Positions 1 to 64,000 of a stretch of DNA of 64,000 nucleotides are shown here, one piece after another (within the stretch, counting starts at the first letter, position 1; every line of letters begins with the position of its first letter). Source of the DNA: Propioniciclava coleopterorum (GTDB lineage: Bacteria > Actinomycetota > Actinomycetes > Propionibacteriales > Propionibacteriaceae); contig NZ_CP049865.1 in the NCBI RefSeq assembly GCF_011393335.1, positions 62,001 to 126,000 of the forward strand, in the 5' to 3' direction. The notes below the pieces were generated by a model. The model worked only from the letters and a program-made list of their open reading frames with translations. It was not told the origin of the DNA and ran no database searches. Both the position numbers and the translations under genes were made by a program.

Positions 1-231
1 GCCAACACCTCCGACCCGCTCGTCATCGCGTTCGCGCAGCAGATCCAGGGCTGGGCCAACGCTCTTCAGGCCGCCGTCGTGGGCGGCCTGGCGGGCTGGA
101 TCGTCAGCATCGTGGCGTTCGTGAAGCGGGCCGGTCGGCCGCTGGCGCTGGGCGGCATCCTGCTCGGCATCGCCGCCCCGATCATCGGCCTCATCACGTT
201 CGTCGTCGTGATGATGCCGTACGTGCAGTAG
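1..231 (+). CDS. C-terminal end of an integral membrane protein (partial)
   Basis: The reading frame is open from base 1 and ends at TAG 229-231, giving the last 76 residues of a protein whose start lies outside the window. After a short polar stretch there are two hydrophobic helices: about residues 23-40 (containing VVGGLAGWIVSIVAFV), then a basic KRAGR turn, then about 47-72 (containing LGGILLGIAAPIIGLITFVVV). Two closely spaced helices with a basic loop suggest a small membrane protein or the tail of a larger one. The family cannot be named from this fragment. It converges on the dihydrouridine synthase gene. Confidence 0.6.
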   Translation, partial: ANTSDPLVIAFAQQIQGWANALQAAVVGGLAGWIVSIVAFVKRAGRPLALGGILLGIAAPIIGLITFVVVMMPYVQ

Positions 232-1384
232 GGCCTAGCCCCCGACACGTCGGACTCGGCGGCGGAGAGGTCCTCGTCGCCGAGTTCGCGGCTGTCCAAC
301 CAGCCGTAGGGCAGCGTGACGTGAGCCCGCGGCGTCCCCTGGCGACCGCGTGGCTTGCCCAGTTCGTCGGCCGGCATCGAAGCCTCGGGATCCAGGCGCG
401 CCAGCAGGGCGTCCAGTTCCTCGAAGCTCGAGACGGTGGCCAACCCGCGGCGGATCTCGCCGCCGACCGGGAACCCCTTGAAGTACCAGGCCATGTGCTT
501 GCGCAGGTCGATCAGGCCCCAGCGCTCGCCGTGGATGCCGGCCAGGAGTTCGGCGTGCCGGCGCAGCATGGCCGCGACCTCCCCCAGCTTCGGGTACGGC
601 AGGGGCTGTTCGCCGGCGAACGCCCGCGCGAGGTCCGAGAAGAGCCACGGACGCCCCAGGCAGCCACGGCCCACGACGACGCCCGCCGCGCCGGTCTGAT
701 CGACCATGCGCAGCGCGTCGGAGGCCTCCCAGATGTCGCCGTTGCCGAGCACCGGGATGTCGAGGGCGTCGGCCAGTTCGGCGATCCGGTCCCAGTGCGC
801 CTCGCCGGCGTAGGCCTCCTGCACGGTGCGGGCGTGCAGCGCGATGGCGGCCACGCCTGCGTCCTGCGCGATCCGACCGGCGTCCAGGAACGTCTCGTGG
901 TCGGCGTCGATCCCGATCCGCGTCTTGATCGTCACCGGGACGCCGTAGGCGTCGGCCGCCTTCACGGTCGCGGCGAGGATGGCCGCCAGCCGGTCGGTCT
1001 TCCACGGCAGGACGCCGCCGCCGCCCTTGCGCGTCACCTTCGGGACGGGGCAGCCCAGGTTGAGGTCGATGTGCTGGACGCCGAGTTCCTCGCACACGAT
1101 CGCGGCGCCGCGCGCCACGATGTCGGGGTCGACGCCGTAGAGCTGCACCGACTTGATGTCCTCGGTGGGCGCGAACGCCAGCATGTCGAAGGTCTTGGGG
1201 TTGCGCTCGACGATGCCGCGGGACGTGATCATCTCGCAGACGTAGAGGCCGGCGCCCTGCTCGGCGCACAGCTGCCGGTAGGCGGGGTTGGTGATCCCGG
1301 CCATCGGCGCCAGCACCACGGGCGTGGCGACCTCGACGGTTCCCCCGAGGGGGCCGTCAGGCGCAGACGCGGGTAAGCGGGCAC
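66..1384 (-). CDS. dus: tRNA-dihydrouridine synthase (DusB type), both ends probably shifted by indels
   Basis: FMN-dependent enzyme that reduces uridine to dihydrouridine in tRNA. Visible motifs are VVLAPMAGITN at the N-terminus, DLNLGCPVPKV with the catalytic Cys, KTRIG, and GDIW followed by GVVVGRGCLGRPWLF, the phosphate-binding end of the TIM barrel. The likely start is GTG 1384, which follows a TAGAAT -10 box at 1393-1398 by 8 bases (leaderless). Its frame (VPAYPRLRLTAP) joins the barrel frame only if one base is added to the G run at 1349-1353. Similarly, one added base at the C run 239-243 would give a stop at 235-237 and remove the 166-bp overlap with the upstream membrane gene. As written, the open frame runs to 66 and could also be started at GTG 1457. 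Confidence 0.85.
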
Positions 1385-1550
1385 GTCGGCCGATTCTACC
1401 GGGCGCCCCGCCCGGGCCGAAGTCCGGCCGAGCCGGGGCCGCGTGCGGGGCCCGCACCCCCGCGCCCGCCGGCGCGTTCCGGCGCCGGATCGGCTAGCGT
1501 CGTGCACACCGGTTCCGCCCGGACCGGCCCGTGACCGCAGGGAGCCGTTG

Positions 1551-2747
1551 ATGAGTCTGGTCGACCACGCCATCTGGTGGCAGGTCTATCCGCTGGGGGC
1601 CCTCGGCGCCCCCGTGCTGGAGCGCGAGGAGGGCGTCCACCACCGGCTGGAGAGGCTCGAGCCGTGGCTGGACTACGTCGTGGAGCTGGGGTGCTCCGGC
1701 GTCCTGCTGGGCCCGATCTTCGCCTCGACGGCGCACGGCTACGACACCGTCGACCACGACCGGATCGACCCGCGGCTGGGTGATGACGCCGACTTCGACC
1801 GGCTCGTGGCCGCCTGCCACGACCGCGGGCTCGCCCTCATGCTGGACGGCGTGTTCAACCACGTCGGGGCCGAGCATCCGCTGGTCGCGGCCGACAGCCC
1901 CCTGCTGAAGCACGACGGGGACGCGCTGGCGGTGTGGGAGGGCCACGACGGCCTGGTCGAGCTGGATCACGCCCGCCCCGAGGTCGCGGACCTGGTCGTC
2001 GACATCATGCTGCGCTGGCTGCGCCGCGGCATCGCCGGCTGGCGCCTCGACGTCGCCTACGCGGTTCCGCCCGCGTTCTGGCGCGAGGTGACCGGCCGCG
2101 TCAAGGCCGAGTTCCCCGACGCGGTGTTCCTGGGCGAGGTGATCCACGGCGACTACGCCGCGATCGCGCGCGAGGGCGACCTGGACTCCATCACCGCCTA
2201 CGAGTTGTGGAAAGGCATCTGGAGTTCGATCAAGGAAGCCAACTTCTGGGAGCTCGCGCACGCGCTCGCCCGGCACGACGAGTTCTCCGCGTCCGTGGTG
2301 CTCAACACGTTCGTCGGCAACCACGACGTGGACCGGATCGCCTCCCTGGTGGGCGAGGAACGCGCCCCGCTGGCGGCGGCCGTCCTGTTCACCGTGCCGG
2401 GGATGCCCAGCGTGTACTACGGCGACGAGCAGGGCTTCACCGGCGTGCGCGGCGACGGCTTCCACGCGGACTTCCCCGTGCGTCCGCCGCTGCCCGCGTC
2501 CCCGGCGGATCTGCTGCCGACCGGCGCGTGGCTGCACGACGTCTACGCCCAACTGATCGGGCTGCGGCGCCGCCACCCGTGGCTGACGCGGGCGCGCGTC
2601 GAGGTGCTCGACAAGACCAACGAGTCGATCTCCTACCGGGCGGCGGCCGGCGAGGAAAGCCTCGAGGTCCACCTCACGCTCGAGCCCGACCCCGGCGTGA
2701 GCGTGGTCTGCTCCGACGGCGAGACCTGGTCCTGGACGCGCCCCTGA
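1551..2747 (+). CDS. alpha-amylase family glycoside hydrolase (GH13)
   Basis: Predicted 398-residue cytoplasmic glycoside hydrolase or transglycosidase acting on alpha-glucosidic bonds. The four GH13 regions are present: DGVFNHVG (I), GWRLDVAY with the nucleophile Asp (II), FLGEV with the acid/base Glu (III) and FVGNHDVDR with the third Asp (IV). The N-terminus AIWWQVYPLG is the usual first strand of the barrel. No signal peptide is seen. ATG 1551 is preceded by an AGGGAG ribosome site; a possible -10 (TAGCGT) sits at 1494. The protein is shorter than most GH13 enzymes, with only a brief C-terminal beta domain. Substrate cannot be told from sequence; trehalose or maltodextrin metabolism are options. 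Confidence 0.88.
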   Translation: MSLVDHAIWWQVYPLGALGAPVLEREEGVHHRLERLEPWLDYVVELGCSGVLLGPIFASTAHGYDTVDHDRIDPRLGDDADFDRLVAACHDRGLALMLDGVFNHVGAEHPLVAADSPLLKHDGDALAVWEGHDGLVELDHARPEVADLVVDIMLRWLRRGIAGWRLDVAYAVPPAFWREVTGRVKAEFPDAVFLGEVIHGDYAAIAREGDLDSITAYELWKGIWSSIKEANFWELAHALARHDEFSASVVLNTFVGNHDVDRIASLVGEERAPLAAAVLFTVPGMPSVYYGDEQGFTGVRGDGFHADFPVRPPLPASPADLLPTGAWLHDVYAQLIGLRRRHPWLTRARVEVLDKTNESISYRAAAGEESLEVHLTLEPDPGVSVVCSDGETWSWTRP

Positions 2748-2760
2748 CCCACGACGACGC

Positions 2761-2793
2761 GAACGCCGGATCCCCCTGAGGGATCCGGCGTTC
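2761..2793. terminator. bidirectional hairpin terminator
   Basis: Perfect 13-bp stem (GAACGCCGGATCC, 7-base loop, complement) lying between the stop of the GH13 gene and the stop of convergent glyS. There is no long T tract on either strand, as is common in high-GC actinomycetes. Confidence 0.8.
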
Positions 2794-2824
2794 GTCGTCG
2801 GCAGGACGCCGTGGCGTCCGGGGC

Positions 2825-4204
2825 TCAGCAGCCCAGCAGGCGGGCGGCCAGGTAGGGGGCGACCTGATCCAGGGCGACGCGCTCCTGGGCCATCGTGTCG
2901 CGCTCGCGGATGGTGACCGCGTCGTCCTCGAGGGTGTCGAAGTCGACCGTCACGCAGAACGGGGTGCCGATCTCGTCCTGACGGCGGTAGCGGCGTCCGA
3001 TGGCCTGCGCGTCGTCGAACTCGATGTTCCAGTGCTTGCGCAGCTCCGCGGCGAGGTCGCGCGCCTTCGGCGAGAGGGCCTCGTTGCGCGACAGCGGCAG
3101 CACGGCGGCCTTGACCGGTGCCAGGCGGCGGTCCAGCTTCAGCACCGTGCGCTTGTCGACCCCGCCCTTGGCGTTGGGCGCCTCGTCCTCGGTGTAGGCC
3201 TCCACCATGAACGCCATCAGCGACCGCGTCAGGCCGGCGGCCGGCTCGATGACGTAGGGCAGGTAGCGCTCGCCCTTGGCCTGGTCGAAGTAGGACAGGT
3301 CCTCGCCCGAGTGCTCGCTGTGGGTGCCCAGGTCGAAGTCGGTGCGGTTCGCCACGCCCTCGAGCTCGCCCCAGCCGTCGCCGCCGGTGAAGCCGAAGTT
3401 GTACTCGATGTCGACGGTGCGCTTGGAGTAGTGCGACAGCTTCTCCGCCGGGTGCTCGAACAGGCGCAGGTTCTCCGGGTCGATGCCCAGATCGACGTAC
3501 CAGTCGTGCCGGGCGTCGATCCAGTGCTGGTGCCACTCCTCGTCGGTGCCGGGCTCGACGAAGAACTCCATCTCCATCTGCTCGAACTCGCGGGTGCGGA
3601 AGATGAAGTTGCCGGGCGTGATCTCGTTGCGGAAGCTCTTGCCGACCTGGCCGATGCCGAAGGGCACCTTCATGCGCGAGGTCTGCTGCACGTGCTCGAA
3701 GTTCACGAAGATGCCCTGGGCCGTCTCCGGACGCAGGTAGTGCAGGCCCGAGTCGTCCTTGATGACGCCCAGATGCGTCTCGAGCATCATGTTGAAGTCG
3801 CGCGGCTCGGTGAACTGGCCCAGCGTCCCGCACTCGGGGCAGTTGATCTCGGTCAGGCCCTGCGGCGCCCGGCCCTTCTTGAACTCGAACGCCTCCTCGA
3901 GCTGGTCGGCGCGGAACCGCTTGTGGCAATTGAGGCACTCGGTCAGCGGGTCGGAGAAGACGCCGACGTGGCCCGAGGCCACCCACACCTGACGCGGCAG
4001 GATGATCGAGGAGTCCAGGCCCACGACGTCGGGCCGCTGCTGCACGACGGCCTTCCACCACTGCCGCTTGATGTTCTCCTTGAGTTCCACGCCGTAGGGG
4101 CCGTAGTCCCAGGCCGCCCGCGTGCCGCCGTAGATGTCCCCCGAGGGGTACACGAAGCCGCGGCGCTTCGTGAGGCTGATGACGTTGTCGAGCTTGCTGG
4201 CCAT
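2825..4204 (-). CDS. glyS: glycyl-tRNA synthetase, dimeric class II type
   Basis: Charges tRNA-Gly. At 459 residues it matches the single-chain alpha2 form of Actinobacteria rather than the alpha2beta2 enzyme. Class II motifs are visible: [20 protein letters not shown] (motif 2) and [16 protein letters not shown] (motif 3). A CLNC...CPEC zinc-type pair lies in the insertion near residues 90-125, and the anticodon-binding domain forms the C-terminus. ATG 4204 has an AAGGAGG site 8 bases upstream. A TAGGGT -10 at 4269-4274 implies a leader of about 58 bases. Its position beside a zur/recO pair is conserved in Mycobacterium. Confidence 0.97.
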
Positions 4205-4413
4205 GTGACCTGGTGCCTCCTTGTCGGCAGGGGGTGCCCGGCCGGCATCCCCAACAATCTGCCCGCCAACCCTACCGGTTCGCCACCGCGCGCAGCGCCG
4301 CGCGCGGCCCCAGCGGGACGCCGCCCGCCCGGCTCCGCGCGCGCCCTTGCCACCGCCCCGTCGGGGGCCCGACGGATTGGGCCGACGCCTGCCGATTGCC
4401 TAGGATCGACCCC

Positions 4414-4905
4414 ATGCCCGTCACCCCGCTCCTCGACTCCGACCTTCCCCATCTGGAGCGGTGCCTGGCGCTCGCCGAGGAGGCGCTGCTGACCGGTGAC
4501 CAGCCGTTCGGCTCGATCCTGGTGGACGCCTCCGGCCGCGAGGTCTTCGCCGACCACAACCGGATCGCCGGCGGCGACGAGACCCAGCACCCCGAGTTCG
4601 CGATCGCCCGCTGGGCGGCCGCCCACCTGGCCCCGGCCGAACGGTCCCGGGCGACCGTCTACACCTCCGGCGAGCACTGCGCCATGTGCGCGGCCGCGCA
4701 CGGCTGGGTCGGCCTGGGCCGGATCGTGTACGCGTCCTCGACCGAGCAGCTCACCGGCTGGTTGCAGGGCCTCGGGCTGGCCGCGGGCCGCGTCGCCCCG
4801 CTGCCCATCGAGAGCGTGGTGCCCGGCGCCCTGGTCTCGGGTCCCGCCCCCGAACTGGCCGAGCGGGTCCGAGCGCTGCACGAGCGCTACTACAACGCCC
4901 GCTGA
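4414..4905 (+). CDS. nucleoside deaminase (CDA/TadA fold)
   Basis: 163-residue zinc deaminase. The metal and catalytic signature is intact: HPEFA (zinc His and proton-shuttling Glu) and SGEHCAMCAAA (two zinc Cys). It belongs with guanine/cytosine-type deaminases rather than tRNA-specific TadA, because the tRNA-binding C-terminus is missing. ATG 4414 follows TAGGAT at 4401-4406 by seven bases, so the transcript is probably leaderless; the longer open frame from 4213 is not expected to be translated. Divergent from glyS. The substrate (guanine, cytosine or a modified base) is not determined. Confidence 0.85.
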   Translation: MPVTPLLDSDLPHLERCLALAEEALLTGDQPFGSILVDASGREVFADHNRIAGGDETQHPEFAIARWAAAHLAPAERSRATVYTSGEHCAMCAAAHGWVGLGRIVYASSTEQLTGWLQGLGLAAGRVAPLPIESVVPGALVSGPAPELAERVRALHERYYNAR

Positions 4906-4923
4906 GCCCCGCGAACCGATCGA

Positions 4924-4939
4924 CCCGCCACGCGGCGGG
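4924..4939. terminator. possible small hairpin terminator
   Basis: CCCGCC, a 4-base loop, then GGCGGG, extended by GATC on each side with a 2-base bulge. It lies between the deaminase stop and the convergent ABM gene. Confidence 0.4.
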
Positions 4940-4966
4940 ATCGTCTCGACCTCTCGGAGACCGCGC

Positions 4967-5275
4967 TCAGCGATCGCGGGGCAGGTTGACCCCGACCTCG
5001 TCGGCGTCGGCGTAGGCGCTCGGCTCGTCCAGGGCGCGGTTGAGCAGCGGCATCAGGATCATCTTGGCGTCGTAGCCGTTGAACGCGCGCCGGTAGGAGC
5101 CGACGTTCTCCCAGGTCGTCAGCAGCGCCCACAGGTCCGGCTCGTCCAGGTTGCGGACCAGGTCGGCGGAGCGGCACCCGGGGCGTCCGGCGAAGAACGC
5201 GGCCGCCGCCTCGGCGTCCGGGGTGAAGGCGTCCAGGTCGGCCTCGGGGACACGGAAGCGGCTGAAGGCGAGCAT
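4967..5275 (-). CDS. antibiotic biosynthesis monooxygenase (ABM)-like small protein
   Basis: 102 residues with the pattern of a dimeric alpha+beta barrel: MLAFSRFRV as first strand, a helix, then DLWALLTTWENVGSYRRAF, the characteristic ABM/heme-degrading-monooxygenase strand-helix. ATG 5275 follows a TAGGGT box by seven bases on the minus strand; the longer frame to 5338 would run through the zur promoter. It is divergent from the Fur-family gene and its -10 box lies within about 25 bases of that gene's -10, so the two could be co-controlled. Function beyond the fold is not known. Confidence 0.7.
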   Translation of the reverse strand: MLAFSRFRVPEADLDAFTPDAEAAAAFFAGRPGCRSADLVRNLDEPDLWALLTTWENVGSYRRAFNGYDAKMILMPLLNRALDEPSAYADADEVGVNLPRDR

Positions 5276-5325
5276 GCCGTTCACCCTAACGGCCCCCGGG
5301 TAGGCTGCCAGGTTGAGGAGGGCCC

Positions 5326-5730
5326 ATGACCAGCACACCCCAGCGCCGCACCCGTCAGGGGGCGACGATCGCCGACGCGCTCGCGGGCCTAGACGAGTTC
5401 ATGACGGCCCAGGACATCCACGACCTGCTCCGCGCCCGCGGCGAGAAGATCGGGCTCGCGACCGTCTACCGGCACCTGCAGGCCCTGACCGACGCCGGCG
5501 AGGTGGACGTCATCCGCACCGCCGACGGGCAGGCGTCCTACCGGGGCTGCGGCGAGGCGACCCACGACCATCACCACCACCTGATCTGCCGCTCCTGCGG
5601 CCGGACCGTCGAGGTGGAACTGGACGGGGTGGAGGAGCTGATCGACCGGCTGTCCTCCGCGCACGGGTACACCGACGTCGACCACTCCCTGGAGTTGCGC
5701 GGCCTCTGCGCCACCTGCTCGGCGGCCTGA
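5326..5730 (+). CDS. zur: Fur-family transcriptional regulator, probably Zur
   Basis: Metal-responsive repressor of 134 residues. The N-terminal winged helix includes TAQDIHDLLRARGEKIGLAT and VYRHL. The dimerisation/metal domain begins HDHHHHLICRSCGRTVEVE, giving one CxxC, and ends LCATC, giving the second CxxC of the structural zinc site. Gene order (near glyS and directly before recO) matches mycobacterial zur (FurB), so zinc is the likely co-repressor; this is inference from context. ATG 5326 has a GAGGAGG site and a TAGGCT -10 at 5301-5306. The stop is immediately followed by the recO ATG, so the two are translationally linked. Confidence 0.88.
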   Translation: MTSTPQRRTRQGATIADALAGLDEFMTAQDIHDLLRARGEKIGLATVYRHLQALTDAGEVDVIRTADGQASYRGCGEATHDHHHHLICRSCGRTVEVELDGVEELIDRLSSAHGYTDVDHSLELRGLCATCSAA

Positions 5731-6513
5731 ATGCCCACCTACCGCGACGAGGCGGTCGTGCTCCGCACCCACAAGCTGGGCGAGGCCGACCGGATCATCA
5801 CGCTGCTGTCGCGCCGCCACGGCAAGATCCGGGCGGTCGCCCGCGGCGTCCGGCGGACGTCGTCGAAGTTCGGAGCCCGGCTGGAGCCGTTCAGCCACGT
5901 CGACCTGCAGTTCGCCACCGGACGCACCCTGGACATCATCACCGAGGCGGTGACGCTGCACGCCTGGTCGGAGCCCCTGTGCGCGGACTACGGGCGCTAC
6001 ACGGTCGGCCAGGTGATGCTCGAGACCGCCGACCGCCTCGTCAGCGTCGAGAAGGAGCCGGCGCCGCCCCAGTACCGGCTGCTCGCCGGCGCGCTGTACG
6101 CCCTGATCTCCGGGACGCACGACGGCGAGCGTCCGGCCACGATGGTGATGGACTCCTACCTGCTGCGCGCCCTGGCCACGTCCGGGTTCGCGCCGAGCCT
6201 GGACGCGTGCACCGCGTGCGGCGAGGCGGGGCCGCACGAGGCCTTCTCCCCCGCCGCCGGCGGTTCGGTGTGCCGCCGCTGCCGCCCCCCGGGGACGCCG
6301 CTGGTGCGTCCGGGGACGCTGGCGTACCTGGGGGCGCTGATCTCGGGCGACTGGCCCGCCACCCGCGCCGCGGACCCGACGACGCAGCGCCAGGCGTCCG
6401 GGCTGGTGGCCGCGTTCGCCGGCTGGCACCTCGAGCGCGGCCTGCGCACGCTCGACCAGGTCGACCGCAGCGACACCGGCGCCCCGGACACCTACGCACC
6501 CAGACTGCGCTGA
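5731..6513 (+). CDS. recO: DNA repair protein RecO
   Basis: 260-residue recombination mediator that helps load RecA on SSB-coated DNA (RecFOR pathway). The N-terminal OB fold is clear (YRDEAVVLRTHKLGEADRII, then KIRAVARGVRRTSSKFG) and the C-terminal part has the RecO zinc motif CTACG...CRRC at about residues 160-190. ATG 5731 abuts the zur stop with no gap. In many actinomycetes uppS follows recO directly; here about 5 kb of other genes separate them. Confidence 0.95.
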   Translation: MPTYRDEAVVLRTHKLGEADRIITLLSRRHGKIRAVARGVRRTSSKFGARLEPFSHVDLQFATGRTLDIITEAVTLHAWSEPLCADYGRYTVGQVMLETADRLVSVEKEPAPPQYRLLAGALYALISGTHDGERPATMVMDSYLLRALATSGFAPSLDACTACGEAGPHEAFSPAAGGSVCRRCRPPGTPLVRPGTLAYLGALISGDWPATRAADPTTQRQASGLVAAFAGWHLERGLRTLDQVDRSDTGAPDTYAPRLR

Positions 6514-6567
6514 CCCCGGCGGCTCAGCCCGATCGGGCCGAGGACCTTGCCTGATCGCGCCGAGGAC

Positions 6568-7813
6568 TCACGCGTCCTGGGCGATCCACTCGTTCAGGTG
6601 GCGGTACCCCTGCCACTCGTAGCCGACCACCATCACCCACGGCGCGAGCATCACCACGGCGATGCCGACCGCGAGCGGGGCGCCGAGGGCGGTGAGGGCG
6701 ACGCCGAGCACCCGCACGGCGAGCATGACCAGGATCTCACCGAGGTGGAACCGCTCCAGGGAGCGGTGCGCGGTCAGCCCGGTGATCAGGATGAAGACGA
6801 GCACGATGAACGCGGCGCTCGGCAGCGCGATCGCCACGATGGTGCCCGGCGCGCCCAGCTTGGACTCCCCCTCGATCTGGTAGGCCGCCGCGTGCAGCCC
6901 CGCGCCGACCCCGGCGATGCTGAAGTACAGCAGCATGTGCGGGTAGGTGAACCGGAACAACCGGTCGCGGTGCCGGTGCAGGATGTCGCCGAACGGGACG
7001 CTGAAGTACACCCACCACAGCCCCATGGTCAGGCTGACGCCAGCAGCACCAGCATCACCTCGGGGGTCCAGCCGTGGGCGGCGTGCAGCGCGCGGACGGT
7101 CTCCGCCGTGCCGACCACGATCTCGCCGAGCGCGATGATGGTGAGCAGCGCGTAGCGTTCGGCCAGGTGGTGCGGGTGCCAGGGCGTCCCGCCCGCCCTG
7201 CGTTCGATCAGGAACGGGACCCCGATCTCCAGCGCGAACAGCACCACCGCGACCACGACGGTCAGGCTGGTCGGGGCCGCCGTGACGGCCACGACCACCC
7301 ACAGCAGCTGGCCGAGCACGGTCCAGGCGGCGATCTTGCGGGCCGCCGCGGCCACGACGGTCGAGGCCACGTCGCGCGAGGCGCGCCAGCACCAGCGGGA
7401 CGCGCATCACCACGTACCCCAGCACGATGGTCTGGTTCTGCAGGTGCCAGCCCTCGTCGAAGCCCGCGAAGAGTTCAGGGATGCCGGTGGTCAGGATGAG
7501 GACGCCCGCCATCTGGATCATGGTCGCGACCCGGACGGTCCAGTCGTCGGTGTCGAACGCCGAGTCGAACCAGGTGCTGCTCATCCACGCCCAGCACACC
7601 GCGAACAGCACGAAGAAGAAGGCGGCCGATCCCTCGACGATGTGGCCGGCGGCGAGCGAGTGCGCGAACTCCGACCCGGCGACGCCGAACGCGACGACCA
7701 GGGTGAGGTCGTAGAGCAGCTCCAGCGTGGTGGGCGACGCGGCCATCCTCGTGCGGGTCGCGGCCGGTCATCCGCGTCAGGTGGTGATGGACGGCCTGGA
7801 TGGGCGTGGTCAT
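6568..7813 (-). pseudogene. ltrA: low temperature requirement protein A (LtrA) family membrane protein, frame broken three times
   Basis: Three frames must be joined to rebuild one ~415-residue polytopic membrane protein. Frame 1 (from ATG 7813) gives HHLTRMTGRDPHED, frame 2 (from about 7745) gives LELLYDLTLVVAFGVAGSEF, frame 3 (7370-7029) gives HHLAERYALLTIIALGE, and the protein returns to frame 2 for the C-terminal helices. All three pieces are recognisable LtrA segments in the right order. The breaks lie near 7745, 7380 and 7030. The gene is either degenerate or hit by several indel errors. LtrA was named for Listeria cold growth; its biochemical role is unknown. Confidence 0.75.
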
Positions 7814-7877
7814 GAGGGCTCCCGGTGGGTGAGGGCGGCTCACATGATGCCACCGCGATGCCCTGGGCGGGAGGGGT

Positions 7878-7908
7878 CGTCCCCCGCAGCCGTCTCGCCG
7901 GGGGGACG
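7878..7908 (-). terminator. terminator after larB
   Basis: CGTCCCCC, a 15-base loop, then GGGGGACG, placed directly after the larB stop (7910-7912), at the end of the lar operon. Confidence 0.6.
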
Positions 7909-7909
7909 G

Positions 7910-8569
7910 TCAGCGGGGAGCGGCGATCTGAGCGGCGAGGTGGCCGCCGCCGTAACCGTTGTCGATGTTCACCACGCCGACGCCGGGGGCGCACGCGTTC
8001 AGCATCGTCAGCAGCGGCGCGAGCCCGCCGAACGCGGCGCCGTAGCCCACCGAGGTGGGGATCGCCACGACAGCGCAGGACACCAGGCCCGCGATGAGCC
8101 CGGGCAGGGCGCCGTCCATGCCGGCCACGACGACGATCGCGCCAGCGGAGCGGAGCAGGTCGACCTTGGCCAGCGTCCGGTGGACGCCCGCGATCCCCAC
8201 GTCGACGACCAACTCTGCGCGCCGCCCCAGGTGGCGGGCGGTCAGCAGCGCCTCGCGGGCCACCGGCAGGTCCGAGGTGCCGGCGCAGGCGACGACGACC
8301 AGTTCACCGGTCGGCTCGGGCATCCGCGGCGGCCAGACCAGCAGCCGGGCGACGGGGTCGTGGAAGGCGTCCGGCAGGGCCGCCAGGACGGCCTGCGCGC
8401 GGTCGGCGTCCGCGCGGGTGAAGATCGTGGTGACGTCGGGACGCCCTCCCACCCGCTCGGCGATGGCGCGGACCTGTTCGGGCGATTTGCCCTCGCAGTA
8501 GACGGCCTCGGGGTAGCCGCGTCGCACCCCCCGGTCGAGGTCGAGTTCGGCGATGTCGTCGTCAGCCAC
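7910..8569 (-). CDS. larB: nickel-pincer cofactor biosynthesis protein LarB
   Basis: LarB is an AIR-carboxylase-like enzyme that carboxylates and hydrolyses nicotinic acid adenine dinucleotide to pyridinium-3,5-biscarboxylate mononucleotide, the first step to the nickel-pincer nucleotide (NPN) of lactate racemase. Family features are DLDRGVRRGYPEAVYCEGKSP at the N-terminus and a PurE-like core with VVVACAGTSDLPVAREA and VVAIPTSVGYG. 219 residues is a slightly short family length. The start overlaps the end of larE by 8 bases, so it is the last gene of larC-larE-larB. Confidence 0.95.
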   Translation of the reverse strand: MADDDIAELDLDRGVRRGYPEAVYCEGKSPEQVRAIAERVGGRPDVTTIFTRADADRAQAVLAALPDAFHDPVARLLVWPPRMPEPTGELVVVACAGTSDLPVAREALLTARHLGRRAELVVDVGIAGVHRTLAKVDLLRSAGAIVVVAGMDGALPGLIAGLVSCAVVAIPTSVGYGAAFGGLAPLLTMLNACAPGVGVVNIDNGYGGGHLAAQIAAPR

Positions 8570-9464
8570 GGCGGGTCAGCACCTGCAGGGTGAACGCGCC
8601 GGACTGCAGCCCGACCAGGTCGAGGGTCACGTAGCCGAACCCTGCGGCCTTGATCGCGCGGACGACTTCCTCGCGGACGCCGTCGGCGACGAGGGTCGCC
8701 AGGTCGGTCGGCGCGACCTCGATGCGGGCGATGTCGCCGTGGTGCCGGACGCGCGAGTCCGCGATCCCGACCGCGCGCAGCGCCCGCTCGGCGGCCTCGA
8801 CCTGCTGCAGCTTCTGCGGCGTGACCTCCTGGCCGTGCGGGATCCGGGACGCCAGGCAGGGCGCGGCCGGTTTGTCGGCCGACCGGACGCCCAGCGCGCG
8901 GGCGAGCGCCCGCACCCGCCCCTTGGTCAGGCCGGCGTCGGCGAGCGGACGCAGCACCTCGTGCTCGGTCGCCGCCCTGGACCCGGGCCGGTCGATGCGG
9001 CGGGCGTCGTCGGCGTTCTCGCCGTAGGCCACGTGCGTGAGCCCCTCGGCAGACGCGACGTCATCGCCGATCCGAGTGAACAGTTCGTCCTTGCAGTGGA
9101 AGCAGCGGTCGGCGCCGTTGGCGCGGTAGAGCGGGTTGTCGCCCTCGTGCGTGGGGAACTCGACCAGCCGGGCGCCGGCCTCGGCGGCGATGGCGCGGGC
9201 GAGGTCGGCCTCGTCGGCGGCCAGCGACGGCGAGACGCCCATGAGCGCGACCACGCGGTCGGGGCCCAGGGCTCGGACGGCCACCGCGAGCAGGGTCGCG
9301 GAGTCGACGCCCCCGGAGTAGGCGACGCCGAGGCGTCCGGTGACCGGGAGCCGGGCGGCGACCGCCTCGGCGTCTGCGCGGGTGGCCTCGTCGCAGCCCT
9401 GCCACGGGTCCGACGGGCCATCCAGCGCGGTGGTGCGGCGGGTCTGCTGGCTGATCTGGGTCAC
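8562..9464 (-). CDS. larE: ATP-dependent sacrificial sulfur transferase LarE
   Basis: Converts the two carboxylates made by LarB into thiocarboxylates, donating sulfur from its own cysteine or from a cluster in some homologues. The PP-loop SGGVDSATLL near residue 50 binds ATP. The family cysteine is present in PCLASRIPHG, followed by the usual C-terminal domain. 300 residues is typical. It starts at GTG 9464, sharing bases with the larC stop (GTGA), which suggests translational coupling. Confidence 0.95.
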   Translation of the reverse strand: MTQISQQTRRTTALDGPSDPWQGCDEATRADAEAVAARLPVTGRLGVAYSGGVDSATLLAVAVRALGPDRVVALMGVSPSLAADEADLARAIAAEAGARLVEFPTHEGDNPLYRANGADRCFHCKDELFTRIGDDVASAEGLTHVAYGENADDARRIDRPGSRAATEHEVLRPLADAGLTKGRVRALARALGVRSADKPAAPCLASRIPHGQEVTPQKLQQVEAAERALRAVGIADSRVRHHGDIARIEVAPTDLATLVADGVREEVVRAIKAAGFGYVTLDLVGLQSGAFTLQVLTRRG

Positions 9465-10867
9465 GGGTGTGCGCCCCCTTCCGGTGCGGTCAGCCTAGTC
9501 GCGGACGGATACGGCCGCCCGGGCAGCAACCCGGCCGCCGCCAGCGCACCGGTGGCCCGCTGCAGCGCGTCGGACTCGTCGATCCCCAGCGCGGCGCCCA
9601 GTGCCTGCACCGAGGAGAACTCGGGGGTCGCGTGGACGACCCGGCCGTCGCGGTGGCCGACCTTGATCCGCACCGTCGCGTCGCCGATCGCCACGTCGGA
9701 CCAGCCGCGCTCCAGCACGATGCGGCGCACCTCGTCGCCCCGGACGCCCAGGGTGCTCGTGCGGGCGAGGATCACCTCGACCACGGCGTCGCGGTGGGCG
9801 GCGTCGACCAGGGCGTGCACCGTGTGCGCCGGGCGTCCCTTCTTCATGACGATGGGGACCAGCCACGCGTCGGCGGCCCCGGCGTCCAGGCAGGCCTGCA
9901 GCACCCCCGGCCACAACCGGCCGTCCAGGTCGTCGACGTTGGCGCGCAGTTCGACCAGCGCCGTGGCGGGCACGTCCTCGGGCGCGGCGGCCCCGCGATC
10001 GACCCCGGCTCCGGGCGCGGCCGGGTCGCCGGCCTCGGGCCGCTCGCCCAGCAGCACCCGCACGACGTTGGGCCAGCCGGCGAAGTCCTTGCCGCCCGCG
10101 CCCACGCCGACGGCCCGCACGGTGAGGGCGGGCAGCGGTTCGCACCGCTGCGAGAGCGCGCGGATCATCGCCAGCCCCGTCGGGGTCGCCAGTTCACCCA
10201 CGCTCCCCGCGGTGGTGACCACCGCCGGCGTGTCGTGGTGGTCGCCGTACACGTGCGGGTCGTGGCCGTGGTCGTGGCTGTGCTGGTGCGACCCGTGCCC
10301 GTGCGCCGCGTCCCCCTCGGGGGTGGCGTAGACCTGCCACCCCACCGCGAGCTCGGCCACCGCCGGGACGGGGACCGGGATGTCGCCGTGCGCGGCCCGG
10401 ACGCGTCCCGCACCCAGGCGCACCGGGGACGCCGACACGCTCGTCACACCGAGCCCGCGCAGCGCCTCGCACGTCCCGACGACGTCGGCGATCGAGTCCA
10501 GCGCGCCCACCTCGTGGAAGTGGACGTCCTCGGCGTCGATGCCGTGCGCCCGCGCCTCGGCGTCCGCGAGCCGGGCGAAGGCGGCCAGCGCCCACGCCCG
10601 CGTCTGCTCGGCCAGGGCCGCGTCCTTCAGCGTGGCCCGGATCGTCGCCCACCGCCGGTGGGGCGGATCCTCGACCAGCACGCGGACGCGCGCCTTCACA
10701 CCCCGCTGACCGCCGCGCACCACCGGCGCGGACTCGAGCCGCACCGACCCGGGCGCCACCGCGTCGATCGCCGCCTGGACGCCGTCGGGGTCGGCCCCGG
10801 CGTCGAGCAGGGAACCCAGGAGCATGTCGCCGGCGACACCGGCGGAGACGTCGAACCACGCGTGCAT
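9461..10867 (-). CDS. larC: nickel insertion protein LarC (single continuous frame) with His-rich loop
   Basis: CTP-dependent cyclometallase that inserts nickel to complete the NPN cofactor. The N-terminus WFDVSAGVAGDMLLGSLLDAG and the FHEVGALDSIADV motif are diagnostic. In Lactiplantibacillus larC is made as LarC1/LarC2 by frameshifting; here one frame of 468 residues covers both. Residues about 187-212 form a loop with roughly ten His (HGHGSHQHSHDHGHD), a likely nickel-storage or capture segment. ATG 10867 is chosen because conservation starts there. First gene of the lar operon. No lactate racemase (larA) is in the window, so the enzyme using the cofactor lies elsewhere. Confidence 0.94.
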   Translation of the reverse strand: MHAWFDVSAGVAGDMLLGSLLDAGADPDGVQAAIDAVAPGSVRLESAPVVRGGQRGVKARVRVLVEDPPHRRWATIRATLKDAALAEQTRAWALAAFARLADAEARAHGIDAEDVHFHEVGALDSIADVVGTCEALRGLGVTSVSASPVRLGAGRVRAAHGDIPVPVPAVAELAVGWQVYATPEGDAAHGHGSHQHSHDHGHDPHVYGDHHDTPAVVTTAGSVGELATPTGLAMIRALSQRCEPLPALTVRAVGVGAGGKDFAGWPNVVRVLLGERPEAGDPAAPGAGVDRGAAAPEDVPATALVELRANVDDLDGRLWPGVLQACLDAGAADAWLVPIVMKKGRPAHTVHALVDAAHRDAVVEVILARTSTLGVRGDEVRRIVLERGWSDVAIGDATVRIKVGHRDGRVVHATPEFSSVQALGAALGIDESDALQRATGALAAAGLLPGRPYPSATRLTAPEGGAHP

Positions 10868-10935
10868 GGCTGTAGTTTCCCGCATCGCCGCTGGAAGGCC
10901 GCATCTGATGGCAACCGGGCACCCGATCGGATCCA

Positions 10936-10965
10936 TTGACAGGCCGCGCTTGATGACGCTTTGAT
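10936..10965 (+). promoter_or_regulatory. promoter of the secreted-protein gene
   Basis: TTGACA at 10936-10941, an 18-base spacer, and TTTGAT at 10960-10965. This is a near-consensus housekeeping -35, stronger than most promoters in the window, about 32 bases before the GTG start. Confidence 0.6.
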
Positions 10966-10996
10966 TCCATCACTCACCCAGCACCAGGAGGCCACC

Positions 10997-11446
10997 GTGA
11001 ATAGGTTCACACGCCGGATCGCGACCGCGGCAACCGCCGCTGCGCTCGTCTTCTCCAGCACCATCGCTCTTGCCTCCCCCGCTCAAGCCGATGCATACAA
11101 GGCCGGGAGTTGGGTCGAGGTGAAAGGCGCGACCTCGGCCAACTGTCACCCCCTGGTCCAGAAGACGATCCAGAAGTCCCTCGGTACTGTGACCTACTCC
11201 ACACCCACGAAAGTCGGCCTGCAGAAGCTGACCGCGAGCACGGTACAAGCGACGTACAGGACCCAGTCCTACATTCAGTTCGGGGTACGCAAGGCGTCCG
11301 TCACATTGTTCTGTGACAACATGAAAGGGAAGGCGTACTACACGTACAAGCCGACCCTTTACTCCTACCGGACCAAGATGGACAGCCAGTACTGCTACGC
11401 ATTGTCCTGCCAGTTCTTCCCGGGACGTTGGTCATCGTGGAGTTGA
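10997..11446 (+). CDS. small secreted protein of unknown function
   Basis: 149 residues starting at GTG 10997, behind an AGGAGG site. Residues 1-31 are a classical signal peptide: basic NRFTRR, hydrophobic ATAAALVFSSTIALA, and an AQA|DA cleavage site. The ~118-residue mature domain is rich in Tyr, Lys, Thr and Ser and carries four Cys (NCHP, FCDN, and YCYALSC near the end), which could form two disulfides. I do not recognise the fold. The coding sequence has clearly lower GC (66 of 120 bases in 11221-11340) than its neighbours (45 of 60 in 11641-11700), a sign of acquisition or relaxed codon use. Confidence 0.72.
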   Translation: MNRFTRRIATAATAAALVFSSTIALASPAQADAYKAGSWVEVKGATSANCHPLVQKTIQKSLGTVTYSTPTKVGLQKLTASTVQATYRTQSYIQFGVRKASVTLFCDNMKGKAYYTYKPTLYSYRTKMDSQYCYALSCQFFPGRWSSWS

Positions 11447-11491
11447 GCGCCTGAACGGGCGCCCAACCTGGTCGGCGGCTACCCTTCACTC

Positions 11492-12286
11492 GTGAGCCCG
11501 ATGCCGCCGACGCCGCACCCGAGCGGCGCCACACCGCCCGCGATCCCCGCGAAGTTCGTGCCCCGGCACGTCGCCATCGTCATGGACGGGAACGGCCGCT
11601 GGGCCAAGGAGCGGAACCTGCCGCGCACCGACGGGCACGCGCGCGGCGAGGCGTCCCTGCTGGACACGATCCACGGCGCGGTCGAGATCGGCGTGAAGTA
11701 CCTGTCGGCGTACGCGTTCTCCACCGAGAACTGGAAGCGGTCCCCCGACGAGGTGCGCTGGTTGATGGGCTTCAACCGCGACGTCATCCATCGCCGCCGC
11801 GACGAACTCAACGACCTGGGCGTGCGGATCGTGTGGGCCGGACGCGAGCCCCGGCTGTGGAAGAGCGTCATCAACGAACTCCGGGTCGCCGAGGAGATGA
11901 GCCGCCACAACACCACCCTGACGCTGCAGTTCTGCGTCAACTACGGCGGACGCTCGGAGATCGTGGACGCCGTCCGCGCGCTGGCCGCCGACGCCGCCGC
12001 CGGGCGGATCGACCCCGACCGGATCAGCGAGAAGTCGCTGACGTCGCGGCTGTACCGCCCCGAGGTGCCGGACGTGGACCTGTTCATCCGTAGCTCCGGG
12101 GAGCAGCGCACGTCGAACTTCCTGCTCTGGCAGATGGCCTACGCCGAGATGGTGTTTCTGGACCGGCTGTGGCCCGACTTCGACCGCCGCGACCTGTGGC
12201 ACGCCATCGAGCTGTACGCCCAGCGCGACCGCCGCTACGGCGGCGCCGTCCCCAACCAGGTCCAGCCGCGCCCCGACGTCTCATGA
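11492..12286 (+). CDS. uppS: isoprenyl (undecaprenyl/decaprenyl) diphosphate synthase
   Basis: Cis-prenyltransferase that extends farnesyl-PP with IPP to the lipid carrier for peptidoglycan and other wall polymers. The catalytic motif [13 protein letters not shown] with the Mg-binding Asp, [21 protein letters not shown] and [19 protein letters not shown] are all intact. The last motif normally reads IRTSGE; the change to RSSGE is mild. 264 residues starting at GTG 11492, six bases after a TACCCT -10 box, hence leaderless. In mycobacteria the equivalent gene sits next to recO. Confidence 0.95.
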
Positions 12287-12337
12287 CGCCGTTTCCGGGG
12301 TGGTCGCCGCCGAACCGCCCCCGTTAGGTTCGTGGGC

Positions 12338-13354
12338 ATGGATACGCAGCGGACCACCCCGCCGAAGCGGCGTCGGGGCTGGCGGATCGTGGGCTGGAGC
12401 GCCCTGGGCCTCGTCGGACTCCTGGTGCTCGGCGTCGTCGGACTCATGGTGTTCAAGCCGTGGGCGCCGCGCTTCGTCACGACCGACCCGGGCCCCGGCG
12501 GCACGCGCGTCACCGAGGCCGGCGTGCTCGGCAACTACTACCCCGCGGCCGGATCGGCCGACGCCCCGGCCGTCCTGGTGCTGGGCGGGAGCGAGGGCGG
12601 CATCGATGCGTGGGTCGACGAGCAGGCCCGCGCGCTCGCCGGGGCCGGCTACCACGCGCTGGCGCTGTCCTACTTCGGTGGGCCGGGTCAGGACCACGCC
12701 CTGCACCGCGTCCCGCTGGAGACCTTCGACGCCGCGCTGGACTGGCTGCGGGGGCGTCCGGGCGTCGACGGGAGTCGCCTGGCCGTCCTCGGCACCTCGA
12801 AGGGCGGCGAGGCCGCGCTGCTGGTCGGGACGCGGCACCCGGAGCTGAACGCCGTCGTCGCCAACGTCCCCTCCACCGTCGCCTGGCAGGGGCTCAACCT
12901 GGTCGAGCCGTGGACGATGGGGAGCCTGGGATCCTCCTGGACCGCCGGCGGCGTCGACGTCCCGTTCCTGCGGTTCCCAGCGGCCCCTCCGCAGGGAGAC
13001 CTGATCCACACCCACCAGGCCGCGCTGGACACCCTCGACCAGCACGGGGACGCCCGCATCGACGTGGGACGCATCGCGGGCGCGCTGCTGCTGGTGTGCG
13101 GCGAGGCCGACACGATGTGGCCCTCCTGCCCCATGAGCCGCGACGTGCAGGCCCGCGCCACGGGGGCCGCCACGGTGGAGCTCCTGGCCTACCCGGACGC
13201 CGGCCACGCGGCCTCGGGTGTCCCGGCACCGGTCGGGGAGCCGCTGTACGGGCCACTGGACGCCCTGGGCGGCACACCCGAGACGAACGCCGCCGCGCGG
13301 GAGCAGAGCTGGTCGCGCACCCTGACGTTCCTGCGCGACGCGTTCGGTTCCTGA
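12338..13354 (+). CDS. membrane-anchored alpha/beta hydrolase, BAAT/acyl-thioester hydrolase C-terminal type
   Basis: 338 residues. Residues about 10-40 form one N-terminal transmembrane anchor after KRRR, so the catalytic domain probably faces the outside. The hydrolase core has the GTSKGGEAAL nucleophile elbow, as in BAAT-type enzymes (GxSKG), with Asp in GEADTMWPS and His in DAGHAA completing a triad. Bile acids are not a likely substrate in this organism; the family name reflects fold only. ATG 12338 follows TAGGTT at 12325-12330 by seven bases. Confidence 0.82.
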   Translation: MDTQRTTPPKRRRGWRIVGWSALGLVGLLVLGVVGLMVFKPWAPRFVTTDPGPGGTRVTEAGVLGNYYPAAGSADAPAVLVLGGSEGGIDAWVDEQARALAGAGYHALALSYFGGPGQDHALHRVPLETFDAALDWLRGRPGVDGSRLAVLGTSKGGEAALLVGTRHPELNAVVANVPSTVAWQGLNLVEPWTMGSLGSSWTAGGVDVPFLRFPAAPPQGDLIHTHQAALDTLDQHGDARIDVGRIAGALLLVCGEADTMWPSCPMSRDVQARATGAATVELLAYPDAGHAASGVPAPVGEPLYGPLDALGGTPETNAAAREQSWSRTLTFLRDAFGS

Positions 13355-13384
13355 CCGGACGCCCCGGCGCGGCGCCGAGGGCGC

Positions 13385-14299
13385 CTAGCGGGTCTCGCGG
13401 TCCGCGGAGCGGGTCACGATCACCGGGCAGGCGGCGTCGCGCAGCACCTCCTTGCTCGTGGAGCCCAGCAGCAGTCCGGTGAAGCCGCCGAGGCCGCGCG
13501 AGCCGACCACCAGCGCCGACGCGCCCTCGCTCGCGGCCACCAGGGCGGCGGACGGGCGCGCCTCGACCACGTCCACCTCGATGGTCAGCCCGGGATGCTG
13601 CTGCCGGTAGGGCTCGACCATGTCGTCGATGCGTGCGGCCAGCTTCTCCTGGTCGGGGATCGCCATGAGGGTGGAGACGCCCATCGGCCCCACCATCCAA
13701 GGCGTGAGGTCCCACGCGTGCACGGCGCGCACCGGCACGGCGAGCCGCACGGCCTCGGCGACGGCGATCCGCAACGCCGCCTCGGCCTCCGGCGAGTCGT
13801 CCAGGCCCACGACGACGGGGCCGCCGGCGGTCACCGTGTCGTGGTCGGTCACCACGGAGATGGGGCCGCGCCCGTAGGCGACCACGGCGTCCGCCGTCCC
13901 GCCCAGCGCCCGCACCTTCACGGGGGCGTTCGCGCCCCGCGCGCCCACCACGACCATCTCGGCGACCTTGGACGCCTGCGCGAGCACGTAGGACGCCAGC
14001 CCCTGGTCGATGACGGTCTCCACCTCGAGGTCGGGGTGCTTGGAGTGCACGCGGTCCAGCAGCAGCTGCAGCCGCTCGCGCGCGAGCTTGCGCAGGTGCT
14101 CGGGATAGTCGCCCGTGCGCATCGCTTCGAACAGTCGGCTGCGCGGCGGGATCGGCACCTCCGGCAGCGCGAGCACGACGATCAGTTTGCGGTCCAGGTC
14201 GTCGGCGCGGTCGGCCGCCCAATCGACGGCGTTCTGGGCCCGCTCGGACAGGTCGGTGCCGGCGACGATGGCGTCGGTGGCGTCGAACGAGATGGTCAT
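13385..14299 (-). CDS. tandem universal stress protein
   Basis: Two UspA domains in one chain of 304 residues. Domain 1 is about residues 8-150 and domain 2 about 158-300. Domain 2 keeps the ATP-binding signature (GSRGLGGFTGLLLGSTS); domain 1 has a changed version (GARGANAPVKVRALGG) and may not bind ATP. Tandem Usp proteins are common in actinomycetes, where they respond to hypoxia or stationary phase. A GGAGGA site precedes adjacent GTG (14302) and ATG (14299) codons; ATG has the better spacing. Confidence 0.92.
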   Translation of the reverse strand: MTISFDATDAIVAGTDLSERAQNAVDWAADRADDLDRKLIVVLALPEVPIPPRSRLFEAMRTGDYPEHLRKLARERLQLLLDRVHSKHPDLEVETVIDQGLASYVLAQASKVAEMVVVGARGANAPVKVRALGGTADAVVAYGRGPISVVTDHDTVTAGGPVVVGLDDSPEAEAALRIAVAEAVRLAVPVRAVHAWDLTPWMVGPMGVSTLMAIPDQEKLAARIDDMVEPYRQQHPGLTIEVDVVEARPSAALVAASEGASALVVGSRGLGGFTGLLLGSTSKEVLRDAACPVIVTRSADRETR

Positions 14300-14412
14300 C
14301 ACGATCCTCCTCCGGCTCGCCCGGCCACCTCGGCGTGGCGGGCGCTGTTCGGTTCACTCTACGGGGCGGGCGCGCCGCGCGGGCGTCAACCCCGTACCCG
14401 GGGGCGACTTCG

Positions 14413-15726
14413 CTAGACGTGGGCGTGCATCCAGCCGTCCCCGCGCGTCCGCAGCCACAACAGCAGCGAGCGCGCGATCAGCCAGGCGCCGTAGGCCACC
14501 CACAGCCAGGCCAGCCCGGCGTGCGTGACCCAGACCGCGGCGACGAACGGCGCGTAGGCGGCGGTGGCTCCCAGCCCCGCGAGCGCGAGGAAGCGGGCGT
14601 CGCCGGCCCCGATGAGCACGCCGTCCAGTTGGAAGGCGATCGCCCCCACGGGGGCGAGCACGGCGAGCACGAGCACGGTCTGCTGCACCAGTGCCTGGAC
14701 GGCCGGGTCGGGGCTGAACACGGTCGACAGCGGCGTCCGCAGCACGACCAGCAGCAGCCCGACCACGACGCTGAAGCCGAGGCCCCACACCAGGACGCGT
14801 CCCAGGACGCCGCGCGCGCCCGCGGTGTCCCCGGCGCCGACCCGCAGCCCGACCAGCGCCTGCGCGGCGATCGCGAAGGCGTCCAGGGCGAACGCCACGG
14901 TCGTCCAGAGCGTGTTGATGACCTGGTGCGCGGCCAGCGCGGCCGTCCCCAGGCTGGTGGCGGTGAACGTCGTCATCAGCAGGGCGAGGTTGAGCGCCGC
15001 GTTCCGGATGACGAGCCAGCCGCCCAGCCGGGCCGCCGCGAGGACGCCCGCCGGCCGGAACCCGAGCGGGACCTCCTCGGCCCGGGCTCCCCGGATCACC
15101 GCGCCGGCCAGCAGCGCCGCGCCGACCCACTGGGACGCCGTCGTGCCGATCGCGGCGCCCGCGATCCCCAGCCCGACGCCGTAGACCAGGGTGACGTTGA
15201 GCGCGATGTTGATCAGGTTGATGGTGACGACCACGCGCAGCGGGGTGCGGGTGTCCTGCAGGCCGCGCAGCACCCCGGTGGACGCGAGGATCACCAACTG
15301 GGCGGGCAGGCCGAGCGCCACGATCCGCAGGTAGGTCGCCCCCAGCGCGGTCACCTCCGGCGTCGCCCCGTACCAGCCGAGGATCGTCGGCCCCAGGGGC
15401 AGCAGCACGGCCGCGTACACCGCGCCCAGGATGAGCCCGAGGAAGATGCCGTCGACGCCACCGGCCAGCGCCCCCGCACGGTCCCCGGCGCCCAACCGGC
15501 GCGACACGACCGAGGTCGTCCCGTACGCCAGGAACACCGACAGCCCGACCAGCAGCCCGATGACGCTGGTGGCCAGGGTCAGGCCGCCGAGGTCCTCGGT
15601 CCCCAGGTGCCCGACGATGAGCGTGTCGGCCAGGATCAGCAGCGGCTCCGCGATGAGCGTCGCGAAGGCGGGGACCGCCAGCGCGAGGATCTCGCGGTTC
15701 AACGACGGCTGGGACGAGCGGGGCAC
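14413..15726 (-). CDS. MATE family efflux transporter
   Basis: Na+ or H+ coupled multidrug/toxin exporter with about 12 hydrophobic helices over 437 residues. The N-terminus after the start reads LNREILALAVPAFATLIAEPLLILAD, typical of the DinF branch. The two halves are similar, the second opening near ALLMTTFTATSLGTAALAAHQVI. GTG 15726 is proposed as start because homology begins just after it and a CATGCT box lies six bases upstream. The longer frame to 15834 would run into the promoter of the divergent gene. Confidence 0.9.
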   Translation of the reverse strand: MPRSSQPSLNREILALAVPAFATLIAEPLLILADTLIVGHLGTEDLGGLTLATSVIGLLVGLSVFLAYGTTSVVSRRLGAGDRAGALAGGVDGIFLGLILGAVYAAVLLPLGPTILGWYGATPEVTALGATYLRIVALGLPAQLVILASTGVLRGLQDTRTPLRVVVTINLINIALNVTLVYGVGLGIAGAAIGTTASQWVGAALLAGAVIRGARAEEVPLGFRPAGVLAAARLGGWLVIRNAALNLALLMTTFTATSLGTAALAAHQVINTLWTTVAFALDAFAIAAQALVGLRVGAGDTAGARGVLGRVLVWGLGFSVVVGLLLVVLRTPLSTVFSPDPAVQALVQQTVLVLAVLAPVGAIAFQLDGVLIGAGDARFLALAGLGATAAYAPFVAAVWVTHAGLAWLWVAYGAWLIARSLLLWLRTRGDGWMHAHV

Positions 15727-15818
15727 CCGGCCAGCATGCCGCACCGTGGGCGCGCCGGACCGCCGGCGTCCACCGATGGCGGCACCGCCGCAGGACCGCT
15801 GTGCCATAGTCGGGCCCC

Positions 15819-16523
15819 ATGACCGACCGGCCACTCTCGTTCCTGTTCCTGGGGCACTGCTCCCACACCGACCTGTTCGCCGAGCACCTGGCGCGGACCG
15901 GCGCCGGCACCGTCACGACCGACCCGCGGCACGCGGACGCCGTGTGCGTGTTCGAGCGGGACGCCGCCACCCACGCCGAACTGGCGCTGCCCCACCTGCG
16001 GGCGGGGCGTCCGGTCTTCGTGGACAAGCCGGCGGCGTTGCTGGCCTGTGACGTCGCGCGGATGCTGGAGGCGGGTGCCGTCACGAGCTTCTCGACACTG
16101 CGGTGGGCGCCGGGGCTGGACGCGCTCGCGGGGGCGGTCGCGGTGCGGGTGACCGGCCCCGCCCGCGCCACGGACCCGTCCGGGGCCGCGTTCTACGCCG
16201 TGCACGCCGTCGAGATCGCCCACCAGATCTGCGGCGGGACGCCCACCGAACCTGACGTGCGACCCCAGGGCGACGGCTGGCTGGTGACGTACCGGCTCGG
16301 CGCCGCGGCGGTCGAACTCGACGTCGCCGCCGGACGCGAGGACTGGACGGTCGAGGCCACGCTGCCCGACGGCCGGCGCGCTGACCTGCGGATCAGCGCG
16401 GGCCCGGGCTATTACGAGCCCGCCTGCGCACAGATCCTGGAGTTCGCCCGGACCCGGCGCTCCCCCGTCGCGCCGGCCGGGCTGCTGGGCGTCGCCGAGG
16501 TCGTCGAGGCGCTGGGCGCCTAG
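15819..16523 (+). CDS. shortened Gfo/Idh/MocA-like oxidoreductase
   Basis: 234 residues, against 330-400 for the family. The Rossmann half is reduced: no clear GxGxxG, but ADAVCVFERDAATHAELALP and RPVFVDKPAALLA (the family's DKP/EKP motif) are present. The second half keeps HAVEIAHQI, equivalent to the catalytic His helix. This pattern suggests a degenerate or specialised member that may not bind NAD(P) normally. ATG 15819 follows a TAGTCG box, probably leaderless. Its stop overlaps the stop of the convergent LacI gene by two bases. Inositol/sugar chemistry is possible but not shown. Confidence 0.65.
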   Translation: MTDRPLSFLFLGHCSHTDLFAEHLARTGAGTVTTDPRHADAVCVFERDAATHAELALPHLRAGRPVFVDKPAALLACDVARMLEAGAVTSFSTLRWAPGLDALAGAVAVRVTGPARATDPSGAAFYAVHAVEIAHQICGGTPTEPDVRPQGDGWLVTYRLGAAAVELDVAAGREDWTVEATLPDGRRADLRISAGPGYYEPACAQILEFARTRRSPVAPAGLLGVAEVVEALGA

Positions 16524-17515
16524 CCCGTCGAGCCCCGCACGATCAGCTCCGGCTGGAAGCGGCGCATGGCCCGCGGCTCCGTCCGGGCGGCCAGGCCCAG
16601 TTCCAGCGCGGCCGCCCCCATGGCGCGCAGCGGGAGCCGGACGCTGGTGAGCGTCGGGCGCACGTCCGTCGCGGCCGGGATGTCGTTGAACCCGGCGATC
16701 GCGACTCCGCCGGGCACCGACACCCCCTGCTCCTGGAGCCAGTGCATCGCCCCGATCGCCATCTGATCCGCGGTGCCGACGACCGCGGTGATGCCCGGGT
16801 GCCGCGCGGTGAGCTCGGCGGCGCCCGCGCGCCCGCCCTCACGGTCGGGCGTCACGTGGACGACGTGGGCGGTGCCGCCCACCCGCTCGAAGGCGGCGCG
16901 CAGCCCGACGACGCGGTCGATGGTCGAGTGCAGATTCGCCTGCCCGGCGGCCACGCCGATCTCCCGGTGGCCCCGCTCGATGAGGTGGGCGGCCAGCGTC
17001 TCGGCGCCGGCCACGTTGTCCACCAGCACGCGTCCGCCCGCGGCGTCGCTGTTGCCGATGGAGACGGTGTGGCCGCCCATCGCCTGGAAGCCCGCCACGC
17101 GCCGCGCCAGCTCCGCCTTGTACGTCGCGTCGTCGAGGCCCGAGCCGCCGATGATGACGAGTTCGTAGCGGTGCGCCTGCAGCATCCTGAAGTAGGCCAT
17201 CTCGCGGTCCACGTCCCGGGCGGTGTCGCAGATCGACACCAGCAGGTTCAGCGGGGTCGCCACCTCATGGATGCCGTGGATGATCTCGGAGAAGTACGGG
17301 TCGCCCACGTCGCCGACCAGCACCCCCACGGCCCGCGTCGTCCCCGACAACAGCGTCTGCGCCTGGGCGTTGGGCACGTAGTCCAGGTCGGACGCCGCGG
17401 CGAGCACCCGGACGCGCATCTCCTCGGCGACCGGGTAGTCGCTGCCCGAGAGCACCCGGGACGCGGTGGACAGGGAGACGCCCGCGCGCATCGCCACGTC
17501 CCGCAACGACGCCAT
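16520..17515 (-). CDS. LacI family transcriptional regulator
   Basis: 331 residues. The N-terminal helix-turn-helix is SLRDVAMRAGVSLSTASRVL with the hinge helix region DLDYVPNAQAQTL, followed by a periplasmic-binding-protein-like domain (VGVLVGDVGDPYFSEIIHG ... AIAGFNDIPAATDVRPTLTS). It is transcribed away from the Nramp-SDR-aldolase operon and shares a ~116-bp intergenic region that carries a TAGAAA-N4-TTTCTA palindrome. Local repression of that operon, relieved by a sugar or sugar acid, is the natural inference. Confidence 0.93.
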   Translation of the reverse strand: MASLRDVAMRAGVSLSTASRVLSGSDYPVAEEMRVRVLAAASDLDYVPNAQAQTLLSGTTRAVGVLVGDVGDPYFSEIIHGIHEVATPLNLLVSICDTARDVDREMAYFRMLQAHRYELVIIGGSGLDDATYKAELARRVAGFQAMGGHTVSIGNSDAAGGRVLVDNVAGAETLAAHLIERGHREIGVAAGQANLHSTIDRVVGLRAAFERVGGTAHVVHVTPDREGGRAGAAELTARHPGITAVVGTADQMAIGAMHWLQEQGVSVPGGVAIAGFNDIPAATDVRPTLTSVRLPLRAMGAAALELGLAARTEPRAMRRFQPELIVRGSTG

Positions 17516-17572
17516 CGCCCCTCCTCCGCGCGGCCGGTGAGCCGCCTCGCGGAAACTCTACCGACCAACCCC

Positions 17573-17602
17573 TTGACCCGTGCGTGGCGTTCCCCCTACG
17601 GT
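17573..17602 (+). promoter_or_regulatory. promoter of the Nramp-SDR-aldolase operon
   Basis: TTGACC at 17573-17578, an 18-base spacer and TACGGT at 17597-17602, about 30 bases upstream of the ATG. Confidence 0.65.
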
Positions 17603-17613
17603 GAACCAACCGA

Positions 17614-17629
17614 TAGAAAAGGCTTTCTA
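17614..17629. promoter_or_regulatory. operator-like palindrome over the start site and ribosome site
   Basis: TAGAAA, 4 bases (AGGC), TTTCTA. It lies a few bases downstream of the predicted transcription start and just before ATG 17632, where a bound repressor would block transcription. It is unusually A/T-rich for this DNA. The adjacent divergent LacI protein is the obvious candidate binder. Confidence 0.5.
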
Positions 17630-17631
17630 CT

Positions 17632-18846
17632 ATGGCAAACACCACGGTCGACGCAACGCCGCGCCGACGCCTCGCCCTGGGCCCGGCGCTCGTCACCGCC
17701 GCGCTGGTCTTCGGCCCGGGCAGCATCACGACCGCGAGCTCGCTCGGCGCGAGCTTCAGCTACCGGCTGCTGTGGATCCCCGTGATCGCCACGGTCCTCA
17801 TGCTGTGCTTCGTCGACCTGAGCGTCCGGATCGGGCTCACCAGCGACAAGGGCCCCGTCGGCACCGTGGCGGCACACACCTCCCGGATCGTCGCGGTGCT
17901 CGTCGCGATCGGGTCGGTGCTGATCGTCTCGTCGTTCCAGGCCGGCAACTCGGTCGGGACGGGTGCCGCCGCCAACGTCCTGTTCGCGGGCGACACCAAA
18001 CTGTGGGCCGGGATCTTCACCGCGGCGGCCATCGCCTTCGTGTGGCTGCCCGGCTTCTACGGCAAGCTCGAGAAGCTCATGGTCGGCATCATCGCCGTCA
18101 TGCTGGTCGCCTTCGTCATCACCGCGATCGTCTCCCGACCCGACCCGGCCGCCCTGGTCGCCGGCCTGATGCCGATCATCCCGACGGGGTCGGAGGCCAT
18201 GGTCGTCGGCGCGGTCGCCACCACCTTCTCGATCGTGGGCGCGTTCTACCAGATCCAGCTCGTCCGGCAGCGGGGCTGGGGCGCGGGCGACTACCGCGCG
18301 GCCCGCCGGGACGCCATCAGCGGCACCCTCATCCTCGGCACGCTGTCGTTCGTCATCATCCTCGCGGCGGCGGCCGCCCTGCACCCCCAGGGCATCGCGG
18401 TGAAGTCGCCCGCGGACATGGCCAACATCCTCACCCCCACCGTCGGCCAGTGGGCCGGCGTGCTCTTCGCGCTCGGGCTGTGGTCGGCGGCCTTCTCCTC
18501 GCTGCTGGGCAACGCCACCATCGGCGGCGGGCTGCTCTCGGCCATGTTCGGCAACGCCGGCGAGGACGTCAACAACCGGTTGGCGAAGATCTGCATCACG
18601 GCCGTGCTGGTCGTCGGCGGGGTCGTGGCGATCATCTTCGGCGGCATCCCCGTCCAGCTGATCCTCACCGCGCAGGCGATCACGGTGTTCATCGCCCCGC
18701 TCATCGGCATCGTGCTGGTCTGGATCGCCCGGCACCGCTCCCGCGGCGACCTGCGGATCGGCTGGCCCCAGACCGTCCTGGCCGTCGTCGGCCTCGTCTT
18801 CCTGTTCTTCCTCGCCGCCACCTACATCCAAAGGCTGATCGCATGA
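17632..18846 (+). CDS. Nramp-related membrane transporter lacking the canonical metal-site Asp
   Basis: 404 residues with about 11 hydrophobic helices in the Nramp (LeuT-type) pattern: LALGPALVTAALVFGPGSITTAS as TM1. Classical Nramp proteins have DPGN in TM1 for Mn/Fe binding; here the place reads GPGS, so the metal-ligating Asp and Asn are both missing. Together with co-transcription with an SDR and a DapA-like aldolase, this suggests the substrate may not be a transition metal, and an organic acid or other ion is possible (inference). ATG 17632 is preceded by an A-rich AAAAGG site inside the operator palindrome. Confidence 0.8.
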   Translation: MANTTVDATPRRRLALGPALVTAALVFGPGSITTASSLGASFSYRLLWIPVIATVLMLCFVDLSVRIGLTSDKGPVGTVAAHTSRIVAVLVAIGSVLIVSSFQAGNSVGTGAAANVLFAGDTKLWAGIFTAAAIAFVWLPGFYGKLEKLMVGIIAVMLVAFVITAIVSRPDPAALVAGLMPIIPTGSEAMVVGAVATTFSIVGAFYQIQLVRQRGWGAGDYRAARRDAISGTLILGTLSFVIILAAAAALHPQGIAVKSPADMANILTPTVGQWAGVLFALGLWSAAFSSLLGNATIGGGLLSAMFGNAGEDVNNRLAKICITAVLVVGGVVAIIFGGIPVQLILTAQAITVFIAPLIGIVLVWIARHRSRGDLRIGWPQTVLAVVGLVFLFFLAATYIQRLIA

Positions 18847-19874
18847 CGCACCCCGCTCCCACCACCGAAACGGAACTGGACGACCTGCTGTCGGCGCCCT
18901 CGGTCGCCGTGGGCGAGGCGCTGGCCGCCCTGGGCGGCGACCTGGTCTTCCTGGGCGCGGGCGGCAAGATCGGCCCGACGATGGCCCGGATGGCGCGCCG
19001 CAGCCTGGACGCCGTGGGCTCGGACGCCGCCGTGCACGCCGTCTCGCGGTACTCCGACCCGGCGACCGCCCACGCGCTGGAGCGCGAGGGCCTGGTCGTG
19101 CACCGCGCCGACCTGGGCGACCCCGGCGTCTACGCCGATCTTCCGGACGCGGCTGGCGTCTACTACCTGGCCGCGATGAAGTTCGGGTCCACCGGCGCCG
19201 AGGCGCAGACCTGGTGGTCGAACGCCTCGATCCCGACCTTCGTGGCCGACCGGTACCGCGGCGTCCCCACGCTGGTCTACTCCACCGGCAACGTCTACCC
19301 CCTCACGTCCGTGGGGGCGGGCGGCAGCACCGAGTCGGACGCCGCCGGCCCCGTCGGCGAGTACGCCCAGTCCTGCCTGGCGCGCGAGCGGATCTTCACC
19401 CACGCCGGGCAGGCCTGGGGGACGCCCGCCACGATCTTCCGCCTGAACTACGCCTGCGAACTCCGCTACGGCGTGATCGCCGACATCGCCACCAAGATCG
19501 CCGCCGGGCAGCCCGTCGACGTGACGATGCCCGCGGTGAACGTGTGCTGGCAGGGCGACATCTCGGCGTGGGCGCTGCGCAGCATCGAGCACGCGTCGGT
19601 CCCCCCGTTCATCCTCAACGCGACCGGGCCCGAGACCGTGCCGGTCCGCCGGCTGGCCACCTGGCTGGCGGAGGGCATGAACCTGCCGGTGGAGATCGTC
19701 GGCGAGGAGGCGCAGACGGCGCTGCTGAACGACTCCTCGACCGCGCACCGGCTCTACGGCTACCCGACGGTTCCGCTGCGGGAGCTCGTCTCCTGGGTGG
19801 GCCGGTGGGTCGCCGACGGCGGCCGGCAGCTCGGCAAGGCCACCAAGTTCCAGCAACGGGATGGGAAGTTCTGA
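18843..19874 (+). CDS. NAD(P)-dependent epimerase/dehydratase-like SDR protein
   Basis: 343 residues, extended-SDR fold. The nucleotide motif VFLGAGGKIGPTMARMA (GxGGxxG) is near residue 37; the strand VYYLAAMKFGSTG and the active-site Ser/Tyr region VYSTGNVYP and EYAQSCLARE follow. The usual YxxxK reads YAQSC, so the catalytic Lys is replaced by Cys at that position and catalysis may differ. Translation is coupled to the transporter (ATGA overlap) and to the aldolase (TGATG). A sugar-acid or dehydrated-sugar substrate fits the context but is not shown. Confidence 0.8.
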   Translation: MTHPAPTTETELDDLLSAPSVAVGEALAALGGDLVFLGAGGKIGPTMARMARRSLDAVGSDAAVHAVSRYSDPATAHALEREGLVVHRADLGDPGVYADLPDAAGVYYLAAMKFGSTGAEAQTWWSNASIPTFVADRYRGVPTLVYSTGNVYPLTSVGAGGSTESDAAGPVGEYAQSCLARERIFTHAGQAWGTPATIFRLNYACELRYGVIADIATKIAAGQPVDVTMPAVNVCWQGDISAWALRSIEHASVPPFILNATGPETVPVRRLATWLAEGMNLPVEIVGEEAQTALLNDSSTAHRLYGYPTVPLRELVSWVGRWVADGGRQLGKATKFQQRDGKF

Positions 19875-20902
19875 TGTCGCTCCGCACACGCCTGACCGGG
19901 GCGACCATCCCGGCGCACCCGCTCGCGCTCACGCCGAACGGCACCCTCGACGAGCGCTCGCAACGCGCCCTCACCCGGTACTACTGCGCCGCCGGCGCCA
20001 CGGGGCTGGCGGTCGGCGTCCACACCACGCAGTTCGAGCTGCACCACGACCGGGGCCTGCTGCGCGACGTCATGGGGCTCGCGGCCGACACCGCCGCCGC
20101 GGCCGGCGGGGACCGGCTGCTGATCGCCGGCGTGACCGGCGACACCGAGCACGCCGTCGCCGAGGCCACGCTCGCCCACGAGCTGGGCTACGAGGCCGTC
20201 CTCCTGACGTCGTGGGGCGTCCCCGACCCGTCGCCCGAGCGCCTGCTGGAGCGGGCCGCGCGGGTGGGTGAGGTGCTGCCGACGATCGGGTTCTACCTGC
20301 AGGCCGCGATCGGCGGGCCGACGCTGGACGGCTCGTTCTGGAGCCGGCTGTTCGACCAGCCGACCGTCGCGGCGGTCAAGGTGGCACCCTTCGACCGGTA
20401 CCGCACCTCGACCGTGCTGCGGGCCCTGGCCGCCCACGACCGCTGGGACGACGTGGTCGCGCTGACCGGCAACGATGACGCCATCGTGGCCGATCTCGTC
20501 ACCCCGACCCGCGTCGCCACCGCCGGCGGCGTCCGGGAGGTGCGCGTCACCGGCGGGCTGCTGGGTCAGTGGGCGGTCGGTACCCGCGCCGCGGTCGAGC
20601 TGACGGCGCGGGCGGGTGCCGCCGCGGCGTCCGGCCAGGTGGACGCCGACCTGCTCGCCCTGGGCGCCGACCTGACCCGGGTGAACCAGGCGTTGTTCGA
20701 CGTCGATCATGACTTCGCGGGCTGCGTCCCGGGCGTCAACGAGTTGCTGCGTCAGCTCGGGCTGGTCGACACCGCGCTCACCCTGGGCAGCGACCGGCTC
20801 TCCCCCGGCCAGTCGGAGGACATCGCCGCGGTCCTCGCGGAGTTCCCCGCCCTGCTGGATGCCGCCTTCGTCCACGAGCACGTCGACGCCTGGCGGTCCT
20901 GA
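19874..20902 (+). CDS. dihydrodipicolinate synthase (DapA)/N-acetylneuraminate lyase family protein
   Basis: 342-residue class I aldolase-type TIM barrel. The Schiff-base Lys is visible in VAAVKVAPFDRY and the partner Tyr in IGFYLQAAIGG. The N-terminal GATGLAVGVHTTQFELHH replaces the usual GTTGE motif, so this is probably not a true DapA but a catabolic aldolase or dehydratase for a sugar-acid-like compound. Last gene of the three-gene operon, followed by a strong terminator. Reaction and substrate remain unassigned. Confidence 0.82.
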   Translation: MSLRTRLTGATIPAHPLALTPNGTLDERSQRALTRYYCAAGATGLAVGVHTTQFELHHDRGLLRDVMGLAADTAAAAGGDRLLIAGVTGDTEHAVAEATLAHELGYEAVLLTSWGVPDPSPERLLERAARVGEVLPTIGFYLQAAIGGPTLDGSFWSRLFDQPTVAAVKVAPFDRYRTSTVLRALAAHDRWDDVVALTGNDDAIVADLVTPTRVATAGGVREVRVTGGLLGQWAVGTRAAVELTARAGAAAASGQVDADLLALGADLTRVNQALFDVDHDFAGCVPGVNELLRQLGLVDTALTLGSDRLSPGQSEDIAAVLAEFPALLDAAFVHEHVDAWRS

Positions 20903-20922
20903 CCGATCGTCGGTCGACACGG

Positions 20923-20952
20923 CGAAGGGGCCCGCGAGCGCGGGCCCCTTCG
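20923..20952. terminator. strong terminator between the aldolase operon and manA
   Basis: Perfect 13-bp stem (CGAAGGGGCCCGC, loop GAGC, complement). Serves both converging transcripts. Confidence 0.88.
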
Positions 20953-20964
20953 TCGCGTCGTGCG

Positions 20965-22186
20965 CTAGGCGGACCCCAGCGTGGTGAGGTAGGCACGGCC
21001 CCGGCCGGCCAGGACGCGCAGCGGGTCCCCGACCGCCTGGAACGCGGCCGCCCCCCGGGGCAGCACCAGTTCCTCCTCGCCGACGCCGAACGTCAGCGCG
21101 CCGGCCGTCACCACCAGCACGCTCGGGCCGGTGAGGGCCTCCAGCGTGCGGGCGCCGCCCTCGCCGTCGATCACGTGCACCGAGAAGTCGGGGACGGGGG
21201 CGGCGTACGAGGTCACCGTCACCCCGTCCGCGCGGGACACGACCGGAGTGATCCGGTGCGGGACCGCGGGTGCGAACGAGACGATCTCCACCAGCCCGGG
21301 GACGTCGACGTGCTTGCTGGTCAGCCCCCCACGCAGCACGTTGTCCGACGTGGCCATCGCCTCCAGGCCCAGCCCGGACAGGTAGGCGTGCACGTGCCCG
21401 GCGTCCAGGAACAACGCCTCGCCCGGCAGCAGGTCCACCCGGTTGAGCAGCAGCGCGACCAGGACGCCGGGGTCGGCCCCGTAGGCGTCGGCCACGAGCC
21501 GGACGGTCTCCGCCGAGGACCCGGCGGGAGCGTCCCCGTGCCTCGCGGCGGCCACGACCGTCTCGGCGACCCGCTCCATCCCCGTGTCGGGCGACAGGAT
21601 CGCGACCAGCGCCTCCTCCAGGGCGGCCCCCTCGTCGGCGCGGTCGAGCGCGGTCAGGAGACGGCGCGCCGCCTCGGCGTCCGCGTCCGACCCCAGCAGC
21701 GCCCGCAGTTCCTCGGCCGACCGCGCCGGTGCGCGGAACCCGCACAGGGCCCGGAAGGGCGTGATCGCCACGATGATCTCGGGCTTGTGGTTGACGTCCT
21801 TGTAACTGCGCGTCGGGTCGGCGACGGACAGGCCGTGCGCGTCCTCCCGGGCGTGGCCGGCGGCCGCCTGCTCGCGGGTGGGGTGCACTTGGAGCGAGAG
21901 CGGGCGGGCCGCCGCCAGCAGCTTCATCAGGAACGGGAACTGACCGTTGCCCACCGCCCAGGCCCGCTCCCCCGCCAGCCCGGGCTCGCGGCGCAGCACG
22001 GCGTCCAGCGGCTCGGCCGCCGGACCGACGAGCGCGGGGCACCGGGGTGCGCCCGAACCACATCTCGGCCTGCGGCTCGCCCGCCCCCGGCGTCCCGAGC
22101 AGGTCGGGGATCGCGGTGGGCGAACCCCAGTCGTAGCCCCGGACGGGCGCGGTGAGCGGTTGCAGGGACGCGGACGGCCGGGTCAC
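20965..22186 (-). pseudogene. manA: mannose-6-phosphate isomerase class I, N-terminal frame broken
   Basis: Interconverts mannose-6-P and fructose-6-P. The first 45 residues (GYDWGSPTAIPDLLG, AEMWFG) lie in one frame from GTG 22186 and the rest (GNGQFPFLMKLLAAARPLSL, QVHP, DVNHKPEIIVAITPF, GLTSKHVD) in another. The family motif should read AEMWFGAHPGAP. That sequence appears if one G is restored near 22051-22054 and one near 22034-22040. The zinc ligands (QVHP, KPE, the HVHAYL His) are intact. The gene overlaps the EIIA stop (GTGA) and ends the PTS operon, funnelling its product to glycolysis. Confidence 0.9.
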
Positions 22187-22644
22187 GAACTCACCTCTTC
22201 CAGGACGGCCCGCACCTCCGCCGGCCCGTCAGCCGACAGTAGCGCCTCGCGGAACGCCGGGCGCACCAGACGGCGCGCCAGCATGGCGAGGATCCGCAGG
22301 TGCTCGTCGCCGGCCTGCGCGGCCGGCACGCCGATGAGGAAGATCAGGTTCGCGGGCGAGCCGTCGCCGGCCCCCCACGGCACCCCCGCCACCGACCGGG
22401 CGAAGGCCACGGCGGGGCGGGAGATCCCGTCGGACTTGCCGTGCGGGATCGCGATCCCGTCGCCCAGTCCGGTCGAGGACGTCGCCTCGCGGGTCTTGAC
22501 GGCGTCCGCGAAGGCGACCGGGTCGACGATCGCGCCGGTGTTGCCGATCAGCGCCACGAGCTGGTCGATGGCCGCATCGGTCGTCGGGGCGGTGAAGTCG
22601 AGATCCATCGAGGAGGGATCCAGGATGTCGAGGAGTCGAGCCAT
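22183..22644 (-). CDS. PTS EIIA component, fructose/mannitol type
   Basis: 153-residue phosphocarrier. The phospho-accepting His is in GLGDGIAIPHGKSDG, the hallmark of the fru/mtl EIIA family. It receives phosphate from HPr and passes it to the EIIB domain of the adjacent EIIBC. ATG 22644 lies 17 bases after the EIIBC stop and its own stop overlaps the manA start. A second, more divergent EIIA lies at the other end of the operon. Confidence 0.92.
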   Translation of the reverse strand: MARLLDILDPSSMDLDFTAPTTDAAIDQLVALIGNTGAIVDPVAFADAVKTREATSSTGLGDGIAIPHGKSDGISRPAVAFARSVAGVPWGAGDGSPANLIFLIGVPAAQAGDEHLRILAMLARRLVRPAFREALLSADGPAEVRAVLEEVSS

Positions 22645-22661
22645 GAGGGGGACCTTCCGGT

Positions 22662-24139
22662 TCAGGCGGCCACGGGGGCCGGGATCGGGGCCGAGGCGGG
22701 GGCGTCGACGCGCTTGCGCATCGACTTGAGCACGATCGCGACGACGGCGGTGACGACCGCGCCGCACAGGATCGCGAACAGGAACCCGAGCAGCGGGGTG
22801 GCGGCCCCCAGGAAGCCGACGATCGGGCCGCCGTGCATCACGACGTCGTGGACGCCGAACAGCGCGGCCACCACGGACGCGACCGCGCCGCCCACCATGT
22901 TGGCGGGGATGACGCGCAGCGGATCGGCGGCCGCGAACGGGATCGCGCCCTCGGTGATGCCGAAGAAGCCCATGAAGAGGGCCGCGATGCCGGCCTCGCG
23001 CTCCTGCGCGGTGAACAGCTTCCGGCGCACCAGCGTGGCCAGGCCCATGCCCAGCGGCGGCACGGCGATGGCGGCCGCTGCCAGGCCCATGACGGCGCCG
23101 CCGTCGGTGGCGATCATGCCGCCCGCGAACAGGAAGGCGACCTTGTTGACGGGGCCGCCCATGTCGAAGGAGATCATGAGGCCGATGACGATCGCCAGCG
23201 CGACCATCGAGGAGTCCGACATCCCGGCGAGCATGGCGGTGAGGCCGTTGAAGACCGCCGCGAGCGGGCGGCCGAGCAGGTAGACGTACAGCAGGCCGAC
23301 GGTCGCCGTGCCGAGGATCGGGATGATCAGGATCGGGACGATGGGCTTGACGTAGCGGTGCCAGGGGATGTCGCGGAGCAGCTTGGCGACGTACCCGGCG
23401 ATGAAGCCGATCACGATCGCGCCGATGAAGCCGGTGTTGAGGCCGGTCGGCTCGCCGTCCGAGCCGGTGACGGTGAGGAAGGGAAGGCGTCGCCGTGGTT
23501 GGCGATGAAGCCGGCGACCATGCCCACGACGAGGCCGGGGCGGTCGGCGATGGCCTGGGCGATGAAGCCCGACAGCACGGGGATCATCAGGGAGAAGGAC
23601 AGGGTGCCGATCTGCAGGATGTTCTGCCAGAAGCTGTCGGCAGGGACCTCGACGCCGCCGCCGGCGGTCGGGACGCCGCCGATGCCGAGCGCCAGGGCGA
23701 TCATGATGCCGCCGCAGACGACGAACGGGATCATGTGCGAGACGCCGTTCATGAGCGCCTTGTAGATGGCTCCACCGATGTTCTGGGGGGCCGCGGTATC
23801 CGCCTTCTTCTGGACCGCGACGTCGCCGCCCAGGACCGGCGCGGTGGCGACCCGGTCGAGCAGATCCTCGGGCTTCTCCACGCCCTCCTTGACGCCGGTG
23901 ATCAGGACGCGCTTGCCGGCGAAGCGCTCCGTGGAGACCTCCTTGTCCGCGGCGATGATGACGCCGTCGGCGGCCGCGATGTCCTCGGCGGTCAGCTCGT
24001 TCTCGGTTCCGATGGAGCCCTGGGTCTCGACCTTCATCTCGTCGCCGCGGGCGACGGCGGCGGCCTCGAGTTTCTCGGCGGCCATGTAGGTGTGCGCGAT
24101 GCCGGTCGGGCACGCGGCGATAGCGACGTATCTCGCCAT
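22662..24139 (-). pseudogene. PTS fructose-family EIIBC component, one frameshift
   Basis: Membrane permease of a sugar PTS. The EIIB domain (residues 1-100) has the phospho-Cys in AACPTGIAHTYMAAEKL. The EIIC domain has PFVVCGGIMIALALGIGG, FIANHGDAFP and DMGGPVNKVAFLF. The protein changes frame at about 23481 inside the AGGGAAGG tract: one added G on the + strand restores GDAFPFLTVTGSDG and a full EIIBC of about 490 residues. ATG 24139 has a good AGGAA site. With manA downstream, fructose or mannose is the probable sugar. Confidence 0.9.
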
Positions 24140-24165
24140 GGTGGTTTCCTTCCTCAACTGGTGCG

Positions 24166-24183
24166 GGACGCCCCCAGGCGTCC
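24166..24183 (-). promoter_or_regulatory. hairpin ahead of EIIBC
   Basis: GGACGCC, 4-base loop, GGCGTCC in the 46-bp gap between the divergent EIIA gene and the EIIBC start. It could be a partial terminator or mRNA-processing stem separating regulator from permease expression. Confidence 0.35.
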
Positions 24184-24185
24184 GA

Positions 24186-24620
24186 TCAACGTGACGAACC
24201 GATCGCGGGGGCGGAGAGCAGGGTGGCGACGAGGTCGTCGTCGGCCAGGGCGCGGACGGTCCGCGCGATGGCCGCCGCGGTGACGGCGGGGCCGTCGTCG
24301 CGGACGAACAGGAACACGAGCAGGCCGATGGGGCCGTGCTCGGGGTGGTCCAGCGGGGCGGCCGGACGGGCGAACAGGACGTGCGAGGCTCCGGCGCCGG
24401 GCAGGGTGCAGTGCGGCATCAGCGCGCCGGGCGCGAACGCCGTGCTCCCCTCGGCGTCGCGGGCGAGCAGCCGGGCCACCAGGTCGTCGGGGTCCAGGCC
24501 CTCGGCCGCGGCGACGCGGGCGGCGACCCGGCGGTAGGCGTCCGGGAGCGTCGTGGCGGGCAGCCCGTCGAGGACGGCGCGCACGGGGTCAGCCGAGTCG
24601 GCGAAGCGTTGCTCGAACAC
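24186..24620 (-). CDS. divergent PTS EIIA-like protein
   Basis: 144 residues. The candidate phospho-His sits in GALMPHCTLPG, and the C-terminal LLVFLFVRDDGPAVTAAAIA resembles EIIA strands. The similarity to classical EIIA is weaker than that of the gene at 22183. It starts at GTG 24620 inside the last 32 bases of the PRD regulator gene. Such EIIA domains are often fused to the C-terminus of MtlR/LicR-type activators, so this may be a split-off regulatory EIIA. The overlap could also hide an indel separating two parts of one protein. Confidence 0.7.
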   Translation of the reverse strand: MFEQRFADSADPVRAVLDGLPATTLPDAYRRVAARVAAAEGLDPDDLVARLLARDAEGSTAFAPGALMPHCTLPGAGASHVLFARPAAPLDHPEHGPIGLLVFLFVRDDGPAVTAAAIARTVRALADDDLVATLLSAPAIGSSR

Positions 24621-26040
24621 GATCCTGGCTCTCTGGGCTGAACATGGCGTCCACGAGGACGACGGGGACGGTGACGGGGTCAGGGATCCCCACGGTGGTG
24701 ATGACGAGGTCGATCGACGGCTCCGACGCCAGCGCGGCGGCCACCTGAGACGCCCCCACGACGCCGACCACGCTGATCTCCGGGAAGAACCGGGCGGCCT
24801 TCGCGCGCAGGAGTTCGGACGTCCCCACGCCCGACGAGCAGGCCATCAGCGCGCTCACGGGCGTGGCGCACAGTTCGAGTTCCCGGGCGAAGTACAGGGC
24901 CATGAACCCCACCTCGTCCGCAGGAACCTCGGGCAGCCCGAAGTCGCGCCCGACCTGCGCCGTGGCCAGCGTGAGGTCCGCCAGGAGCGCGGGATAGGAC
25001 GAGGCGAGCTGTGGCAGGACCGGGTTGGTGACGTACAGGCCGAACCGCAGCCGGTTGAGCATCGGCCGCACGTGGCGCGCCAGGTCGGTCAGCAGCCGCT
25101 GGGTGCCGAACCGGACGCCCTGGGCGCGGCTCATCTGGGCGACCAGTTCGCCGACGACCCGGCTCGCCTCGTCCGCGGCCGGCGCGGGCACCGGGGCGGT
25201 CGGGTCCAGCCTCGAGGAGGCGATGTAGGCGTAGATGTGGTCGGTCTCGCCGTCGGGCAGGGGCCGGCCCAGATGGCGCTCCACGTGGCCGCGCACCTCG
25301 GCCGCGACCTCCCAGTAGCGGCGCTGCCGGCCCGCGTCGCCGCTCGGGGTCGGTCCCGGGGCCGCGTCGCTGCGGGCTCCCGCGCGCGTCCGCGCGATCA
25401 GCACGTACAGGTGGGTGGCCAGATTCAGGTCGTAGGGCGGCGGAAGCACCGCACCCAGCCGTCCGGTGATGAACGCGACCTCGCCCCGGGCGAACTCCAT
25501 GTCGGCGGCCTGCAGCGACGAGCCGGGACCCGGGTGGGTCACCTCCGGGGCCCCGTCGCGCAGCAGGTCGGCCAGGACGCTGCGGATCGCCGCCTCCCGA
25601 CCCACGACCACGTACCGGCCCGACCGCTGCCGGACCTTGAGGGCGTACGGGGCGAGCAGCTGATCGATCTCCTTCAGGTCGGCCCTGACCTGGCTGTCGC
25701 TGATGAAGTGGCCCCGCTCCAGGTCCTCCCCGGGGACGCCCCGCGCGGCGTCGAGGAGTTCGCGCAGGATGCGCCGGCGGCGCTCCGGCGGCGTCACGGA
25801 CCCCTCGGGGCGGCCCTCCCCGGAGCTCAGTCGGCGCAGGTAGGCCTCCCGGTCGAGGCGGTAGCCGCGGCCACGGCGGGACTCGATGATCGCGTCGTCG
25901 TGGTTGAGGTCGACCACCATGCGGTAGACGGACTTCGCCGACACCCCGAGCACGGCGGCCAGCTCGGGCCCGGTGATGAACGACGCACGCTCGAGCAGGA
26001 CCTCGAGGAGGCGCCCCTGTGCGTCCACCACCCTGGTCAT
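24589..26040 (-). CDS. PRD-containing transcriptional regulator (MtlR/LicR type)
   Basis: 483-residue activator controlled by PTS phosphorylation. In order: an N-terminal HTH (RASFITGPELAAVLGVSAKSVYRMV context), a second winged region about 90-190, PRD domains with conserved His (RHVERHLGRPL segment and LARHVRPMLNRLRFGL), and a C-terminal EIIB-Gat-like domain with Cys in SALMACSSGVGTSELL. ATG 26040 has a GAGGAGG site. The downstream EIIA, EIIBC, EIIA and manA genes are its expected targets. Confidence 0.88.
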   Translation of the reverse strand: MTRVVDAQGRLLEVLLERASFITGPELAAVLGVSAKSVYRMVVDLNHDDAIIESRRGRGYRLDREAYLRRLSSGEGRPEGSVTPPERRRRILRELLDAARGVPGEDLERGHFISDSQVRADLKEIDQLLAPYALKVRQRSGRYVVVGREAAIRSVLADLLRDGAPEVTHPGPGSSLQAADMEFARGEVAFITGRLGAVLPPPYDLNLATHLYVLIARTRAGARSDAAPGPTPSGDAGRQRRYWEVAAEVRGHVERHLGRPLPDGETDHIYAYIASSRLDPTAPVPAPAADEASRVVGELVAQMSRAQGVRFGTQRLLTDLARHVRPMLNRLRFGLYVTNPVLPQLASSYPALLADLTLATAQVGRDFGLPEVPADEVGFMALYFARELELCATPVSALMACSSGVGTSELLRAKAARFFPEISVVGVVGASQVAAALASEPSIDLVITTVGIPDPVTVPVVLVDAMFSPESQDRVRATLRRLG

Positions 26041-26070
26041 CTGTCCTCCTCGATCGGATGCTTCCCTTTC

Positions 26071-26100
26071 AATGTAGAAACGCGAAAGGTGCTCTGATAA
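26071..26100 (-). promoter_or_regulatory. promoter of the PTS operon
   Basis: On the minus strand TTATCA (26095-26100), 18 bases, TACATT (26071-26076), then a ~25-base leader to the regulator ATG at 26040. Confidence 0.5.
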
Positions 26101-26311
26101 GGCTGGAAACTGGCCGTTGCTCCGGACAGGCGCCGCTGTGACGTCGGCCCGAACGGGTGCCGGAACTGTAACCACGCGGGTGTCGCCGCCGCGTTCCCCG
26201 AACCGGGTACCCGTGGCGCGGGACGCCGCCGGACGGTGTCATCGGCCCGCTAGGCTCCCCTCGTCAGGCGGGCGCGACCGACCCGCGCCGCGCTCCACCC
26301 CGAGGAAGCCC

Positions 26312-26728
26312 GTGTTCACGATCTTCGCCCTGCTCAAGGACGCCACCGGCGGCCTCACCCCCGAGGGCCTGGCCGCGCTGGTGAAGGAGCGCTTCTTCGA
26401 CGTCGGCTCCTACACGGTCACGCTGGAGAAGCTGCACTGGCCCGCGTTCACCAACGTGGTGCTGCGGCAGGCCGACGGCTGGGGCATGTGGTTCCAGATC
26501 CGGCAGGAGGACGGCCGCTCGATCGACCCGCCCACGCTCGGGGCGTTCCTGCGGCGCACGACGACGCTGCCCGAGGGTTTCGACGACTACGACACCGAAC
26601 TCGTCCTGCACTTCGACGACGACGAGGAACGCGAGCACACCGACGACATCATCTTCCTCACCGAGTTCGTCAACGAGCAGTTCCCCGGCGTCGTGCTCTA
26701 CAACGCCGACGCCCAGGACATCTTCTGA
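26312..26728 (+). CDS. acidic protein of unknown function
   Basis: 138 residues from GTG 26312, with a GAGGAA site; TAGGCT at 26250-26255 is a plausible -10. It reads FTIFALLKDATGGLTPEGLA at the start, has a WGMWFQIRQEDG strand in the middle and an unusually acidic stretch near the end (HFDDDEEREHTDD). No signal peptide or membrane segment. Codon use fits the neighbours, so it is likely a real gene, but I do not recognise the family. A terminator hairpin follows directly. Confidence 0.6.
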   Translation: MFTIFALLKDATGGLTPEGLAALVKERFFDVGSYTVTLEKLHWPAFTNVVLRQADGWGMWFQIRQEDGRSIDPPTLGAFLRRTTTLPEGFDDYDTELVLHFDDDEEREHTDDIIFLTEFVNEQFPGVVLYNADAQDIF

Positions 26729-26729
26729 G

Positions 26730-26752
26730 GCCCCCGCGGCGAGAGCGGGGGC
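26730..26752 (+). terminator. hairpin after the acidic-protein gene
   Basis: GCCCCCGC, 7-base loop, GCGGGGGC immediately after the stop. Confidence 0.6.
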
Positions 26753-26789
26753 GTCAGAGGAAAGGCTCGTCCCCGCGCGTATTTCCTCC

Positions 26790-26820
26790 GACGCCCGCCC
26801 GACGCCCGCCCGACGCCCGC
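26790..26820. repeat. 11-bp tandem repeat, nearly three copies
   Basis: GACGCCCGCCC twice and a third partial copy, in noncoding sequence between two terminators. Confidence 0.7.
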
Positions 26821-26850
26821 GGCCAACCGGGACCGGGCCGAGCCCGGACG

Positions 26851-26890
26851 CGCGAACGCCCCGCTCCTGGATCGGAGCGGGGCGTTCGCG
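26851..26890. terminator. strong terminator after argG
   Basis: Perfect 17-bp stem with loop TGGATC, 12 bases beyond the argG stop (26903-26905 on the minus strand). Confidence 0.9.
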
Positions 26891-26902
26891 TCGAGGGGCC
26901 AC

Positions 26903-29893
<2,991 letters not shown>

Positions 29894-29998
29894 TCAACTG
29901 ACACGAACCTCGTGCAGTTTACGGACACCGTGACGCCGCCGCTGCCGGGTCCACGATGAGGGCCGCCTTCGCGGGGCCTTCCCGGTGGCCGGAGACGA

Positions 29999-30038
29999 CG
30001 CGACGCCCGCCCCGCACGGTGTCGGGGCGGGCGTCGCG
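29999..30038. terminator. strong terminator after leuA
   Basis: Perfect 16-bp stem CGCGACGCCCGCCCCG with 8-base loop, a few bases beyond the leuA stop at 30044. Confidence 0.9.
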
Positions 30039-30043
30039 GAGGG

Positions 30044-31900
<1,857 letters not shown>

Positions 31901-31945
31901 CTAGGACTCGCTACGGCGACCAAGAAGCAGAAGCGCCTGTGCCAT
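31901..31945 (-). CDS. leuL: leuA leader peptide with four consecutive leucines
   Basis: Short frame MAQALLLLGRRSES followed by TAG, 97 bases upstream of leuA. ATG 31945 comes seven bases after a TACGAT -10 box (31953-31958), so the message starts with this peptide. Four adjacent Leu codons (CTT CTG CTT CTT) are the classic sensor of charged tRNA-Leu. The region between peptide and leuA lacks a clear GC stem followed by T residues, so control may act on translation or by an alternative fold rather than by simple termination. Leader-peptide control of leuA has been described for Actinobacteria. Confidence 0.82.
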   Translation of the reverse strand: MAQALLLLGRRSES

Positions 31946-32017
31946 GTCGGCCATCGTACACACACCTCGCCGGATCTCCGCCGCGTCCGACACGCGGGAA
32001 ACGCGCACGCCACGTCG

Positions 32018-32575
32018 TCAGTTGCGGGCCCGCCAGCGCTCCTGCTTGGCCTGGTTCCCGCAGCCGCTCATCGAGCACCACTGCCCCGTGCGCGAGCGGG
32101 ACCGGTCGTAGAACGCCCACCGGCAGGTGTCGCGGCCGCACGCCTTGAGCCGGCCGAACGTGCCCTCGGCGAGCCCGTCCGCCACCGCGGCGAGCACGGC
32201 GCCGGCCAGCGCCCTGGCGCCCGTCCCCGCGGGCCGCAGCACCAACCCGGCCTCCCCGAAGCCGGCGGCGGGGGCGGACCAGGCCAGCGCGGCGTCCAGC
32301 GCCCGGACCGTCTCGTCCGGCACGGGGGCGCGGTCGTGGTGGGCGACCAGCGCGGCCCGCAGCGCCTCGCGCAGCTCGCGCAGGCGTCCGAGCTCGGCGT
32401 CGGTCGCGCCTCCGGCCACCCCCAGCCCGGACGCCGCGGGGTCGGTCCGGTTCCAGGCCAGCCAGCCCGCCTCCTCGGCCAGCGCGTCCGTGCCGAGATC
32501 CAGGTCGCGCGTGTTCACGAAGCGGCGCACCAGCTCGAGGGCCCCGGGGGCCGCGGGGGTCTGCGCGTCGGTCAT
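32018..32575 (-). CDS. CGNR zinc-finger protein (ABATE domain), putative regulator
   Basis: 185 residues. The N-terminal ABATE-type domain (LELVRRFVNTRDLDLG) is followed by the C-terminal zinc finger: ACGRDTCRWAFYDRSRSRTG then WCSMSGCGNQAK, the CGNR box with Arg changed to Gln. Actinobacteria carry many such proteins, thought to bind DNA. ATG 32575 is leaderless behind TAGGCT at 32582-32587. It is divergent from an MFS exporter and may control it through the CGGTTACGA repeats in the shared region. Confidence 0.88.
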   Translation of the reverse strand: MTDAQTPAAPGALELVRRFVNTRDLDLGTDALAEEAGWLAWNRTDPAASGLGVAGGATDAELGRLRELREALRAALVAHHDRAPVPDETVRALDAALAWSAPAAGFGEAGLVLRPAGTGARALAGAVLAAVADGLAEGTFGRLKACGRDTCRWAFYDRSRSRTGQWCSMSGCGNQAKQERWRARN

Positions 32576-32594
32576 GACACGAGCCTAACCCCCA

Positions 32595-32646
32595 TTGACA
32601 AAATGGCGGTTACGAATAACCCTCGTTTCCATGACAACGGTTACGA
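32595..32646 (+). promoter_or_regulatory. MFS promoter with two direct CGGTTACGA repeats
   Basis: TTGACA at 32595-32600 is a consensus -35, with a weak -10 near TAACCC 16 bases on. The 9-mer CGGTTACGA occurs at 32607-32615 and again at 32638-32646, 31 bp apart (about three helical turns), bracketing the start codon at 32631. Confidence 0.5.
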
Positions 32647-33905
32647 GTGTGTGGCGCTCCCCCGACTTCCGCCGCGTCTGGGCCGGCGCGGGTGCAGGCG
32701 TCCTGGGCGGCGAGATCGCCGAGATCGCACTGCCGATGCTCGCGCTCCTCACGCTCGGGGCCAGCGGCGAGGAACTATCCTGGGTGCGCGCCGCCCTGTT
32801 CGCCCCCTACCTGGTGCTGACCCTGTGGCTGGGCGTCCTGGTCGACCGGGTGCGCCGACGCCGCCTCCTGGTGGGGGCCGACCTGCTCCGGGCGGCGCTG
32901 TTCGTGCTGGCCGGCGCCCTGGCCGCGCTGGGCCTGCTCCCGGTGCCGGGGCTCGTCGCGATCGCGGCCGCGCTCGGCACCCTGGGCGTGCTCACCATGC
33001 TGGCCGACTTCTCCTTCGTCCCCACCGTCGTCGGCGAGGACGGCCTCCCGGACGCGAACGCCGCGCTCACCGCCACCCAGTCCGCCATCGGGATCGGGGG
33101 CTCGGGCGTCGGCGGCGCGCTGGTCCAGGCCCTCACCGCGCCGATCGCGCTCGTGGTGACCGCCTTCGCGCACCTGGCGGCCGCCTTCGCGATCGCGCGC
33201 GTCCGCGCCCCGGAGCCGGCCCCCGAGCCGCAGCAGCACTCCGTCGCCCGCGAAGCCGTGGGCGGCCTGGCCACCCTGGCGCGTCACCGCGTCGTGCGCG
33301 CCCTGGCCGCGGAGGCGACGCTGTGGAACATCGGGGACGAGATCCTGCTGCTGGCGCTGGCCGTCCTGCTGGTCGGCGGGCATCCCGCGGGCGCCCTGCT
33401 CCTGGGCGTGATCCTCGCCCTGGCTGCGGCCGGGGCCCTCGTGGGCGCGGCGGCCAGCGGGGCGCTCACCCGCCGGTTCGGCTACGGCCAGGCCCTGATC
33501 GGCGCGCTGCTGGTCGGCAACACCGCGCCGCTGCTGGGGCTGCTGGCCCTCGCCGACCGGCTCGACGCCGGCCGCGTCGCCGACCTCGACGCCGCCGTGA
33601 TCGGGGTCGCGTTCGCGGCGTCCGGTCTGGGCCTCGGCGTGGCCAACGCGCAGGCGGTCACCGTCCGGCAGCTCAGCGTCCCGGCGGGCGAACGCGGGCG
33701 CGTCAACGCCGCCTACCGGCTGTTGTCCTGGGGGGCGCTCCCGCTGGGCGCCCTGGCCGGCGGCTGGCTGTTGGCCGGCGGCGACGCTGCCCGGGCGGCC
33801 CTGCTGGGCGCGGCACTGATGGCGGTGGCCACCCTGCCGGTCGCGTTCTCGCCGGTGCGCCGGATGCGCGGCCTGGACGCCCCCGATGCCACGATGAGCG
33901 CGTGA
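32631..33905 (+). CDS. MFS transporter, drug-efflux (DHA3-like) type
   Basis: 424 residues, about 12 transmembrane helices. The start region VWRSPDFRRVWAGAGAGVLGGEI and the loop LGVLVDRVRRRRLLVGADLLRA (MFS signature DRxxRR between TM2 and TM3) fit the macrolide-efflux-like branch. The central region has a cytoplasmic linker with Pro/Glu (EPAPEPQQ). ATG 32631 was preferred over the upstream frame start at 32595, which lies in the promoter. Confidence 0.87.
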   Translation: MTTVTSVWRSPDFRRVWAGAGAGVLGGEIAEIALPMLALLTLGASGEELSWVRAALFAPYLVLTLWLGVLVDRVRRRRLLVGADLLRAALFVLAGALAALGLLPVPGLVAIAAALGTLGVLTMLADFSFVPTVVGEDGLPDANAALTATQSAIGIGGSGVGGALVQALTAPIALVVTAFAHLAAAFAIARVRAPEPAPEPQQHSVAREAVGGLATLARHRVVRALAAEATLWNIGDEILLLALAVLLVGGHPAGALLLGVILALAAAGALVGAAASGALTRRFGYGQALIGALLVGNTAPLLGLLALADRLDAGRVADLDAAVIGVAFAASGLGLGVANAQAVTVRQLSVPAGERGRVNAAYRLLSWGALPLGALAGGWLLAGGDAARAALLGAALMAVATLPVAFSPVRRMRGLDAPDATMSA

Positions 33906-34177
33906 ACAGGAACCGCACGTCGCGCGCATCGGCGCCGACCAAGGCGTGGCTGGTCGTCGTGCACCTGCGCGACCGCGGCGATCGGTACTGGCTGGGCGAC
34001 CTGGACGACGACCAGCGCCCGCCGTGCCGGATGGGCACGACCGGACCGCTGTGGTGCTGCAAGGCCGAGGTCGCGCACCGGTTCGAGGACAGGGAGGAAG
34101 CCGCGCGCTTCGCGCGGTCCTGCGAGACCAACCCGGTCGCGCTCGGCTACGAAGCCGTCCACGTTCGCGTCGGCTGA
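33902..34177 (+). CDS. small protein of unknown function
   Basis: 91 residues from GTG 33902, sharing GTGA with the MFS stop, so probably translated with it. Contains KAWLVVVHLRDRGDRYWLGDL, a CxxxxxxxLWCC cluster (CRMGTTGPLWCC) and a Glu/Arg-rich helix. Three Cys close together could bind metal. Family not recognised. The stop lies ten bases from the convergent FUSC stop. Confidence 0.55.
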   Translation: MNRNRTSRASAPTKAWLVVVHLRDRGDRYWLGDLDDDQRPPCRMGTTGPLWCCKAEVAHRFEDREEAARFARSCETNPVALGYEAVHVRVG

Positions 34178-34187
34178 GCCGACGGCG

Positions 34188-35378
34188 TCACCCCCACAGC
34201 GGGGACGCCTCGTCGTCGCTGTCGGAGGCGGGCAGGTCCGTCTCGGGCTCCCCGTACGGGCGATCGGTGGCCTCGGCGAGCGCGTCGCGCGCCTCGACCC
34301 GCGACAGCCCGCTGATCTGCAGCAGGTCCACGATGAGGGCGCGCACCACGCTCATCAGCGCGATGTCGCGCCACTCGTCGATGCCCAGCCGCCCCGGCGA
34401 GGCCCGCCGGGCGACCCCGAGCAGCACCGACCGCGCGTGCTCGGGCTGGTGCCAAGCGCCCACCGCGCCGGACAGGGCGAAGGTCGCGCGGGCGGCGTCC
34501 AGGACCAGCGCCCCCACCTCGCGCAGCGGGCCCACCTCCTCGGCCATCGACAGGCCCTGGCGTCCGAGCATGTAGGTGGAGCGCTGCGCGCGAACGGTGA
34601 GCCGGTACAGGCGCTGCAGTTCGCCCACCTCCCCGCGTTGCCGCCACAGGCTCGGGTTGGCGGCGACCACGTCGCGGGCGGTCGCGACCGTCGTCTCCCA
34701 CGTGTTGCTGACCTGGGTGACGACCTTGCGCTGCTCGCGGGCGTCCGCCAACTCCTCCACGTCCCCGACGATGAGCCCGCGGCCCAGCATGTCGAGCTGC
34801 TCCGCCAGTTCCGACAGCGTCGTGGCTGCGTAGCGGCGCGGCCGCTCGGTGGGGTGCCGGGGAAGCAGCACGGCGAACACCAGCGCCACCAGGGCGCCGA
34901 CGATCGCGTCCAGCCAGCGCGCCGTGAAGCCACCCTGCAGCGTCTGCCAGTACGACATGCCGACCACGACCATGGCGTTCACCCCACCCTGCATGGTGGT
35001 CAGGTCGCCCCGGTCCAGGAAGCGGCCCACGAGCGCGCCGCTGATCAGCGCGATGCCCATCTGCCACCACCCCGTGTGCAGGGTCAGGGCGATGACCTCG
35101 CCGATCAGGACGCCGACGGTGGCGCCCACGCCCAGCTCCGCCACCTTGCGCGGCACGCGGTCCACCTTGAAGCCGAGACACATGAACGCCGCGATCGAGG
35201 CGAACATCGGGTTCTGGCGTCCGAGGACGAACTCGGCGAAGAGCCACGCCAGGGCCGCGGCCAGCGCCGATTCGGCGATCGGCACGAACGAGCCGCGCAC
35301 CCGGCGCAGGCCGGTACGGATCTCGCCGAGCAGGAACACGCCCCAGCGCCGCACCCGCGAGTGGCTGCGCCGGGCCAT
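34188..35378 (-). CDS. FUSC family (aromatic acid exporter-like) membrane protein
   Basis: 396 residues. The N-terminal half has about six hydrophobic helices (AALAWLFAEFVLGRQNPMFASIAAFMCLG onward, VGATVGVLIGEVIAL) in the FUSC/ArAE pattern; the C-terminal half is a soluble helical domain. Starts two bases after the era stop, so it is likely co-transcribed with corC-era. Substrate unknown. Confidence 0.82.
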   Translation of the reverse strand: MARRSHSRVRRWGVFLLGEIRTGLRRVRGSFVPIAESALAAALAWLFAEFVLGRQNPMFASIAAFMCLGFKVDRVPRKVAELGVGATVGVLIGEVIALTLHTGWWQMGIALISGALVGRFLDRGDLTTMQGGVNAMVVVGMSYWQTLQGGFTARWLDAIVGALVALVFAVLLPRHPTERPRRYAATTLSELAEQLDMLGRGLIVGDVEELADAREQRKVVTQVSNTWETTVATARDVVAANPSLWRQRGEVGELQRLYRLTVRAQRSTYMLGRQGLSMAEEVGPLREVGALVLDAARATFALSGAVGAWHQPEHARSVLLGVARRASPGRLGIDEWRDIALMSVVRALIVDLLQISGLSRVEARDALAEATDRPYGEPETDLPASDSDDEASPLWG

Positions 35379-35380
35379 GG

Positions 35381-36487
35381 CTAGAACCCCAGGCGGTTGA
35401 GGTACTTGGCGTCCCGCTGCCAGTCGGGCATCACCTTGACGTGGATCGCCAGGTGCACCGGCATGCCGAGCAGCTGCTTGGCCTGCAGGCGGGCGGTCCT
35501 GCCGACCTCCTTGAGCCGTTCGCCGCGGTGGCCGATGATGATGCCCTTCTGGGACTCGCGCTCCACCACGATCGAGGCGAACACGTCCATCATCGGCTTG
35601 TCGGCCGGGCGGTCCTCCCGCGGGCGCATCTCGTCGATGATCACCGCGATCGAGTGTGGCAGTTCGTCGCTGACGCCCTCCAGGGCGGCCTCACGGATGA
35701 GCTCCGCGATCCGGGTCTCGACCGGCTCGTCGGTGACCTCGTCGTCGGGGAACAGCGGCGGGCCGGCCGGCAGCAGGGCCACCAGCTCGTCCACGACGAT
35801 GTCGACCTGGTCGTCGGTCAGCGCCGAGACCGGGACGATCGCCTCCCAGGTGAGCCCGAGCTGCTCCTCCATCGAGGCGATCTTGAGCAGGTGCTGCCCG
35901 ATCCGCTCGCGGCTCACCAGGTCGGTCTTGGTCGCCAGGGCGACCAGCTTGGGACGCCGCGGCAGTTCGGCGATCTCCTTGAGCAGGAACTCGTCGCCGG
36001 GGCCGATGCGCTGGTTGCACGGCAGGCAGACGCCGATGACGTCGACGCCGGCCCAGGTCTCGTAGACCAGGTCGTTGAGCCGCTCACCCAGCAGCGTCCG
36101 GGGGCGGTGCAGGCCGGGGGTGTCCACGAGCACGAGTTGCGCGTCGGGCCGGTTGAGGACGCCGCGGATGATCCGCCGGGTCGTCTGCGGCTTGGAGGAG
36201 GTGATCGCGATCTTCTCCCCCACGATCGCGTTCGTCAGGGTCGACTTGCCGGCGTTGGGGCGTCCGACGAAGCAGGCGAAGCCCGAGTGGAACCCCTCCG
36301 GGATGTCGTAGGCGACCGCCGCCGCCGCGCCGGCACCCGCGGCGAGCGCGCGCTCGTCCTCGTCGAGGCCGTCGTCCAGGTCGGCGTCCAGGTCCTCGTC
36401 GAGGTCGGCGTCCGGGTCGTTCAGGTCGATATCGTCCGGCTCGCCGTCCCGCGTGCCGGGGCCCTGCGGGTCGGGGCGGTCGCTCAT
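35381..36487 (-). CDS. era: GTPase Era with an acidic N-terminal extension
   Basis: Ribosome-assembly GTPase that binds 16S rRNA. GTPase motifs: GRPNAGKST (G1), a switch region with TTRR (G2), DTPG (G3), TKTD (G4, in place of NKxD) and SAL (G5). The C-terminal KH domain has GIIIGHRGERLKEVG. Length 368 versus about 300 in E. coli; the excess is an Asp/Leu-rich repeat at residues ~18-45 (DADLDEDLDADLDDGLDEDE) before the G domain. ATG 36487 overlaps the corC stop (ATGA). Confidence 0.96.
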   Translation of the reverse strand: MSDRPDPQGPGTRDGEPDDIDLNDPDADLDEDLDADLDDGLDEDERALAAGAGAAAAVAYDIPEGFHSGFACFVGRPNAGKSTLTNAIVGEKIAITSSKPQTTRRIIRGVLNRPDAQLVLVDTPGLHRPRTLLGERLNDLVYETWAGVDVIGVCLPCNQRIGPGDEFLLKEIAELPRRPKLVALATKTDLVSRERIGQHLLKIASMEEQLGLTWEAIVPVSALTDDQVDIVVDELVALLPAGPPLFPDDEVTDEPVETRIAELIREAALEGVSDELPHSIAVIIDEMRPREDRPADKPMMDVFASIVVERESQKGIIIGHRGERLKEVGRTARLQAKQLLGMPVHLAIHVKVMPDWQRDAKYLNRLGF

Positions 36488-37864
36488 CGTTCCTCCTCGG
36501 TCGGGGATCCGGACGCGTGGCGTCCCTTCTTGGCCGACGCGGCCAGCTCGACGGTGGCGTCCACGGCCGCGTCGGTGTCGCCGGCCTCGTGGATGAGGCC
36601 CGCGACGACGGTCTGGATGGAGTGGCGGCGTCCGGACGCCCGCTCGGCGACCAGCTCGATGCCCTCCCACTCCACGACCGAGCCCGGGATCGGCACCTTG
36701 TTGAGTTCCTTGGCCATCAGGCCCAGGACGGTGTCGACGTCGTCGTCGTCCAGCTTGAGGCCGAACAGCTCGCCGAGGTCGTGGACGGGCAGCCGGGAGC
36801 TCACCCGGAACCGGCCGTCGGCCAGCTGCACGTAGGGCGGGATCTCCTCGTCGAACTCGTCGACGATTTCGCCGACGATCTCCTCCAGGATGTCCTCGAT
36901 GGTCGCCAGGCCGGCGGTGCCGCCGAACTCGTCCACCACGATGACGACGTGGCTGCGGGTCAGCTGCATCTCCTTGAGGAGTTCATCGACCGGCTTGCTG
37001 TCGGGGCAGAAGATCGGCGGACGCATCGCGGAGGCGACGTCCTCGCCCGCCTGGGCGTTGGGATTGTCGTAGATCCGGCGGATGACGTCCTTGAGGTAGA
37101 GGACCCCGAGCACGTCGTCGACGTCGTCGCCGATCACGGGGATGCGGGAGTAGCCCGAGCGCAGCGCCAGCGACAGGCCCTGGCGCAGCGTCTTGTCCTG
37201 CTCGATCCAGACCATCTCGGTGCGCGGCACCATCACCTCCTTGACGATGGTGTCGCCCAGCTCGAAGACGGAGTGGATCATGCGGCGCTCGCCGGCCTCG
37301 ATGAGGTCGGACGCCTCCGCCATGTCGACGAGTTCGCGGAGCTCGGCCTCGGAGGTGAACGGCCCGTCGGTGAACCCGCGACCGGGCGTGATGGCGTTGC
37401 CGACGATGATGAGGATCTGCGGGATCGGCCCGATCACGGTGGTGAGGGCGGAGATCAGCCCGGTGGTGCGGAGGGCGATCCGGTCGGCCTTCTGGCGTCC
37501 GACGGTGCGCGCCGCCACCCCGATGAGCACGAACGACACCACGACCATGGGGGCGATGGTGAACAGCAGCCGCTCCCACAGGTCGTCGAAGCGCTGGAAC
37601 ACCACGACGCCGACCAGCACGATGGCGCCGATCTCGAAGAGCATCCGCAGGAACAGGGCGGTGTTCAGGTAGGGCGCCGGGTCCTGCATGATCTGCAGCA
37701 GCTTGTCCGCCCCCCGGTCACCGTCCTTGACGTGGACCTCGGCACGGGACTTGCTGAACGACTGCAACGCCGACTCGATCGACGTCAGGACCCCCGCCAG
37801 CAGCACGCACACGAGGGCGACGCCGAGCAGGATCCATTCGGTTTGGGTTAACAGGGGTACTCAC
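36484..37864 (-). CDS. CNNM/CorC-type membrane protein (DUF21, CBS pair, transporter-associated domain), start frame broken
   Basis: Magnesium/cobalt efflux-type family protein. A DUF21 membrane domain is followed by a CBS pair (VMVPRTEMVWIE onward) and the CorC_HlyC domain near the C-terminus. In the continuous frame the first start codon is GTG 37812, which cuts the first helix. One added G in the GGGG run 37854-37857 connects GTG 37864 (after a GAAGGAG site) to a complete helix reading VSTPLLTQTEWILLGVAL. A TAGAAT -10 lies at 37888-37893. It gives corC-era-FUSC their own promoter, separate from ybeY. Confidence 0.88.
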
Positions 37865-38018
37865 GACTCCTTCTACGCGGTGGCGACATTCTAGCGGTGC
37901 CGCCCCCTCGCCCCGCGAGCCCAGGCGGCGCCTGCCCCCGTCCGACCGCCACGCCCGGCGGACGCATCCTCCTCGGCCTCGGAGCGGCGGGTCTGCCCTC
38001 AGCGGGTCCTCGGCTGCG

Positions 38019-39138
38019 CAGACGCCCCCGTTTGCGTCAGACGCCCCCGTTCCTACGTGGGCAACTGACGCAAGCGCGAGCGGCTCGTGGCAATCGGGGG
38101 CGACTCGTCCCAGGCGGGGGCGGCTCGTCGCAAGCGCGGGCGGCTCGTCCCAATCAGGGGCGCGTCGTCTCAAGTGCGGGCGACCCGTCACGAACCGAGG
38201 GGTGACCCGTCGCGATCGGGGCGCGTCCCTTCCCAGACGCCCCCGTTTGCGTCAGACGCCCCCGTTCCTACGTGGGCAACTGACGCAAGTGGGGGCGGCT
38301 CGTCCCAGTCGGGGGCAACTCGTCCCCAACGGGGGCAATTCGCCGCAAGCCCGGGCGAGTCGTCGCAAGCCGGGGCGGGTCGTCCCAAGCGGCGGCAACT
38401 CGTCCCAAGCGCGGGCGAGTCGTCCCAAGCGCGGGCGGTCGTCCCAAGCGGGGCGACCGTCACGAACGAGGGTGACCCGTCGCGGACCGTGGTGTCCCTT
38501 CCCAGACGCCCCCGTTTGAGCCAGACGCCCCCGTTCCTACGTGGGCAACTGACGCAAGTGGGGGCGGCTCGCCCCAACCGGGGGCAACTCGTCCCAAGCG
38601 GGGGCAATTCGTCACAAGCCCGGGCGAGTCGTCGCAAGCCGGGCGAGTCGTCCCAAGCGGGGGCGGGTCGTCTCAAGCGGGGGCAACCCGTCCCAAGAGC
38701 GGGCGAGTCGTCTCAAGCGCGGGCGAGTCGTCTCAAGCGCGGGCGGTCGTCCCAGGCGGGGCGACCGTCACGAACGAGAGTGACCCGTCGCGGACCGGGG
38801 CGTCCCTTCCAGGCGCCCCCGTTTGAGCCAGACGCCCCCGTTCCTACGTGGGCAACTGACGCAAGTGGGGGCGGCTCGCCCCAATCGGGGGCAACTCGTC
38901 GCAAACGGGGGCAACTCGCCGCAAGTGGGGGCGGCTCGCCCCAAGCGCGGGCGGCCCGTCGCAAGCGCGGGCGGCCCGTCGCAAGCGCGGGCGACTCGTC
39001 CCAAACGCGGGCGACTCGTCCCAAACGCGGGCGACGCGTCCCAAACGCGGGCGACTCGTCCCAAACGCGGGCGACTCGTCCCAAACGCGGGCGGCTCGTC
39101 CCAAGCGCGGGCGGCTCGTCGCAAGCGCGGGCGGCTCA
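38019..39138. repeat. nested array of degenerate 20-bp tandem repeats in four blocks
   Basis: About 45 head-to-tail copies of a 20-bp unit, consensus SCAAGCGSGGGCGRCTCGTC. The period is exact in the last block: units begin at 38861, 38881, 38901 and so on to 39121. The array falls in four blocks opening at about 38019, 38234, 38503 and 38811. Each block begins with a ~52-bp module of different sequence (two GACGCCCCCGTT copies, then CCTACGTGGGCAACTGACG). Blocks 2-4 also share the same ending (ACGAACGAG, then GTGACCCGTCGCG, then TCCCTT). Long open frames exist on both strands because the unit lacks stop codons; since 20 is not a multiple of 3 they carry no consistent protein. Function unknown. 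Confidence 0.85.
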
Positions 39139-39154
39139 CGCGCGAGGCGGCGAC

Positions 39155-39607
39155 TCAGGAGCGGGAGGCGTCCCAGTCGGCGATGATCCGGTCGTTGAGG
39201 CCGAACATCACCTTCTTCTCCTCGGGCTCGGCGTGGTCGTGGCCCAGCAGGTGCAGCAACCCGTGGATCAGCAGATAGTCGGCCTCGCCCTCGGGCGTGC
39301 GGCCGTTCTCGGCGGCCTGCGCCGCGGTCACGGTCGGGCACAGGACGATGTCGCCGAGCATCCCCAGGGGCGGGTCCTCGTCGTCGCGCGGGGCACGGAG
39401 CTCGTCCATCGGGAAGCTGAGGACGTCGGTGGGGCCGGGCAGGTCCATGAACCGGACGTGGTAGTCGGCCATCGTCGGCTCGTCGACCAGCAGGATCGAC
39501 AGCTCGGCCTGCGGGTGGATCCGCAGGGCGTCCAGCGCGAACGTCGCCAACTGCACCAGGCGGAGCTCGTCGACCTCGACGCCGGACTCGTTGTTGATGT
39601 CGATCAT
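39155..39607 (-). CDS. ybeY: rRNA maturation endoribonuclease YbeY
   Basis: Zinc-dependent single-strand RNase needed for 16S rRNA 3' maturation and ribosome quality control. 150 residues with the metal motif HGLLHLLGHDH and the preceding TDVLSFPMDE strand. Starts ATGA-overlapped with the phoH stop, so it is translated with phoH. In other actinomycetes corC follows at once; here the 20-bp repeat array begins 17 bases after the stop. Confidence 0.96.
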   Translation of the reverse strand: MIDINNESGVEVDELRLVQLATFALDALRIHPQAELSILLVDEPTMADYHVRFMDLPGPTDVLSFPMDELRAPRDDEDPPLGMLGDIVLCPTVTAAQAAENGRTPEGEADYLLIHGLLHLLGHDHAEPEEKKVMFGLNDRIIADWDASRS

Positions 39608-40692
39608 CGACGATCCCCCTTGTCTGGCTCGACGCGGCGTCCGGCTCGGGCGGCGGGACGCCGCCGGTCGACCGGGTGCTGCACGGCGTCGTAGCGGTCG
39701 TAGGCGGCCACGATCCGGCCGACGAGCCGGTGCCGCACGACGTCGGCGTTGGTGAGCTGGCAGAACGCGATGTCCTGGACGCCGTCGAGGATCGACTGCA
39801 CCTCGCGCAGGCCCGACTTCGTGCCGCCGGGCAGGTCCACCTGCGTGACGTCGCCGGTGACGACCATCTTGGAGTTGAAGCCCAGGCGCGTCAGGAACAT
39901 CTTCATCTGCTCCATCGAGGTGTTCTGCGCCTCGTCGAGGATGATGAACGCGTCGTTGAGCGTCCGGCCGCGCATGTAGGCCAGCGGCGCCACCTCGATC
40001 GTGCCCGCGGTGAGCAGCTTGGGCACCGAGTCGGCGTCGACCATGTCGTGCAGCGCGTCGTACAGCGGGCGCAGGTAGGGGTCGATCTTGTCGTTGAGCG
40101 TGCCGGGCAGGAAGCCGAGCCGCTCGCCGGCCTCGATGGCGGGCCGGGTCAGGATGATCCGGTTGACCTCCTTGGCCTGCAGCGCCTGGACGGCCTTCGC
40201 CATCGCCAGGTAGGTCTTGCCCGTGCCGGCGGGGCCGATGCCGAAGACGACGGTGTGCTCGTCGATGGCGTCCACGTAACGCTTCTGGTTCAGGGTCTTG
40301 GGGCGGATCGTCTTGCCGCGGCTTGACAGGATGTTCTGCGTCAGGACGTCGGCGGCGTGCACGTCGGGGTCGGTCGCCATGCCGACGACGCGCTCGACGG
40401 CGTCCGCGGTCAGGCCCTGGCCGGTGCGGACGATCGTGATGAGTTCGGTGAGGACCTCGGCCGCGGTCACGACGGCCTGCGGCGCGCCCGTGAAGGTGAT
40501 CTCGTTGCCGCGGACGTGGACGTCGGCGTCCAGGTGGGTCTCGAGGGTCCGCAGGAACTCGTCGCGCGGCCCCACGATGGACACCATCGGGATGGACGCG
40601 GGCACGGTCACCTGACGGACGGCCTCACGGCTGGGAACGGTCTGGGACGACAGGGTCTTTCCTCCAACACTGGTGGGACGCCGGACCCTCAC
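39604..40692 (-). CDS. phoH: PhoH-like ATPase
   Basis: PhoH family P-loop ATPase, likely an RNA helicase-like partner of YbeY. An N-terminal KH-like segment is followed by the Walker A motif [16 protein letters not shown] and Walker [11 protein letters not shown], then GDVTQVDLP. 362 residues from GTG 40692. The true start is unclear: a GGAGGAAAG site points at a CTG codon near 40650, and the conserved protein begins a little later ([12 protein letters not shown]). A TAGACT -10 lies about 40 bases upstream of that site. Confidence 0.93.
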
Positions 40693-40732
40693 GGCCCGGC
40701 ACGACGTCCCAGTCTACGCCGCCCGCGCGGCG

Positions 40733-41170
40733 CTACACGATGTCGTCGTCGTCCTCGGGTTCGATGACGTGCATCGCGGCCTCCTCGGCGCTGGCCGCTC
40801 CCCCGTCGATCCCGACGGCGAACGCCACCGATTCGCCGGTGGTGTCCACGCCCTGCTCGCCGTGGTTGGCGTCCACGAGCCGGCCGGCTCGCCTGCTGCC
40901 GACCTCGCGGGACTCGCCGTCCGGGTTCCAGGGGGTCTCGTCGGGTCCGGTCGACTCGGGCTCCTCCTGGGCGACGCGCATCTCGAGCGTCTCGCCCTGG
41001 CGCTCCTCCTCGGGTGTGTTGCCGTACCCCATGGCCGGCGACCACTTGTCGGGCGCGATGTAGCCCTCGTCCAACACGTCGTCGACGCCACGATCGATGA
41101 GCGTGTCGTCGGACTGGAGTTGGTCCACGTTCTCCGATCCATCTTCGATGGTGATCTCTTCGTCGCTCAT
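40733..41170 (-). CDS. DUF5709-type acidic protein
   Basis: 145-residue soluble, very acidic protein. The signature stretch QSDDTLIDRGVDDVLDEGY followed by PDKWSPAMGYG is the DUF5709 pattern, known only from Actinobacteria and without assigned function. The middle is rich in Glu and the tail ends EPEDDDD. ATG 41170. It reads toward phoH and may add read-through to it. Confidence 0.82.
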   Translation of the reverse strand: MSDEEITIEDGSENVDQLQSDDTLIDRGVDDVLDEGYIAPDKWSPAMGYGNTPEEERQGETLEMRVAQEEPESTGPDETPWNPDGESREVGSRRAGRLVDANHGEQGVDTTGESVAFAVGIDGGAASAEEAAMHVIEPEDDDDIV

Positions 41171-41223
41171 GCCCTGATCTTGCCACCAACGCCCCCGGTT
41201 CGTCCCGGGTAGCATGGCGCGCC

Positions 41224-41937
41224 GTGACCAACCCGACGACCCCCGCCCCGGACGCCCGCCCGCGCGGCCTGACCGACGTGGTCGTCGCCTGCTTCGTGGG
41301 CTGTCTCCTCATCGCGAACGTGGCCGCCACGAAGCTGATCGAGCTGGGCCCGGAGTTCAGCGTGGGCGGGGTGCAGGTGCTGCCGCTCATCACCGACGGG
41401 GGCGCCCTGCTGTTCCCGCTCACCTACATCCTGGGCGACGTGCTCGCCGAGGTGTACGGGCTGAGGCGCGCCCGGCGGACCATCGTGCTCGGCTTCGCGC
41501 TGTCGCTGCTCATGAGCGCCACGTTCCTGGTCGTCGGGGCCGCGCCGCCGGGCTCGGACTGGCCGCTGCAGGACGCCTGGGTGTCGGTGCTGGGCTTCGT
41601 GCCGCGGATCGTGCTGGCGAGCCTGCTGGCCTACCTCGTGGGGCAGTTGCTGAACGCGTGGGTGCTGGTGGTCATCAAGCGGCGCACCGGCGAGCGGCGG
41701 CTGTGGATGCGGCTGCTGGCGTCCACGGTGGTCGGCGAGTTCGTCGACACCGTCATCTTCTGCACCATCGCGTTCGGGCCGCTCGGCGCCTGGCTCGGCG
41801 GCGGGTCGATCCCCCTGCCCGCGCTGCTGAACTACATCGTGGTCGGGTTCGTCTACAAGGTCGCGGTCGAGGCGCTCCTGCTGCCCCTGACCTACCGCGT
41901 GATCGCCGGGGTCAAGCGCGTCGAGGCGCGGGCGGCG

Positions 41938-41949
<12 letters not shown>
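41224..41949 (+). CDS. yhhQ: queuosine precursor transporter (YhhQ/VUT family)
   Basis: 241 residues, about six transmembrane helices. Family features: LLIANVAATKLIELG in TM1, LTYILGDVLAEVYGLRRARR with the conserved DxxxEVYG, and FVDTVIFCTIAFG. YhhQ imports preQ0/preQ1 for tRNA queuosine. The match with tgt 700 bases away on the other strand supports this role. GTG 41224 is leaderless behind TAGCAT. Confidence 0.88.
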
Positions 41950-42656
<707 letters not shown>

Positions 42657-42660
<4 letters not shown>

Positions 42661-43897
42661 GGGCGCCCCGCGTAGAACCGGCCCAGGAACTCGGCCTTGA
42701 AGGCGTCGAAGTCCCCCGCCGCGATGCTGGCGCGGATGTCGTCGACGAGCCGCACGGTGAAGCGCTCGTTGTGGATGGTCGCGAGCGTGGCCGACAGCAT
42801 CTCCTTCGCCTTGAACAGGTGGTGGAGGTACGCCTTGGTGTAGTGGGCGCACGTGTAGCAGTCGCAGCCGTTCTCGATGGGGCCGAAGTCGCGCCGGCTC
42901 GACGTGCGGAGCAGGTTGTAGCGCCCGTCGGCGGTGTAGACCGCCGAGTTGCGCGCGACGCGGGACGGGTTCACGCAGTCGAAGGTGTCGGCGCCGTTCT
43001 CGACGGCGGCGAAGAAGTCGTCGGGCTCGGAGATGCCCAGCAGGTGCCGCGGCTTGTCGAAGGGCAGTTCGTCGGCGCACCAGCCCACGATCGTGCCCAG
43101 GTTCTCCTTCTCCAGGGCCCCGCCCAGGCCGAAGCCGTCGAAGGTCGTCCCCTCGACGTCGAGATCGGCCAGCCCGCGGGCCGCGCGTCGCCGCAGGTCC
43201 TCGTACTGGGCGCCCTGGACGACGCCGAACAGCGCCTGGTACGGCTTGTCGGCGCGCGCGGTCGTCAGGCGGGCGTGCTCGGCGAGACAGCGGGCCGCCC
43301 AGCGGTGCGTCCGCTCGACCGACTGCTCCTGGTAGCCGCGCGTGTTCATGAGCGTGGTGAGCTCGTCGAAGGCGAACATCACGTCGGCGCCGAGCTCGTG
43401 CTGGACGCGCATGCTGACCTCGGGGGTGAACCGGTGCCGGTCGCCGTTGAGGTGGCTCTTGAAGGTGACGCCGTCCTCGTCGACGACGGCCAGGCGCTCC
43501 TTGCCGTCGGCGATCACGTCGTCGTCGGTGACGCCCGCGGCGTCCATGGCCAGCACCTTCTTGAAGCCGACGCCCAGGCTCATCACCTGGAAGCCCCCGA
43601 GTCGGTGAAGGTGGGCCCCGGCCAGTTCATGAACCGGCCCAGCCCGCCTGCGGCGTCCACGATGTCGGAGCCGGGCTGCAGGTACAGGTGGTACGCGTTG
43701 GCCAGCACGGCCTGCGCCCCCACCCCGGCGACGGACTCGGGCAGCACCGCCTTCACGGTGGCCTTCGTGCCGACGACCACGAACGCGGGCGTCGCGATGT
43801 CGCCGTGCGGGGTGTGGATCGTCCCGGAGCGGCCCCGGCCGTTGGGGAGCGTCGCCTCCGGCGTGAAGCCGAAGGCGCCGCGATGAGCGGGCGTCAT
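42657..43897 (-). pseudogene. tgt: tRNA-guanine transglycosylase, one frameshift
   Basis: Exchanges guanine 34 for preQ1 in tRNAs with GUN anticodons. Residues 1-105 (GTIHTPHGDIATPAFVVVGT, NAYHLYLQPG) are in one frame from ATG 43897; the rest (GFKKVLAMDAAG, the zinc site CDCYTCAHYTKAYLHHL) is in another. The break falls in the key motif DSGGFQVMSL: the sequence has five C's at 43594-43598 where six would restore the motif exactly. The start is ATGA-overlapped with rsmE. The gene is likely functional in the organism. Confidence 0.94.
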
Positions 43898-44640
43898 TTG
43901 GCCTTGCTCACCCGCCGCTGCAGGGCCTGCAACTGGGCCAGCGCGACCACCCCGGCCGTGGAGGTGCGCAGGACGCCGTCGCTCACCAGCACCGGGTGCG
44001 CCCCGGCCGCCTCGAACGCCGCGACCTCCTCGTCGGTGAGGCCGCCCTCGGGGCCGACGATCACCAGGACGTCGCCCTCCTCGGGCAGCGGCAGCTTGCG
44101 CGGGGTGTTGGTGGCGCCCTCGTGCAGGACGAGCGCGATCGTGGCGCTCGGGATGAGTTCGACGAGCTCGCGGGTGGTCATCGCGGCGGTCACGATCGGG
44201 ACGCGCAGGCGGCGGCTCTGCTTGGTCGCCTCGCGCGCCGTGGAGCGCCAGCGTCCGAGCTGGCGTTCCTCGCGATCGTGGGTCCACCGCACCACCGAGC
44301 GGCTCGACTGCCAGGGGATGATCCGGTCGACCCCGACCTCGGTGAGCATCTCGACGGCCGCCTCGGAGCGGTCGCCCTTCGCCAGCGCCTGGACGACGTG
44401 GTAGCGCACCGACGGGTGTTCGGCGCGCAGCACCTCGGCCACCTCGACGGTGACGGAGGCCTTGTCGGCCGCCACGACGGGCCCGCGGACGCCGGTGCCG
44501 GCGCCGTCGCTCACCATGATGGTCTCGCCCACCCGGATGCGCCGGACGGCCGCCGCGTGACGGCCCTCGTCACCGGTCAGGTGGATCTCGTCGCCGATCG
44601 AGGGGTCGTGCAGGTCGGCCAGGAACAACGCTTCGGTCAT
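43894..44640 (-). CDS. rsmE: 16S rRNA (uracil1498-N3)-methyltransferase RsmE
   Basis: SPOUT methyltransferase of 248 residues. The N-terminal PUA-like part (HLTGDEGRHAAAVRRIRVGE) is followed by the trefoil knot: VIVGPEGGLTDEEVAAFEAAGA and VLRTSTAGVVALAQLQAL. Position after dnaJ is conserved in Actinobacteria. ATG 44640 lies 34 bases after the dnaJ stop. Confidence 0.95.
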   Translation of the reverse strand: MTEALFLADLHDPSIGDEIHLTGDEGRHAAAVRRIRVGETIMVSDGAGTGVRGPVVAADKASVTVEVAEVLRAEHPSVRYHVVQALAKGDRSEAAVEMLTEVGVDRIIPWQSSRSVVRWTHDREERQLGRWRSTAREATKQSRRLRVPIVTAAMTTRELVELIPSATIALVLHEGATNTPRKLPLPEEGDVLVIVGPEGGLTDEEVAAFEAAGAHPVLVSDGVLRTSTAGVVALAQLQALQRRVSKAK

Positions 44641-44674
44641 GACTCCCTCATCCAGGCGGTCGGTGGAACACAAA

Positions 44675-45841
44675 CTAGTCGGCGAAGGCGTCCTTCAGGC
44701 GTCCGAAGAACCCTTTGCCGCCGGCGCGGGCCACCGACGCCTCGGGACGGGTCTCGTCGCGCTCCTCCGCGAGCTTGCGGAGCAGGTCGCGCTGAGCGTC
44801 GTCGAGGCCGGTCGGCGTCTGCACCAACAGGGTAACGCCGAGATCGCCCCGGCCCGCGCCACGCAGGCGGGGCACGCCGCGTCCGGTGACGACCAGCCGG
44901 GCGCCCGACTGGGTGCCGGCGGGCACCTCGACCTTGACGCGGGCCTCCTCGGGCGACGTGCCGTCGACGTCGGCCTCCAGGGTGTCGATCCACACCTCGG
45001 TGCCGAGCGCGGCCGCGGTCATGGGGAGCTTGGCGACCATCTCGAGGTTGTCACCGTCCCGCTTGAACACGTCGTGCGGGCTGACCGACAGTTCGACGTA
45101 CAGGTCACCCGCCGGCCCGCCGCCGGGGCCGACCTCGCCCTGGGAGTCGAGGTGGACGCGGTTGCCGGTGCTCACACCGGCCGGGATCTTGACGTTGATG
45201 GTGCGGCTGGAGCGGACGCGCCCCTCGCCGGAGCACTCGCCGCACGGGTGCTGGATGACGGTGCCGTAGCCGCGGCACGTCGGGCAGGGCTGCACCGTGC
45301 GGATGTCGCCCAGGAACGACCGCTGCACCGTCTGGACATCGCCCGAGCCGTGGCAGGTCGTGCAGGTGACCGGCTCGGTGCCGTCGGCGGCGCCCTTGCC
45401 CGCGCACGTCGGGCACACGACCGCGGTGTCGACGCGGATCGGCTTGGTCACGCCGAAGGCGGCCTCGGCCAGCGTCAGGTTCAGCCGCACCAAGGCGTCC
45501 TGGCCCTTGCGGACGCGGCTGCGCGGCCCGCGGGACGTCTGCGCGCCGAACATGGCGTCGAACAGGCCGCCGACGTCGAAGCCCGCCGCGCCACCGGGGA
45601 AGCCGTAGCCGCCCATGCCGCCCGCGCCGCCCATCGGGTTGCCGCCCAGGTCGTACATCTGGCGCTTCTTGGCGTCGCTGAGCACCGAGTAGGCCTCGCC
45701 GATCTCCTTGAACTTCTCCGCCGAGGTGGCGTCGTCGGCGACGTCGGGGTGGTACTTCATCGCCAGCTTGCGGTAGGCGCGCTTGATCTCGTCGCCGCTC
45801 GCGTCCCGGGACACGCCCAGAACCTCGTAGTAGTCGCTCAA
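44675..45841 (-). CDS. dnaJ: chaperone DnaJ (DnaJ2 type)
   Basis: Hsp40 co-chaperone of DnaK, 388 residues. J domain with HPD ([10 protein letters not shown]), a Gly-rich linker, and the four CxxCxGxG zinc repeats ([32 protein letters not shown]), then the C-terminal substrate domains. Follows hrcA by 39 bases, so it is in the HrcA-controlled operon. The DnaK-linked DnaJ1 is expected elsewhere. Confidence 0.97.
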
Positions 45842-45880
45842 CGTCTTCCTTCGTTCCAGTCTCAGAGGTGGTGGGGGCGC

Positions 45881-46894
45881 TCAGCCCTCGGCCAGGAAGC
45901 GGCCCACGTAGCGTGCGACGGCGCGCACGGACGCGATGGCCGCCGGATAGTCCATGCGGGTCGGACCCATGATGCCCAACGAGCCCCAGAACTTCTCGTC
46001 GTCCCCGTACCCGGACGCGACGATGGAGGCGGCCTGCAGGGGCTCGTAGGGGTTCTCGCGTCCGATGCGGACGCGGACGTCGTTGCCGGCGGACTCGCCC
46101 AGCAGGTGGAGCAGGACGACCTGCTCCTCGAGCGCCTCCAGCATCGGCTTGACGGTGGTTTCGTACTGGTCGCCGAACCGGGTCAGGTTCGGGACGCCGG
46201 CGACGGCGACCTTGGCGTCCGCCTCCTCGCCGACGATGTCCGCGACCGCGTCCAGGACGACGGCGCCCAGCGGCGCGTGCTCGGGGGCCAGCCCCAGGTC
46301 GAGGACGCGCAGCCGCTCGGCGGCCTCGCGGTGCGTGGTTCCCAGCAGCGCCTCGGCGAGCCGGCCGCGCAGCGCGGAGAGGTGTTCGTCGCCGCCGTCG
46401 AGCAGCGGCACGATGCGCTGCCCGATGGCGCCGCTGGAGGACACCACCATGACGAGGCCGCGGTCCGGGCCCAGCCGGAGCACCTCGACGTGGCGCACGG
46501 TGGCGGTCGAGATGAGCGGGTACTGCACGATCGCGACCTGCCGGGTGATCTGCGCGAGCAGTTGCACCGCCCGCCGCACGACCTCCTCGACGTCGAACGC
46601 CCCGGCCATGAAACTCGTGATCGCCCGGCGCTCGGCGGCGCTCAGCGGCTTGATCGTGGAGAGCCGATCGACGAACAGCCGATAGCCCTTGTCGGTGGGG
46701 ATGCGCCCGGCCGAGGTGTGGGGCTGGGTGATGTAGCCCTCCTCCTCCAGCGCGGCCATGTCGTTGCGCACGGTCGCGGGCGAGACCCGGAGGTTGTGGC
46801 GCTTGACGAGGGCCTGTGAGCCGACGGGTTCGCGGCTCGAGACGTAGTCGGTGACGATCGCCTTGAGGATCGTCAGCTTCCGGTCGTCCAACAT
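45881..46894 (-). CDS. hrcA: heat-inducible transcription repressor HrcA
   Basis: 337 residues. N-terminal winged helix (KLTILKAIVTDYVSSREPVG, VSPATVRNDMAALEEEGYI) and GAF-like C-terminal domain. Represses its own operon and GroE genes through CIRCE; a CIRCE copy overlaps its promoter. ATG 46894 has a GAGGAGG site; upstream in-frame GTG codons lie inside the operator region and are rejected. Confidence 0.97.
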   Translation of the reverse strand: MLDDRKLTILKAIVTDYVSSREPVGSQALVKRHNLRVSPATVRNDMAALEEEGYITQPHTSAGRIPTDKGYRLFVDRLSTIKPLSAAERRAITSFMAGAFDVEEVVRRAVQLLAQITRQVAIVQYPLISTATVRHVEVLRLGPDRGLVMVVSSSGAIGQRIVPLLDGGDEHLSALRGRLAEALLGTTHREAAERLRVLDLGLAPEHAPLGAVVLDAVADIVGEEADAKVAVAGVPNLTRFGDQYETTVKPMLEALEEQVVLLHLLGESAGNDVRVRIGRENPYEPLQAASIVASGYGDDEKFWGSLGIMGPTRMDYPAAIASVRAVARYVGRFLAEG

Positions 46895-46917
46895 CGCGCG
46901 CACCTCCTCCGCCTGCT

Positions 46918-46948
46918 CTGGCACTCCCCCGTATCGAGTGCCAATATA
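46918..46948 (-). promoter_or_regulatory. CIRCE operator and -10 of hrcA
   Basis: On the minus strand TTGGCACTC, 9 bases, GAGTGCCAG, compared with the consensus TTAGCACTC-N9-GAGTGCTAA. The TATATT at 46943-46948 is the probable -10, so HrcA bound here covers the start of transcription. Confidence 0.88.
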
Positions 46949-47091
46949 CGTCCTCGCGCCAACCGATTCATCCCCCACCGCGGCTCCCCGGCGTGTCCCG
47001 ACGCCGCACGCCCCGTCGGGCCGGCGGCATGGACGCCCCCGCGGCGGCGACCGGGCACCGCCCACTCCCCGGGGACGGGTAATCTCGGCGC

Positions 47092-47940
47092 GTGACCTTC
47101 GCGCTGACCCCGTTCTCCCCCGTCGCCGACCGCGTGTACACCGCGGTCGCCGAGCCCGCCACCGTCACGGTCGGCCTCGTCGTCGGCGACGAGGCCGCGC
47201 TGCTGATCGACGCGGGCAGTTCCCCCGCGCAGGGGGCCGAGATCCTGGCCGCGGCCCGGCGGGTCGCGGGCGACGTCCCGGTGACGCACGCCGTCATCAC
47301 GCACGCCCACTTCGACCACCTCTTCGGCCTCGCGGGCCTGGCGGGGGTCGAGACGATCGGGCATCGCGGTCTGGCCGCCACGCTGGCGGCGAAGCGTCCG
47401 CCGGCCGAACAGCTGGCCGAACTCGGCGTCGCCGACGCCGACGTCGTCGCGCCCACCCGCAGCTTCAGCCTCGCCACCACCCTCGATCTGGGCGGCTGTT
47501 ACGTCGAGATCGTGCACTTCGGTCGCGGCCACACCGACCACGACGTGGTCGTGCTCGTCCCGGGACGCGGCGTCGTCTTCGTCGGCGACCTGCTCGAGAG
47601 CGAGGGCGGCCCGTGGGCCGGCGAGGACGCCTGGCCGGCGGAGTGGCCCAAGACTCTGGACGGCATGCTGGGCACGCTCGGTTCGGGCTCGGTCGTCGTG
47701 CCGGGTCACGGCGCGCCGATGAGCCGCGAGGACGCCTTCCAGCAGCGCGCCGAGCTGGCCTGGTACGGCGGCAAGGCCGAGGAACTCTACGACGCGAACA
47801 AGCCGGTGGTCGGCGCCTGGACCGACGGCGGCGAGTGGCCGTGGCCGCAGGGCCAGAGCGAGGCCTTCCTGACCACGGCGATGCGGCGGCTCGCCGAAGC
47901 GGGACGCCCCAAGCGCCGCACCCTGCCTCTGCTCACCTGA
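47092..47940 (+). CDS. metallo-beta-lactamase fold hydrolase
   Basis: 282 residues. Metal ligands: THAHFDHLFG (HxHxDH), a later His in GRGHTDHDVVVLVPG, Asp in FVGDLLESEGG and VPGHGAPMS. No signal peptide, and the flanking context is housekeeping, so a glyoxalase-II-like or general hydrolase role is more likely than antibiotic resistance. GTG 47092 is leaderless after TAATCT. Confidence 0.85.
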   Translation: MTFALTPFSPVADRVYTAVAEPATVTVGLVVGDEAALLIDAGSSPAQGAEILAAARRVAGDVPVTHAVITHAHFDHLFGLAGLAGVETIGHRGLAATLAAKRPPAEQLAELGVADADVVAPTRSFSLATTLDLGGCYVEIVHFGRGHTDHDVVVLVPGRGVVFVGDLLESEGGPWAGEDAWPAEWPKTLDGMLGTLGSGSVVVPGHGAPMSREDAFQQRAELAWYGGKAEELYDANKPVVGAWTDGGEWPWPQGQSEAFLTTAMRRLAEAGRPKRRTLPLLT

Positions 47941-47988
47941 CGCGCACCGGTCGCGGGGCCGGGTGATGCGCGGTGAGCCTCGCGAACG

Positions 47989-48750
47989 TCAGCCCAGGGC
48001 GACGGCGCGGACGGCGCGCTCGGCGTCCTCCGAGGCCGCGACCACCAGCACGCGTCCGGTCGAGCCGGGGCGGTAGGGCTCGCCGTCGACGCGGGCGACC
48101 CCGCCGAGTTCGGTGACCAGCAGGGCGCCCGGCAGGTGGTCCCAGGGGTTGATCGAGCGGTAGGCCAGCGCGTCGATGTCGCCGCGGGCCAGCGCCGGAT
48201 AGTCGACGGCGCACGCGCCGCGGGTGGAGCGGAGCCGCAGCCGGTCGTCGTCCTCGCGGCGGAGCCGGGGCCACACGGCGGCCGTCCACGGGGTCGCCCG
48301 CGGGGCGAGCGCGGGCAGGGGCTCGCCGTTGACCCGGGCTCCCTCGCCCTTCTCGACCACGAAGAGCGCGTCGTGGCGCGGCTGCCAGATCCAGGCGCGC
48401 GTCGTCTCGCCGCGGCGGACCTCGGCGACCATGACGCCGAAGTCCTCCTTGCCGGCGGCGAAGTTGCGGGTGCCGTCGACGGGGTCGATCACCCAGGCGT
48501 GCTCGGCATCCCCGAGCCGGCCCAGCGCGCTCGCGTCGGCGAAGGTGGCCTCCTCCCCCACGATCAGGGCGCCGGGCGTCGCCGCGAGGAACGCGGCCGT
48601 GAGTTCCGCCTCGGCCTCCCGGTCGGCCACGGTCACCAGGTCGCCGGGCTTCTTCTGGATCACCTCGTCGGGGTCCAGCGCGCGGAACCGGGGCGTGATC
48701 ACCCGGGCGGTGACGTCGAGGATGAGGTCGCTGACCTGGTCGGTGCGCAT
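47989..48750 (-). CDS. inositol monophosphatase family protein (HisN/IMPase)
   Basis: 253-residue Mg-dependent phosphatase. Motifs: VGEEATF (metal Glu), WVIDPVDGTRNFAAG (DPxDGT) and NPWDHLPGALLV (WDxxPG). Candidates are inositol-1-phosphatase or histidinol-phosphatase (HisN), which cannot be separated here. ATG 48750 lies 28 bases downstream of the DUF3097 stop; likely the same transcript. Confidence 0.88.
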   Translation of the reverse strand: MRTDQVSDLILDVTARVITPRFRALDPDEVIQKKPGDLVTVADREAEAELTAAFLAATPGALIVGEEATFADASALGRLGDAEHAWVIDPVDGTRNFAAGKEDFGVMVAEVRRGETTRAWIWQPRHDALFVVEKGEGARVNGEPLPALAPRATPWTAAVWPRLRREDDDRLRLRSTRGACAVDYPALARGDIDALAYRSINPWDHLPGALLVTELGGVARVDGEPYRPGSTGRVLVVAASEDAERAVRAVALG

Positions 48751-48778
48751 CAGGGGTGTCCCGTCGTCGGAGTGGCCA

Positions 48779-49639
48779 TCAGGAGTCCCGATCGATGTGG
48801 TCGTCGGTGACGAAGTCGATCAGCCGCTCGACCTCGGTCAGCAGGTTCGGGTCGAGGTCCTGCCAGCCGCGGACCGTCCCCAGGATCTTCTTCCAGGCCA
48901 TCGCGATGTCGGCCTGGGTGGCGTGCGGCCAGCCCAGCGCCGCGCAGATGCCGGACTTCCAGTCGGTGCCCTTGGGGATGCGCGGCCACGCCTTCAGCCC
49001 GAGGCGCTCGGGCTTGACGGCCTCCCAGATGTCGATGAACTCGTGCCCGGTCACGAGCACGAAGTCGCCGCTGACCCGCTCGACGATGCGGGACTCCTTG
49101 GTGCCGGGCACCAGGTGGTCCACCAGGACGCCGAGGCGCCGCCCGCGGGTGGGCGCGAAGTCGGCGACGATCGCGGGCAGGTCGTCGATGCCGCCCAGGT
49201 ACTCCACGACCACGCCGACGTGGCGCAGGTCGGCGCCCCACACCTTCTCGACGAGTTCGGCGTCGTGGCGGCCCTCGACGTAGATCCGGCTGGGCAGGGC
49301 GACCTTGGCCTTCTCGGCGGGCCCGACCCGCGACCCGGACGCGGTGTGGCTGCGGTTGTACGCCTGGGCTTTGTCCCGCGCTGTGGCGCCCTTGCGGGGC
49401 GCGCGCAGGTCGATCGGCTTGCCGTCGAGCCAGAAGTTGGGTCCGAACGGGAAGCTGCGGCGCTTGCCGCGGCGGTCCTCCAGGACGACGACGCCGTTCT
49501 CCCAGCCGACCACGGCCCCGACGAATCCCGACGTGGGCTCCTCCAGCACCAGGTCGCGGGACACGTCGGTCGGCGTGGCGGCGGGCCGGTTCGCGCGCTG
49601 CCAGCCCTGGGCGAGGACGTCGGAGGAGTAGCGGTTCAC
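48779..49639 (-). CDS. DUF3097 family protein
   Basis: 286 residues from GTG 49639, eight bases after TAGGCT. It has a Toprim-like segment (SRIYVEGRHDAELVEKVWG, then RLGVLVDHLVPGT), with Glu and DxD-like acids suggesting a nucleic-acid enzyme, and an N-terminal SH3-like part (GFVGAVVGWENGVVVLEDR). The family is restricted to Actinobacteria and commonly near hemW; its function is unknown. Confidence 0.88.
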   Translation of the reverse strand: MNRYSSDVLAQGWQRANRPAATPTDVSRDLVLEEPTSGFVGAVVGWENGVVVLEDRRGKRRSFPFGPNFWLDGKPIDLRAPRKGATARDKAQAYNRSHTASGSRVGPAEKAKVALPSRIYVEGRHDAELVEKVWGADLRHVGVVVEYLGGIDDLPAIVADFAPTRGRRLGVLVDHLVPGTKESRIVERVSGDFVLVTGHEFIDIWEAVKPERLGLKAWPRIPKGTDWKSGICAALGWPHATQADIAMAWKKILGTVRGWQDLDPNLLTEVERLIDFVTDDHIDRDS

Positions 49640-49650
49640 GGTGCCCAAGC

Positions 49651-50877
49651 CTACGGCGACGCCGCGACGCCCTCCGCCAGGCCGGCCGGCGGGCGGACAT
49701 CCGGGCGCCGCGACGCCAGGCGCCACACGAGGAGGATCATCACCGCCGGGAAGACGGCCCCCGCGAGCAGCCCCGTCGGCAGCGAGCCCGAGGCGTCCGC
49801 GATCGCCCCGACGGCCGCCGGTCCGATGGCGCAGCCGGCGTCCCCGCCGACCGCGAGCAGCGCGAACAGGGCCGTGCCGCCGCGCGGGAAGGTGGCCGAC
49901 CCGAGCGTGAACGTGCCGGGCCACAGGATGCCGACGCTGAACCCGCACAGCGCCACCCCGACCAGCCCCAGCCACGCGAACGGGCTCAGGGCGGCGAGCA
50001 GGTAGGCCGCCAGGCACAGCACCAGGCAGGCGCGCATGATCCGCCCGACGTTGGCGACCGTGGCGCGGTGCCCGAACACCACCCGGGCGATCCCCATCGC
50101 GACGGCGAAGCTGAGCGGCCCGAGCAGGTCGCCGGTCACCTTGTCCAGGCCCAGCCCGGCCTGCGCGTAGGCCGACGCCCACTGGCTCATCGCCTGCTCC
50201 GAGGCGCCCGCGGCGACCATGATGGCGACGAAGACCCAGAACGCGCGGACCTTGAACAACTGCGCGTACGTCATGCCCCGGCCGTCCTCGACGAGCGCGT
50301 AGAACGGGACGAAGCAGATCAGGACCGCGTTGGCCAGCGGCACCGCGGCCCACGCGAAGCAGAACAGCGGCCAGGCGTCCGGCCCGGCCAGCGCGAAGGC
50401 GGCCGTCGTCAGCAGGACGACCGCGACGTGGCCCCAGCAGTAGAACGAGTGCGCCAGGCTCATGTGGAACGCCTTGTTCTCGGTCGGGCAGGCCTCCACC
50501 ACCGGGCTGACCAGCACCTCCAGCAGCCCGCCGCCGACGGCGCAGATCACCGTCGCCGCCAGGATGCCGACCAGCGGGTCGGGCAGCGCGAACGGCAGCG
50601 TGCCCATCGCCACCAGGCCGACCGCCGCCGTCACGTGCGCCACGCACATGGACACCCGGTAGCCCACCGCGTCGATGATCCGCGGCGCGACGAGGTCCAC
50701 GAGCAGCTGCAGGCCGAAGTTGAGGCTGACCACCAGCCCGATCGCGGCGAAGGAGATGCCGAACCGGTCGTGCCACAGCACGAAGAACAGCGGCCCGAGG
50801 TTGTTGATGATCGCCTGGGTCACGTACCCGACGTAGGCGGACGCGATGGTGTGGCGGTGATCGAGGCGGGAGTGCAC
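49651..50877 (-). CDS. MFS transporter
   Basis: 408 residues with about 12 helices. The N-terminus SAYVGYVTQAIINNLGPLFFVLWHDRFG and EVLVSPVVEACPTENKAFHMSLAHSFYCWG resemble fucose/sugar-permease-like MFS proteins. GTG 50877 is preferred because TAGCGT (minus strand, 50885-50890) is the -10 and overlaps the GTG at 50886. Substrate unknown. Confidence 0.83.
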   Translation of the reverse strand: MHSRLDHRHTIASAYVGYVTQAIINNLGPLFFVLWHDRFGISFAAIGLVVSLNFGLQLLVDLVAPRIIDAVGYRVSMCVAHVTAAVGLVAMGTLPFALPDPLVGILAATVICAVGGGLLEVLVSPVVEACPTENKAFHMSLAHSFYCWGHVAVVLLTTAAFALAGPDAWPLFCFAWAAVPLANAVLICFVPFYALVEDGRGMTYAQLFKVRAFWVFVAIMVAAGASEQAMSQWASAYAQAGLGLDKVTGDLLGPLSFAVAMGIARVVFGHRATVANVGRIMRACLVLCLAAYLLAALSPFAWLGLVGVALCGFSVGILWPGTFTLGSATFPRGGTALFALLAVGGDAGCAIGPAAVGAIADASGSLPTGLLAGAVFPAVMILLVWRLASRRPDVRPPAGLAEGVAASP

Positions 50878-50958
50878 CGTCGCCACGCTAGCGCCGCGGC
50901 GCCCCGGCGTGTCGTGTCGTCCCGCCGGTTGCCATCGTCGCGGCCGAAGGCGGTGCCG

Positions 50959-51414
50959 TCACCCGGTCCGGTCGGGGCGCAGCAGCGCCCAGACCTCGGC
51001 CACGATCTCGCCGCGCGGGCGGGTGGCGTCGAGCAGCACCGTGGCCGCGGCCCGCAGCAGCGGCTCGACGGTCTCGACGTGCTCGGCGATCTCGGCGCGC
51101 TGGGCCGGGGTGCCGCCGTAGGGGTTGGTCGTCCGGGCGGCGACGCGCGCCAGCAGCACCGGCAGCGGCGCGTGCAGGTGGACGATGTGGTCGAAGCGGT
51201 CGGCGAAGCGGCCCTGGTTCTGCGCCTGGCCCGCCACGACGACCTCGTCGCTGTCGGCGAGCAGCCGCGTCATCCGTGGTTCGTCCCACACCCCCGGCGC
51301 GACCTCCCAGCCGTCCACGTCGGTCTCCACCGTCGCGACGCCCCGGGCGGACAGCGCGGCCAGCAGCGTGGACTTCCCGGTTCCCGACATGCCGCTGACC
51401 TGGATGCGGACCAT
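50959..51414 (-). CDS. P-loop AAA/adenylate-kinase-like ATPase
   Basis: 151 residues. Walker A is GMSGTGKSTLL at residue 7; the lid-like region RTTNPYGGTPAQRAEI and a VLLDATRP strand fit small nucleotide- or sugar-kinase-like proteins. ATG 51414 overlaps the hemW stop by one base, so it is translated after hemW. Substrate unknown. Confidence 0.75.
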   Translation of the reverse strand: MVRIQVSGMSGTGKSTLLAALSARGVATVETDVDGWEVAPGVWDEPRMTRLLADSDEVVVAGQAQNQGRFADRFDHIVHLHAPLPVLLARVAARTTNPYGGTPAQRAEIAEHVETVEPLLRAAATVLLDATRPRGEIVAEVWALLRPDRTG

Positions 51415-52627
51415 CAGTCCAGCAGTTCCCGCACGGCGGCGTCCGCGAGGAGCCGGCCCGCGTCGGTGACCCGCACCGACCCGCGCTCGCGGACCAGCCA
51501 GCCGCGGCGCTCCAACCCCGGGACGCGCCGGCGTTCGGCCGGGGTGAGCACCTCCTCGGGCAGTCCCCTGCGCAGCCGCAGTTCCAGCAGGACGCGCTCG
51601 ATCCGGCGGTCCTCGGCCCCCAACCGCTCCCGGCCCGCGGCCGGCGAGTGCCCGGCCGCCAACGCGGAGCCGTAGCTGCGCGGGTGCTTGGCGTTCCAGA
51701 ACCGGACGCCGCCGACGTGGCTGTGCGCGCCCGGCCCGAACCCCCACCAGTCGTCGCCGACCCAGTAGGCCACGTTGTGCCGGCACTCGTGCCCCCGACG
51801 GCTCCAGTTGGAGACCTCGTACCAGTCCAGCCCCTGGCCGCGCAGCAGGCCGTCGGCCAGCGCGTACTTGTCGGCCAGGTCGTCCTCGTCGGGCAGCGGC
51901 AGTTCGCCGCGCTTCACCCGGGCGGCGAACCGGGTGCCGTCCTCGACGATGAGCGAGTAGGCGCTGACGTGGTCCGGGGACGCCGACAGTGCCGCCTCGA
52001 TCGACGTGCGCCAGTCCTCGACCGACTCCCCGGGGGTGCCGTAGATCAGGTCCAGGCTGACCGAGGAGAAACCGGCCGCGCGAGCCCACGCGACGGCGTC
52101 CAGGGCGCGACCGGGGTGTGGGTGCGCTCGAGCGTGGCCAGGACGTGCGGCACGGCGCTCTGCATCCCGAACGAGATCCGGGTGAAGCCGGCCTCGACGA
52201 GGCGCTCGAGGTAGGCCGGCGTCACCGAGTCGGGGTTGGCCTCGGTGGTCACCTCGGCGTCCGGGGCGAGCCCGAACCTGCCCTTGAGCGCGGTCAGCAG
52301 CCCGGCGAGTTCGGTGGCGGGCAGCAGCGTCGGCGTCCCGCCGCCGAAGAAGACGGTGCTGAACGGCCGCGGCTCGCCCAGGACGCCCGCGGCGAGGTCG
52401 ATCTCGGCGCGCACCGCGTCCAGGTAGCCGCGCTGGGACGCCCCGGGCGCGGCCCCCAGCTCCGCGGCGGTGTAGGTGTTGAAGTCGCAGTAGCCGCAGC
52501 GGGTGGCGCAGAACGGCACGTGCACGTACGCCGAGAGCCGGCGGCGTTCCTGGCCGGCCAGCGCCTCGGCCGGCAGCGCCCCGTCGGTGGGGGCCGGCTC
52601 GCCCTCGGGCAGCGCGGAGGGGCTCAT
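51414..52627 (-). pseudogene. hemW: radical SAM protein HemW (coproporphyrinogen oxidase-like), one frameshift
   Basis: Heme chaperone of the HemN-like radical SAM family. The N-terminal frame from ATG 52627 has AYVHVPFCATRCGYCDF (CxxxCxxC cluster) and VFFGGGTPTLLP. The C-terminal frame has GFSSVSLDLIYGTPGES and the HemW C-terminal domain. The frame changes at about 52110-52115; one added C on the + strand restores ERTHTPGRALDAVAWARAAG. Conserved neighbour of DUF3097 and hrcA in Actinobacteria. Confidence 0.92.
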
Positions 52628-52721
52628 CGGCTCCCCCGACCCTCGGCACGCACCCCGCCGGACGGGCGAAGCGGGCCCGTCGGGATCCGATCGGACGCCT
52701 CGGGCGCGGCCCGGTGCGCGG

Positions 52722-53561
52722 TCACGTCAGCTCCCGGACGCCGTCGCCGACCGCGGGCGGCGGGAACGGCAGCGGGAGGCCGTCCAAGGCGTGATGGCAC
52801 GCGCACTCGCCGGACGGCGCCCCGCTCACGGTGCGCGCCAGCAGGCCCTTGAGCCGCTCGATGTTGCCGGCGAAGACGGCCTTGACGTCGGCGGCGGTCA
52901 CGCCCGCCTCGCCCTCCAGGCCGGCGTCGTTGTCGGTGACGCAGGCGACCGTCGCGAAGCACATCGCCAACTCGCGGGCCACGGACGCCTCGGGCATCCC
53001 GGTCATGCCGACGACCGACCAGCCGTTGGCGGCGTGCCACTGCGACTCGGCGCGGCTGGAGAACCGCGGCCCGTTGATCACCACCAGGGTGCCGCCGTCG
53101 GTCAGCGGCGTCGCCTCGTCGGCGGCGGCCAGGAACGCTGCGCGGGTGCGGGCGCAGTACGGGTCGGCGAAGGGCACGTGCACCACCCCGCCCTCGGTCT
53201 CCCAGACGGTGTGGCCCGGGCGGTGGGTGCGATCGACGACCTGGTCCGGGACCACGAACGTGCCGGGCGGCAGTGTCGGCTGCAGCGACCCGACGGCGCA
53301 CGGCGCGAGCACCGTGGCGACCCCGAGCGCCTTGAGCGCCCACAGGTTGGCCCGGTAGTTGACCAGGTGCGGCGCGTGCTGGTGCCGCTCGCCGTGGCGC
53401 GGCAGGAACGCGACGCGGCGCCCGGCGACCTCGCCGAGCGTCACGGGCGCCGACGGCGGCCCGAACGGGGTGTCGACCTCGACGCGGACGGGGTCGGCGA
53501 AGAACGAGTAGAAGCCGGAGCCTCCGATGATCCCGATCTCGGCGCGCAGGTCGGCGCGCAT
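52722..53561 (-). CDS. mtnP: S-methyl-5'-thioadenosine phosphorylase / purine nucleoside phosphorylase family 2
   Basis: 279 residues. Phosphate-binding GIIGGSGFYSF, FLPRHGERHQHAPHLVNYRAN, RFSSRAESQ and GMTGMPEASVARELAMCFA with the CVTDND strand are MTAP motifs. MTAP releases adenine and 5-methylthioribose-1-P from the by-product of polyamine or homoserine-lactone synthesis; related enzymes act on inosine/guanosine. ATG 53561 overlaps the YciI stop by one base. Confidence 0.88.
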   Translation of the reverse strand: MRADLRAEIGIIGGSGFYSFFADPVRVEVDTPFGPPSAPVTLGEVAGRRVAFLPRHGERHQHAPHLVNYRANLWALKALGVATVLAPCAVGSLQPTLPPGTFVVPDQVVDRTHRPGHTVWETEGGVVHVPFADPYCARTRAAFLAAADEATPLTDGGTLVVINGPRFSSRAESQWHAANGWSVVGMTGMPEASVARELAMCFATVACVTDNDAGLEGEAGVTAADVKAVFAGNIERLKGLLARTVSGAPSGECACHHALDGLPLPFPPPAVGDGVRELT

Positions 53562-53863
53562 CAGCCCAGCGCGGCGAACAGCTCGCCCAGGACGGGGTTC
53601 CAGCCGCGGACGTCCACGTGCGCCACGATGCCGTTGACCTGGAACGGGTCCTCGGCCAGGCGCGCACGGGCGTCCTCCTCCGACGTGGCGCGGACGACGA
53701 TCAGGGCGGCGTCCGGGCTGCCCTCGCGCCCGGCGAGCGGGCCGGACAACACCACGGTGCCCGCGTCGGCGAGCTCGCCGAGGTGGGCGCGGTGCGAGGC
53801 GCGCACCTCGTCGCGGCGCGCGGTGTCGTCGATGTAGGTGTACTGGACGGCGAACAGGCTCAT
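53561..53863 (-). CDS. YciI family protein
   Basis: 100-residue dimeric alpha+beta barrel. MSLFAVQYTYIDDTARRDEVRASHRAHLGEL has the conserved His of the family (R-xx-H), then GTVVLSGPLAG and ARLAEDPFQVNGIVAHVDV. Function unassigned. ATG 53863 is leaderless behind TAGGAT. Confidence 0.88.
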   Translation of the reverse strand: MSLFAVQYTYIDDTARRDEVRASHRAHLGELADAGTVVLSGPLAGREGSPDAALIVVRATSEEDARARLAEDPFQVNGIVAHVDVRGWNPVLGELFAALG

Positions 53864-53919
53864 GGATCTCATCCTAGGAGCTGATGTGTGCCTCGCCGGC
53901 GCCGGGCACACTGGGTGGC

Positions 53920-54591
53920 ATGAGCATCCCGACCGGACCCTGGCAGTCCCCTGCGCCGGCCCCGAGCTCGTGGCAGCAGGGACAGTTCTCCGCGCCCGCC
54001 CCGGTGGTGATCGACCGGCGCCCCGGCGCGGTGGCCTCGTTCTTCTTCATCGGCTCGTGGCTCGCGCTGCTGTGGCTGCTGGAGGGCGTGGACGCCGTCA
54101 CCGGCGGCGCGCTCGACACCTTCGGGGTGAGCCCGCGCGACGTCACCGAACTGCCGCAGATCCTGTCGGCCCCGTTCCTGCACTTCGGGTTCAACCACCT
54201 CATCGCGAACTCCGTGCCGTTCCTGGTGCTGGGCGTGCTCGTCCGCATGACCGGACGCCGCGACTTCTGGGTCGCGACCCTGTGCTCGATCGTGGTGTCG
54301 GGCCTGGTGGCCTGGCTGGTGTCGGCGCCCTACACCGTCACGGCGGGCGCGTCCGGGCTGATCTTCGGCTGGCTCGGGTTCCTGCTGGTGCGGGGGTTGT
54401 TCGCCCGCAACTGGGTGCAGATCCTGGTCTCCGCCGCCGTGTTCGGCTTCTTCGGAGGCATGCTCTGGGGCGTGTTCCCGACCATGCCCGGCGTCTCGTG
54501 GCAGGCGCACCTGGGCGGCGTGCTCGGCGGCGTCCTGGCCGCCTGGTGGCTCACCCGCCGCGGTCGCGGCGCCGCGACCGTCCTGCGGTAG
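53920..54591 (+). CDS. rhomboid family intramembrane serine protease
   Basis: 223 residues, about six helices after a Pro/Ala/Gln-rich cytoplasmic tail. The conserved HFGFNHLIANSVPFLVLG loop, catalytic Ser in AGASGLIFGWLG and catalytic His in QAHLGGVLGG form the dyad. ATG 53920 is preferred over the longer frame at 53884. Substrates unknown. Confidence 0.92.
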   Translation: MSIPTGPWQSPAPAPSSWQQGQFSAPAPVVIDRRPGAVASFFFIGSWLALLWLLEGVDAVTGGALDTFGVSPRDVTELPQILSAPFLHFGFNHLIANSVPFLVLGVLVRMTGRRDFWVATLCSIVVSGLVAWLVSAPYTVTAGASGLIFGWLGFLLVRGLFARNWVQILVSAAVFGFFGGMLWGVFPTMPGVSWQAHLGGVLGGVLAAWWLTRRGRGAATVLR

Positions 54592-54633
54592 CCCGCGGGG
54601 CGGCGCCGGGAACCTGCGCCACAATGGGGCGCC

Positions 54634-55296
54634 ATGGGTTCCCTGATCTACAGCAATCCCCTGGCCACCCCCGACGACGTCGCAGGCTTCCGCATGGAGG
54701 GTCCCGGCGTGGTGGGCTTCCCGCGCGGCCGTCTCCGTCTGGAGAGCCTGGCGCATCCGGACGAGGGCCAGGCGGCCAACCTGGTGTTCTGGTGCGACGA
54801 GTCCTTCGGCGACGGCATCGAGATCAGCTGGGACTTCCACCCCCTCACCGAGCCGGGGCTGGCGATCCTGTTCTTCCACGCCGTGGGATCGGAGGGCCGC
54901 GACCTGTTCGACCCCTCGCTGAAGGCCCGCACCGGCCCCTACGACCAGTACCACAGCTCCGACATCGCGGCCTATCACGTGTCCTACTTCCGGCGGATGT
55001 GGCCGACCGAGCGCCGCTTCCACACCTGCAACCTGCGCAAGTCGCCCGGCTTCCACCTCGTCGCCCAGGGCGCGGACCCGCTGCCCGGCGCCCTGGACGC
55101 CGACCCGCCCTACCGCGTCCGGGTCACCGTCGCCGACGGTGACGTGAGCTTCGCCATCGACGGCCTGACCCTGTTCCGCTGGCGCGACGAGGACGCCCCG
55201 GGCGGGCCGCGCCTGGCAGGCGGCCGCGTGGGCTTCCGCCAGATGGCGCCGCTGATCGCGGAGTACGCCAACCTCGAGGTTCACCGCCTGGGCTAG
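54634..55296 (+). CDS. DUF1961 family protein
   Basis: 220 residues with an all-beta, lectin/jelly-roll-like pattern: NPLATPDDVAGFRMEGPG, NLVFWCDESFGDGIEISWDF, and YHVSYFRRMWPTERRFHTCN. DUF1961 proteins are often found with pectin or uronic-acid polysaccharide genes; here a rhamnogalacturonan-type locus begins 127 bases downstream. Possible CACAAT -10 seven bases before ATG. No signal peptide. Confidence 0.82.
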   Translation: MGSLIYSNPLATPDDVAGFRMEGPGVVGFPRGRLRLESLAHPDEGQAANLVFWCDESFGDGIEISWDFHPLTEPGLAILFFHAVGSEGRDLFDPSLKARTGPYDQYHSSDIAAYHVSYFRRMWPTERRFHTCNLRKSPGFHLVAQGADPLPGALDADPPYRVRVTVADGDVSFAIDGLTLFRWRDEDAPGGPRLAGGRVGFRQMAPLIAEYANLEVHRLG

Positions 55297-55359
55297 GCCT
55301 TTCGCGGGCACCGTCCGCGCGCGGGACCGGATCGGTTCGGATTAGTTTCGCCAGAACCC

Positions 55360-55388
55360 TTGCCAATTGGAACGTTTCATAGTTACTG
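55360..55388 (+). promoter_or_regulatory. promoter of the oligosaccharide-uptake operon
   Basis: TTGCCA (55360-55365), 17 bases, TTACTG (55383-55388). A CCAATTGG palindrome (55363-55370) overlaps the -35 and could be an operator. No regulator gene is adjacent. Confidence 0.4.
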
Positions 55389-55422
55389 TCGCCTGGTCAC
55401 CCCACACGAGAGGCGGCGCGCG

Positions 55423-56112
55423 ATGACGCGAACCACCACCCCGATCTCGCGATCAGGAACCTGGGCCGAGCGGGCCTACGAGGCCGGCAACGCCGTCCTG
55501 CTGGCGCTGCAGTTGCAGGGCCTGATGGTGCTCGGCACGCTCGCCGGCGGCGTCCTGTTCGGGCTCGCGCCCTCCCTGACGGCGGCCGCCGCCCTCGCCC
55601 GCGCCGACCGGCGCGGCGACCTCGTCCGGCCGTGGCGGGATTTCTGGCCCACCTGGCGCGCCGACCTGGTGCCCGCCACGCGCGCGGCCGCGCCGCTGGC
55701 CGGGCTCGCCCTCATCGCGGCGGCCAACCTGACCTTCGCCGCGCCGCTGGGCCTGGGGTGGGCGATCGCGTCGATCGCCGCCGCGCTCGCGATCGCGACG
55801 GCCGTCGCCTGGTTCCCGGCGCTGTACGCGCACTACGCGATGCCCTGGCCGCGCTACACGCTGCTGGCACTCGCCCTGGTGGCGCGCAAGCCGCTCGCCT
55901 CGATCATCCTGCTGTTCCTCTCCGCCGGCCTCGCCTTCCTGGCCACCTGGTCGCCCGCCATCGCGGTGTTCGTGGCCGCCGGCGCGTGGGTGCTGGTCGG
56001 CTCGCGCGTCGCGCTGAGCGCGTTCGACGAGAACGAGGAGCGGCTCGCCGACGGCCCCGAGGTGCCCGACCTCGTCGCGACGCTGCCCTCGCGCCCCCTG
56101 GATCTCTCCTAG
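55423..56112 (+). CDS. DUF624/YesL family membrane protein
   Basis: 229 residues with about five to six helices. YesL proteins precede LplA/LplB/LplC-type sugar ABC transporters in Bacillus and actinomycetes and are of unknown role. ERAYEAGNAVLLALQLQGLMVLG at the start and APSLTAAAALAR in the second loop fit the family. ATG 55423 replaces the longer frame that begins inside the promoter. First gene of a six-gene operon. Confidence 0.82.
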   Translation: MTRTTTPISRSGTWAERAYEAGNAVLLALQLQGLMVLGTLAGGVLFGLAPSLTAAAALARADRRGDLVRPWRDFWPTWRADLVPATRAAAPLAGLALIAAANLTFAAPLGLGWAIASIAAALAIATAVAWFPALYAHYAMPWPRYTLLALALVARKPLASIILLFLSAGLAFLATWSPAIAVFVAAGAWVLVGSRVALSAFDENEERLADGPEVPDLVATLPSRPLDLS

Positions 56113-56120
56113 CACGACCC

Positions 56121-56159
56121 CCTCGTCCCCCCACCAGTACGACACCTCGTCCCCCCACC
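56121..56159 (+). repeat. two 15-bp direct repeats in the YesL-binding-protein gap
   Basis: CCTCGTCCCCCCACC at 56121-56135 and 56145-56159. Pyrimidine-rich and unstructured; lies just upstream of the AAAGGA ribosome site. Confidence 0.6.
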
Positions 56160-56173
56160 GAAAGGACAACGAC

Positions 56174-57706
56174 GTGCCTACCCCCAAGAAGCTGCTCGCC
56201 GTGGCTCTGAGCGCCGCCCTCGGCGTCTCCCTGGCCGCCTGCGGCGGCGCCCCGCAACAGGCCGACACCGAGGACCTGGCCACCATCACGGTCATGGGGC
56301 CGGTCCTGGATCAGCAGGCCCCCGCCGGCGACGGCATCCTCCACAAGAAGATCGAGGAGTTCACCGGCAAGAAGCTCGCCATCACCTGGGTGCCGAACTC
56401 CGCCTACGGCGACCGCACCAACGTGACGCTGGCCGCCGACAACATCCCCGAGGTGATGGTCATCCAGGACAAGGCCCCCGGCTTCGTCCGCTCGGCGCAG
56501 GCCGGCGCGTTCTGGGACCTGACCGAGAAGCTGAACTCCGGCAAGTGGCCCCACCTCAAGGCCGAGAACGAGGCGATGCAGCTCAACGCGTCCATCAACG
56601 GCAAGAACTACGGCGTGCCGCGCCTGCGCGACCCCATGCGCACCGCGGTGATCATCCGCAAGGACTGGCTGGACAAGCTCGGGCTGCAGATGCCCGAGAC
56701 GACCGAGGACCTGTACGAGATCGCCAAGGCGTTCACCACCCAGGATCCCGACGGCAACGGCAAGGCCGACACCTACGGGCTCATCCTGCCCAAGTGGGGC
56801 GGCTACCAGAACGCGGGCCCCTACGACGTCATGGAGACCTGGTACGGCGCCCCGAACGGCTGGGGCGAGAAGGACGGCAAGCTCGTCCCCACGGTCGACA
56901 CCCCCGAGGCGCTCGAGGCCGCCAAGTTCTTCAAGAAGCTCGTCGATGAGAAGCTGGTGAACCCCGACTACGCCTCCATGGACGCCACCAAGTGGAACGA
57001 CCCGTTCGTGCAGGGCAAGGGCGGCATCATCATCGACGTCTCGTCCCGCGCCGCCGCGATCATGGGCCTGTTCAAGCAGCAGGACGCCCAGAACTTCGCC
57101 TCCTACGTCGACATGACCGGCAACCTCAAGGGCCCCGACGGCGAGAAGCGCTCCTACCCGACGCTCGGCTACGCGGGCTTCCTCGCGATCTCGCGCCAGT
57201 CGGTCCCCACCGAGGCCGAACTGGACGACATCCTCACCACGCTGGACAAGCTCGCCTCCAAGGAGGGTCAGATCCTGGAGAACAACGGCATCCAGGACGT
57301 CAGCTTCAAGGTCGACGGCGACTGGTCGGTGACCATCAAGGGCGGGGACGCCGACGTCATCAACGCCGACACCAAGTCGTTCGCGCAGCTGGGCACCAAC
57401 ACCGCCGGCTACGAGGCCTACACCGTGAAGCCGTCCACCGCGGACGAGGAGGCCTTCTACCTCAAGCGCCTCGCCATCCATGAGGAGGATATGAAGACGG
57501 CCGTGCACAACCCGGCCAACGCGCTGGTGTCGGAGACCTTCGTGTCCAAGGGCGCCCAGCTCAACCAGATCCTGGTCGACGCGCGGCTGAAGTTCATCGC
57601 CGGCCAGTTCACCGAGGACCAGTACAACGCCGAGGTGAAGCGCTGGCACGCCGAGGGCGGCGACCAGGTCATCAAGGAGATGAACGAGCTGTACGCCAAG
57701 CGTTGA
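56174..57706 (+). CDS. oligosaccharide ABC transporter substrate-binding lipoprotein (LplA/YtcQ type)
   Basis: 510 residues. Signal peptide with lipobox (VSLAACGG, lipidated Cys near residue 23), then a type I extracellular solute-binding domain: ATITVMGPVLDQQAP, MPETTEDLYEIAKAFTTQDPDGNGKADTYG. The DPDGNGKxDTYG segment is a calcium-loop-like signature seen in LplA/YtcQ proteins that bind rhamnogalacturonan or other long oligosaccharides. GTG 56174 behind AAAGGA. No ATPase is in the operon; a shared MsmX-like ATPase is expected elsewhere. Confidence 0.93.
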   Translation: MPTPKKLLAVALSAALGVSLAACGGAPQQADTEDLATITVMGPVLDQQAPAGDGILHKKIEEFTGKKLAITWVPNSAYGDRTNVTLAADNIPEVMVIQDKAPGFVRSAQAGAFWDLTEKLNSGKWPHLKAENEAMQLNASINGKNYGVPRLRDPMRTAVIIRKDWLDKLGLQMPETTEDLYEIAKAFTTQDPDGNGKADTYGLILPKWGGYQNAGPYDVMETWYGAPNGWGEKDGKLVPTVDTPEALEAAKFFKKLVDEKLVNPDYASMDATKWNDPFVQGKGGIIIDVSSRAAAIMGLFKQQDAQNFASYVDMTGNLKGPDGEKRSYPTLGYAGFLAISRQSVPTEAELDDILTTLDKLASKEGQILENNGIQDVSFKVDGDWSVTIKGGDADVINADTKSFAQLGTNTAGYEAYTVKPSTADEEAFYLKRLAIHEEDMKTAVHNPANALVSETFVSKGAQLNQILVDARLKFIAGQFTEDQYNAEVKRWHAEGGDQVIKEMNELYAKR

Positions 57707-57712
57707 CGCGCC

Positions 57713-57743
57713 CGTGGGGGACGCGCCCGGCGCGTCCCCCACG
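57713..57743 (+). promoter_or_regulatory. intercistronic hairpin between binding protein and permeases
   Basis: Perfect 13-bp stem CGTGGGGGACGCG with 5-base loop. At this position such stems usually cut or stabilise mRNA so that the binding protein is made in excess over the permeases. Confidence 0.7.
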
Positions 57744-57778
57744 ACCCTCCCCCGTCCCCTCCTGCTGAGGAGCCCCCC

Positions 57779-58801
57779 ATGGCCCAGACCATGAACCCCG
57801 ACAGCCTGGCCGAGCAGGCCCTGGCCGTCGAGGAGGTCGACAGCGACCTCGAACAGCGCCCGCGCGGTCGAAAGCGCCGCGCCCCGGCCGGCCGCCCGGT
57901 GTCAATGCGCGCCCGGTTCGTCCAGTACCGCTGGCTGTTCCTGATGCTCATCCCGGGCGTCCTCTACTTCGCGCTGTTCAAGTACCTGCCGATGTACGGC
58001 ATCACCATCGCCTTCCAGGACTTCCTGCCGTTCCTCGGCTACTCGGGCAGCCCCTGGGTCGGGCTGAAGCACTTCGAGGCGCTGTTCTCGGGGCCGGACT
58101 TCCCGCGCATCCTGGCGAACACGCTGATCCTGGCCGGGCTGCACATCGTGATCGTGTTCCCGGCGCCGATCCTCGTGGCGCTGCTGCTCAACGAGCTGCG
58201 GATCACCTGGCTCAAGCGTGCGGTGCAGAGCTCGATCTACATCCCGCACTTCCTGTCGTGGACGATCGTCGCGTCGCTGACGTTCCTGCTGTTCGGCCTG
58301 GATCCCGGGCCGATCACGAAGTTCGTCGCCGGCGCATTCGGGATGCAGGTCGACTTCCTGGCCGACCCCGAGTGGTTCCGGCCGCTGATCATCCTGCAGT
58401 CGATCTGGAAGGGCACGGGCTGGGGGACGATCATCTACCTCGCCGCGCTGACCGGCGTCGACCCGAACCTGTACGAGGCGGCCCGCATCGACGGCGCCAA
58501 CCGCTGGCGTCAGATGTGGCACGTCACGCTGCCGGCGATCCGCAGCACCGTGGTGGTGATGGCGATCCTCATGACCGGCAACCTGCTGGACACCGGCTTC
58601 GAGCAGATCTTCCTCATGACGAACTCGCTGAACCGCAGCGTGGCCGACGTCTTCGACACCTACGTGTACACGATGGGCATCACCCAGGGCATGTACTCCT
58701 ACTCCACGGCCGTCGGCCTGTTCAAGGCGCTCGTCGGCATCGTGCTCATCTTCGGCTCCAACGCACTGGCCCGGAAGTTCGGCCAGTCCGGACTCTTCTG
58801 A
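57779..58801 (+). CDS. ABC transporter permease (LplB/YteP type)
   Basis: 340 residues. A basic, charged N-terminal tail of about 45 residues is followed by six helices beginning WLFLMLIPGVLYFALFKYLPMYG. The EAA loop that contacts the ATPase is EAARIDGANRWRQMWHVTLPAI. Partner of the downstream permease. Confidence 0.93.
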   Translation: MAQTMNPDSLAEQALAVEEVDSDLEQRPRGRKRRAPAGRPVSMRARFVQYRWLFLMLIPGVLYFALFKYLPMYGITIAFQDFLPFLGYSGSPWVGLKHFEALFSGPDFPRILANTLILAGLHIVIVFPAPILVALLLNELRITWLKRAVQSSIYIPHFLSWTIVASLTFLLFGLDPGPITKFVAGAFGMQVDFLADPEWFRPLIILQSIWKGTGWGTIIYLAALTGVDPNLYEAARIDGANRWRQMWHVTLPAIRSTVVVMAILMTGNLLDTGFEQIFLMTNSLNRSVADVFDTYVYTMGITQGMYSYSTAVGLFKALVGIVLIFGSNALARKFGQSGLF

Positions 58802-58814
58802 AAGGGGCGTCGAC

Positions 58815-59690
58815 ATGGCACGCGACAACACCTACAACACGCCGGGGAGCCGGATCTTCGACTCCCTCAACGTCGTCATCCTCATCGGGCTGGCGCTGCT
58901 CACCCTGCTGCCGTTCATCTACGTGCTGGCCGGTTCGTTCGCCCAGGAGTCGGAGATCATCAACCGCGGCTTCTTCCTGTGGCCCGAGAAGCCCTACCTG
59001 GGCGCGTACGAGTTCATCTTCTCGACGAACACGTTCGTGCGCTCGCTGGTGGTGACCATCGGGGTCACCCTCGTCGGCACCCTCGTCCAGGTCGCGCTGA
59101 CGTTCCTCATGGCCTACCCGCTGTCGCGGCGCGGCCTGCCGGGACGCAACGCGCTGCTCAACCTGGTCATCTTCACGATGGTGTTCGGCGGCGGCATGAT
59201 CCCCACGTTCCTCGTGGTGAAGCAGCTCGGGCTGCTGGACTCCTACTGGGCGCTCATCCTGCCCGCGGCGATCAGCCCGTTCTACCTGATCATCGTGAAG
59301 AACTTCTTCCAGGAGCTGCCCGAGGAACTGCAGGAGGCGGCCCGGATCGACGGCTGCACCGAGATCGGGGTGTTCGCCCGGATCGTCCTGCCGCTGTCCA
59401 AGCCGATCCTGGCGACCTTCTCGCTGTTCTACGCCGTCGGCATCTGGAACGACTACATGTCGCCGCTGCTCTACATCAGCGACACCTCCAAGTGGACGCT
59501 GCAGATGTTCGTCCGGCAGGTCACCGTGTCGGCCGACGCGCTGGGCAACCTCGACCCGAACTACGTGCCGCCGGAGCAGGGGTTGAAGTTCGCGATCATC
59601 GCGGTGGCGACCCTGCCGATCCTGATGGTCTACCCGTTCCTGCAGAAGCACTTCGCCAAGGGCATGCTGATCGGCTCGGTGAAGGGGTGA
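58815..59690 (+). CDS. carbohydrate ABC transporter permease (LplC/YtcP type)
   Basis: 291 residues, six helices, starting NVVILIGLALLTLLPFIYVLAGS. The EAA loop is EAARIDGCTEIGVFARIVLPL. MIPTFLVVKQLGLLDSYWALILP is typical of YtcP/LplC. Starts 13 bases after its partner's stop, and its own stop overlaps the esterase start (GTGA). Confidence 0.94.
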   Translation: MARDNTYNTPGSRIFDSLNVVILIGLALLTLLPFIYVLAGSFAQESEIINRGFFLWPEKPYLGAYEFIFSTNTFVRSLVVTIGVTLVGTLVQVALTFLMAYPLSRRGLPGRNALLNLVIFTMVFGGGMIPTFLVVKQLGLLDSYWALILPAAISPFYLIIVKNFFQELPEELQEAARIDGCTEIGVFARIVLPLSKPILATFSLFYAVGIWNDYMSPLLYISDTSKWTLQMFVRQVTVSADALGNLDPNYVPPEQGLKFAIIAVATLPILMVYPFLQKHFAKGMLIGSVKG

Positions 59691-60409
59691 CGCGGCGCTC
59701 CCCCGCCGTCCTGCTGGGCGGCGACTCGACCGTGGCGTCCTGCCCCGCCGGCGAGACCCCCATGTCGGGCTGGGGCGCGCACCTTGCGGGACCGCTGAAC
59801 GCCCGCGTGAACCACGCCCGCGGCGCCGCCGGGCTGCCACCGGCCACCGTGGGCGTGCTCAACACCGCCAAGGGCGGCGCCACCACGGCGAGCTACCGCG
59901 AGGAGGGACTGTGGGACGCGCTGCTGCAGGCGTCCCGGCCCGGCGACACCGTCGTGCTGCAGTTCGGCCACAACGACCAGAAGCAGCCCGACGTCCTCGC
60001 CGCCCGCGGCGGGTTCAGCGACCGCCTGCGCGCCTTCGTCGCCGAGGCACGCGCCCACGGGCTCACCCCGGTGCTCGCCACCTCCGTCGAGCGACGGCAC
60101 TTCGACGGGGACACCGTCAAGGCCACGCACGGCGACTACCCGCAGGCGACCCGGGACGTCGCCGCCGACCTGGGCGTGGCCTGCATCGACCTGACGCCGC
60201 TCACGGCGGCCCGGTACGCCGAGCTCGGGCCCGAGGCGTCCCGCGCGCTGTTCACCCACTTCCCGGCGGGCGCGCATCCGCTGTACCCCGACGGCATCGC
60301 CGACGACACCCACTTCTCGTTCCCCGGCGCGCTGGAGGTGGCCGAGATGGTGGCCGCCGCCCTCGCGCCGCTGCTCACCGACCGCGCCGAGGAGGCGCCC
60401 CCCGCATGA
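59687..60409 (+). CDS. GDSL/SGNH hydrolase, rhamnogalacturonan acetylesterase-like
   Basis: 240 residues with no signal peptide. Block I LLGGDSTVAS (nucleophile Ser), block III FGHNDQKQP (oxyanion Asn), block V DDTHFSFPGALEVA (Asp-x-x-His). This set matches RhgT/YesT esterases that remove acetyl groups from rhamnogalacturonan. The cytoplasmic location implies it acts on imported oligosaccharides. GTG 59687; stop overlaps the next ATG. Confidence 0.9.
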   Translation: MTRRSPAVLLGGDSTVASCPAGETPMSGWGAHLAGPLNARVNHARGAAGLPPATVGVLNTAKGGATTASYREEGLWDALLQASRPGDTVVLQFGHNDQKQPDVLAARGGFSDRLRAFVAEARAHGLTPVLATSVERRHFDGDTVKATHGDYPQATRDVAADLGVACIDLTPLTAARYAELGPEASRALFTHFPAGAHPLYPDGIADDTHFSFPGALEVAEMVAAALAPLLTDRAEEAPPA

Positions 60410-63255
60410 CCGTCACCGCTCCGCTCCACCGCGTCACCCCCGCCCGCGACCAGGCCGCCACGTGGGGCGTGTGCTGGCCCCGCGGCGCGGTGCGGCCCAG
60501 CGCGTCCTTCACCCTGGACGCCGACGGCGCGCCCCACCCGGTGCAGAGCTGGCCGCTGGCCACCTGGCCCGACGGGTCGTGGAAGTGGACCGGGCACAGC
60601 TCCCCCGGGCTGCCCGCGGGCGCCCTCGCGGTCATGGCCCATCCGGCGGCGTCCCCTCCGGTCTCGTCCCCTCCGGTCGCAGCCCCTCCGGTCGCAGCCC
60701 CTCCGGTCGGAGCCCCTCCGGCAGCGGGGCAGGCGTCCCCCGATCCCGCCGACGGTGACGGACCCGATCCCGCCGACGGTGACGGACCCGGCGCGGCCGA
60801 AGGCGATGCACCCGGCCCGGCCGACGGACACACGCCCGGGGCGGCCGACGGCGCCGACGCGCTGCGGGTCACGGCGTCCGGAGACGGGTGGATCGTCGCC
60901 GACGCGACCCGCGCCTGGCACGTCGCTCCCGGACGCCACCTCATCGACCGCGTCGAGGTCGACGGCCGGCTCGTCGGGCGCGACGTGGCCCTGGTGAGCC
61001 TGTGGCAGGACGGCCCCGACGACGACGGCGCCCGGCCGGCGCGCGAGGACTGGTCGGGGCGCGTGGAGAGCGTGGTCGTCGAGCAGGACGGCCCCGCGCG
61101 TGCGGTCCTGCTGCTCACCGGCGCCCACCACCCCGACGGCGCGACCGCCCGCGGCTCGGACGCCTGGCTGCCGTTCCGCGTCCGGCTGATCTTCGGCGCC
61201 GGCCGCCCCGACGTGCTCGTGCAGCACACGTTCGTCTGGGACGGCGACGCCGCCACCGACTTCCTGGCGGGGCTGGGCGTCCGCGTCCAGGTGCCGCTGC
61301 GCGCCGAGCCGTGGAACCGGCACGTCCGGCTGTCGGGGCCGATCCACGACGGCCGCGTCGGGTTCCTCAGCGAGGCGGCCCTGGGCATCACCGGGCTGCG
61401 CCGCGACCCCGGTGCCGAGCGCCGCGCCGCGCAGGTGGCCGGGCGGCCGCTCGACGACCCGTCCGGCTGGCCGGCGACCGTCGGCGACCGGCTGCGCTGG
61501 ATTCCGGTCTGGAACGACTGGTCGCTCGCCCAACTCAGCCCCGACGGCTTCACGCTGCGCAAGCGCACGGGACCCGGCCACGCCTGGGTGCCGATCCCCG
61601 GATCGACCCGCTCCAGCGGCTTCGCCTACGCGGGCGACACCGTCGGCGGCGTCGCGCTGGGGCGCCGCTCGTTCTGGCAGACCCACCCGGTCGGCGTCGA
61701 CATCCGCGGGATGGGCGGCAACGCCGCGAGCCTGACCTCGTGGCTGTGGTCGCCCGAGGCGCCGGCGATGGACCTGAGGTTCTACCACGACGGGCTCGGG
61801 CAGGACACGTGGGCCGACCAGCTCGACGCGCTGGAGATCACCTACGAGGACCACGAACCCGGCTTCGGCGACCCGCACGGCATCGCCCGGACCGCCGAGC
61901 TGCGGCTGTTCGCCCACGCCGGGACGCCGACGCCCGAGGCGCTCGCGGCGGACGCGCTCGCGACCGAGGATCCCGTCGTCGTCATGCCCACGCCCGCGCA
62001 CCTGGCCGCCTGTGGGGTGTTCGGCGACTGGCTGCCCATCGATCCGGCCGACGCCGCCGCGTCCGAGCTCGAGGCGCTGCTGGACGGCCTGTTCGCGTTC
62101 TACGCGGGCCAGGTCGAGGACCGGCGCTGGTACGGGTTCTGGGACTTCGGCGACGTCATGCACGCCTACGACCCCGACCGGCACCAGTGGCGCTACGACG
62201 TGGGCGGGTACGCCTGGGACAACTCCGAGCTGTCCACCGACCTGTGGCTCTGGCTGCAACTGCTGCGCACCGGGCGCGCGGACGTGTTCCGCATGGCCGA
62301 GGCGATGTCCCGGCACACCGGCGAGGTCGACGTCCACCACGTCGGCCGGTTCGCGGGGCTCGGCAGCCGCCACAACGTGCAGCACTTCGGCTGCTCGGCC
62401 AAGCAGCTGCGGATCAGCTCGGCGGTGTACCGGCGGATCCACTTCTACCTGACCGCCGACGAGCGCGTCGGCGACCTGCTGGCCGAGCTCGTGGACGCCG
62501 AGCGGACGTTCCTGGCGCTCGACCCGACCCGCAAGGTCCGCCACGACGGCTACGTGATGGACCCGCACGCGGTGTCGGTGGGCCTGGGCACCGACTGGAG
62601 CGCGCTGGCCTCGGCGTGGCTCACCGGCTGGGAGCGCGTCGGCGACGAGGCGGTGCGCGCCCGCTGCCGCGACAAGCTCCTGGGCACGATGGCGGACATC
62701 GGCGCCCTGCCGCAGGGGTTCCTGTCCGGCGAAGCGCGCCTCGACCTGGCGACCGGCCGGTTCGACACCGCCCCGGACCAGCGCTCGGTCTCTCACCTGT
62801 CGGCCGTGTTCGGCCTGGTCGAGGTGTGCGCCGAGGTCATCGACCTCACGGCCGGGACGCCCCACGAGCAGCCCGGTTTCGCCGAGGCGTGGGCGCGCTA
62901 CTGCCGCCACTACCTCACCCGCGACGACGACCCGCGGGCCGCGACCGCCGCCGACGGCGTCCCGCTGGCGCAGGCGCACAGCCGGCTGGCGGCCTGGGCC
63001 GGAGCCCACGACGCCGACCCCGCGCTGGCGGACCTGGCGTGGTCGGCGTTCCTGTCCCCGCGCGACTCGATCCCCCACGACCGGCTGCGCCCGGGGCGTC
63101 CGCTCGGAGTCCGGGTCGAGGACGGCCCGACCGTGCTCGCGCCCGTCCGGGAGGCCCCCGGGGTCTCGACCAACGGGGCCGCGCAGTTCGCGTTGGCCGC
63201 GATCCAGAACCTGGCGCTGGCCCGCGCGGCGCTCCCGGGGGACGCGGATGCCTAG
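60406..63255 (+). CDS. PcRGLX/YetA-like (exo-rhamnogalacturonan lyase family) protein with Pro/Asp-rich insertion
   Basis: 949 residues, three-part family architecture: N-terminal RIFT-like barrel (ATWGVCWPRGAVRPSASFTL), central beta-sandwich, and C-terminal alpha/alpha toroid (RWYGFWDFGDVMHAYD, YAWDNSELSTDLWLWLQLLR, FRMAEAMSRHTGEVDVHHVG). Fungal members cleave rhamnogalacturonan from the end; Bacillus YetA lies in the lpl locus. No signal peptide, so intracellular. Residues ~82-148 are a low-complexity insert, first SPPV/APPV repeats, then DPADGDGP repeats, unusual for this fold. Confidence 0.88.
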   Translation: MTVTAPLHRVTPARDQAATWGVCWPRGAVRPSASFTLDADGAPHPVQSWPLATWPDGSWKWTGHSSPGLPAGALAVMAHPAASPPVSSPPVAAPPVAAPPVGAPPAAGQASPDPADGDGPDPADGDGPGAAEGDAPGPADGHTPGAADGADALRVTASGDGWIVADATRAWHVAPGRHLIDRVEVDGRLVGRDVALVSLWQDGPDDDGARPAREDWSGRVESVVVEQDGPARAVLLLTGAHHPDGATARGSDAWLPFRVRLIFGAGRPDVLVQHTFVWDGDAATDFLAGLGVRVQVPLRAEPWNRHVRLSGPIHDGRVGFLSEAALGITGLRRDPGAERRAAQVAGRPLDDPSGWPATVGDRLRWIPVWNDWSLAQLSPDGFTLRKRTGPGHAWVPIPGSTRSSGFAYAGDTVGGVALGRRSFWQTHPVGVDIRGMGGNAASLTSWLWSPEAPAMDLRFYHDGLGQDTWADQLDALEITYEDHEPGFGDPHGIARTAELRLFAHAGTPTPEALAADALATEDPVVVMPTPAHLAACGVFGDWLPIDPADAAASELEALLDGLFAFYAGQVEDRRWYGFWDFGDVMHAYDPDRHQWRYDVGGYAWDNSELSTDLWLWLQLLRTGRADVFRMAEAMSRHTGEVDVHHVGRFAGLGSRHNVQHFGCSAKQLRISSAVYRRIHFYLTADERVGDLLAELVDAERTFLALDPTRKVRHDGYVMDPHAVSVGLGTDWSALASAWLTGWERVGDEAVRARCRDKLLGTMADIGALPQGFLSGEARLDLATGRFDTAPDQRSVSHLSAVFGLVEVCAEVIDLTAGTPHEQPGFAEAWARYCRHYLTRDDDPRAATAADGVPLAQAHSRLAAWAGAHDADPALADLAWSAFLSPRDSIPHDRLRPGRPLGVRVEDGPTVLAPVREAPGVSTNGAAQFALAAIQNLALARAALPGDADA

Positions 63256-63287
63256 TGGCGCCCCGGAGGCGCGCCTAGGCTGGCGCC

Positions 63288-63515
63288 ATGAGCTTCATGG
63301 AGGTCTTCGAGCCGGGGCTGCGGCACTGGCGCGAGTTCAAGGAGCTCCAGAAGGTCCTGGTGCACCGCACCGACCAGGCCGGCTCGGGCCGCAAGCCGGT
63401 CGACCTGGAGTCCGGCCGGATCGTCATCGAACTGCCCGACGCGGCCGCGTCCTCACCCGGTGATCAGGCGTCTTCCGGCTCGGACGCGGATGCCGCGACT
63501 CCGGGTGCCGACTAG
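63288..63515 (+). CDS. small hypothetical protein (possibly DUF6191-like)
   Basis: 75 residues from ATG 63288, leaderless seven bases after TAGGCT. EVFEPGLRHWREFKELQKVLVHRTD is a helical N-terminus with amphipathic character; the tail is Ser/Asp/Ala-rich and disordered. Resembles short actinobacterial DUF6191 proteins, but the match is from memory of pattern only. Confidence 0.6.
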   Translation: MSFMEVFEPGLRHWREFKELQKVLVHRTDQAGSGRKPVDLESGRIVIELPDAAASSPGDQASSGSDADAATPGAD

Positions 63516-63593
63516 TCTTGGCGCAGCGATCGGCGAGTGGCCTTTGGCTAGGACAGGGCCCACGGCGGCCCCTGCACAGATTGGCGCCCGATC

Positions 63594-64000
63594 GTGACCC
63601 TGACACCGTCCCCCGCCACCCGCGCCCCCGCCCGCTCCTGGCAGCGGTACGCCGACGCGACCACCTACCCGCCGCTGATCCGGGCCTACACCGAAGTGTC
63701 GGCCGCGGTGAAGGAGGCGGGGCTGCTGCGCCGGGCCCGCTGGTTCTACGTCCTGGTCGGCGCGATCCTGCTCCTGGGCTTCGGGGGCGTGTGGACCGGC
63801 TTCGTGCTGCTGGGGCCGAGCTGGTTCCAGCTGCTGATGGCGGCCGGCCTGGGCCTGTTGCTCACCCAGGTGGCGTTCCTGGCGCACGAGGCCGGCCACA
63901 AGCAGATCCTCGCCTCGGCACCCGCCAATGACCGGCTCGCCCGCGTCCTGGCCGGCCTGATCGGGATGAGCTTCTCGTGGTGGGACTCCAAGCACACCCG
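63594..64000 (+). CDS. fatty acid desaturase (partial, N-terminal part)
   Basis: The frame from GTG 63594 stays open to the window edge (135 codons). Two to three hydrophobic helices flank the first His box FLAHEAGHKQ (HxxxH), and the sequence WWDSKHT at the end begins the second box (normally KHNxHH). This is the membrane-bound di-iron acyl-lipid/acyl-CoA desaturase family found in Actinobacteria. A TAGGAC near 63549 could be the -10, giving a ~35-base leader. Confidence 0.88.
   Translation, partial: MTLTPSPATRAPARSWQRYADATTYPPLIRAYTEVSAAVKEAGLLRRARWFYVLVGAILLLGFGGVWTGFVLLGPSWFQLLMAAGLGLLLTQVAFLAHEAGHKQILASAPANDRLARVLAGLIGMSFSWWDSKHT

Follow-up and report, generated by a model that had tools for sequence, protein, structure and literature searches.

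Dispersed bacterial palindromes include the REPs, for which Di Nocera et al. distinguished a GTAG and a CGTC family, the tag standing at one end of a short stem of 5-13 or 8-9 bp (available sections of PMC3733652). Tandem repeats with a constant length of 20-21 nt and a species-specific sequence have been described in bacteria by Subirana and Messeguer, who gave their function as not known, with small RNAs or a protein that polymerises as their suggestions (available sections of PMC8161180). Inverted repeats are also bound by AbiEi proteins, where monomers bind 23-bp inverted repeats, two in number, and Rv2827c binds four (available sections of PMC7319586).

Here we describe an array of 20-bp units between ybeY and a corC-like gene, found in a window of 64,000 nucleotides (the whole stretch of DNA that was analysed). 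The array belongs to a family that agrees with the description by Subirana and Messeguer, as units of 20-21 nt occur at several loci, are non-coding and have species-specific letters. Further we describe a gene that is bracketed by such repeats in several genomes.

Array architecture at the ybeY-corC junction

TRF reported the array (Table 1) with a period of 20, 54.8 copies and a score of 456, and at a second level with a period of 308 and a score of 1095. Two position-weight scans counted 38 or 39 units. The initial annotation had described four blocks of rising length, each headed by a module of about 52 bp, with the most uniform units in the last block. The head starts agree with this and give block lengths of 215, 269, 307 and ~330 bp, and the direct run of block 4 is indeed the most uniform stretch. 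The module itself is present at each block start, but it turned out to be the left part of a longer palindrome and to consist of inverted units. Together with the first direct unit it forms a palindrome of 68 columns with a constant pair sum, in the order two inverted units, short loop and direct units, as seen in an alignment of 56 diverse copies out of at least 69 in the own genome, two of them from the window array. The stem of the heads has 31 pairs.

Table 1. Coordinates of the features at the array and of the bracketed gene. Positions are those of the window unless marked otherwise.
Feature	Position	Strand	Basis or comment
Whole array, four blocks of 20-bp units, head left and units right	38019..39139	+	TRF, position-weight scan
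Palindromic head 1	38019..38088	.	Initially annotated 52-bp module is 38019-38070
Palindromic head 2	38234..38303	.	
Palindromic head 3	38503..38572	.	
Palindromic head 4	38810..38879	.	
Block 4 run, 13 direct 20-bp units	38862..39121	+	Position-weight scan
ybeY (PF02130)	39155..39607	-	ORF list, Pfam; stop codon 15 bp from array end
corC-like gene (CNNM, CBS, CorC_HlyC)	36484..37812	-	ORF tool, Pfam; start as the tool lists it
TAGAAT, -10-like hexamer upstream of corC	37888..37893	-	Putative promoter element
AbiEi-HTH + Vsr-like gene, 333 aa, between two heads	C1:489115-490116 (L111:4616-5617)		Outside the window; predicted domains

That certain bases are fixed and others toggle was confirmed over 485 units genome-wide, where all four GGGC columns are 96-100% fixed and columns 4, 7, 13 and 20 split mainly between two bases each. 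On the other hand, we found no support for an imperfect palindrome inside each unit; among the 350 distinct units, columns 8 and 20 pair in 31%, and not one of the five column pairs exceeds shuffles. As far as tested the array is neither CRISPR nor coding, as first suggested, with units running head to tail without spacers and three ORFs reading through the array that match no Pfam family. Further tandem repeats with periods of 15-30 bp were reported by TRF at 60619-60851 of the window; these are probably coding, as their periods are multiples of three.

In the 68-column palindrome 80.8% of the cells pair (37-47% when the arms are slid by 1-3 columns), as compared to 80.2% with the 3' letters shuffled. 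Pairs with a double change are fewer than in shuffles (9 against 11.7), and there is little difference between the number of G-T cells (107) and A-C cells (85). The arms of the palindrome vary independently, without mutual compensation, which argues for double-stranded DNA half-sites read singly and against a selected RNA hairpin. The unit columns also vary independently, and the head was rejected as a covarying RNA hairpin. The Rfam search gave 13 matches at E <= 10, all far under the gathering scores.

The best YbeY matches place the host near Propioniciclava, in the Propionibacteriaceae. The two flanking genes had been called normally adjacent. This holds for 7 of 14 relatives, with a ybeY-corC gap below 300 bp, but the gap is 885-2403 bp in six and one has no corC hit. 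The -10-like hexamer upstream of corC recurs as TAGAAT in P. flava and as TAGACT in P. sinopodophylli; no sigma-70 consensus pair was found at the site. The ybeY-corC gap of these two species holds no array, and the junction is only one of 33 or more sites in the genome, hence a role specific to this junction is not supported.

Dispersal of the repeat family

A search of the rest of the genome for the unit and the module, as proposed in the initial annotation, showed a dispersed rather than local family, with at least 485 units at no fewer than 33 loci on both strands of the 3.67-Mb Propionibacteriaceae chromosome. The 33 loci result from 35 stretches, split into 41 segments of at least two units and merged within 3 kb. 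It should be noted that the counts for the own genome are lower bounds, several genome searches having scored the best 18 to 88 candidates. The loci are not clustered along the chromosome (at most 7 loci per 250 kb, P = 0.32), and a dif search found two 2-mismatch sites only.

Using gene context from a simple codon-model gene caller, 67 of 68 palindromes in the own genome lie between called genes. Convergent gaps make up 18 of the 37 gaps with palindromes and 24 of 186 others (Fisher P 4e-6), and only five of the 37 are divergent. For the other species pooled the convergent excess is not significant (10/36 with palindromes, 29/158 others, P 0.25), and 6 of 50 palindromes lie outside called gaps. 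The array had no blastn match in phage or plasmid collections at E <= 1e-5 with the low-complexity filter on, nor did the repeat-associated protein described below match in phages, and a phage or plasmid origin was rejected.

A blast-type search of 38 related genomes gave matches in G006 and a short one in G030. With a covariance model we detected head-only palindromes in G006, a species of the same genus, and weak matches in other genera; some of the G006 palindromes are at contig ends, where arrays may be lost. Two of the weakly matching genomes have dispersed families of their own, G017 with 31 matches and 20-bp tandem units of other letters, and G020 with nine matches. We then reduced the palindrome to a grammar-only pattern (GCCC, 19-20 bp, WYGCCC, loop, GGGCRW, GG). 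Of 147 Propionibacteriaceae genomes, the own genome has 52 matches to this pattern per strand, G017 has 10 and G071 has 9/8, and G006, G020, G072, G088, G089 and G091 have 3-4 on one strand or both. The grammar is thereby found with different letters in 9 of the 147 genomes, own included (at least three matches on a strand), as compared to 0-3 matches per strand for the reversed control. When 246 genomes from the class were searched, the own alone exceeded three on a strand, and the reversed control reached four.

A purine follows GGGC in the downstream cores of the own genome in 94% (n=359), of G017 in 79% (n=38), of G071 in 100% (n=56) and of G020 in 93% (n=14), and in 75-100% in smaller samples, these figures being without background control. 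CGTC occurs within the unit of the own genome and is absent from the tandem units of G017 and G071.

A few observations were made beside these palindromes. Unlike palindromes stand right after what seems to be the same gene end, presumably M3-peptidase-like, in G001 (C1:875261, L213) and G012 (C12:1987, L212). In G071 a long C run lies just past a repeat array (L222, about 3175-3203), and in G088 repeats of CRISPR-like appearance (GCGGGGGACGACCCC...) are found beside a palindrome (C24, L223, upstream of 2994).

The gene bracketed by the repeats

Arrays at orthologous places between species were considered and rejected, as protein matches near palindromes between species were few (G017 12, G071 3, G020 2, G006 1, others none). 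The comparison of palindrome-neighbour genes did expose one shared gene, whose protein lies between two palindromes or arrays in the own genome (G000), G006, G017 and G071. The arrays flanking the own gene (Table 1) point outwards, and the own genome has a single homologue at E <= 1e-10.

By sequence the protein is near the cut-off of Pfam AbiEi_4 (27 of 43 members at E <= 0.01) and matches AbiEi models in PADLOC. NCBIfam gave no family for four of the proteins, and a sequence search of solved structures gave no match at E <= 1. A structure model from the 43-sequence alignment reached a pLDDT of 93.6 and a pTM of 0.90. Foldseek aligned its N-terminal part to the AbiEi antitoxin 6y8q (E 3.4e-5) and its C-terminal part to the homing endonuclease I-Bth0305I (3r3p, TMt 0.71, E 0.03) and Vsr (TMt 0.48, E 0.4), with NGO0050 (TMt 0.69, E 2) as a further match; for 3r3p, Vsr and NGO0050 the match rests on TM-score and probability, E being weak. 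Homing endonucleases of the I-Bth0305I type are named EDxHD. Five residues, E196, D229, E240, D242 and K246, do not vary among the 43 homologues. The protein is thus predicted to join an N-terminal AbiEi-type winged helix to a C-terminal Vsr/homing-endonuclease-like domain. It has the AbiEi-type DNA-binding part of AbiE systems by sequence and by the predicted fold of its N-terminal part, and the catalytic fold with conserved acidic residues of Vsr/EDxHD enzymes by prediction only (Foldseek E 0.03-2). Of four annotated records, three label the homologue a hypothetical protein and one an AbiEi-family antitoxin.

Homologues at E <= 1e-10 were found in 18 of 20 genomes searched. Their 78 matches gave 69 loci, with eight weaker matches left out and a broken gene, matched in two pieces, taken as a single locus; four first-profile proteins are among the 69, and three loci with a cut flank left 66 testable. 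For each homologue we compared the two 700-bp flanks, with the best of 160 control genes (37.4 bits) as threshold. A shared flank repeat above this maximum was found for 46 of the 66 testable homologues of the 18 genomes, for 42 of 62 without the four discovery cases, and for at least one homologue in 17 of the 18 genomes. The share is 35/44 at profile scores of at least 200, and 6/11 and 5/11 in the lower tiers. Among control ORFs from array-rich stretches of four genomes, two homologues set aside, 4 of 85 were above the threshold. The 20 homologues having no flank repeat above the control maximum count against a gene-repeat pairing.

A hairpin exceeding the 99th percentile of the controls is present in 33 of the 46 shared repeats and lacking in 13, and the best internal lag is 19-20 bp in 49 of 71 flank repeats scoring at least 8 and 22 bp in nine, control flank lags peaking at multiples of 3. 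The element is compact, and the median of 1054 bp between the flanking repeats gives room for one gene. One subgroup of homologues (L284, L285, L280 and L290) has a flank-repeat period of 22 bp instead of 19-20, which may reflect a different footprint.

Distant homologues on plasmid-labelled records have flank repeats of their own in three of four cases (131, 101 and 78.8 bits; 28.3 for the one without), that is two of three from Tsukamurella and one from Collinsella, which is of another class. The Tsukamurella records (NZ_LR134463.1, NZ_LR134465.1 and NZ_LR134451.1; L309-L311) carry the housekeeping genes pdxS, rpmG and tatB, and hence may be chromosome pieces.

To compare dispersed repeats with gene flanks we used one palindrome per stretch. 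Of the 34 other array stretches in the own genome, 32 match the upstream and 33 the downstream flank of the own gene. In G006 (3/3 stretches), G017 (8/11), G071 (8/8) and G088 (1/1) just one of the compared gene copies has flanks that match the dispersed family. For G072, 3 of 4 stretches match, on one side of the gene only, and the dispersed palindromes of G020, G091 and G089 match no compared gene flank, which counts against the pairing. Repeat similarity follows protein similarity, with a small Mantel r of 0.188 (1 of 5000 permutations). At three orthologous sites (six loci), where neighbouring genes are alike, for one pair on one side only, the bit scores within a locus are higher than those of same-side repeats between species, but the per-cent identities, unlike the bit scores, overlap. 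This is suggestive of concerted evolution of the two flanking repeats rather than proof of it.

Possible explanations and relation to known systems

We consider it probable that the array is a dispersed, tandem-amplified cognate repeat in a two-part system with the AbiEi/Vsr-like protein. The computed basis for this is the architecture and dispersal, the bracketing of the gene, the way repeats pair with gene copies in several genomes, the conservation of acidic and basic residues, and the fold predictions. One part would be the single gene with its predicted winged helix and nuclease-like domain, and the other the cognate repeat, a dyad of ~20-bp units on both sides of the gene and scattered between genes. 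Each 20-bp unit would be the binding site of one AbiEi-like domain, which is reasonable given the inverted repeats bound by AbiEi monomers and Rv2827c. The nuclease domain may then nick or cut at or near bound repeats, and repair against another copy would move, homogenise and tandemly expand the units. Copies persist between genes, in the own genome in gaps of which about half are convergent.

The main rival is that the protein does no more than bind DNA, as an (auto)regulator or a nucleoid-type protein, the arrays being a static binding platform spread by ordinary recombination, which we find unlikely. AbiEi proteins are known to autoregulate via inverted repeats upstream of their own gene (available sections of PMC7319586), the flank repeat here ends a median of 119 bp upstream of the profile match, and the independent arms behave like double-stranded half-sites; taken by itself, the palindrome upstream of the gene could serve as an autoregulatory operator. 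This does not account for the repeat also found downstream, a median of 34.5 bp past the match, nor for the invariant candidate nuclease residues in 43 homologues, and with 5 of 37 palindrome gaps divergent, promoters are not the main site. The DNA-binding platform of the initial annotation stays plausible and now has a candidate binder in the predicted AbiEi-like protein. Less probable still, in our view improbable, is a selfish or neutral minisatellite family made by slippage and recombination with the gene as a passenger. It would fit the tandem duplication at two levels, of 20-bp units and of blocks of roughly 110-330 bp including unique flank, and the almost exclusively intergenic palindromes, but column constraint is uneven, the same grammar recurs with other letters in nine Propionibacteriaceae genomes against a reversed control of 0-3 per strand, and homologues of one protein family are bracketed. 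The purely neutral, local minisatellite first offered as an option fails to explain the dispersal, the grammar shared with other genera and the bracketed gene.

Bidirectional intrinsic terminators or structured 3' UTR RNAs are very unlikely. The enrichment between convergent genes in the own genome and a predicted fold that averages about -45 kcal/mol on either strand speak for them, but five T in the 8 nt after the heads are found in 0/69 (+) and 1/69 (-), no terminator-like site was found in 37700-39300, pairing does not exceed shuffles (80.8% against 80.2%), and the similar G-T (107) and A-C (85) cells give no strong strand preference. An intrinsic terminator of GC hairpin and U-run was rejected, T-runs being all but absent after the heads. 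That these are elements of the REP/RAYT or CGTC-REP kind, moved by a tyrosine (Y1/HUH) transposase, seems to us extremely improbable, even if they are palindromic, dispersed, intergenic and partly between convergent genes, as REPs are (available sections of PMC3733652). The own genome has no Y1_Tnp match, by a search that was positive in 5 of 14 control genomes, and on this ground RAYT/REP was rejected; further, the stem of 31 pairs has no GTAG or CGTC tag at its unpaired end, and GTAG is seen in the loops of some heads, on the minus strand, with many loops lacking it.

Returning to the two-part system, we tentatively suggest a broader possibility, namely that it represents a widespread and previously unrecognised class of selfish gene-plus-repeat elements in Actinomycetota, in which a nuclease made by AbiEi-Vsr fusion and a palindromic repeat private to it, with units of 19-22 bp, may co-evolve, home or spread together and generate the 20-21-nt tandem repeats of constant length in bacteria. 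A single AbiEi-like domain, with a footprint of about two helical turns, would then determine the unit length. This would offer a gene and a mechanism for the constant, unexplained repeat length (available sections of PMC8161180). If true, the system would have evolved independently as a counterpart to the REP/RAYT pairing, its enzyme being unrelated, and the homologues annotated as hypothetical protein or AbiEi-family antitoxin would need a new reading. Among the top-ranked matches in open-licence literature, none describes in its title or the opening of its abstract a gene for an AbiEi-type nuclease that lies between repeats of its own, and the available sections of PMC8625621, PMC6749651 and PMC3534718 hold nothing on this gene-repeat pairing.

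As for the known systems, the present repeats resemble those of Subirana and Messeguer in their 20-bp non-coding units, species-specific letters and conserved short core, with Actinobacteria among the hosts, and differ in being palindrome-headed and tied to a gene; the main text of PMC8161180 has no word starting with "palindrom". With AbiEi antitoxins of the type IV (AbiE) toxin-antitoxin systems the protein shares the predicted N-terminal fold of 6y8q, and inverted-repeat binding is a feature of AbiEi and Rv2827c. AbiE systems also have an adjacent toxin gene, AbiEii (DUF1814). Here a Vsr-like C-terminal domain is added, the repeats lie ~1 kb apart with room for one gene between them, and they occur on both sides of the gene and genome-wide. 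The predicted C-terminal fold is like that of I-Bth0305I and Vsr endonucleases (TMt 0.71 to 3r3p), but in the present case the domain is joined to an AbiEi-like HTH, and palindromic repeats lie on both sides of the gene. With REP/BIME and RAYT the system has in common dispersed, species-specific intergenic palindromes and one gene flanked by the same repeat, here by analogy, with a different enzyme. The RAYT enzyme is a Y1 HUH transposase, whereas the protein described here is a predicted AbiEi-HTH + Vsr-like one, and in place of a terminal GTAG or CGTC tag there is a two-tier 68-bp palindrome with 19-20-bp units expanding into tandem arrays, in Actinomycetota. It looks like a gene-repeat system similar to REP/RAYT in logic, without any tested part in common.
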